A program made the translations under genes and the position numbers. The notes below the pieces were generated by a model, which was given only the letters and a program-made list of their open reading frames with translations, was not told the origin of the DNA and did no database searches. DNA of 35,549 nucleotides, from positions 1-35,549 of the forward strand of contig JAAZKT010000069.1 in assembly GCA_012799695.1 (NCBI GenBank), given 5' to 3'. Positions 1 to 35,549 of the stretch are shown here, piece by piece. This DNA is from Clostridiaceae bacterium (lineage in GTDB: Bacteria > Bacillota > Clostridia > Saccharofermentanales > DTU023). Position 1 is the first letter of the stretch. The number at the start of each line of letters is the position of its first letter.

Positions 1-74
1 GGTGTTCTCGCGGCGATGGATTAATAATTTGAAAAATAATATATAACGTATTTCAAGAGAGGAAAGAGGTACAA

Positions 75-1271
75 ATGGATCTAAAAAAGCTTATTGATCA
101 ACTGGAAGGCTACGACTATCAAGGGTTGTACGGCAGCGATTTTTTCCTGACATGGGATAAATCGCAAGACGAAATTATGGCCATTTTCGCGGTGGCGGAC
201 GCGTTGCGCGCGCTTCGCGAGAATAACAAGAGCGCCCGTGTTTTCGATTCGGGGCTCGGCATATCACTGTTCCGCGACAACTCGACGAGAACTCGTTTCT
301 CATTCGTGTCGGCATGTAACTTCCTAGGACTTGCGGTACAGGATCTGGATGAGGGCAAATCGCAGATTTCCCATGGCGAGACAGTCAAAGAGACGGCGAA
401 CATGATCTCTTTCATGGCGGACGTCATTGGTATTCGCGACGACATGTACATTGGCAAAGGTCACACCTACATGAAGAATGTCGCTAGTTATGTCGACGAA
501 GGTTTCAACGACGGCGTGCTCGAACAGCGCCCGACGCTTGTCAATCTGCAGTGCGACATTGACCACCCGACACAGACGATGGCCGACACGCTCCACATCA
601 TCCACGAGCTCGGCGGCGTCGAAAATCTTAAGGGTAAGAAAGTCGCCATGACATGGGCGTATTCACCTTCGTACGGCAAGCCTCTTTCCGTTCCGCAAGG
701 CGTGATCGGCTTGATGACGCGCTTCGGCATGGACGTCGTTCTCGCGCATCCGGAAGGATACGAAATCATGGACGAGATTGAAGGTGTCGCGAAGCACAAC
801 GAAGAGCAGTACGGCGGAAAGTTCACGCGCGTCGAGTCGATGGAAGAGGCATTCAAAGATGCCGATATCGTTTACCCGAAGAGCTGGGCACCGTTCAAGG
901 CGATGGAGATCCGCACAGATCTGTACGCCAAGGGCGACCAAGCCGGTATCGATGCGCTCGAGCAGGAACTGCTCGCAGAGAACGCGCTGCATAAGGACTG
1001 GACATGCTCCGAAGACATGATGAATTTGACAAAGGGCGGCAATGCGTTGTACATGCACTGTCTGCCTGCAGACATCACAGGCGTATCTTGCGCGGAAGGT
1101 GAAGTCGACGAGTCGGTCTTCGATCGCTACCGCGTCCCCTTATACAAAGAAGCGAGTTACAAACCTTACATCATCGCCGCGATGATCTTCCTGCAGAAGA
1201 TCAAGAATCCCGGCGCTAAGCTGGATGAGCTCTGGAGGGGCACGACGCCTCGCTGGGCCGATAATGGTTAA
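75..1271 (+). CDS. ygeW: Knotted carbamoyltransferase YgeW family
   Basis: 398 aa; carbamoyl-phosphate-binding motif DNSTRTRFSF, HPTQTMAD and MHCLPAD motifs; YgeW-like N-terminus; RBS gaggaaagagg upstream; followed by ygfK, ssnA and hydA as in known clusters. Confidence 0.92.
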   Translation: MDLKKLIDQLEGYDYQGLYGSDFFLTWDKSQDEIMAIFAVADALRALRENNKSARVFDSGLGISLFRDNSTRTRFSFVSACNFLGLAVQDLDEGKSQISHGETVKETANMISFMADVIGIRDDMYIGKGHTYMKNVASYVDEGFNDGVLEQRPTLVNLQCDIDHPTQTMADTLHIIHELGGVENLKGKKVAMTWAYSPSYGKPLSVPQGVIGLMTRFGMDVVLAHPEGYEIMDEIEGVAKHNEEQYGGKFTRVESMEEAFKDADIVYPKSWAPFKAMEIRTDLYAKGDQAGIDALEQELLAENALHKDWTCSEDMMNLTKGGNALYMHCLPADITGVSCAEGEVDESVFDRYRVPLYKEASYKPYIIAAMIFLQKIKNPGAKLDELWRGTTPRWADNG

Positions 1272-1355
1272 TCTGAGCGCATATGCCGACGAAGACGTCA
1301 TGCCGGGAATCGATGCGTGTGTCGTTCAGGGCGCATAAACAAATAACCTGATCGC

Positions 1356-1395
1356 AAGACCGGGGTTCTCGCAGGAGAAGCCCGGTCTTCTTTTC
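1356..1395 (+). terminator. Rho-independent terminator downstream of ygeW
   Basis: AAGACCGGGG-ttctcgcaggagaa-GCCCGGTCTT followed by cTTTT. Confidence 0.8.
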
Positions 1396-1583
1396 ATCCG
1401 AATGAGAAAATTGTTGTGTTGTGTATTTTCTGTCGGTGAAATTTGGTGAAAACAAGAAAAAAACGGATAATAATTCACAATCTACTGTTAAAATAGTAAT
1501 CAAGAGATTAAACGTGACGGGTGACTTGCCTCGCTGCCGCGGATGCCATGTCACCACACTAAGAAGGAGAGGATATAGACGAT

Positions 1584-4500
1584 ATGAGCGATATTATGAG
1601 ACCGATCGGCTTCGCCAATCTCATCGATTGGAGTCTCCGGGAGTACAAGGAAAATGGTCGAGTATTCGGACTCGACAAGAGCAAGTTCTATTTTCCGAAA
1701 GGTGATAAGCACTTCCGCACACCGTTCGGCGAAGAGATCGCGACACCTGTCGGACCCGCTGCCGGCCCTCATTCACAACTTGCGCAGAACATTATTGTTT
1801 CTTATCTCGCGGGTGCTCGATTTATCGAGCTCAAGACCGTTCAGAAGATGGACGGTGAGGAGATTAGACATGCCGTAGCCAAGCCATGTATCAACGCAGA
1901 GGATGAATGCTACAACTGCGAATGGTCGACAGAGTTGACGGTACAAGAGGCATTTGACGAGTACGTCAAAGCGTGGATCGCACTGAAAGTTCTGGCAGTC
2001 GAATTCGGCATCTCGGACGGCAATGACTTCGCATACAATATGAGTGTCGGATATGACTTAGAGGGCATCAAGTTGCCGAAGATGGACGCTTTCATTGAAG
2101 GGATCAAAGACGCGTCCGAGACACCTATCTACAAAGAGTGTATGGATTTCCTGAGAGGTCACATGGGCCTCTTCGAGCGTGTGGATGAAGCCGTCGTCGA
2201 TGCGATTTCGCCGCGTCTCTGCAACCAGATAACCCTGTCCACATTGCACGGATGTCCGCCGGCGGAGATTGAGCGCATTGCGCATTACCTGTTGACGGAA
2301 AAACATTGTCATACATTCGTCAAATGCAATCCGACCATGCTCGGTTATGACTTTGTCAGAAAAACGCTCGACGATCTCGGCTACGACTACATTGTATTCC
2401 CCGACAAACACTTCCTTGCAGATTTGCAATTCGGCGATGCCCTCGGCATCTTCGAGCGAATGACAAAGGTGAGTCGAGAACAGGGGCTGGCGTTCGGCGT
2501 GAAGCTGACGAATACGTGTCCCGTTGATGTCACGAGAGGCGAAGTGCCATCGGAAGAGATGTACATGTCCGGCCGTTCTCTCTTGCCGCTGACGATCAGC
2601 TTGGCGCTGAAATTGTCGGAGGCGTTCGAAGGCAAACTCCCCGTTTCATTTGCGGGAGGAGCTGACGGATTGAATATGGCGGCCATCCTGGAGACGGGAA
2701 TCGGCCCCGTCACCGTCGCGACGACACTCTTGAAACCCGGCGGATATGCACGTTTTAAACAGATGGTGGAGGAGTCTGAACCTTACCTCGGGAACGAGAG
2801 CAGTGATATCGATCTTCTCAAGCTGAGAGCGTTGGCACAATCGTTGCTCGAGGATCCGAGAACACAAAAACGCTGGCGCGAGAAAGTCTGGTCGCGTAAA
2901 ACCGACTCGGAACTCCCGCTTTACGACTGCTACAAGGCACCGTGTAAAGACGGCGGCTGTCCCATCAATCAGCAGATTCCCGAGTACAACACGCTTGTCG
3001 CTCGCGGTGACTACGACGAGGCGTTCCGCGTGATCGCCATCGACAATGCATGCCCTACGATCACCGGTATATTGTGTGCTCAGCCGTGTCGTGAACACTG
3101 CACGCGCATCGATTACGACGTTTCGCTCCATATGCGCGAAATCAAGAAAAAAGCTGCCGACGAGGCGCAGGATAATTACAATGCGGCGTTCAGGCCTAGA
3201 CCGGTGCGCACCGACAAGAAAGTCTGTGTAATCGGCGCCGGTCCCGGAGGTGTCGCGGCGGCCTATTATCTGGCGCGCAACGGTGTAGCCGTCGATGCTT
3301 TCGAGAAAAGAGCCGAATCGCACGGTATCGTTCGCTATGCGATTCCTTCGTTCAGAATCTCAAAGGAAGAGATCGACCGCGACTTGGCACTGGCGAAGGC
3401 GGCCGGCGTAAAATTCCATTTCAACGCCGATCCTAATGTCAAGCTCGACGCGCTCAAAGACAAATACGACTATGTTGTGCTGGCAATCGGCGCATGGGCG
3501 AAGGGTCGCTCACCTGTTACCGAGGGCGGCGAGAAAGTCTTGGATTCTCTCGATTTCCTGTTGTCCGTCAAGAAAGACGGTCCGCGCGATCTCGGGAAAA
3601 AAGTCGCCGTTGTCGGCGCGGGGGACGTCGCGATGGACTGCGCGCGCCTTGCGAAGCGTATGCCCGGATCGCCCGAAGTGACAATCGTCTATCGCCGTAC
3701 GGAAATGTACGCTCCGGCAAGCCAAGACGAGTTCGACGAGGCGATGTCGGAAGGCGTCGAGTGGCGCGAACTCCTTGCCCCGGTCAGTTACGATGGCAAA
3801 CAGCTCGTCTGTGAAAAGCAGTATCTTGGCGGTTTCGATGAATCGGGCCGCAGGGCGTGTCTCGGAACGGGCGAGATGGTAACGCTGGAATTTGACACAG
3901 TCATCGGAGCGACGGGCGCGAGGGTCGATCAATCGCTCTTCAACGACTGGAAGCTCTCCTGCGACAAGTGGGGCAGCCCGTTCGTCTCGGATGCGATGGA
4001 ATCCTCTATCGACGGAGTCTATGTCATCGGTGACTGCCGCAAGGGTCCTTCGACGATCGTTGCCGCGATGGGCGACGCGAAGAAGGCGGCGATCGATATT
4101 CTTGCGAAAGAAGGCCTCGCGCACAACTTCGATCGCGTTCTCGTCGCGAAAGACGAGGACGTCATCGTCGACCGTCGCGGAGTCTTGGTCGAAACGCAAT
4201 CTACACCTGAAAAGGAAGGCGAACGCTGTCTCCTTTGCGATCAGCTCTGCCGCATCTGTACCGAAGTCTGTCCGAACCGCGCCAATGTGGCGGTTCTTGT
4301 GGACGGTTTCGATATCGCGGAACAGATTATCCACGTGGACGGTATGTGTAACGAGTGCGGTAACTGCGCGACGTTCTGTCCGCACGCCGGAAGACCTTAC
4401 AAGGACAAACTGACGCTCTTCTGGAGTGAGGAAGATTTCGTCGATTCGGAGAACATCGGTTTCCTCAAGCTCGCAGACGATAAGTACAGAATTCGAGACG

Positions 4501-4634
4501 AGCGCGGTCGCGTGTTCGATACGGCTCTGGAAGGCGATGAGCTTGACAAGCGTATGGCAAAAGTCATCGAAGCCGTCAACGAAAAGGCTCCTTGGCTTTA
4601 CAACGCGGCGTGCCATAAGGCTTGTTGTGAATAG
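1584..4634 (+). CDS. ygfK: YgfK family Fe-S flavoprotein (putative selenate reductase-like subunit; DHOD-like + GltD-like + ferredoxin domains)
   Basis: 1016 aa; DHOD-like N-terminus (TPVGPAAGPHSQLAQNI), GltD-type Cys motifs (CYKAPCKDGGCPINQQIPEY, CAQPCREHC), dinucleotide motifs GAGPGG and GAGDVAMDCAR, C-terminal ferredoxin motifs CRICTEVCP and CNECGNCATFCP; RBS aaggagagg. Confidence 0.93.
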   Translation: MSDIMRPIGFANLIDWSLREYKENGRVFGLDKSKFYFPKGDKHFRTPFGEEIATPVGPAAGPHSQLAQNIIVSYLAGARFIELKTVQKMDGEEIRHAVAKPCINAEDECYNCEWSTELTVQEAFDEYVKAWIALKVLAVEFGISDGNDFAYNMSVGYDLEGIKLPKMDAFIEGIKDASETPIYKECMDFLRGHMGLFERVDEAVVDAISPRLCNQITLSTLHGCPPAEIERIAHYLLTEKHCHTFVKCNPTMLGYDFVRKTLDDLGYDYIVFPDKHFLADLQFGDALGIFERMTKVSREQGLAFGVKLTNTCPVDVTRGEVPSEEMYMSGRSLLPLTISLALKLSEAFEGKLPVSFAGGADGLNMAAILETGIGPVTVATTLLKPGGYARFKQMVEESEPYLGNESSDIDLLKLRALAQSLLEDPRTQKRWREKVWSRKTDSELPLYDCYKAPCKDGGCPINQQIPEYNTLVARGDYDEAFRVIAIDNACPTITGILCAQPCREHCTRIDYDVSLHMREIKKKAADEAQDNYNAAFRPRPVRTDKKVCVIGAGPGGVAAAYYLARNGVAVDAFEKRAESHGIVRYAIPSFRISKEEIDRDLALAKAAGVKFHFNADPNVKLDALKDKYDYVVLAIGAWAKGRSPVTEGGEKVLDSLDFLLSVKKDGPRDLGKKVAVVGAGDVAMDCARLAKRMPGSPEVTIVYRRTEMYAPASQDEFDEAMSEGVEWRELLAPVSYDGKQLVCEKQYLGGFDESGRRACLGTGEMVTLEFDTVIGATGARVDQSLFNDWKLSCDKWGSPFVSDAMESSIDGVYVIGDCRKGPSTIVAAMGDAKKAAIDILAKEGLAHNFDRVLVAKDEDVIVDRRGVLVETQSTPEKEGERCLLCDQLCRICTEVCPNRANVAVLVDGFDIAEQIIHVDGMCNECGNCATFCPHAGRPYKDKLTLFWSEEDFVDSENIGFLKLADDKYRIRDERGRVFDTALEGDELDKRMAKVIEAVNEKAPWLYNAACHKACCE

Positions 4635-4641
4635 TTGAAGT

Positions 4642-4683
4642 GATGCCCCTCGAGACAGGAATGTCGCAAGGGGCATCTTTTAA
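4642..4683 (+). terminator. Rho-independent terminator downstream of ygfK
   Basis: GATGCCCCT-n18-AGGGGCATC followed by TTTT. Confidence 0.8.
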
Positions 4684-4778
4684 AAGATGTAAATGATTTA
4701 ATTGTGCGCTCGCTCCCGCTCGCATTTTGGAGCGCGGGGCGGCGATGAAAAGAATCCTAAACGGATCAGGAGGTCCAC

Positions 4779-6101
4779 ATGATTATTGGTAACGGAAGAT
4801 TAATTACGAACTGTGAAGACAACCTTTATTTTAAAAACGGCGCCGTGCGCGTCGTCGGTGAATTAATTGAAGAAGTCGGCGACTTCGAAGATTTAAAAGC
4901 GCGTTTCCCCGATGACGAAGTCTTTGACGTCGGCGGTCGCATTATCATGCCGGGCATGATCAATGCGCATACGCACATCTACAGCTCCTACGCGCGCGGC
5001 ATGGGCGTATCGAAGCCGACGCGCAATTTCCCGGAGATTCTGGAAAATCTTTGGTGGGCGCTCGACCGTAGCCTGACGCTGGAAGATTGTGAGCTGTCGG
5101 CGTACACAACGTATATCGAAAGCATTCAAAACGGCGTGACAACGCTGTTTGACCACCATGCGAGCCCGAACGCCGCCAAAGGTTCTCTCTTCGCTCTGGC
5201 GGAAGCGGCGAGAGAGATCGGTATCCGCGGTTCATTCTCGATGGAAGTCTCCGATCGCGATGGCGAAAAAATCACGGATGCGGAGATCAAGGAGAATGTC
5301 GACTTCATCAAAGCGATGAATACGGACGAACAGGACATGATTAAAGGGATGTTCGGTATGCACGCCTCCTTTACGATCTCCGACAAGACGATGGAGAAAA
5401 TCGTCAAATCGATGGAAGGCATCGATGCCGGCTACCACGTTCACGTAGGTGAAGGTCGTGAAGACCAGTACGACAGCCTGAAAAAATACGATTGCCGCGT
5501 CGTAGAGCGTTTGCTCGGCTGGAACATGCTCGGCCCGAAGTCGATCGCCGTTCACGCTGTCCATGTCAATGGCCGCGAGCTCGATATTCTTGCGGAGACG
5601 GACACGACTGTCGTACACAACCCGATGTCCAACATGGGTAATGCTGTCGGCGCGACACCGGTGATCGGTATGTTGGCGCGCGGCATTCGCCTAGGCATGG
5701 GTACCGACGCTTACACGCATGATATGTTCGAATCGGTCAAAGTGTCGAAGATCTTGCAGTCTTACAGACTCTCCGATCCGACAGTCGGGTTCGGTCAAGC
5801 ATTGCAGCTACAGTTTGACAACAACCCCGCCATCTGTGCGAAGCACTTCAAGCGCCCGCTCGGTATGTTGAAACCGGGAGCCTACGCCGACATTATTACG
5901 CTAGACTACGCTCCGTTTACGCCTTTCGGCGCAAACAATTGGAGAGGGCATATCTTGTTCGGTTGCTACGGCCGCATGACAAACGACGTGATCATCAACG
6001 GTAAAGTCGTGATGAAGGATCGCGCCATTCTTACGGTCGACGTCGAGAAGATTAACGCACGCACGGAAGCTCGCGCCGCAGAAGTCTGGAAGAACCTATA
6101 A
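4779..6101 (+). CDS. ssnA: SsnA family putative aminohydrolase (amidohydrolase superfamily)
   Basis: 440 aa; metal-binding HTH (NAHTHIYSSYARGMG), VHVGEGRED, GTDAYTHDMFE; located between ygfK and hydA; RBS aggaggtc. Confidence 0.9.
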   Translation: MIIGNGRLITNCEDNLYFKNGAVRVVGELIEEVGDFEDLKARFPDDEVFDVGGRIIMPGMINAHTHIYSSYARGMGVSKPTRNFPEILENLWWALDRSLTLEDCELSAYTTYIESIQNGVTTLFDHHASPNAAKGSLFALAEAAREIGIRGSFSMEVSDRDGEKITDAEIKENVDFIKAMNTDEQDMIKGMFGMHASFTISDKTMEKIVKSMEGIDAGYHVHVGEGREDQYDSLKKYDCRVVERLLGWNMLGPKSIAVHAVHVNGRELDILAETDTTVVHNPMSNMGNAVGATPVIGMLARGIRLGMGTDAYTHDMFESVKVSKILQSYRLSDPTVGFGQALQLQFDNNPAICAKHFKRPLGMLKPGAYADIITLDYAPFTPFGANNWRGHILFGCYGRMTNDVIINGKVVMKDRAILTVDVEKINARTEARAAEVWKNL

Positions 6102-6112
6102 TTGATATTAAT

Positions 6113-6147
6113 ATGGCGCGGGAGCCGAACTCCGGTTTCCGCGCCAT
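6113..6147 (+). other. Intergenic hairpin after ssnA (possible weak terminator)
   Basis: ATGGCGCGG...CCGCGCCAT perfect 9-bp stem; no clear U-tract. Confidence 0.5.
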
Positions 6148-6276
6148 CTAAAGTGATAAGGCGAAGTACCACCCTGCTTGCGACGCGAGAATCGCTCGGC
6201 GAGCGGGGGTGGTGTCTTGTTTGCGCTTTCATGAGACACTGAAGCAAATATCCGGCTTCGAAACAATAAGTGAAGA

Positions 6277-7692
6277 GTGGGAGATAACATGAAACACAGC
6301 ATGCTTCTGAAGGACGGTTACATCGTTCTGCCCGACGAGACCGTCAAGGGCAGCATACGCATCCGCGGCGAAGTGATTGAGGCTTTGGGCGACATCGTCC
6401 CCCTCGACCATGAGGAAATAATCGACTGTTCCGATTGCTATTTTCTTCCCGGGGGGATTGAGACGCATACGCATCTCGATTTAGAGTCGATGGGAACGGT
6501 CACCGCCGACGACTTCAAGACCGGGACATTGGCGGCCTTGGCGGGCGGCACGACGACCGTCCTTGACTTTGCCACGCAATTCCATGGCGAATCGATGGCG
6601 CGCGGTCTTGAGCGCTGGCATGAGAAGGCTGACGGACGGTCGGCGATCGATTACGGCTTTCATATGGCGTTGACGGAGTGGAATGACGATTTGAAGAGCG
6701 AAATGGCTTCGATCGTCGACGACGGTATTACCTCCTTCAAGATGTACATGGCGTACAAGGGACGGATGATGGTGCAGGAGGACGAGATTTACGAGGCGCT
6801 TGAGGAAGCGGGAAAGTTGGGCGCGACGATCGGGTTCCATTGTGAGAACGGACTGCTCATCGACTTGTTCACCAAGCGGATCAAGGAGGCAGGCAACCTC
6901 ACGCCTTACTACCATCAGATGACACGACCTGCCGAACTCGAGGCTGAGGCGATTGATCGCCTTGAGACGGTCGTTTCGCTACTCCACACCAATCACTATG
7001 TCGTGCATCTTTCGACGGCACGAGGATTGTCTAGTGTTCTCCGCGCCAGAGAGCGCGGCAATGACGTTATCGTGGAGACGTGCCCGCAGTATCTCTTGCT
7101 TGACCGCTCACGTTACGGGACACCGGAGGAGCACAATTTTGAATCCGCAAAATTTATCATGAGTCCGCCGCTCCGCGAGCGTCGCGACCAGGAAGCGCTG
7201 TGGCAGGGGTTGGCATCAGGAGATATCCAGTTTGTCGGTACGGATCATTGCTCCTTTAATTTCAAAGGCCAAAAAGAAATGGGTCGCGGGGATTTCTCAA
7301 AGATTCCGAACGGTGCTCCGGGAATCGAACTGCGCATGAATCTTATGTATGCATATGGAGTCGCCGGAGGACGTATGGATATCAACCGTTTCTCCGTCGT
7401 CACATCGACGAACGCGGCCAAGTACTTCGGAATATTCCCGAGAAAAGGCATCTTGCAAATCGGTAGCGACGCCGATATCGTCGTTTTTGATCCGAAGGTG
7501 GAATGGACGGTCACTTCTGATATCTTGCATGAAAACTGCGACTACACGCCATATGAAGGATTCTCCCTCAAAGGAAAGGTGCGAGATGTCTTCCTGCGCG
7601 GCAACCGTAAAGTCATATCCGGAAATGTTGCGGTGAAGGACGCCAACGGTCAGTATTTGAGAAGAGGTTTGCCGGATACGGCGATCCGATAA
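6277..7692 (+). CDS. hydA: Dihydropyrimidinase / hydantoinase-type amidohydrolase
   Basis: 471 aa; GGIETHTHLDL, AGGTTTVLDF, candidate carbamylated Lys in GITSFKMYMAYKG, GTDHCSFNFKGQKEMG. Confidence 0.92.
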   Translation: MGDNMKHSMLLKDGYIVLPDETVKGSIRIRGEVIEALGDIVPLDHEEIIDCSDCYFLPGGIETHTHLDLESMGTVTADDFKTGTLAALAGGTTTVLDFATQFHGESMARGLERWHEKADGRSAIDYGFHMALTEWNDDLKSEMASIVDDGITSFKMYMAYKGRMMVQEDEIYEALEEAGKLGATIGFHCENGLLIDLFTKRIKEAGNLTPYYHQMTRPAELEAEAIDRLETVVSLLHTNHYVVHLSTARGLSSVLRARERGNDVIVETCPQYLLLDRSRYGTPEEHNFESAKFIMSPPLRERRDQEALWQGLASGDIQFVGTDHCSFNFKGQKEMGRGDFSKIPNGAPGIELRMNLMYAYGVAGGRMDINRFSVVTSTNAAKYFGIFPRKGILQIGSDADIVVFDPKVEWTVTSDILHENCDYTPYEGFSLKGKVRDVFLRGNRKVISGNVAVKDANGQYLRRGLPDTAIR

Positions 7693-7727
7693 AAAAGTCT
7701 ATACGATCATTAAGGTCTAAAAAAGAG

Positions 7728-10304
7728 GTGAGAGTTATGTCATGGACTTTAACGGTTAACAACCAAACACATACGGTCAATGAGGACAAAAGGCTGATCG
7801 ATTTCTTGCGAGACGATCTCCTCCTGATGTCAGTCAAAGACGGTTGTAGCGAGGGCGCGTGCGGTACATGTTCCGTCATTGTGGATGGCAAACTTGTTAA
7901 GGCATGTGTCCAGAAAGTCTCGAGATTTGACGGTTGTTCCGTCACGACGGTGGAGGGCCTTTCTCTGAGAGAGAAGGAAGTCTACGTTTACGCGTTCGGC
8001 GAGGCGGGAGCCGTACAGTGCGGTTACTGCACACCCGGCATGGTGATCGCTGCCAAAGTACTACTCGACAAAAACCCGGATCCTACGCGCGAAGAGATCC
8101 AAAGAGCGCTCGTCGGGAATCTCTGTCGATGCACGGGATACAAGAAGATTTTCGAGGCGATCGAGCTCGCTGCAAGATTGTTGAGGACGGGAGAACCCGT
8201 CGAAGCGCTACCTGATAAAGCTTCGCTCAGCGATAGGTCGCATCGCATCGACGTCGCGGAGAAAGTGCTCGGGACGGGCAAGTTTCCCGACGACTACCGA
8301 TTCGAAGGTATGATCTACGGTCAGGCGCTACGTCCGAAATATCCGCGTGTCCGCATCGACCGCATCGATATCTCGAAAGCGTTGGAACATCCCGATTGCG
8401 TCACCGTACTGACAGCCGATGATGTACCGGAAAATAAGATCGGCCATATTGTGCAGGATTGGGACGTCATGATCCGCGAAGGCGATGTCACGCGCTTTGT
8501 CGGTGATGCCATCGCTCTTGTCGCGACGAATAAGCGTGAAAGCCTTCAGGAAGTGCTCGACTTGATCGAAGTCGAGTACACGGTGCTGACACCTGTGCTG
8601 GATCCGTTCGACGCGATGAAAGACGATGCCCCGAAGCTTCATCCCGGAGGCAATATCCTGTCGAATGAACACCTCGTGCGCGGTGACGCGCATAAGGCTG
8701 TCGCGGAAGCGGCATACACCGTTACGGAGACGTACAAAGTCTCATGGGAAGAGCATGCGTTCCTCGAGACGGAATGCGCCATCGCTTGGCCTTCCGATGA
8801 CGGCGGCGTCAATTTGATCACCGCCTCGCAGTCGATCTACGACGAACAGCGCGAAATTTCGAATATGCTGAAGATAGACCCGAGTAAGGTCCATGTCAGA
8901 TCGGGGTTAGTCGGCGGCGCTTTCGGCGGTCGTGAGGATATGAGCGTCCAGCACCATGCGGCTCTTCTCGCGTGGAAGACAGGGCGTTACGTCAACGTGA
9001 AGCTCGACCGCTACACGAGTACGCTCGTCCACACTAAACGCCACCCGATGACGATGACGATGACGACGGCTTGCGATGAAAACGGGCGACTGACGGCACT
9101 TATTGCGGACATCGTCGCCGATACGGGTGCTTACGCTTCGCTTGGCGGCCCCGTCACGCAGCGAGCCTGCACACACGCCGGAGGACCCTACAATTTCCAA
9201 AACATCGATATCAAAGGAAAGGCAGTCTATACGAACAACGTCGTTTCCGGCGCGTTCCGCGGTTTTGGTGTCACTCAGAGTTGCTACGCGTTCGAGTGCA
9301 ACCTTAACTTGCTCGCCGACAAAATGGGCATGGATCCGTGGGAGTTCCGTTATCTGAACGTAGTTCGCCCCGGCGATGTTTTGCCGAACGGACAGATTGT
9401 CGATGAAAGTTGCGGCTTGGCGGAGTGTCTCGAAGCAGTCCGCGATGCATACGAATCGAGTCCTTATGCCGGTATTGCATGCGGGTTCAAGAATAGCGGC
9501 ATCGGTGTCGGCTTGCCCGACTTCGGCCGCTGTACTCTGTCTGTCGAAAACGGAAAGATTCGCATCAGAACATCAGCGGCGTGTACCGGTCAGGGGATCG
9601 CGCAAGTGATGACGACGATCACGTGTCAGACGATCGGCTGTCGCCCTTCGGATACCGTCTTCGAAAAGCCGTTTACTGATCGCACGCCCGATGCAGGAAC
9701 GAGTACGGCGTCTAGGCAGACCTTGTTTACGGGTGAGGCGACGCGTCGGGCGGCGCTCGATCTGAAGAAGTCGCTCGATGAGGCGGGCGGAGAATTGGCG
9801 GCATTAGAAGGACGCGAGTTCTTCGGTGAATTCGGTCCGCCGACCGACCCTATGGGTTCACCTAAAGACAACCCTGTCAGCCATATCGGATACAGTTACG
9901 GTTGTGAAGTCGCGATCATCGATGAGAAGGGCAAACTCGAGAAGATGGTCGGAGCGTACGATCTCGGGACGCCGATCAACATTCAGGCCGTTGAAGGCCA
10001 GATTGAAGGCGGCTGTGTGATGAGTCTCGGTTACGCTTTGACGGAATACTTCGACAACGAGGGCGGCATTCCGAATTTCAAGCTCGGCACATATGGTCTG
10101 TTCCGTGCCAATCGCGTCCCGGAGATCGAGACCCGCATCGTGCGAGGTCCCGGCTACGTAGATCACGCATTCGGTGCACGCGGTGTCGGAGAGCTCGCCT
10201 GTGTGCCGATTGCACCGGCGGTTGCGCACGCTTATTACAGACTCGATGGCAAGATGAGGAAGAGCTTGCCCATGGAGGATACGTTCTACCGCAAAGCGAA
10301 ATAA
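7728..10304 (+). CDS. Selenium-dependent xanthine dehydrogenase-type molybdenum hydroxylase (fused 2x[2Fe-2S] and molybdopterin domains; XdhD-like)
   Basis: 858 aa; plant-type Fe-S motif CSEGACGTCSVIVDGKLVKAC, second cluster CGYCTPGM...GNLCRCTGY, molybdopterin-domain motifs GGAFGGRED, GAFRGFGVTQ, GARGVGE; context with ygfK and ssnA. Confidence 0.9.
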   Translation: MRVMSWTLTVNNQTHTVNEDKRLIDFLRDDLLLMSVKDGCSEGACGTCSVIVDGKLVKACVQKVSRFDGCSVTTVEGLSLREKEVYVYAFGEAGAVQCGYCTPGMVIAAKVLLDKNPDPTREEIQRALVGNLCRCTGYKKIFEAIELAARLLRTGEPVEALPDKASLSDRSHRIDVAEKVLGTGKFPDDYRFEGMIYGQALRPKYPRVRIDRIDISKALEHPDCVTVLTADDVPENKIGHIVQDWDVMIREGDVTRFVGDAIALVATNKRESLQEVLDLIEVEYTVLTPVLDPFDAMKDDAPKLHPGGNILSNEHLVRGDAHKAVAEAAYTVTETYKVSWEEHAFLETECAIAWPSDDGGVNLITASQSIYDEQREISNMLKIDPSKVHVRSGLVGGAFGGREDMSVQHHAALLAWKTGRYVNVKLDRYTSTLVHTKRHPMTMTMTTACDENGRLTALIADIVADTGAYASLGGPVTQRACTHAGGPYNFQNIDIKGKAVYTNNVVSGAFRGFGVTQSCYAFECNLNLLADKMGMDPWEFRYLNVVRPGDVLPNGQIVDESCGLAECLEAVRDAYESSPYAGIACGFKNSGIGVGLPDFGRCTLSVENGKIRIRTSAACTGQGIAQVMTTITCQTIGCRPSDTVFEKPFTDRTPDAGTSTASRQTLFTGEATRRAALDLKKSLDEAGGELAALEGREFFGEFGPPTDPMGSPKDNPVSHIGYSYGCEVAIIDEKGKLEKMVGAYDLGTPINIQAVEGQIEGGCVMSLGYALTEYFDNEGGIPNFKLGTYGLFRANRVPEIETRIVRGPGYVDHAFGARGVGELACVPIAPAVAHAYYRLDGKMRKSLPMEDTFYRKAK

Positions 10305-10337
10305 TAACCGAGTCTAAATTGTACGGAGGAGCGCTTA

Positions 10338-11360
10338 ATGGATTCGTCTAAGGATAATTGTTCAGTCCCGAGAGAAGAGTTGCCGCGCGCCTCCGCCGTA
10401 ATCGTCGCGTCGCGACCGTTGGAGCGACCCGAATCGGTGACAGTTCTTGGGGAGGATCAACAGGTCCTGCCCGCTTTACTCCGAATCGGCAGAATCAGCT
10501 TGATTGAGCGCTTGATCATCCGACTGCAGACGGTGGGGATTGCTCCGATCGTCGTGATTACCGGTTTCAAGAGCGGCAACTTGGAGAAACACCTTGTCAG
10601 AATGAACGTCGTCAGCCTCCATAATGATCATTGGAGCAGGACGACTTTGTTTGATGACGCGATCAAAGGGCTATCTTACATCGACAGAACATGTAGAGAC
10701 TGCGAGAAGATTTTTCTTATGACACCCATGATCCCGTCCGTCGACACATCGACATTGACGCGCCTTCTCTCTTCACCGTCAAGCGTCACCGTTCCCGTCT
10801 ACGAGGGGGAAAACGGCTTGCCGATTGTCTTTCGTAAAGATACCGTCCAGCAGCTCGCCCGAGCGGAAAAAGGTCATACGTTTGAGGAACTCATCGCTGC
10901 CGTTCCCGGGGCGGTCGAGCGGATCGCGCTCGACGATCGTGGGGTTTTGCCGGAGGCGCTACCGACGGATTTGTTCGAGGGTTGCGAGTCATGTCTGGAA
11001 GATGCGATGAAGTTGCCGATGCGCGTGCGCTTCAAACTCAGTCTCGCGCGCGAGAAAATCTTTTTCGGCCCTGGCCCCGCCGTGCTGTTACGTCTGATTG
11101 ACGAGACGGGATCGGTGCGCATGGCTTGTCAGCGGATGAAGCTCTCTTACAGTAAAGGATGGCAGATTCTGAATCTCCTCGAAGAACAGCTGGGCGAGAA
11201 TGTGATCGTCCGCAAACCGGGCGGTCAGGAAGGCGGTAGCAGTACCTTGACGGATACCGGTCGCGAGCTGCTGCGGCGATATGAACAATTCTCGGTCGAA
11301 ACGCAACAGCACGTCAACGATTTGTTCGAACAGTTATTTAAAGGATTTTTCGTGGAGTAG
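10338..11360 (+). CDS. Fusion of MobA/MocA-like (degenerate) nucleotidyltransferase domain with C-terminal ModE-type HTH domain
   Basis: 340 aa; N-terminus resembles a Rossmann-like NTP transferase (AVIVAS...LLRIGRISLIERLIIRLQTVGIAPIVVITGFKSGNLEKHL); C-terminus GPAVLLRLIDETGSVRMACQRMKLSYSKGWQILNLLEEQLGENVIVRKPGGQEGGSSTLTDTGRELLRRYEQF matches the ModE N-terminal DNA-binding domain; RBS ggagga. Confidence 0.8.
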   Translation: MDSSKDNCSVPREELPRASAVIVASRPLERPESVTVLGEDQQVLPALLRIGRISLIERLIIRLQTVGIAPIVVITGFKSGNLEKHLVRMNVVSLHNDHWSRTTLFDDAIKGLSYIDRTCRDCEKIFLMTPMIPSVDTSTLTRLLSSPSSVTVPVYEGENGLPIVFRKDTVQQLARAEKGHTFEELIAAVPGAVERIALDDRGVLPEALPTDLFEGCESCLEDAMKLPMRVRFKLSLAREKIFFGPGPAVLLRLIDETGSVRMACQRMKLSYSKGWQILNLLEEQLGENVIVRKPGGQEGGSSTLTDTGRELLRRYEQFSVETQQHVNDLFEQLFKGFFVE

Positions 11361-11441
11361 AAACGAAGATTTGAAATTATTATCCGAATCCCCCGCCTGT
11401 CGCGTCCGGGCGGTGATGCTAAGAAAGGTGAATGCGCCGTT

Positions 11442-13631
11442 GTGGGCAACTTGGTGATGACGAGAGAGATAACAAAGAAAACAAATCGAAAGCTTCAAAT
11501 TGTTATCGGCAGGACATGGTATGATGCGCCGCCTATTTTTTCATTGCGCGATGTTGTCATTCGCGGTAGCGAACAATATGGCGACAGACCCGCCGTTCGC
11601 TGGCGTGTCAGACCGCGTGATCATGAAATAGTGACGAAGTCTTACAGCGAACTGTCACGTGATGTCGCGCGTGTTCAGGCTTGGCTCGGCGAGCGGCTGC
11701 CAAGAGGCAGTCGTATCGCCTTAATAGGCGACAACAGTTATGCGTGGATGGTGACTTGGCTTGCTGTGGCTTCAGGGTTCGGTGTGATCGTGCCTCTCGA
11801 TCGACTGTTGCAGCCGCAGGAGCTTATTCCGTGCATTCAACGCAGTCAGACGGTCATGCTGATTTACGACTATGCCTGGCATCAACGCGTGGAATCGATG
11901 CTCGATGACTTTCCGTTATTGAAGTACCGAGCAGCTATGGATCGTGGACTGATGTCGGACGATGAAAGCATGGCATTCAGGGCGTGCATGGCTGAAGACG
12001 AGACGCTCTTGCTGCTTGACGACGCACTCGAGACACCTTTGGAAGACAGCACGGTGGCGACACATCTTCTCGAACCCGAAGACGTAGAAGACGATGCTGC
12101 GATTCTTTTCACATCAGGGACGAGTGCGACCTCCAAAGCGGTCATTTTGACGAACAAATCAATCACTGCCGACATTCGCGCGCTTCGCGGTTCCGTCTTT
12201 TTCGGCAAGTATTTCAAATCGCTTTCCATTCTCCCCCTGCACCACGCTTTTGAGAATACGTGCGGTTTTCTTACCGTGTTGTCGTTTGGCGGAACGATAC
12301 ATATCTATGATGGATTGCGGTACATCGGGAACAACTTTGCTGAACATAAGGTGCACTTGACGGTTGTCGTACCTGCTGTTCTGGATGCAATTCATCGCCG
12401 CGTAATCAATGAGGCACGGCGTACCGGGCAATTGAAGAAACTGCAGTTCGGTATGTTCGTGTCCACTTTGCTTTATAAGCTCGGCATCGACAGGCGACGC
12501 GTTCTAATGAAGGATGTCCTTGACAAGTTGGGTGGCAATCTCAAGTGGGTGATCTGCGGGGCGGCTCCCGTTGAACGCAGTACGCTCAAGTTTTTCCGCG
12601 CGATTGGCGTAGAAGTTTTGGCGGGTTATGGGTTGACGGAAGCGTCGCCGGTTGTCGGTGGCGGCAACACGAAGGTCAACCCGTTCGGCACGGTTGGTCA
12701 GCCGCTGTCAGGCGTAGAAGTCGCCATCGATAATGGCGGTAAGCGCGGTCAACCCGGCGAGATTCTCGTTCGCTCCGATATCATCATGAAAGGTTATTTG
12801 AACGATCCGGAGGCGACCGCGGAGGCAATTGACGGCGACGGATGGCTTCATACGGCTGATATCGGTTATTTCACAAGAAAAGATGGACTGATTATCACTG
12901 GGCGGAGCAAGTCGATGATCGTTCTTGCGAGCGGGAAAAAGGTGTTCCCGGAAGAACTGGAACTGTTGATCAATCGCCATGAGATCGTTCGCGATTCTCT
13001 CGTTTTCGGCCATGAGGGAGCTTCCGGAGATATTGTTATCACGGCGAAAATCGTGATCGATGAGAATAAATGGCGCAAATTACAAGGGGCAGAGGCGACG
13101 GAGGAAGACGTTGCGCGTTCGATCAAATCGATTATCGATGAAGTCAATCGAAATCTGCCCTCGTTCAAGAGCGTTCGCTCTTATTTCTATAGTTTCAAAG
13201 ATATGATTAAAACGACAACGCTTAAAGTGAGGCGTGGCGTTGAACTGCAGAAAATTGAAGAATTGTTCGCTAAGACAAAGATTTCATGGCAGACATTGCG
13301 TGGTCAGAACATTGACAGTTTCATTGAAAAATACGTTCACGGCGGCAGTGTGTTGCCCGCGGAGGATAAGGTTTCTCGAACGGCAGACCGAAAAATGCTC
13401 GTGGATATGCGTTCCGAACGGAGAGAGATGGAGCGCGCTCGACGCAAACTGCAGAAGAGACGCAATGAGCTCGAAAGGCGGAAGAAAGCCCTGCATATGC
13501 TTAGCGAGAAGTTGGAAGAGATGGAAGAACGCCTTGTTGCCGATGAATTGGCGTTTAAGGCGGAATTCAAGGATATATCGTCGTTCACAGGTGTGACGAC
13601 GATAGAAGTGCCTTCGACGTCGTCTTTCTAA
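11442..13631 (+). CDS. AMP-dependent synthetase/ligase (long-chain acyl-CoA synthetase-like) with C-terminal coiled coil
   Basis: 729 aa; ILFTSGTSATSKAVILTNKS (P-loop), YGLTEASPVV, GWLHTADIGYFTRKDGLIITGRSKSMIVLASGKKVFPEELE; Lys/Arg/Glu-rich coiled-coil-like tail. Start could be GTG 11442 or ATG 11457. Confidence 0.85.
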   Translation: MGNLVMTREITKKTNRKLQIVIGRTWYDAPPIFSLRDVVIRGSEQYGDRPAVRWRVRPRDHEIVTKSYSELSRDVARVQAWLGERLPRGSRIALIGDNSYAWMVTWLAVASGFGVIVPLDRLLQPQELIPCIQRSQTVMLIYDYAWHQRVESMLDDFPLLKYRAAMDRGLMSDDESMAFRACMAEDETLLLLDDALETPLEDSTVATHLLEPEDVEDDAAILFTSGTSATSKAVILTNKSITADIRALRGSVFFGKYFKSLSILPLHHAFENTCGFLTVLSFGGTIHIYDGLRYIGNNFAEHKVHLTVVVPAVLDAIHRRVINEARRTGQLKKLQFGMFVSTLLYKLGIDRRRVLMKDVLDKLGGNLKWVICGAAPVERSTLKFFRAIGVEVLAGYGLTEASPVVGGGNTKVNPFGTVGQPLSGVEVAIDNGGKRGQPGEILVRSDIIMKGYLNDPEATAEAIDGDGWLHTADIGYFTRKDGLIITGRSKSMIVLASGKKVFPEELELLINRHEIVRDSLVFGHEGASGDIVITAKIVIDENKWRKLQGAEATEEDVARSIKSIIDEVNRNLPSFKSVRSYFYSFKDMIKTTTLKVRRGVELQKIEELFAKTKISWQTLRGQNIDSFIEKYVHGGSVLPAEDKVSRTADRKMLVDMRSERREMERARRKLQKRRNELERRKKALHMLSEKLEEMEERLVADELAFKAEFKDISSFTGVTTIEVPSTSSF

Positions 13632-13667
13632 GGCACTTTACGGATAAAAGAAAAGAAGGAATTCACT

Positions 13668-14864
13668 ATGAAAAAGCATGTTTGGCTTATCAAAGCACCG
13701 GATGACAATCGCGATCCTTACTTGACGAATATGTGCAAGGATCAGCTCGAAAAAATTGAGAAAGAGCTCGGTTGTGAACTTGAGTTTACGGAAGATTTCG
13801 ATGTCTTCGCCGCTCAACCGCTGAGATTGTTCTATATCGGTTCAGGCGGTTCTGAGATGCTGTTCCGCGCGGTGTACGACAAAGTGGAAGGCCCGTATTA
13901 TCTTCTGACGCAGCGTGCGCACAACTCGCTCGCCGCTTCGATGGAGATTCTCTCGTTCCTCGGCGAGCAGGGTCGTAGCGGCGAAATCCTGCACGGCGAT
14001 CCAGATGAACTCGCTCGCCGTATTCGCATTCTGATGAGAGCCGTCGAAACGAAGGAGAAACTGAAGGGCATGCGTCTCGGTGTCACCGGCGAGTCCGATT
14101 GGCTCATCGGCGCTCCAGTCGATGGGGAACTTTTGCGCGAGCGGAGCGGGATGGAGCTTGTTCACGTTCCGATGTCGGAAATCTTTGCCGAGTGGGAAAA
14201 GCATACTTATGAGGACAATGAGTGGACGCTTCTCCTGAAAGGCTTGGGATACGACGAGGACGAGATGGAAAGAGCGCTCAATGTTTACGGCGCATGTCGA
14301 AGAATTGTTGATCGCTATGCGCTTGACGCGATCACTTTGCGCTGTTTCGATTTGCTTGAGCCGGCGTGCATTACCGGATGTCTCGCGCTCGGTATACTCA
14401 ACGCGGAAGGGATTTGGGCGGCGTGCGAGGGCGACAGCCGTTCGCTCGTTTCGATGGTCGTCATCGGAGAATTGACCGGGCAGCCCGTTTTCATGGCGAA
14501 CCCGTCGAGACTGTATCACGCCAAGAAAGAAATCGTATTTGCGCACTGTATCCTTCCGCTCGATATGACGGAGAAATACAAACTCACGACTCACTTTGAG
14601 AGCGGTCTCGGTATTTCGGTCGCGGCGGATCTTCCCGCTGACGCCTGCACGGTGTTCAAATGTCGCGAGGATTTCGAAACATACTTCGCGGCTGACGGGC
14701 GCATTCTCACCAGCATGCATGAAGGTAACTTGTGCCGCACGCAGATCTCACTCGAAATCCCGAAAGGACTCGATTATTTCACGACGAGACCGATCGCGAA
14801 CCACCATATGATCGTTCTTGGAAACTATGAAGAACTGGTCGACGAATTCTATCGACTGTTCTAG
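13668..14864 (+). CDS. L-fucose isomerase-like fold protein
   Basis: 398 aa; AACEGDSRSLVSMVVIGELTGQPVFMANPSR and ANHHMIVLGNY resemble fucose/arabinose isomerase-family C-terminal regions; RBS gaagga. Confidence 0.6.
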   Translation: MKKHVWLIKAPDDNRDPYLTNMCKDQLEKIEKELGCELEFTEDFDVFAAQPLRLFYIGSGGSEMLFRAVYDKVEGPYYLLTQRAHNSLAASMEILSFLGEQGRSGEILHGDPDELARRIRILMRAVETKEKLKGMRLGVTGESDWLIGAPVDGELLRERSGMELVHVPMSEIFAEWEKHTYEDNEWTLLLKGLGYDEDEMERALNVYGACRRIVDRYALDAITLRCFDLLEPACITGCLALGILNAEGIWAACEGDSRSLVSMVVIGELTGQPVFMANPSRLYHAKKEIVFAHCILPLDMTEKYKLTTHFESGLGISVAADLPADACTVFKCREDFETYFAADGRILTSMHEGNLCRTQISLEIPKGLDYFTTRPIANHHMIVLGNYEELVDEFYRLF

Positions 14865-14883
14865 GGAAAACATTTAAACAGTT

Positions 14884-14961
14884 AAAGCGGCGACGTTGAA
14901 CTTTTTTCCAGTTAGGGAAGAAAATACTTTTCGACGAAAAGATTCGACCGTTGCCGCTTTT
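14884..14961. terminator. Possible bidirectional terminator/long inverted repeat between convergent genes
   Basis: AAAGCGGC(g)ACG ... CGttGCCGCTTT arms flanking ~50 nt with inner CTTTTCgacGAAAAG hairpin; lies between convergent CDSs. Confidence 0.45.
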
Positions 14962-16018
14962 ATGATTCACGGGGCGGCATTTTGTTCGAGTTGTCAGTTG
15001 ATAAGCCGAAATAGCTGTTCTGTCGCTCCAGATTCAAAAAATACTCCTCTTTTGTCTCAGCGTGAAATTCGTAGACGAGATAGTCGGGCTTGATTCGGTC
15101 GAGGATCGGCTGAAGTCCAGGTATCACCCAAACGGCGTGTTCGTCAATCTTTGCGACGTGTTCGTAGCTCAATCGAAAACGGTCGTAGTAGTCGAGAGAC
15201 GATCGATTCACTTTTCCATACGTCCTCGTCTCCGAAGCACAAAACTGTTCGACGAAGGCGCCCGTCATCGACTGATGAAGGTGGACAGCCCGTATGTGAG
15301 GCAGCAGCTCTTCATGCTCGTCGAGGACGCGATGAATCCAAGCGACGGCGTCCGCCGGTGTTCGTATGGACGTGTCGGCGTTCAGCAAATGTCCGAGATC
15401 GAGCGCAAACCCCTTTTGTTCGTATTCAATACCGTTAAACAAGGTTTTCGTCAGGGAAGCGTCGCGAAAATTCAATCCGGGCCACCACAAGTTTTCCATG
15501 AGGAATTTGAATTTATAAGGGTTGCCGCGCGCTGCCTTTTCTTCCGCTCGACCGTTCGTGTCGAAGAGCGCGTTTACGAGTTTCACGGACTCCTCTATGA
15601 CAGTTGCGTCGTCGAACTGGAAACGATAGTCATACGCTTCGTCGACAGCGACTTGTGAGACGTGAAAGACGACATACTCTACATCGAGTATATGCGCGTA
15701 TTCAAGTGCTTTACGGAGGTATTCGATGTAAGCTTCTTTCGACTCGCCCTGATAGAAGTTCGTCCAAGTCGCCCGATCGCCAAACTCGTCGTCGAGTCGG
15801 GCGTAATCTTCAAGCCAATAATTCATCCAATCGGCATAAAAGGGGAGATGCAGCCCGGTCACGGCATCGCTCGGAAAGCGTTCTTCCACCTTCCGATCGC
15901 ACCAGATCACTTCAAAGCCGTCAAGGTGAAAACGCCGGAGCATCCGGCGCTGTTGTTCGGGTGTTCCGATCCAGTCGATGCGATCACGAACATCGGGAAA
16001 ACTGAGAAGTCTCTTCAT
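14960..16018 (-). CDS. Xylose isomerase-like TIM barrel / sugar phosphate isomerase-epimerase family protein
   Basis: 352 aa; GFEVIWCDRK, YAHILDVEYVVFHVSQV, FLMENLWWPGLNF, GFALDLGHLLNAD, HIRAVHLHQSM pattern typical of the AP_endonuc_2 superfamily. Confidence 0.65.
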   Translation of the reverse strand: MKRLLSFPDVRDRIDWIGTPEQQRRMLRRFHLDGFEVIWCDRKVEERFPSDAVTGLHLPFYADWMNYWLEDYARLDDEFGDRATWTNFYQGESKEAYIEYLRKALEYAHILDVEYVVFHVSQVAVDEAYDYRFQFDDATVIEESVKLVNALFDTNGRAEEKAARGNPYKFKFLMENLWWPGLNFRDASLTKTLFNGIEYEQKGFALDLGHLLNADTSIRTPADAVAWIHRVLDEHEELLPHIRAVHLHQSMTGAFVEQFCASETRTYGKVNRSSLDYYDRFRLSYEHVAKIDEHAVWVIPGLQPILDRIKPDYLVYEFHAETKEEYFLNLERQNSYFGLSTDNSNKMPPRES

Positions 16019-16139
16019 GCTTTTATTCTATCATTCAGGTGCCGATATGTTATGATAGGCAAAAGAGACAACCTGTAAAAACGGGTTCTCTCATTTCTCG
16101 TGCTCAAATCTAGCTGTTCGATAAGGGGGTAATGATTGG

Positions 16140-17333
16140 ATGAAAGCATCGAAACGCAGTTATGATCTACAGGCATCGCCTATTCGCAAACTAGTTCCAT
16201 ACGCAAATGAGGCAAAAAAGAGGGGTATAAAGATCTACCATCTCAACATCGGTCAACCCGATATCGAGACGCCGAAAGTCTTCATGGAAGCCGTTAAAAA
16301 GGCTGATGTAGAAGTGCTTGCTTATGCCGACTCGAATGGTTGGGAACCTCTCCGCGAGAGTATCTCGAAGTACTATAAGCGCATCAATCTGCCATATGAG
16401 GTAGAAGATATCATCATCACGAACGGGGGTAGCGAGGCGCTGCAATGGGCGTTCCTTCTCACATGCGATCCCGGTGAGGAGATTCTCGTTCCCGAGCCTT
16501 TCTATACAAATTATCGCGGTTTCGCCGCACCGTACGATGTCGTGATCAAACCGATCACCACAAAACCCGACGATGGATTCGTACTCCCGGGAAGAGAGGT
16601 GCTTGAATCGCTGATTACCGATAAGACGCGTGCCATCGCGCTCTCAAATCCGGGGAATCCCACGGGCGTCGTTTATTCCAAAGAGCAAGTTCGTATGTTG
16701 TCGGACATCGCGCGCGATCATAATCTGTTTATTGTCGCAGACGAGGTATACCGTGAATTCTGTTACGACGGCAAAGAGGCGACGAGTTTCGGCTCAATGA
16801 CGGATATCCTCGATCGCGTGATTATCGTCGACAGCGTATCCAAGCGTTTCTCCGCCTGCGGTGCGCGTATAGGTTCGTTGGCGTCCAAGAATCGAGATAT
16901 CATGACGGCCGCTTTGAAGTTGGGCCAGGCGCGACTTTGTGTGCCGACGCTCGAGATGATCGGCGCGAAGGCCCTGTACGATTTGGATCCCGATTACTTT
17001 ACGCCGATCCGCGAGCGTTACGAGGCTAGACGCAACATCATGATCGATGCTCTGCAGAAGATGGACGGAGTCCTCTGTGAACGCCCCGGCGGCGCCTTTT
17101 ACGCGATTGCGAAACTCCCTGTCGACAATGCGGAGAAATTCGCCATCTGGCTGTTGACGGACTTCCAAGTTGACAGCAAGTCCGTAATGGTGGCGCCCGT
17201 TGAGAACTTCTATCAGACGCCGGGCATGGGCATGGATGAAGTGAGGCTTGCGTATGTATTGAATACGGACGATCTTGCTGAAGCCATGAGAATACTTGAG
17301 ATCGCTCTCAAAGCATATCCCGGTCGCACGTAA
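16140..17333 (+). CDS. Pyridoxal phosphate-dependent aminotransferase, class I/II (aspartate aminotransferase-like)
   Basis: 397 aa; NIGQPDIETP, ITNGGSEALQWA, LSNPGNPTGVVYSKEQ, IVADEVYREFCYDG, DSVSKRFSACGARIGS (PLP Lys). Confidence 0.92.
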   Translation: MKASKRSYDLQASPIRKLVPYANEAKKRGIKIYHLNIGQPDIETPKVFMEAVKKADVEVLAYADSNGWEPLRESISKYYKRINLPYEVEDIIITNGGSEALQWAFLLTCDPGEEILVPEPFYTNYRGFAAPYDVVIKPITTKPDDGFVLPGREVLESLITDKTRAIALSNPGNPTGVVYSKEQVRMLSDIARDHNLFIVADEVYREFCYDGKEATSFGSMTDILDRVIIVDSVSKRFSACGARIGSLASKNRDIMTAALKLGQARLCVPTLEMIGAKALYDLDPDYFTPIRERYEARRNIMIDALQKMDGVLCERPGGAFYAIAKLPVDNAEKFAIWLLTDFQVDSKSVMVAPVENFYQTPGMGMDEVRLAYVLNTDDLAEAMRILEIALKAYPGRT

Positions 17334-17370
17334 GATAAAAGTCGCCTCGCGGTTGTCTTACTAACGAATC

Positions 17371-17418
17371 GAAACCGCTTTGCGAACGCCGACATTGTCG
17401 GATCGCGAAGCGGTTTTT
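17371..17418 (+). terminator. Rho-independent terminator after aminotransferase
   Basis: AACCGCTTTGCGA...TCGCGAAGCGGTT followed by TTT. Confidence 0.85.
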
Positions 17419-17528
17419 CGTGTTTATGGCGCGACGCTATCTTGCTTTAACGATTATGCCCCAAAACGTAGCGCATAGTCGTTTCCCCATCAGCTAAGCT
17501 TTACACATACAGTCCACATAGTTTACGG

Positions 17529-18602
17529 ATGGCGAGAATTGATCCCATGTACAATAAATCCTTTACGAACAAAGCTTGTCATGTTCCTAGCTTTGAACGA
17601 TGTGAGGATGGGCGGGAACCTGACGTTTGCTCCTTGAAATTTCGGCCGCCGGAAATGCTGGTTCTTGAGAAGAGACTCAATGGCATTTCCAGAATGAACG
17701 GATGGACATTGGGTGAATGCATCGTGCTGAATGATGCAAGTAAAATATCTATCTTCAGGGCTTTTGACAAGGAACGACGCGAACACTGGCTCTGTACCGG
17801 TCCATGGCAAAAATGGCAACTTGTCTCCGACCTTTGGGTTCATCTTGACTCCATAAACCGAATGATGCTCGATGTCTCGCCGTTGTTTCAAGCGCTAGGC
17901 CCCATGTTGCCTGCAGTCAGATGGCTGAAAACGGAAGAGGGTTTCTTCGGGATTGCGGAAAGGCGTTCCGACACGCCTTTTTTGGAGTATCTAAAAGATA
18001 AAAATCATCTTTTTCGTTTTGAAAACATCGTCCAAATGGCGGGATTTCTGCGCTTTCTTCAAATGGGAAACAATGTTTTCACCGATAGAAACAGCCACAA
18101 AATTGTCGATACATTGGGGGAACGGACTGCCGGACTGATCGAGCAGGTCAAAGAGCGTATACCTCATACGCCAAGATTTTCCCGCTGGAGTTCCTTTGTG
18201 ACGCAAAATGCGAAAAGCGTCGCCCATGGGGGGAGCTTGGTTCTTTCTTTGGGAGTGTATGCGCCGACCTGTTTTGCTTACGCACGAAGCTCGGCGCTTC
18301 TGGTAGATTATCCGTTTCTGCTCAGTGAAGACGTGGTGCATGCGGATCTTTGTCGGATTTTATTCGAATTGCGGACGCGAGATCCGCAAGATTTGAAATG
18401 TCTGATCGATGTCTATTTTGATCGCGATGTACCCTCTTATTTCTTCGCCCAGTTCGCTCACCATCAACTATTCACCATTCTTGAAAAACTGGCGTTAAGT
18501 GCTCCCGGCTCTTCACAGGAACGTAAAATGCTGGAAGAATTCGACAAGTTATCGCAAGACTACGAGCACTTCCGCACCCCTGTGCCATGCTGGTATAAAT
18601 AG
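17529..18602 (+). CDS. Uncharacterized protein (possible APH/kinase-like fold, degenerate)
   Basis: 357 aa single ORF filling the gap; segment AHGGSLVLSLGVYAPTCFAYARSSALLVDYPFLLSEDVVHADLCRILFEL is loosely reminiscent of HGD...DxxD...DLA in aminoglycoside phosphotransferase-like proteins; family not recognised with certainty. Confidence 0.55.
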   Translation: MARIDPMYNKSFTNKACHVPSFERCEDGREPDVCSLKFRPPEMLVLEKRLNGISRMNGWTLGECIVLNDASKISIFRAFDKERREHWLCTGPWQKWQLVSDLWVHLDSINRMMLDVSPLFQALGPMLPAVRWLKTEEGFFGIAERRSDTPFLEYLKDKNHLFRFENIVQMAGFLRFLQMGNNVFTDRNSHKIVDTLGERTAGLIEQVKERIPHTPRFSRWSSFVTQNAKSVAHGGSLVLSLGVYAPTCFAYARSSALLVDYPFLLSEDVVHADLCRILFELRTRDPQDLKCLIDVYFDRDVPSYFFAQFAHHQLFTILEKLALSAPGSSQERKMLEEFDKLSQDYEHFRTPVPCWYK

Positions 18603-18646
18603 CGTGAAACGTGCTTTTTTCACATTGATTCGGCTATAGTATCTGT

Positions 18647-19711
18647 ATGGATACGAGCCTTCGAGAGAATCATCATCCAAACTGTTCGGGCAACCGAGTC
18701 TTGCTCGGTATGTCAGGAGGCGTTGACAGTGCCGCGGCGGCACTTCTTTTGATGCGGGCAGGTTACCGCGTGACGGCATTGACTCTTCAGACGGTGAGTA
18801 ACGGCGATGGTCGACGTGCTGCCGACGTTGCGCGCGCTCTCGCAATCGAACACATCAAAATCGATGCAGTCGACGACTTTTATCGCGATGTCATTGTCCC
18901 TTTTGTCGAGTCTTGGCGTTCAGGCGAGACTCCTAACCCATGCGTTCTCTGTAATCGCGATTTCAAGTTTCGGCGTTTGGCGGAGGCCGCCGATCGTCTG
19001 GGATGTGATTACATTGCGACGGGGCATTACGCGCGGTTGGTCGGTGAGTTGCCGTATCGCTATCTCCTGAGGGCGAAGGACAGGAAAAGAGATCAGAGCT
19101 ATTTTCTTTATCGGCTTCCGCGCGCGATACTCGATCGCACGTTATTGCCGTTGGGGAATTATACGAAAGATCAGGTCAGGGAAATCGTCTCTTCCTTTGA
19201 TGTGCACTTGGGGCAAAAAGCGGACAGCCAAGACATCTGTTTTCTCGGAGCGATGAAGCTGAGTCAGTTTCTTTCCGAACAGGGTCTCGAAGACATCCCG
19301 GGTGATTTTGTCGACACGCGTGGCGCCGTGCTGGGTGAGCATCGCGGGAGTTGGCATTATTCGGAGGGGCAACGACGCGGGTTGGGAATATCGCTGGGCG
19401 AACGGATGACAGTTCTCCATAAAGACAGCGCGAATAATATAGTCGTATTGGGTGCTGAGGAGGAAGCGATGATTGATAGTCTCGAGCTTCGTGATGTCGC
19501 ATCAATTGATCAGCTTCCCTCAACGTTCAATGCGGCCGTTCAGCTTCGTTCGCAGGGGCAAACCTTTCCCGCCCATGTCGTTCTCGAAGTAGACGGTTCT
19601 GCGTCCGTTCGCTTCGAGTCGCCAGTCCGTTTGACATCGATTGGTCAATCTGTTGTTTTTTATCTCGAGAATCGCGTTCTCGGCGGGGGTATTGTACGAC
19701 GAATGCGCTAA
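18647..19711 (+). CDS. mnmA: tRNA-specific 2-thiouridylase MnmA
   Basis: 354 aa; VLLGMSGGVDSAAAALLL PP-loop, NPCVLCNRDFKF, ATGHYAR, KDQSYFLYRL-like motif, SQDICFL, GQRRGLGI. Confidence 0.93.
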   Translation: MDTSLRENHHPNCSGNRVLLGMSGGVDSAAAALLLMRAGYRVTALTLQTVSNGDGRRAADVARALAIEHIKIDAVDDFYRDVIVPFVESWRSGETPNPCVLCNRDFKFRRLAEAADRLGCDYIATGHYARLVGELPYRYLLRAKDRKRDQSYFLYRLPRAILDRTLLPLGNYTKDQVREIVSSFDVHLGQKADSQDICFLGAMKLSQFLSEQGLEDIPGDFVDTRGAVLGEHRGSWHYSEGQRRGLGISLGERMTVLHKDSANNIVVLGAEEEAMIDSLELRDVASIDQLPSTFNAAVQLRSQGQTFPAHVVLEVDGSASVRFESPVRLTSIGQSVVFYLENRVLGGGIVRRMR

Positions 19712-19733
19712 TGCGCTGAATGCGCTGAATGCT
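19702..19733 (+). repeat. Short 9-bp tandem repeat spanning the mnmA stop codon
   Basis: AATGCGCT/AATGCGCTG/AATGCGCTG/AATGC. Confidence 0.7.
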
Positions 19734-19754
19734 TGATACCGTTAAACTGTACGA

Positions 19755-19783
19755 TTGCATTATTCTGTCTTACAAGATATAAT
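19755..19783 (+). promoter_or_regulatory. Sigma-A-type promoter for veg-ispE
   Basis: TTGCAT - 17 bp - TATAAT upstream of veg. Confidence 0.65.
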
Positions 19784-19843
19784 ATCTCTCCAATTATGAG
19801 AATATCTATTCGTGTAGAATGGCCGAGATATGAGGTGAATTAA

Positions 19844-20122
19844 TTGATTGTAAAATCCGATATCGCATCGTGTCGCGCTGAACTGGAAGCTCATCTCGGG
19901 CAACGTATTATGCTTAAGTCAAACGGAGGGCGTCGTCGTACGGTAATCCACCAAGGTTTTCTGGAGAATTGTTCATCAAACGTATTTACCGTGTGTTGTC
20001 CCGTAAGTCCGTCATATAGTGAGCATGTCAGTTTCAGCTATGTTGATCTGCTTACGAAAGTCGTGGAGATTGCTTTTACGGATGAAGAATTGGAGCAGTT
20101 GCTCCAACAGGATGACGGATAA
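19844..20122 (+). CDS. veg: Veg family protein
   Basis: 92 aa; I..CR..LEAHLGQRIMLKSNGGRRRTVIHQGFLENCSSNVFTV pattern of Veg; immediately upstream of ispE as in many Firmicutes; TTG start with ggtgaat upstream. Confidence 0.88.
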   Translation: MIVKSDIASCRAELEAHLGQRIMLKSNGGRRRTVIHQGFLENCSSNVFTVCCPVSPSYSEHVSFSYVDLLTKVVEIAFTDEELEQLLQQDDG

Positions 20123-20125
20123 GCT

Positions 20126-21193
20126 TTGGATAACGATTCGAGTTTCCGGGGGTGCCTTGAGGCGCGTGCAAAACTGAATTTATCTCTCCGAGTCCTAGGT
20201 CGCCGGACGGACGGAATGCATGAACTATCCACGGTCATGACGACGCTTTCTTTGGCGGACAAACTTTCCATTGAACTATGCAAATTGCCGATGAGTGATA
20301 ATGCGAGTCATTTTGTTGGACAAAAATCGGATCGACCGCCTTGGCGCATTGATGCCGATGTGCAATCGATTCCGTCGGGCGAAGCAAATATATGTTTCCG
20401 TGCTGCGGAAATGTTTTTCGAACACATAGGGATTGACCCTTTCTCGATATCCATAACGATTTTCATCGAAAAAAGAATTCCGGATGCGGCGGGTCTGGGG
20501 GGCGGAAGCGCTGATGCCGCCGCCGTATTGCGATTTTTGTTTCAGAATCGCGAACGCCTGTGCCGTTGGTTTGACCTTGATGCAACATCCTTGTCACTTA
20601 GTGAATTGGAACAGATCGCCCTTCGTTGTGGAGCCGACGTCCCATTTTGTCTTTATGGAGGGATGCGGTTTTGTGAGGGTGTCGGAGAAATGATGACTTC
20701 GCTTCCGCCTCTTTTCCCAGCCCCCGTTCTGTTGGCGACTCCGGCGCAATTTGTTAAGACGAAGACGGCGTTTGAAATGCTCGATCAGTTCCGGGAAACC
20801 GACGGCGGAGCGGAATCGGTACAGGTCAAAACCCGGTCACAAGAGGGTGCGCCATCTGGGCCTTCCGATGCGCGAGCCGGTTCACCGTGTCGTGAATCGG
20901 TGACGGTATGGAAAGAGGCTATTGACCGGCAGTCTTTGCGGGCGCTAGATTCTCTCATTCACAATGATTTCGTTCCGGTGATCGCCGGAGCGCTCGAACA
21001 GGTTGAAGAGTTATTAGGCGTTTTGAGATCGACACATGCTCCCGTCATCTCGATGTCGGGGAGCGGACCGACATGCTTTGCATTGTTCAGCGATCACGAC
21101 GCATGTGAGATCGCTTTTACAACGATGGTTTCGTACTTCCCCGATGTCCGATTTATCAAGACGACAATCGATTCGACATCTGAGCTTTTTTAG
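20126..21193 (+). CDS. ispE: 4-diphosphocytidyl-2-C-methyl-D-erythritol kinase IspE
   Basis: 355 aa; ARAKLNLSLRVLGRRTDGMHEL, PDAAGLGGGSADAAAVL (GHMP motif), SMSGSGPTCFALF; TTG start just after the veg stop. Confidence 0.9.
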   Translation: MDNDSSFRGCLEARAKLNLSLRVLGRRTDGMHELSTVMTTLSLADKLSIELCKLPMSDNASHFVGQKSDRPPWRIDADVQSIPSGEANICFRAAEMFFEHIGIDPFSISITIFIEKRIPDAAGLGGGSADAAAVLRFLFQNRERLCRWFDLDATSLSLSELEQIALRCGADVPFCLYGGMRFCEGVGEMMTSLPPLFPAPVLLATPAQFVKTKTAFEMLDQFRETDGGAESVQVKTRSQEGAPSGPSDARAGSPCRESVTVWKEAIDRQSLRALDSLIHNDFVPVIAGALEQVEELLGVLRSTHAPVISMSGSGPTCFALFSDHDACEIAFTTMVSYFPDVRFIKTTIDSTSELF

Positions 21194-21201
21194 AGAAACA
21201 A

Positions 21202-21648
21202 TCACATATTGTCAGTATCGAGAATAATCGTAAAAGGACCGCTGTTGACGAGACTGACATCCATCATGGCGCCGAACGAACCCGTTCCGACGACCGGTAC
21301 GTCGCGCCGCGCCAATTCGACAAAATACTCATACAAGCGCTCACCGAGCTGAGGATGAGCGGCGTTGATGAAGCTCGGGCGATTTCCCTTCCTCGTATCG
21401 GCAAAAAGGGTAAATTGAGAGACGATCAACACTTCACCGTCGACCGTTGCAAGATCGAGGTTGATTTTTCCTTCCGCATCGGGAAAGATGCGCAGTTTCT
21501 TTATCTTTTGCCAAAGCTTGGCACAATTCTCCTCATTATCTTCATGCCCAATGCCGAGCAAGATTAAATATCCCTTGCCGATGGAAGATCGATGGCCGTC
21601 GTCGCATTGGACTGAAGCTTTGGTAACTCGCTGTATCACTGCTCTCAT
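21202..21648 (-). CDS. dtd: D-aminoacyl-tRNA deacylase
   Basis: MRAVIQRVTKASV start with aaagga RBS; LIVSQFTLFADTRKGNRPSF, GAMMDVSLVNSGPFTIILD. The supplied ORF extends 7 codons further to 21669. Confidence 0.95.
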   Translation of the reverse strand: MRAVIQRVTKASVQCDDGHRSSIGKGYLILLGIGHEDNEENCAKLWQKIKKLRIFPDAEGKINLDLATVDGEVLIVSQFTLFADTRKGNRPSFINAAHPQLGERLYEYFVELARRDVPVVGTGSFGAMMDVSLVNSGPFTIILDTDNM

Positions 21649-21858
21649 AGGATAAGTCCTTTCACACATGATCTGTCCGGTTCATGGTATCACGGAAAGT
21701 CGATGTGCGCAGGTCTTCGATTATCTTTTATCCATCATTTTTGCAGTTTCACTGATGATTAATCCGCAAAGCTTTTAGGTGTGTGTTCGTGAGATGAGAA
21801 GTCGTTTCTATTATGATAAAATGACTATGTATGCAATTCATCAGACACACCTTCCATT

Positions 21859-21874
21859 TGAAACACATGTTTCA
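21859..21874. promoter_or_regulatory. 16-bp inverted repeat upstream of zinc-ribbon protein gene
   Basis: TGAAACA-CA-TGTTTCA, perfect 7-bp arms. Confidence 0.5.
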
Positions 21875-21909
21875 CGGGAGGAATTGAGAAGAAAGTGGAG
21901 AAATAAGAA

Positions 21910-22752
21910 ATGAAAAAGTGTTTATTCTGTGGAGCGGATATCGCTGCTGATGCGGCGTTCTGCGGTCATTGCGGGAATTCGCAAGTTACCGCTGACGCTG
22001 AAGTGTTCGCACAATCTCCGCCCGAACCTCGACAAGAACCGGAACATGTAGCGCCCGCGCCGCCCGCCGCCTATCCTCCACCTGGATATAGCGCGCCACA
22101 AGAAGCGCCGCCACAGTATCCGCCTGCAGGATACTATCCACCTCAGGGTGCACCGGGCTATGCTCCGCCTCCCCAAGAGCCTACAGCACTTGCCCTAGCA
22201 GCCAAAAACTATTTCCCGTGGCTTAAGAAGGGATTATTAGGAACGAAAGAGCCGATCCATTTGCTTTTCGCCGCCATCGTCCCGCTCGTGATCACATTCT
22301 TCTTTACCTTGGGGACTGCATCACAGATGGGTTGGCATGCCGGAGCATTCTTCTTGACAGGGTTCTTCAATGTCTTGTACATCGCCGCATTGCCTCTCGC
22401 CGTATGGCTTATCAAGAAATTCATGGAAAAAGACGAATCGGCCACTCCCGACTCCGTCTTTGCTGAGTATTCTTCCTACCATAATATTGCGCTTCCGATC
22501 GTTTTCGTCGCCATGATCTTGGGGATCATTGTTCCGGTTTTCACTTTCGGGACGCACATAATTGCGGTCATGTTCCAATTCGTGAGACTGCTTTCGCTCG
22601 GCGCTGCTCTCACCTGCCTTTCCCCTTCACGTGACGATTCCAAGGCATGGCTGAAAGTTGTTATCTTGATCTTCGTGTATATCGCCATGTGGTATATCGT
22701 CGGGGCAATTTACACCGTAGGCATGAATTGGGGTTGGCGTATACGTTGGTAG
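21910..22752 (+). CDS. Zinc-ribbon membrane protein with Pro-rich linker
   Basis: 280 aa; CLFCGADIAADAAFCGHCG zinc ribbon, PPGYSAPQEAPPQYPPAGYYPPQGAPGYAPPP linker, several hydrophobic segments. Confidence 0.75.
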   Translation: MKKCLFCGADIAADAAFCGHCGNSQVTADAEVFAQSPPEPRQEPEHVAPAPPAAYPPPGYSAPQEAPPQYPPAGYYPPQGAPGYAPPPQEPTALALAAKNYFPWLKKGLLGTKEPIHLLFAAIVPLVITFFFTLGTASQMGWHAGAFFLTGFFNVLYIAALPLAVWLIKKFMEKDESATPDSVFAEYSSYHNIALPIVFVAMILGIIVPVFTFGTHIIAVMFQFVRLLSLGAALTCLSPSRDDSKAWLKVVILIFVYIAMWYIVGAIYTVGMNWGWRIRW

Positions 22753-22798
22753 GGGCAATTTGAACCGATAAACATCCTTATAGTTCAATTGTTTTATA

Positions 22799-22837
22799 TC
22801 TCTTCTCTCGGGGTACGATCCGTTCCCCGGAGAAGAG
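22799..22837. other. Strong intergenic hairpin (possible terminator/leader)
   Basis: TCTCTTCTCTCGGGG-n11-CCCCGGAGAAGAGA; no clear U-tract. Confidence 0.5.
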
Positions 22838-22897
22838 ACTAAAATGTTGTGTGGACAATCATCACACGTATGATATGCGCGAAAGGAACACGGGACA

Positions 22898-24082
22898 TTG
22901 AATAGCCGTAATGAAAAGAATGGTAAATTGCGCGATGCCGCGCGTGGGAACATAAACAGTCATGAAGTGAATGCGAGCTCGGAAGCTGGCTCGCATAAAC
23001 GCGAAGCGCGGACTTTGTTTGCGCGTCTCCATTCGCCGCGACTGATTGCGCTTGGGGTCGTTGCCGGCCTTATCTTTTCGCTTTTTACGGGTGTTTTGAT
23101 TATCTTTACCGACATGATGTCAGGCGTGACGTTTTCGGATGAGACATTCAGCGAGAACATTCTGGCGAAAGATCTGACCGACAACGAATGGTTGGGCGGC
23201 TTGAGGGATGACGAGAGAAAGCAGTTGGATGACGACTTTGATTCATTTCAGAGCATGTTGGCCGATCCTGATCCGAGTGAAGTATCGGAAAGTGATCCGT
23301 CATCCAAGAAGACTCGTGGCGATGAACACATTCCCGCTCAGACCTCACCCAAGCTCGTGTCGATGGAGGGTATCGAAAACATCGTCCTGTTCGGCGTTGA
23401 CTCGCGCTCGGATAATTTTAGAGGACGTGCCGATGTCACCATGCTTATATCTCTTAATCACAACAACAGAACTCTCAATCTCGTCTCTTTGATGAGAGCG
23501 ATGTACGTCAAAATCGGAACAGCAAAACATCCGTGGGGCATGTTAAATGCTTCGTATTCGTACGGTGGCCCCAATCTTGCCGTGCGCACGATCGAACGCA
23601 ACTTCGGAATTCCCATCAAGGGTTACGTGGCAGTCAATTTTAATGCCTTTAAGCAAATCATCAATGCCGTGGGTGGCGTCCATATTACGCTGACGGAGCG
23701 CGAGGCCAAATATCTCGGGTTTGAGCCAGGCTATCAGCTTCTCAATGGCAGTCAGGCGTTACAGTATGCGCGCCTTCGCAAGATTGACAGCGATTTTCAG
23801 CGAAATCAGAGGCAAAGAAACATCGTGAACTCCGTGCTGAGCGCTATGAGTTCCGGTGGAGTTGATATTTATAACGCCGTCAATGTTGCTCTCGCCAACA
23901 CAAGGACAAATCTCAATCTCCGACAGTATGTGTCGACGGAATATCTTTCTTACACGCGTCGACAACTGCAATTGCCCGCCATGAGCGATACGTGGAAAAC
24001 GTACGTGAGGGGGATGGAAGTCTGGCCGTTTAAGATGGCGAATACTCATACGAAGCTCGTTAATTTTTTGACAGGTAAATAG
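22898..24082 (+). CDS. LytR-CpsA-Psr (LCP) family protein
   Basis: 394 aa; N-terminal TM, NIVLFGVDSRSDNFRGRADVTMLISLNHNNRTLNLVSLMRAMYVKI, INAVGGVHITLTEREAKYL, LNGSQALQYARLRKIDSDFQRNQRQRNIV. Confidence 0.9.
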   Translation: MNSRNEKNGKLRDAARGNINSHEVNASSEAGSHKREARTLFARLHSPRLIALGVVAGLIFSLFTGVLIIFTDMMSGVTFSDETFSENILAKDLTDNEWLGGLRDDERKQLDDDFDSFQSMLADPDPSEVSESDPSSKKTRGDEHIPAQTSPKLVSMEGIENIVLFGVDSRSDNFRGRADVTMLISLNHNNRTLNLVSLMRAMYVKIGTAKHPWGMLNASYSYGGPNLAVRTIERNFGIPIKGYVAVNFNAFKQIINAVGGVHITLTEREAKYLGFEPGYQLLNGSQALQYARLRKIDSDFQRNQRQRNIVNSVLSAMSSGGVDIYNAVNVALANTRTNLNLRQYVSTEYLSYTRRQLQLPAMSDTWKTYVRGMEVWPFKMANTHTKLVNFLTGK

Positions 24083-24152
24083 ATTTTTGGAGCTGCCGGA
24101 GTCGCGACGCAATGCGTTTGATTTTGACACGCATCATTTCAAGGGGTAAAAG

Positions 24153-25043
24153 GTGCTCGCAGGTTTTTTGAAGAGAATAATGACAAGAAATAATCTTCGA
24201 CGTTTCATAATCAATCTGCTCTTTGATGTAGCGGGTTCTTTTTTCTTTGCGATCGGTATCTATAATTTTGCGGCGAACGCCTCTTTCGCGCCCGGGGGAG
24301 TCACCGGTATCGCTTTTATCGTGAGACATTACACGCACTTGCCAATCGGTACGTTGACCCTCATTTTGAACATTCCGATCATCCTTATCGCTCTCAAAAT
24401 TCTCGGGAAGAAATATCTGCTGCGTACTTTTCAGACGATCCTGATCAATACGTTTTTCCTTGATGTGATCAGCCCGCATTTTCCTGTCTACCAGGGGGAA
24501 CCGCTGCTTGCCGCCCTGTTTGCCGGCGCGCTCGTAGGGCTTGGCCTTGCCATTATTTATTCGAATAAAAGCAGTACCGGCGGATCCGACCTCGTTATCA
24601 TGTCGTTACGAAAGTTGCGTCCCCATATGTCGGTCGGCCAGATTACAATGTTCGTTGATGGCGTCATTGTCCTGTGTGGCGGATTTGTTTTTCGCCAAAT
24701 CGATGCAGTACTTTACGGCTTTATCTACAGCGCCGCGATGATTCTTGTGGTTGACAAAATTATGTTCGGATTCGTATCGGGGAAAATGGCGGTGATCGTT
24801 TCCGAGAAAGGCGACTTAATTGCCGAACTTATAGGCAAAGATCTCGATCGCGGCTCGACGATTCTTCATGGCACAGGAGCCTATTCGCGTGATCAGCTCC
24901 CGGTCATCCTGTGTGCTTGCAGTCGGTCACAGGTGCCGGAAGTCAGAAGGATCGTAAAAAGAATCGACCCTGATGCGCTGATGATCGTGACATCGTATGA
25001 TGAAGTCTATGGTGAAGGCTTTATGCCGATTGATGAATCTTAA
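24153..25043 (+). CDS. YitT family membrane protein (DUF161/DUF2179)
   Basis: 296 aa; IYNFAANASFAPGGVTGIA, NKSSTGGSDLVIMSLRK, C-terminal DUF2179-like soluble domain RGSTILHGTGAYSRDQLPVILCACSRSQVPEVRRIVKRIDPDALMIV. Confidence 0.88.
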   Translation: MLAGFLKRIMTRNNLRRFIINLLFDVAGSFFFAIGIYNFAANASFAPGGVTGIAFIVRHYTHLPIGTLTLILNIPIILIALKILGKKYLLRTFQTILINTFFLDVISPHFPVYQGEPLLAALFAGALVGLGLAIIYSNKSSTGGSDLVIMSLRKLRPHMSVGQITMFVDGVIVLCGGFVFRQIDAVLYGFIYSAAMILVVDKIMFGFVSGKMAVIVSEKGDLIAELIGKDLDRGSTILHGTGAYSRDQLPVILCACSRSQVPEVRRIVKRIDPDALMIVTSYDEVYGEGFMPIDES

Positions 25044-25071
25044 TCATTCTTTGGTAGAAAACGAGGCGTAG

Positions 25072-25695
25072 ATGAGCATTATTAAAAAGAAGCGGACGAT
25101 GTTGACGGTGATGTGCGTGACGGCACTTATTATCTCTCTCCTATCCATATGCTCGGCTTGTCAGAGCAATGAAAACGAGCCTGAGGCGACGGGCTCTTTG
25201 CAGACAAATGCGCACGGTCATTCTTTGGCGCCCAAGTTTGAATTGGTGGACCAATTTGGGAATGTGCATAGATTGTCGGATTACCGAGGCAAGATTGTTT
25301 ATTTGACATTTTGGGCGACGTGGTACGAGTCTTGTTCATTGGAGTTGCCTGATGTCGAGCAACTTTACAGGGATCGTGCGAAAAATCAGGGAGAAGTCGC
25401 CGTTCTCGGTGTTGTTTTTCCGTCCGAGCCGGTGGCAGAGGGTGCGCCGTCCGATGAGATAAGAGAAATGACCGTCGAGGAAATGAAATTATTCCTAAAT
25501 GAGAAAAACCTGACATTTCCCGTGCTCTTTGATATAGACGGAAAGATCTTTGCCGAGTATGCGATTACCGGCTTGCCGACGACGTATTTGATCGACCGTG
25601 AAGGCTTTTTTATCGGCGTAATACCTGCATCGATCGACAAAGGGTTGATGGATCATTTCATCGAGGAAGCGTTGCACGGAAACAACGATGATTGA
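25072..25695 (+). CDS. TlpA/thioredoxin-fold lipoprotein with non-canonical active site
   Basis: 207 aa; lipobox-like LLSICSAC; KIVYLTFWATWYESCSLELPDVEQLYRD thioredoxin-like core; AITGLPTTYLIDREG cis-Pro region. Confidence 0.85.
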   Translation: MSIIKKKRTMLTVMCVTALIISLLSICSACQSNENEPEATGSLQTNAHGHSLAPKFELVDQFGNVHRLSDYRGKIVYLTFWATWYESCSLELPDVEQLYRDRAKNQGEVAVLGVVFPSEPVAEGAPSDEIREMTVEEMKLFLNEKNLTFPVLFDIDGKIFAEYAITGLPTTYLIDREGFFIGVIPASIDKGLMDHFIEEALHGNNDD

Positions 25696-25769
25696 TCGCA
25701 GCTCGTGCTAGAATGGATGCCATCTATTGTGTAGATTATGTTAATGGCCAACAAGAGGAGGTTAGATAA

Positions 25770-27065
25770 ATGCTGGATATTGTTTATATCAGGAACAACC
25801 CGCAGGAAGTGAGCGAAAAGCTGGCGCGGCGCGGTTTTGATATTGACTTTACGGAATTTCTTGAGGCCGATGCGAAGCGGCGTGCCATGATGCATGAGAA
25901 TGAAGAGCTGAAAGCCGAACGCAACAGGAAGTCCGCCGAGATTCCGATGATCAAAAAAGAAGGCGGCGATATCTCACAATGGACGGAAAGTCTCCGCCAA
26001 CTCAGTGACCGGATCAAGGAAAACGATATCATGGTCAACAAGATGACTGAGGAGCAACAGGAATTTCTGAGAGGCATTCCCAACATTCCAGCCGATGATA
26101 TTCCTGCGGGCGGCAAAGAAAACAATGAAATCGTCTCCGTATGGGGCGAGCCCATGCCTGTTGATGCCGCGGTGAAAAATCATGTTGACCTTGTTGAATC
26201 GACCGGTATGATCGACTACGAGAGAGGCGTCAAGCTTTCAGGAAGCGGTTATTGGATTTATCGCGGAGCCGGCGCTGTACTCGAGTGGGCGCTTCTCAAC
26301 TATTTTGTATACGATCACTTGAACGATGGGTACGAGATGATGTTGCCACCGCATATTCTGAATTATTCCTGCGGCTATGTCGGCGGACAATTCCCGAAGT
26401 TTGAGGATGATGTTTTTCAGCTCAGAGGCGGCGGCGATGAATTTCAATTCTTGCTTCCGACGGCGGAAACGGCTCTGACGAATATCCACGCCGACGAAAT
26501 ACTATCGGAAGAGGAATTGCCGAAGAAGTATTTCGCTTACACACCCTGCTACCGTAAAGAAGCGGGTTCGTATCGCGCGGAAGAGCGCGGAATGATTCGC
26601 GGTCATCAGTTCAATAAAGTGGAGATGTTCCAGTATACGCGCCCCGAAGATTCCGAAGAAGCGTTCGAGGAATTGGTGCGAAAAGCCTCTCGACTCGTCG
26701 AAGGGCTGGGACTTGTGCATCGCGTCAGCCGTCTGGCGGCGGGAGACTGCTCTGCGGGAATGCGCAAGACGTATGACATTGAAATCTGGATTCCCAGCAT
26801 GCAAATCTACAAGGAAGTCAGTTCCGTTTCGACTGCGGGCGATTATCAGGCAAGAAGAGGCAATATTCGATACAGGCGAGCGGACACGGGCAAGGTTGAC
26901 TTCTGTCACACATTGAATGGTTCGGGGCTCGCGACATCGCGTATCATTCCTGCGCTCGTTGAACAGTGTCAGCAATCCGACGGGTCGATCGTCGTTCCGG
27001 AAGTTTTGAGACCGTGGATGCACGGCATAGAGATTATTCGCCCGCTTGACGAGGGCAATGTCTGA
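25770..27065 (+). CDS. serS: Seryl-tRNA synthetase
   Basis: 431 aa; N-terminal coiled coil, LPTAETALTNIHADEIL, PCYRKEAGSYRAEERGMIRGHQFNKVEMFQYTRPEDS, YQARRGNIRYRR, HTLNGSGLATSRIIPALVEQCQQSDGSIVVPEVLRPWM. Confidence 0.97.
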   Translation: MLDIVYIRNNPQEVSEKLARRGFDIDFTEFLEADAKRRAMMHENEELKAERNRKSAEIPMIKKEGGDISQWTESLRQLSDRIKENDIMVNKMTEEQQEFLRGIPNIPADDIPAGGKENNEIVSVWGEPMPVDAAVKNHVDLVESTGMIDYERGVKLSGSGYWIYRGAGAVLEWALLNYFVYDHLNDGYEMMLPPHILNYSCGYVGGQFPKFEDDVFQLRGGGDEFQFLLPTAETALTNIHADEILSEEELPKKYFAYTPCYRKEAGSYRAEERGMIRGHQFNKVEMFQYTRPEDSEEAFEELVRKASRLVEGLGLVHRVSRLAAGDCSAGMRKTYDIEIWIPSMQIYKEVSSVSTAGDYQARRGNIRYRRADTGKVDFCHTLNGSGLATSRIIPALVEQCQQSDGSIVVPEVLRPWMHGIEIIRPLDEGNV

Positions 27066-27708
27066 TCGTTTTACGACAGTCCGGCGCGAAGGCTGCTTCG
27101 AGTTTTTCGAACGTGGCTCGCGTTTCATCGGCGTTTGCCGACCGATTCAATCGGCCGAGGATGCGACCGTTTTCCTAGAAGACATACGCGTTCAATATCC
27201 TGAGGCGACTCACTACGTCTATGCATGGCGTATTGATCGCCCTGTACAATTACAGCGGTTCTCCGATGACGGAGAGCCGCAGGGCACCGCAGGTCGACAA
27301 GTGCTTGAGGTGATTCTGAGGGAAGAAATCGACCGCGTGGCTATCGTCGTCGTGCGCTACTACGGAGGCGTTAAGTTGGGAACGGGCGGTCTGACTCGCG
27401 CTTATTCACACGGCGCGCGAGGCGCTCTCTTCGAAGCGCAACCGATCGAATTCATCCGCTGTCAGACATTCTCCGTCGTGACGGATTATTCCGTTTACCA
27501 CCAGCTTTCGGGTCGAATCGAAGCGGGCGGGTATTTTCAACGGACGCCTGAATTCGGAGCTTCCGTTTGCTGGATCGTCGGCGCGACCGATGACCGGGTT
27601 GATTCGCTTCATGAGATGATTATGAATTATTCTTCCGGTGAAGCTGTTTGGGAACCCGCAGGTGAACAGTGGCTTGAATCGTCGCTCGTCATTGATCCCT
27701 CTCCCTGA
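27058..27708 (+). CDS. YigZ/IMPACT family protein
   Basis: GSRFIGVCRPIQSAEDATVFLEDIRVQYPEATHYVYAWRI, FSDDGEPQGTAGRQVLEVI, VVVRYYGGVKLGTGGLTRAY; likely ATG start at 27058 overlaps the serS stop. Confidence 0.9.
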   Translation: MSDRFTTVRREGCFEFFERGSRFIGVCRPIQSAEDATVFLEDIRVQYPEATHYVYAWRIDRPVQLQRFSDDGEPQGTAGRQVLEVILREEIDRVAIVVVRYYGGVKLGTGGLTRAYSHGARGALFEAQPIEFIRCQTFSVVTDYSVYHQLSGRIEAGGYFQRTPEFGASVCWIVGATDDRVDSLHEMIMNYSSGEAVWEPAGEQWLESSLVIDPSP

Positions 27709-27889
27709 TGTGCCTGAGTGCGGTCGGTTTGAATCAATGTTCGCGATCGTCGATTTACCGAGTTCAGTATTCCGTGATGATTGACAAATAGCAGGCTTTT
27801 TAGAAGCATGTATAATGGATGAACAACGGTTGACGGTTTGTCGCGTTGTTATCGTGTATTGACCGTAACACAGGTTGAGCGGAGGCTTT

Positions 27890-28627
27890 ATGGCTGGTCA
27901 TTCAAAGTGGAGCAACATCAAGCGTCGCAAGGGTGCTGTCGACGAAAAGCGCGCCAAGATTTTTTCCAAGATCGGGCGTGAAATTCAGGTTGCCGTGCGC
28001 ATGGGCGGTCCTGATCCGGAGAAAAACACCGTTCTCCGCGACGTCGTCGCAAAAGCGAAGTCATACAATATGCCGAACGACAATATTCAACGCTCCATCA
28101 GCCGTGCGGCCGGTGATAGTTCTTCCGATGTCATGGAGGAGATCCAATACGAAGGGTACGGCCCCGGCGGCGTGGCGGTGATGGTGCGCGCACTGACGGA
28201 CAATCGCAACAGGACGGCCGGTGAAGTGAGGCATATTTTCGACAAATTCGGCGGAAATCTCGGATCCGACGGATGTGTCGCTTTTCAGTTCGAGAGCAAA
28301 GGAACGCTCGTGATTGAGCGCCATGATGCACTCGATGACGAGCAAGTCTTCATGGACGCACTTGAAGCGGGCGCTGAAGATGTCGATCTCGAACAGGAAG
28401 ACATTATCGAGATCACGACGCCTCCGACTGAATTTGCCGCGGTGCGCGACGCGCTTGCCTCAACGTATGAATTCGCTGCACAGGAGCTCGGTCCTATTCC
28501 TCTTACATGGGTTGAGCTTGAAGATGAGGAAATGATAGCGAACATGACCAAGCTTATCGATCTCTTGGAAGATAACGACGATGTGCAGGATGTCTACCAT
28601 AATTGGGCTCGCGAGGATGACGCATAG
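27890..28627 (+). CDS. YebC/PmpR (TACO1) family protein
   Basis: MAGHSKWSNIKRRKGAVDEKRAKIFSKIGREIQVAVRMGG..., YEGYGPGGVAVMV; RBS ggagg before ATG 27890. Confidence 0.96.
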   Translation: MAGHSKWSNIKRRKGAVDEKRAKIFSKIGREIQVAVRMGGPDPEKNTVLRDVVAKAKSYNMPNDNIQRSISRAAGDSSSDVMEEIQYEGYGPGGVAVMVRALTDNRNRTAGEVRHIFDKFGGNLGSDGCVAFQFESKGTLVIERHDALDDEQVFMDALEAGAEDVDLEQEDIIEITTPPTEFAAVRDALASTYEFAAQELGPIPLTWVELEDEEMIANMTKLIDLLEDNDDVQDVYHNWAREDDA

Positions 28628-28629
28628 CG

Positions 28630-29709
28630 ATGATATACGGTTGGCTCAAACGACGACGTGATTTGCGCAAATCCGAAAAAGAGCGCGCGACGGAGCTCAG
28701 ACGAGAGCGTGAATCGCACGTGCCTGAGCCGATTTTCAATCCTTTCGGAAGATTGGCAGATGCCGTTATCATGCAGATGAACGAACGCAATATCGCGTAT
28801 GAAGAACAGACACAGAACGAAATACGTGAAACGCTCGGGAACATTGCCGTTATCTCATTCGTCGGGTCGAGCGGAACGGGCAAGTCGACGCGTGCCATCA
28901 GTGTCGCGCGCGAGTACAAGATCGACTATATCATCGATGACGGCCTCTTAATTCACGGCGGCGCCATCATCGCCGGTTCTTCCGCCAAACGAGCGGAGTC
29001 GAAAATGGAATCGGTGAGACAGGCACTGTTCCTCGATCCCGCGCGCGCGGAGAGTATGAGACGCACTTTAGTTGAGCGACTTCCCAGCGCATTGATGGTG
29101 CTCGGCACGTCGGATGCGATGTTGTCCCGCATTTGCGAAAATCTCTGGCTCAACCAGCCGTCGATCAAGATCAGAATCGAGGATGTTTCGACGGAAAGTG
29201 AACGAAATCAGGCAAAACAAACGCGCTTGTCGGAAGGGAAACATACGATCCCCGTTCCAAGCATGGAGATTAAACACGAGTTTTCCGGTTACCTGACGGA
29301 GCCACTTGCAAGACTATGGCAAAAGTTCGATCTTGCCAGCGTCTTCAACCCGTTAGGTGCGCAAAACCCCGCGGACTATGACCGCACGGTCGTGCGCCCG
29401 ACCTTTTCAACCCTTGGCAGTTACGCGATGTCCGATCAGGCGATGAAAGATCTCGTCAGTGTTCTCGCATTGAAAGTTGACGGCGTGGAAGATGTTGTCG
29501 ATCAGAAAGTGCATAAAGAGCCATACGGTGTGATCCTTGATCTCGATTTAGCGATCGTTTATGGTTCGAGCACTCAGTCTGTTTTAGCGGAGACCCAGAC
29601 GGCTGTTAGTGCCGGCGTCGAACTGTTCACTGCCGTTAACGTTCTCGCCACAAATGTTCGCGCCGTACGCGTCGCAAAGGAGCGAAGCGCTATATTCGCT
29701 GTTAATTAG
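28630..29709 (+). CDS. P-loop NTPase fused to Asp23/Gls24 (YloU)-like domain
   Basis: 359 aa; Walker A VGSSGTGKSTRA; C-terminus VVRPTFSTLGSYAMSDQAMKDLVSVLALKVDGVEDVVDQKV...GVILDLDLAIVYGSSTQSVLAETQTAVSAGVELFTAVNVLATNVRAVRV resembles Asp23/YloU. Confidence 0.75.
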   Translation: MIYGWLKRRRDLRKSEKERATELRRERESHVPEPIFNPFGRLADAVIMQMNERNIAYEEQTQNEIRETLGNIAVISFVGSSGTGKSTRAISVAREYKIDYIIDDGLLIHGGAIIAGSSAKRAESKMESVRQALFLDPARAESMRRTLVERLPSALMVLGTSDAMLSRICENLWLNQPSIKIRIEDVSTESERNQAKQTRLSEGKHTIPVPSMEIKHEFSGYLTEPLARLWQKFDLASVFNPLGAQNPADYDRTVVRPTFSTLGSYAMSDQAMKDLVSVLALKVDGVEDVVDQKVHKEPYGVILDLDLAIVYGSSTQSVLAETQTAVSAGVELFTAVNVLATNVRAVRVAKERSAIFAVN

Positions 29710-29814
29710 CGGCAATTATTCGATACGAATACTCCATCTCAAAATAAAAACCGAACGGTTTGATGTGTGATCGGCAAACGCTCTGCATCTGAAACTGGTC
29801 ATGGTGGTAAAATC

Positions 29815-30519
29815 TCAGAACGATTTTCGCGTGCCCCGACCGTCACCCGAAATCGGATAAGGCGGACTCATCCTTTCCGGAGACGCATTGGTATTTGTTT
29901 CGTATACGGCTTTCAGGCGGGCACCTATCTCGCGGGCAAGAAAGTAAGGAGTCGACAAATAAGAGCGCGGATTCGTCGCATACCCGACACAGTCCAACCC
30001 AAGTTTGCCTCCGATGTACAGCGCTCGTTGTAAGTGGAATCGCTGTGTTACGATGATGGCCGACTGTACCTTAAAAACATGAATGGCGCGGTAGATGGAA
30101 TCGTATGTATCGAGCCCGAAGTGATCCATGAAAATCGCTTCATCCGGGATACCTTGTGAGAGAAGATGCTTATACATAACGAGGGGTTCATTGTAATTGT
30201 CCTCACGGTGATCTCCTGATACGATGATGCGATTGGATACACCGGCGCGGTAGAGTTCGACGGCACCGTCGAGGCGGTCTTGCAACATAGGTGAGGGAGT
30301 GCGGTTTCCGATGATTTGAGCTCCCGGGACGATAATGCAGTCGACACCCTGAGGTAGATCGTGGAGTTCGAACGTGTGAGCGTTCCCCTTGATCGAGATA
30401 TAGACATAAATGAAGAAAATGGAACCCGATACGGCAAGAATGAGCCCCAATATGACGGCAATCACGCGGATGATCGCTCGCAGCCAAGGCCGGTCTTTTC
30501 GCATTCCCTGTCGTTTCAT
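29815..30519 (-). CDS. SanA/YdcF-like DUF218 family membrane protein
   Basis: 234 aa; N-terminal TM, DCIIVPGAQIIGNRTPSPMLQDRLDGAVELYRAGVSNRIIVSGDH, MDHFGLDTYDSIYRA, IIVTQRFHLQRALYI. Confidence 0.88.
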   Translation of the reverse strand: MKRQGMRKDRPWLRAIIRVIAVILGLILAVSGSIFFIYVYISIKGNAHTFELHDLPQGVDCIIVPGAQIIGNRTPSPMLQDRLDGAVELYRAGVSNRIIVSGDHREDNYNEPLVMYKHLLSQGIPDEAIFMDHFGLDTYDSIYRAIHVFKVQSAIIVTQRFHLQRALYIGGKLGLDCVGYATNPRSYLSTPYFLAREIGARLKAVYETNTNASPERMSPPYPISGDGRGTRKSF

Positions 30520-30579
30520 GTTACCCTCCGGCTCATGTTAAAATAATCCCAGTGAATTGTCCAACTGGCGGAGGTTTTC

Positions 30580-32370
30580 ATGAGAGGTTGTCAGCGACAT
30601 AAAACATCTCGGCGTTTATCGATTGCAACGGCATGCGTATTTTTGATCGCACTGCTGTTTGCCTGTTCCCCTCAAATGCCCCCTGTTCCTTCGGAATCGG
30701 AGCTCGTGAATCCGACAATGGTAACGGAGCCGTCCGCTACAGCCCCTTTGTTTTCTAACGATCCCTTTCATATGAGAGGTTTGCCCGGCGATCGAAAAGA
30801 TCGATTGATGGTTGGGGTTAATGACCCTGATCGTCTGAACCTGAATCCGTTTGCCCTTGGTACGCAGCTGTTCCCCATCGACCCGTCCGGGTTCTATCAG
30901 CCCGTTTTTCAAACATTGTTTGTTTTCGAACCGACTCAACTCGTGTACCGGTCCGTTCTGGCGGAATCTTTTGAATTGAGCGACCGAAGTCTCAAAATCG
31001 CGCTCCGTGAAGATGTTTTATGGCACGACGGTTATTCTCTCACGGCTCAAGACGTTTTATTTACGATGGATGCTCACCGGAAATTCAATACGGACAAGGG
31101 AAGAGTGTTCGCCCGTTATGTGACCGAAATAGTAGCGGAGAGTGATCACTCGCTTGACATATCGTTCCGAGAAAGTGAAAAAAATGCCGGTTGGTACATC
31201 CTTGATACGCTTTCACATATGGTGATTGCCGCGCGGCATATTTGGGAAGATGCCGTTGCCGGCGCATCCGATATGGATTCGTTACTCGACCGATCGACGC
31301 GCGTCGTCGGTACGGGACCTTGGAAGTTTTACCAAGAAGATGCCGCATCGATTTCATTCATCAGGCATTCAGTTGAAAGCGACGCCAAGCCTTTATACCT
31401 GACAATCTTGAAGTACGCACAAGCCCCTTTTGCGTTCTATGCCATTGAGAATTCCGAGATTGATTTGTTGATCGCTGAATATAGCGCGGGCGATGTGAAT
31501 GCTGCCGAAGAATATCGAAAGGCAGAAAGCCAACAGAACCCGGATCTGCTCTGCATTCATTCGGGTCAAACATTGGGTGGACTGGCGATCAATTATGGCA
31601 GCCGACAGGAACTCGGGCGACGATCTTTCCGTCATCTGCTCGTCGCCATCGCAGATCCCGACATTACAGGCGAATTGTGGTCGGACTACCCGATCGAAAT
31701 AACGAGAAGAGACGTTCTTACTATTCCGTCCGTGATGGAGAAACTGGACAGAAATGCGTTGGAATCGATTCTCGGTGAAGTATCGGGACATGTCCTAGAT
31801 GCATTGATTGAAGAAGCGGGTTTGACGCGTCAGTCAGGCGGGCAAATTTGTATGGATGGCGTACCCATCGAACCTTTGACGCTGATCTATCCCGAGTATT
31901 CGAACCGCATCGCTTCTGCCTGTTCTCAGTACGCAAAAATGGCGGAAGAGCAAGGGCTGACGATTCACACACGACCTCTGACGGTGGACAGGTGGCGCAA
32001 CGCATTGACGAGCGGAGACTACGAACTCGCCTACATGGAATCGTCCGTCAATGAGACATTCGTTGAGACAATCGAAAGGATTGCCGCAATACCGAGTAGG
32101 AAAGACGGCGAACTTGTCACGGGAAAAGAGTTCGATGTCATCCGTGCGCGAGACGTGCTCGAGGCTTTCCCCGACGGTCATTCTCGCTCCTACATCGTTG
32201 CCCGCTACCAAGCGCTTGCCGAATGGCTGCTCCGGGAATGGCTATTCATTCCGTTAGGAGCGGGGTATAAGGAGGTTGCGTTAGAGAGCAGGTTCGTGCA
32301 TACCGATGCGCCCCTTAACACACTCTACGCGTTCCCTGTGCTCACGCGTGAGCGCCCGCCAAGCAAATAG
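30580..32370 (+). CDS. ABC transporter substrate-binding lipoprotein, family 5 (oligopeptide-type), orphan
   Basis: 596 aa; lipobox-like ALLFACS; LKIALREDVLWHDGYSLTAQDVLFTMDAHR, VVGTGPWKFYQEDAASISFIRH typical of SBP_bac_5. Confidence 0.85.
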   Translation: MRGCQRHKTSRRLSIATACVFLIALLFACSPQMPPVPSESELVNPTMVTEPSATAPLFSNDPFHMRGLPGDRKDRLMVGVNDPDRLNLNPFALGTQLFPIDPSGFYQPVFQTLFVFEPTQLVYRSVLAESFELSDRSLKIALREDVLWHDGYSLTAQDVLFTMDAHRKFNTDKGRVFARYVTEIVAESDHSLDISFRESEKNAGWYILDTLSHMVIAARHIWEDAVAGASDMDSLLDRSTRVVGTGPWKFYQEDAASISFIRHSVESDAKPLYLTILKYAQAPFAFYAIENSEIDLLIAEYSAGDVNAAEEYRKAESQQNPDLLCIHSGQTLGGLAINYGSRQELGRRSFRHLLVAIADPDITGELWSDYPIEITRRDVLTIPSVMEKLDRNALESILGEVSGHVLDALIEEAGLTRQSGGQICMDGVPIEPLTLIYPEYSNRIASACSQYAKMAEEQGLTIHTRPLTVDRWRNALTSGDYELAYMESSVNETFVETIERIAAIPSRKDGELVTGKEFDVIRARDVLEAFPDGHSRSYIVARYQALAEWLLREWLFIPLGAGYKEVALESRFVHTDAPLNTLYAFPVLTRERPPSK

Positions 32371-32472
32371 CAATAGCGTCCGGTTTAGCGTCCGGTTTCT
32401 TATCCGATTAAGCCGATATTATTTTCTACTGTGCCATCTTCTGATACACTGTTCTCTAGCATGAGAACGATT

Positions 32473-32505
32473 CCTCTCGGGACGAGTCTCCCGGGAGGGT
32501 TTTTT
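32473..32505 (+). terminator. Rho-independent terminator (or leader attenuator) upstream of hppA
   Basis: CCTCTCGGGA-cgagt-TCCCGGGAGG followed by gTTTTTT. Confidence 0.75.
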
Positions 32506-32575
32506 CGCGTTGCATTTCCAAAAATGCAATGAAGTGTTGGCTTGGTATTATTAAAACCTGAAAGGAAGGTTTTTT

Positions 32576-34681
32576 ATGGATCAATTGAATATTGTTCTTG
32601 TCGTTTCGTTTGCGGTCAGCATACTGGCATTCATTGTCGCTTGGTTGCTTTACCGCTGGCTGACAGGCATCAAGGTTGAGAACAAGAGAGCGCTTGAGTT
32701 ATCGGAGTTGATTCGTGACGGATCCAACACCTTTCTTAAACGTGAATACCGCTATTTGGCGTATTTTTGTTTTGTAGTCGCCTGTCTGATTTTGCTTTTC
32801 CTGCCTAAGCCGATTTGGCAAGGAGGTGTCCTAGATAACATCTGGATGGTCTTGGCCTATATCACCGGCACCATTTTCTCCGGATTGGCGGGGAAAATCG
32901 GCATCGCCGTCGCCACGCGGGCCAATGTGCGCGCAGCGGAGGCTGCAGCGAAGCATGGAAGGAGCCTGTCTTTCCTCAGCGGTTTCCGCGGGGGAGCCGT
33001 AATGGGTATGGCTGTCGTCGGCTCCAGCCTCTTGGGAGTCTGTGCAATTTATGCTCTTACGGGCGATGCGTTGACCATGTTGGGTTTCAGTTTCGGCGCC
33101 AGCACCATGGCGCTGTTTGCCAAGGCGGGCGGCGGTATTTTTACAAAGACGGCGGATATCAGTGCTGACCTCGTCGGCAAAGTGACGCTCGGCTTGCCGG
33201 AAGACGATCCGCGCAATCCTGCCGTCATTGCCGACAATGTCGGCGATAACGTCGGTGATGTAGCGGGCATGGGAGCCGACTTATTCGACTCCAACGTTGC
33301 CGCCATGGCTGCCGCCTTGGTTATGGGAATATCGCTTGACCAACAAGCCGGCGGCAATCTCAATGTTATGGCCGTATTCTGCTACGCTGCCGTGGGTTTG
33401 TTGGCATCCATCATCGGCGTAGGTACGGCTCGCTTGAAAGAAGGCGCGAACCCCACGCGTGTATTAAATTTCAGCACGTACGTGACGACGGCTGTCTATC
33501 TCGCCTTGACTGCGGCATTGACTGCTCTGCTGAATTTTTCCTGGAGAGTTTGGGGAGCTGCGGCGGTCGGACTTGCTGTCGGCCTGATCATCGGGCTGAC
33601 GACTGATTATTTCACCAATGATGAGCGTCCGCCTGTTCGTGCAGTTGCCAAGATGTCGAAATCGGGTCCCGCTTTTACAATTCTTTCCGGTATCTCTTAT
33701 TCTTTCCTCAGCGTACTTCCCGCCATGGTGGGAATTGCGGTGGCCTCTTTGGTGGCCTACTTGTTATGTCAACCGCTCGGAGCCGGCTATGCCATGTACG
33801 GCATCGCGATGTCCGCGGTCGGGATGTTGTCCATTGTAGGTATGATTGTCTCGAATGACGCCTACGGTCCCATCGTCGACAATGCGCGCGGTTTGGTCGA
33901 GATGGCTGACTTGGGAGAGGAGGCGTTGGAAATCACGGATGAGTTGGATAGCGCTGGCAACACGGTCAAAGCGATCACGAAAGGCTTTGCCATCGGTGCG
34001 GCAGGCTTGACGGTTATCTCGATGTTGGGCGCCTACATGACTGAGGTCAATGGGGCGGCCATTGAGCAGGGTATCATCAAGGCGGGAGAAACTCTCTTGA
34101 AGGGTTTTGACATCATTGATCCCTTGGTCTTTTTCGGATTGATTGTCGGCGCAGCCGTTCCGGCAGTCTTTTCCGCCATGTTGATGCGCGGCGTGGACAG
34201 GAACGCCGTGCGCATGGTCGGGGAAATCCATCGCCAGTTTGACGAAATCGAAGGTCTCAAAGAAGGTGTGGAAGGCGTCGCTCCCGAGTATGGTAAATGT
34301 ATCGCCATCGCGACCGACGGCGCGTTGAAAGAACTCATTCCCGCGGGTCTCTTTGCAATCGTGGCAACGCTCATCGTCGGTTTTGTCGGAGGCGTTTCTG
34401 CCATTGGCGGTTTTCTGACCGGCAATATTGTCAGCGGTCTCTTGCTCTCGCTTTTCATGTCGAATGCAGGCGGACTCTGGGATAACGCAAAAAAATATGT
34501 GGAGGCGGGCAACTGCGGAGGTAAAGGTTCTGAAGCCCATAAAGCGGCCGTCGTCGGCGATACGGTAGGCGACCCGTTCAAGGATACTGCGGGACCTTCC
34601 ATCAATACGCAAATTACCGTGGTTTCGTTACTCGCTTCATTGATGGCTTCTATTTTCCTCGCATTCTCACTGTTCGGCTAA
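32576..34681 (+). CDS. hppA: Membrane-bound ion-pumping pyrophosphatase (K+-independent signature)
   Basis: 701 aa; KTADISADLVGKV, EDDPRNPAVIADNVGDNVGDVAGMGADLFDS, NDAYGPIVDNARGLVEMA, GNTVKAITKGFAIG, GDTVGDPFKDTAGPSIN. Confidence 0.96.
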   Translation: MDQLNIVLVVSFAVSILAFIVAWLLYRWLTGIKVENKRALELSELIRDGSNTFLKREYRYLAYFCFVVACLILLFLPKPIWQGGVLDNIWMVLAYITGTIFSGLAGKIGIAVATRANVRAAEAAAKHGRSLSFLSGFRGGAVMGMAVVGSSLLGVCAIYALTGDALTMLGFSFGASTMALFAKAGGGIFTKTADISADLVGKVTLGLPEDDPRNPAVIADNVGDNVGDVAGMGADLFDSNVAAMAAALVMGISLDQQAGGNLNVMAVFCYAAVGLLASIIGVGTARLKEGANPTRVLNFSTYVTTAVYLALTAALTALLNFSWRVWGAAAVGLAVGLIIGLTTDYFTNDERPPVRAVAKMSKSGPAFTILSGISYSFLSVLPAMVGIAVASLVAYLLCQPLGAGYAMYGIAMSAVGMLSIVGMIVSNDAYGPIVDNARGLVEMADLGEEALEITDELDSAGNTVKAITKGFAIGAAGLTVISMLGAYMTEVNGAAIEQGIIKAGETLLKGFDIIDPLVFFGLIVGAAVPAVFSAMLMRGVDRNAVRMVGEIHRQFDEIEGLKEGVEGVAPEYGKCIAIATDGALKELIPAGLFAIVATLIVGFVGGVSAIGGFLTGNIVSGLLLSLFMSNAGGLWDNAKKYVEAGNCGGKGSEAHKAAVVGDTVGDPFKDTAGPSINTQITVVSLLASLMASIFLAFSLFG

Positions 34682-34721
34682 GGCTGCTGCGGAAACTGTA
34701 AGCTGAATCCATACAGTATAT

Positions 34722-34767
34722 AAAGTAAAAAGCCGCTGAAACAATTGCGTTTCAGCGGCTTTTACTT
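34722..34767. terminator. Strong bidirectional terminator after hppA
   Basis: AAAGTAAAAAGCCGCTGAAA-caattgcg-TTTCAGCGGCTTTTACTTT, near-perfect stem with flanking A/T tracts. Confidence 0.9.
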
Positions 34768-34847
34768 TGGTGGGACCCGATCAGGGAGAGTAGAAAAACG
34801 GTATCTGCTGGAGCGTTTTAGGATCGTTGACGCGCTGGAGGTACCGA

Positions 34848-35234
34848 ATGGGGATTAGTTGGATAAAGCGCGATCTGAATATTAAGAGCAAGCCCGAGTT
34901 TAGCGCAATCTTACGCAAGTACGGAGGTGAGGCTGGTTATGTGTATTGGGGTATTTTAGAATACATGGCTGTTCAAGACAATGGGCGCATTGATGTTAAA
35001 GGTTACACGTATGACATGCTAGCTGATGATTTTCATGTTAATGCGGATGCTCTTAAAAAGATCGTTGATGACCTCGTGCTTTATGGTCTGATATCAAGCA
35101 ATGAGAACAAAACGGAGCTATAGAGCGAATCAGTGCTTGAGGATATAGAACTATACAAGCGGAAAGCAAGGAAAGGGAGGAATGGAGCCGAAGCACGATG
35201 GGGTGGCAAGCATGATGTATCAGACCATGGCTAA
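34848..35234 (+). pseudogene. Phage-type replication-initiation-like protein (DUF4373/Lin1244-like N-terminus), interrupted by in-frame TAG
   Basis: MGISWIKRDLNIKSKPEFSAILRKYGGEAGYVYWGILEYMA...KTEL* then, in the same frame, SESVLEDIELYKRKARKGRNGAEARWGGKHDVSDHG* (35124-35234), the Lys/Arg-rich ..GAEARW linker expected downstream in this family. Confidence 0.6.
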
Positions 35235-35436
35235 AGATCGGCATGAGGATGAAGAATACAAGGTTAAAAACCCGATGGCTTTCTTGACCTCGCTATTAAA
35301 AGAAATTAATGGCGAAATTCAGTATCCAATGATTGGCGAACCGCCGGAAAACATCGAAGCGTTAATAGACAGCTTTAACCATGAAGAAATGGAGAGTTAC
35401 GAACGTCTGCTCAAGGCATATGATAGGGTCCACTGA
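35182..35436 (+). CDS. Small ORF or frameshifted C-terminal part of the preceding phage-type gene
   Basis: 84 aa; KVKNPMAFLTSLLKEINGEIQYPMIGEPPENIEALIDSFNHEEMESYERLLKAYDRVH; overlaps the end of the 35124-35234 extension in a different frame. Confidence 0.4.
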   Translation: MEPKHDGVASMMYQTMAKDRHEDEEYKVKNPMAFLTSLLKEINGEIQYPMIGEPPENIEALIDSFNHEEMESYERLLKAYDRVH

Positions 35437-35549
35437 ACGAATCAGCTGTCAGAATTTTATCCCACCGTTGCAACCAATATCAGCCGTCTTTTTGCGAAAA
35501 ATCGCATGGGAAAAAAGAAGATAAGAAGATCTCGCAGGATCTTTTGCAA

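Follow-up and report, generated by a model that had tools for sequence, protein, structure and literature searches.

A MocA-like pseudo-nucleotidyltransferase fused to a ModE-type winged helix beside a clostridial selenium-dependent xanthine dehydrogenase

In a contig of a Clostridiaceae bacterium (JAAZKT010000069.1), a gene that appears to join a MocA-like nucleotidyltransferase (NTase) to a DNA-binding domain lies directly behind a selenium-dependent xanthine dehydrogenase (XDH), which raises the question of whether its product is an enzyme of molybdenum cofactor synthesis, a transcriptional regulator, or both. The original prediction, made from the sequence alone, was that a cytidylyltransferase-derived domain had been repurposed as a sensor that controls the surrounding gene cluster through the ModE domain. 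The following features lie in the window, that is, the whole stretch of 35,549 nucleotides that was analysed:

75..1271, + strand: YgeW knotted carbamoyltransferase (TIGR03316, over cut-off)
1584..4634, + strand: YgfK reductase (TIGR03315, over cut-off)
4779..6101, + strand: SsnA aminohydrolase (TIGR03314 and NF005540, over cut-off)
6277..7692, + strand: dihydropyrimidinase/hydantoinase of the HyuA/YgeZ type (TIGR02033, over cut-off)
7728..10304, + strand: selenium-dependent XDH (TIGR03311, over cut-off), 33 nt upstream of the fusion
10338..11360, + strand: MocA-like pseudo-nucleotidyltransferase/ModE winged-helix fusion (340 aa, ATG start)
10389..10955, + strand: NTase domain, residues about 18-206 (P-loop Gly, Lys and Mg-binding Asp lost)
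10692..10703, + strand: C119-x-x-C122 motif (sequence comparison)
10956..11021, + strand: variable linker, residues 207-228 (low pLDDT at 214-219; dN/dS about 1 against L066)
11022..11339, + strand: ModE-type winged helix-turn-helix (HTH), residues 229-334 (TIGR00637, 2ijl, 1b9m)
11442..13631, + strand: AMP-binding acyl-CoA-ligase-like protein, the downstream neighbour of the fusion, conserved in the genus

A two-domain protein within a reductive purine cluster

The five genes upstream of the fusion all exceed their NCBIfam cut-offs, which bears out the claim of a selenium-dependent purine cluster; the adjacent hydroxylase, previously called xdhD, is corrected to the selenium-dependent XDH of TIGR03311. 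Together these genes form a cluster for reductive urate/purine degradation. The E. coli versions of such cluster genes form a reductive uric acid pathway according to a 2025 study, in which a term search found no mention of a regulator (PMC12507026). The order ygfK-ssnA-hydantoinase-XDH-fusion recurs across the genus, and the fusion follows XDH at a distance of 33 nt in the window and overlaps it by about 4 nt in G003 and G008, which makes co-transcription of the two genes likely. Terminator-like hairpins (long inverted repeats) between ygeW, ygfK and ssnA suggest that the cluster as a whole is not one transcript. In the intergenic regions named with the original prediction (1396-1583, 6102-6276 and upstream of position 75), palindromic dyads and aligned upstream regions yielded no shared operator motif. 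Rfam gave no RNA element at gathering score anywhere in the window, and hence no known Moco riboswitch.

Downstream of the fusion (11442-14864), the acyl-CoA-ligase-like gene is followed by one for a protein weakly similar to sulfoquinovose isomerase. Both are conserved behind the fusion in most of the genus, and many relatives have an extra ORF of 165-197 aa in between.

The two domains of the fusion were recognized as predicted. The N-terminal part is a MobA/MocA-like nucleotidyltransferase by its match to Pfam NTP_transf_3 (residues 46-186, 36.3 bits against a cut-off of 27, E 8e-9) and by Foldseek, whose top PDB folds for this domain are MobA/MocA-like, for example 3d5n and Rv0371c (2we9). 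The C-terminal part matches TIGR00637 (ModE_repress) over residues 248-327 and model positions 7-86 of 100 (E 1e-16); its 60.8 bits lie under the curated whole-protein cut-off of 98.5. Among PDB sequences, phmmer matched this part to the ModE-like protein 2ijl (E 2.6e-11) and to E. coli ModE (1b9m/1o7l). The AlphaFold2 model (54 sequences; mean pLDDT 88, pTM 0.88) shows an alpha/beta NTase domain followed by a winged helix whose C-terminal helix is long; it is weak at the N-terminus, in the linker at 214-219 and at residues 32-36, the expected place of the P-loop. The profile matches and the model thus place an enzyme-derived domain and a DNA-binding domain in a single chain, which is also the sole good ModE-domain match in the window genome.

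No full-length family model fits this protein, since both halves fall under the cut-offs of NF045665, TIGR03310 and TIGR00637. The best NCBIfam match of the NTase half, the DVU_1551 family (NF045665), covers the N-terminal half only, with model positions up to about 196 of 359 matching and the C-terminal part not; the window fusion scores 67.6 bits against a cut-off of 315, and relatives with intact sites about 172-195 bits. The MocA model TIGR03310 matches weakly (residues 47-203, E 1.3e-7, 31.8 bits against a cut-off of 186.45, under which likely active MocAs of these genomes also fall, such as a YqeC-MocA protein with 162 bits). The fusion shares with MocA/YgfJ the NTase fold and the place beside selenium-dependent XDH genes, and differs in its sub-cut-off score, the loss of the active-site Gly, Lys and Asp, and the added HTH. 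With E. coli ModE it shares the winged HTH, and its relatives often lie near molybdenum genes, but in ModE the HTH is N-terminal, whereas here the MocA-like domain precedes it. As had been claimed, Pfam and NCBIfam searches found no TOBE/Mop domain in the fusion.

Loss of the catalytic site under continued selection

Alignment to E. coli MocA (AAGLSSRMGQWK ... GDMP against VASRPLERPES...VLPA ... TPMIPS in the window) established that the degenerate glycine-rich loop and the lost Asp noted earlier are real and common to the genus: both the AAGxSxRMGxxK loop of MocA and the Asp of DxP, here PMIP, are absent. Within the genus, the DxP Asp was lost in 11 of 11 members, the loop in all ten with a complete N-terminus, and the former catalytic Lys is replaced by a fixed Pro (11/11). 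We scored 56 fusions, from Clostridia and one from Fusobacterium naviforme, against E. coli MocA, and called intact those that retain four residues only (the P-loop Gly, the Arg, the Lys and the DxP Asp); 13 did so and 43, among them the whole genus of the window, did not. On a tree made without the scored columns, parsimony required at least five changes of catalytic state over the 56 fusions, and two dead groups are nested within a fully supported clade that also holds intact members; some deep branches of this tree are weak. Four very long branches of the family (L112, L105, L113 and L116) carry strongly altered NTase halves, and their placement is unsure.

The dead NTase domain is, judging from substitution patterns, kept under purifying selection. 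Compared with its closest relative (L066, 90% identical), the window fusion has a dN/dS of 0.22 in the NTase domain (0.061/0.280), 0.026 in the ModE HTH (0.012/0.467) and about 1 in the short linker. Thirty of 189 NTase positions and 55 of 106 HTH positions are invariant within the genus, and T75, G76, P153, G160, P162, D200 and G202 of the NTase core are invariant in both the genus and the intact members. A Hungatella/Lachnospiraceae clade (L076, L077, L082, L083, L085, L088-L092, L094, L097 and L123) has exchanged the Lys for Gln and the Mg-binding Asp for Lys, both fixed in 13 of 13 members, so that its pocket looks as if it had been re-tooled. Since replacements are fixed within two clades, the catalytic losses are unlike random decay. 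In the window's genus, C119 of the C119xxC122 motif sits in a three-residue insertion that is exclusive to the genus (11/11), and C122 is nearly family-wide; the AlphaFold2 model places the motif in a loop preceding the strand that leads toward the former DxP site.

Distribution of the fusion and of a separate MocA

The fusion is a widespread type of architecture in Clostridia. Of the 14 genomes of the genus that were searched, 12 have it, that of the window among them, as do many other Clostridia, and we rejected the possibility that it is unique to the window. We collected 80 relatives from genome contigs, some of which are HTH only; both domains are carried by Hungatella, Lachnospiraceae, Schaedlerella, Faecalimonas, Acetivibrio ethanolgignens and F. 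naviforme. Among 148 genomes sampled evenly across the class, a full-length match turned up in five apart from that of the window. Molybdenum or selenium genes (modABC, moaABC, moeA, xdhC, yqeB, yqeC and molybdenum hydroxylases) occur in the fetched flanks of 51 of the 56 fusions, a raw count without a background rate, and modABC, moaA or moeA are direct neighbours at many loci. In sister-genus loci (L045, L124-L126 and L128), a ModE-only protein of about 140 aa lies behind ssnA.

Other observations concern the surroundings of these proteins. A protein of about 360-385 aa lies directly downstream of intact fusions in L080 and L099, and in the same place in L081 and L110; the two copies scanned (L080 and L099) contain a histidine-phosphatase and an HD domain. 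Two sequences labelled as Enterococcus phages (PQ519982.1 and OR846590.1), which may hold host DNA, show 41% identity to the ModE-like HTH.

Genomes of the genus also encode a protein in which MocA is fused behind YqeC (531 aa in G009), adjoining yqeB, and this protein matches the MocA model far better than the fusion does. YqeC-MocA fusions (TIGR03172 plus TIGR03310) occur in the window's genus, in the sister genus g3 and in Candidatus Caccovicinus (L046:7785-9377 in G009, L047, L049-L052, L055 and L083, the domain pair having been shown by HMM for L046, L055 and L083). An intact MocA was not found in the window assembly. The window genome (L153) does carry the YqeC half, 80% identical to that of G009 over residues 26-296, on a contig that stops short of the MocA half, and a gap in the assembly is therefore the most likely reason for the missing MocA; given this cut copy and the YqeC-MocA proteins of other genus genomes, we rejected the fusion as the organism's sole MocA. 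The same assembly (G000) has several further molybdenum-hydroxylase genes elsewhere (L060-L063, on C33, C83, C94 and C98), and a MoeA_N domain was not found in it.

Across the comparison set, a separate MocA (TIGR03310 at E <= 1e-20, the fusion itself excluded and the window counted as present) was found in 40 of 42 genomes with a dead fusion and in 5 of 12 with an intact one (Fisher p = 1e-4, with species not independent). MocA matches were assigned to the fusion or to a separate gene manually, from position and frame length. A phylogenetically corrected test would have at most five independent pairs and no power, and with so few independent contrasts the relationship between a dead fusion and a separate MocA is an association only. 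In the window's genus, a separate YqeC-MocA for catalysis would leave the fusion free to act as a sensor or regulator.

The predicted place of the fusion, where related clusters have a MocA-like gene, is matched in Enterococcus faecalis, whose cluster has mocA directly behind xdh and a separate ModE-like HTH protein of about 120 aa just upstream. Such stand-alone ModE-like proteins, in E. faecalis and in the selenium-dependent purine clusters of the sister genus, belong to the same HTH family and the same kind of cluster as the fusion but lack the NTase.

A proposed enzyme-derived sensor and its alternatives

We consider it probable that the fusion belongs to the ModE family of regulators and senses through a domain derived from an enzyme, being a MocA "trigger enzyme" by ancestry and a pseudoenzyme here. 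It would act as a one-component transcriptional regulator in which a MocA-like NTase takes the N-terminal place and TOBE domains are missing. Its ancestor was likely a bifunctional MocA that combined catalysis with DNA binding, in the manner of BirA or NadR; in the genus, the NTase, stripped of its phosphate loop, catalytic Lys and Mg-binding Asp, would be a pseudoenzyme that reports a molybdenum-cofactor-related ligand or partner to the DNA-binding domain. Candidate inputs are an MPT or MCD species and, alternatively, a partner in the maturation of the selenium-dependent hydroxylase. The fusion directly follows the selenium-dependent XDH gene and probably shares a transcript with it, and for this reason its most likely role is to adjust expression of the reductive urate/purine cluster to the supply of cofactor, whether by raising or by lowering transcription of its putative targets.

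The original sensor proposal is supported in part: the noncatalytic cytidylyltransferase-derived domain, the TOBE-less ModE HTH, the purifying selection, the linkage to the selenium-dependent XDH and the separate YqeC-MocA all speak for it. The fusion is not specific to selenium-dependent purine clusters, as it is widespread in Clostridia, most sampled members are degenerate and many lie beside modABC, moa or moe genes. The findings that would have spoken against repurposing were absent, in that the catalytic residues are not intact, the C-terminus does have a ModE fold and a search of an open-access library found no published description of the fusion.

A different account of the same domain, which we regard as rather unlikely, has the NTase serve for docking or dimerisation: it would bind apo-XDH or one of the maturation proteins YqeC-MocA, YqeB and XdhC and would regulate through that contact, with no small molecule sensed. 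The loss of the nucleotide loop, whose replacement is variable and poorly ordered, would fit docking, as would the close linkage to XDH and the conserved new C119xxC122, which the fold suggests to lie away from the nucleotide pocket; the seven invariant core residues from T75 to G202, however, would equally suit a binding pocket. That the NTase half is a decaying remnant without a role, with the ModE HTH working alone as in stand-alone ModE-like proteins, seems very improbable to us. The ModE-only proteins behind ssnA in the sister genus and the faster evolution of the NTase half than of the HTH would agree with decay, but a dN/dS of about 0.1-0.2, truncation at a contig edge only, the 30 invariant NTase positions and the fixed replacements at former catalytic positions in two clades argue against it.

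We give still less credence to a molybdopterin nucleotidyltransferase that remains active with non-standard residues and has the HTH as a secondary trait. The fusion does occupy the place of mocA as seen in E. faecalis, and relatives with intact sites exist, 7 of 12 of them in genomes where no other MocA was found; yet the P-loop Gly, the catalytic Lys and the Mg-binding Asp are all gone in every scorable genus member, and the genus has in YqeC-MocA a far better match to MocA.

The sensor reading has functional parallels. BirA and NadR are enzyme-regulator fusions, and the MocR/GabR and ROK regulators have enzyme-derived sensors. In all of these a DNA-binding domain is combined with an enzyme domain, active or not, that senses the pathway to which it belongs; the enzymes and pathways are others, and the proposed likeness to the fusion is one of function. 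For gut TOBE-domain proteins, a published survey names ModE-like regulators that carry either one TOBE domain or two, as well as a TaoR-like form, and the NTase-ModE fusion is not among them (PMC11980592). A term search of papers on molybdenum, selenium and urate did not find the fusion either (PMC6147048, PMC5322559, PMC11980592, PMC11448449, PMC2276186 and PMC12507026). The novelty lies in the combination of a known type of HTH with a sensor derived from an enzyme, each of these elements being familiar by itself.

Taken jointly, the observations could be drawn into a broader account that we offer only tentatively, as it is probably not correct in full. In Clostridia, a MocA-ModE trigger enzyme would have turned, on several independent occasions, into a pseudoenzyme that senses the dinucleotide molybdenum cofactor or a precursor of it, after catalysis had passed to another MocA; cells would then read finished cofactor rather than free molybdate, and the CxxC of the genus would add a metal, selenium or redox input to urate/purine control.

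Members of the family range by degrees from enzymes that are apparently active to others that are clearly inactive, which makes the step from enzyme to sensor directly testable. A further prediction of the proposal is that in the E. faecalis cluster MocA and the ModE-like protein, although encoded separately, work together. If it is true, uric acid degradation in anaerobes would involve a regulator that senses by way of a cofactor-synthesis enzyme and not by a molybdate-binding domain.
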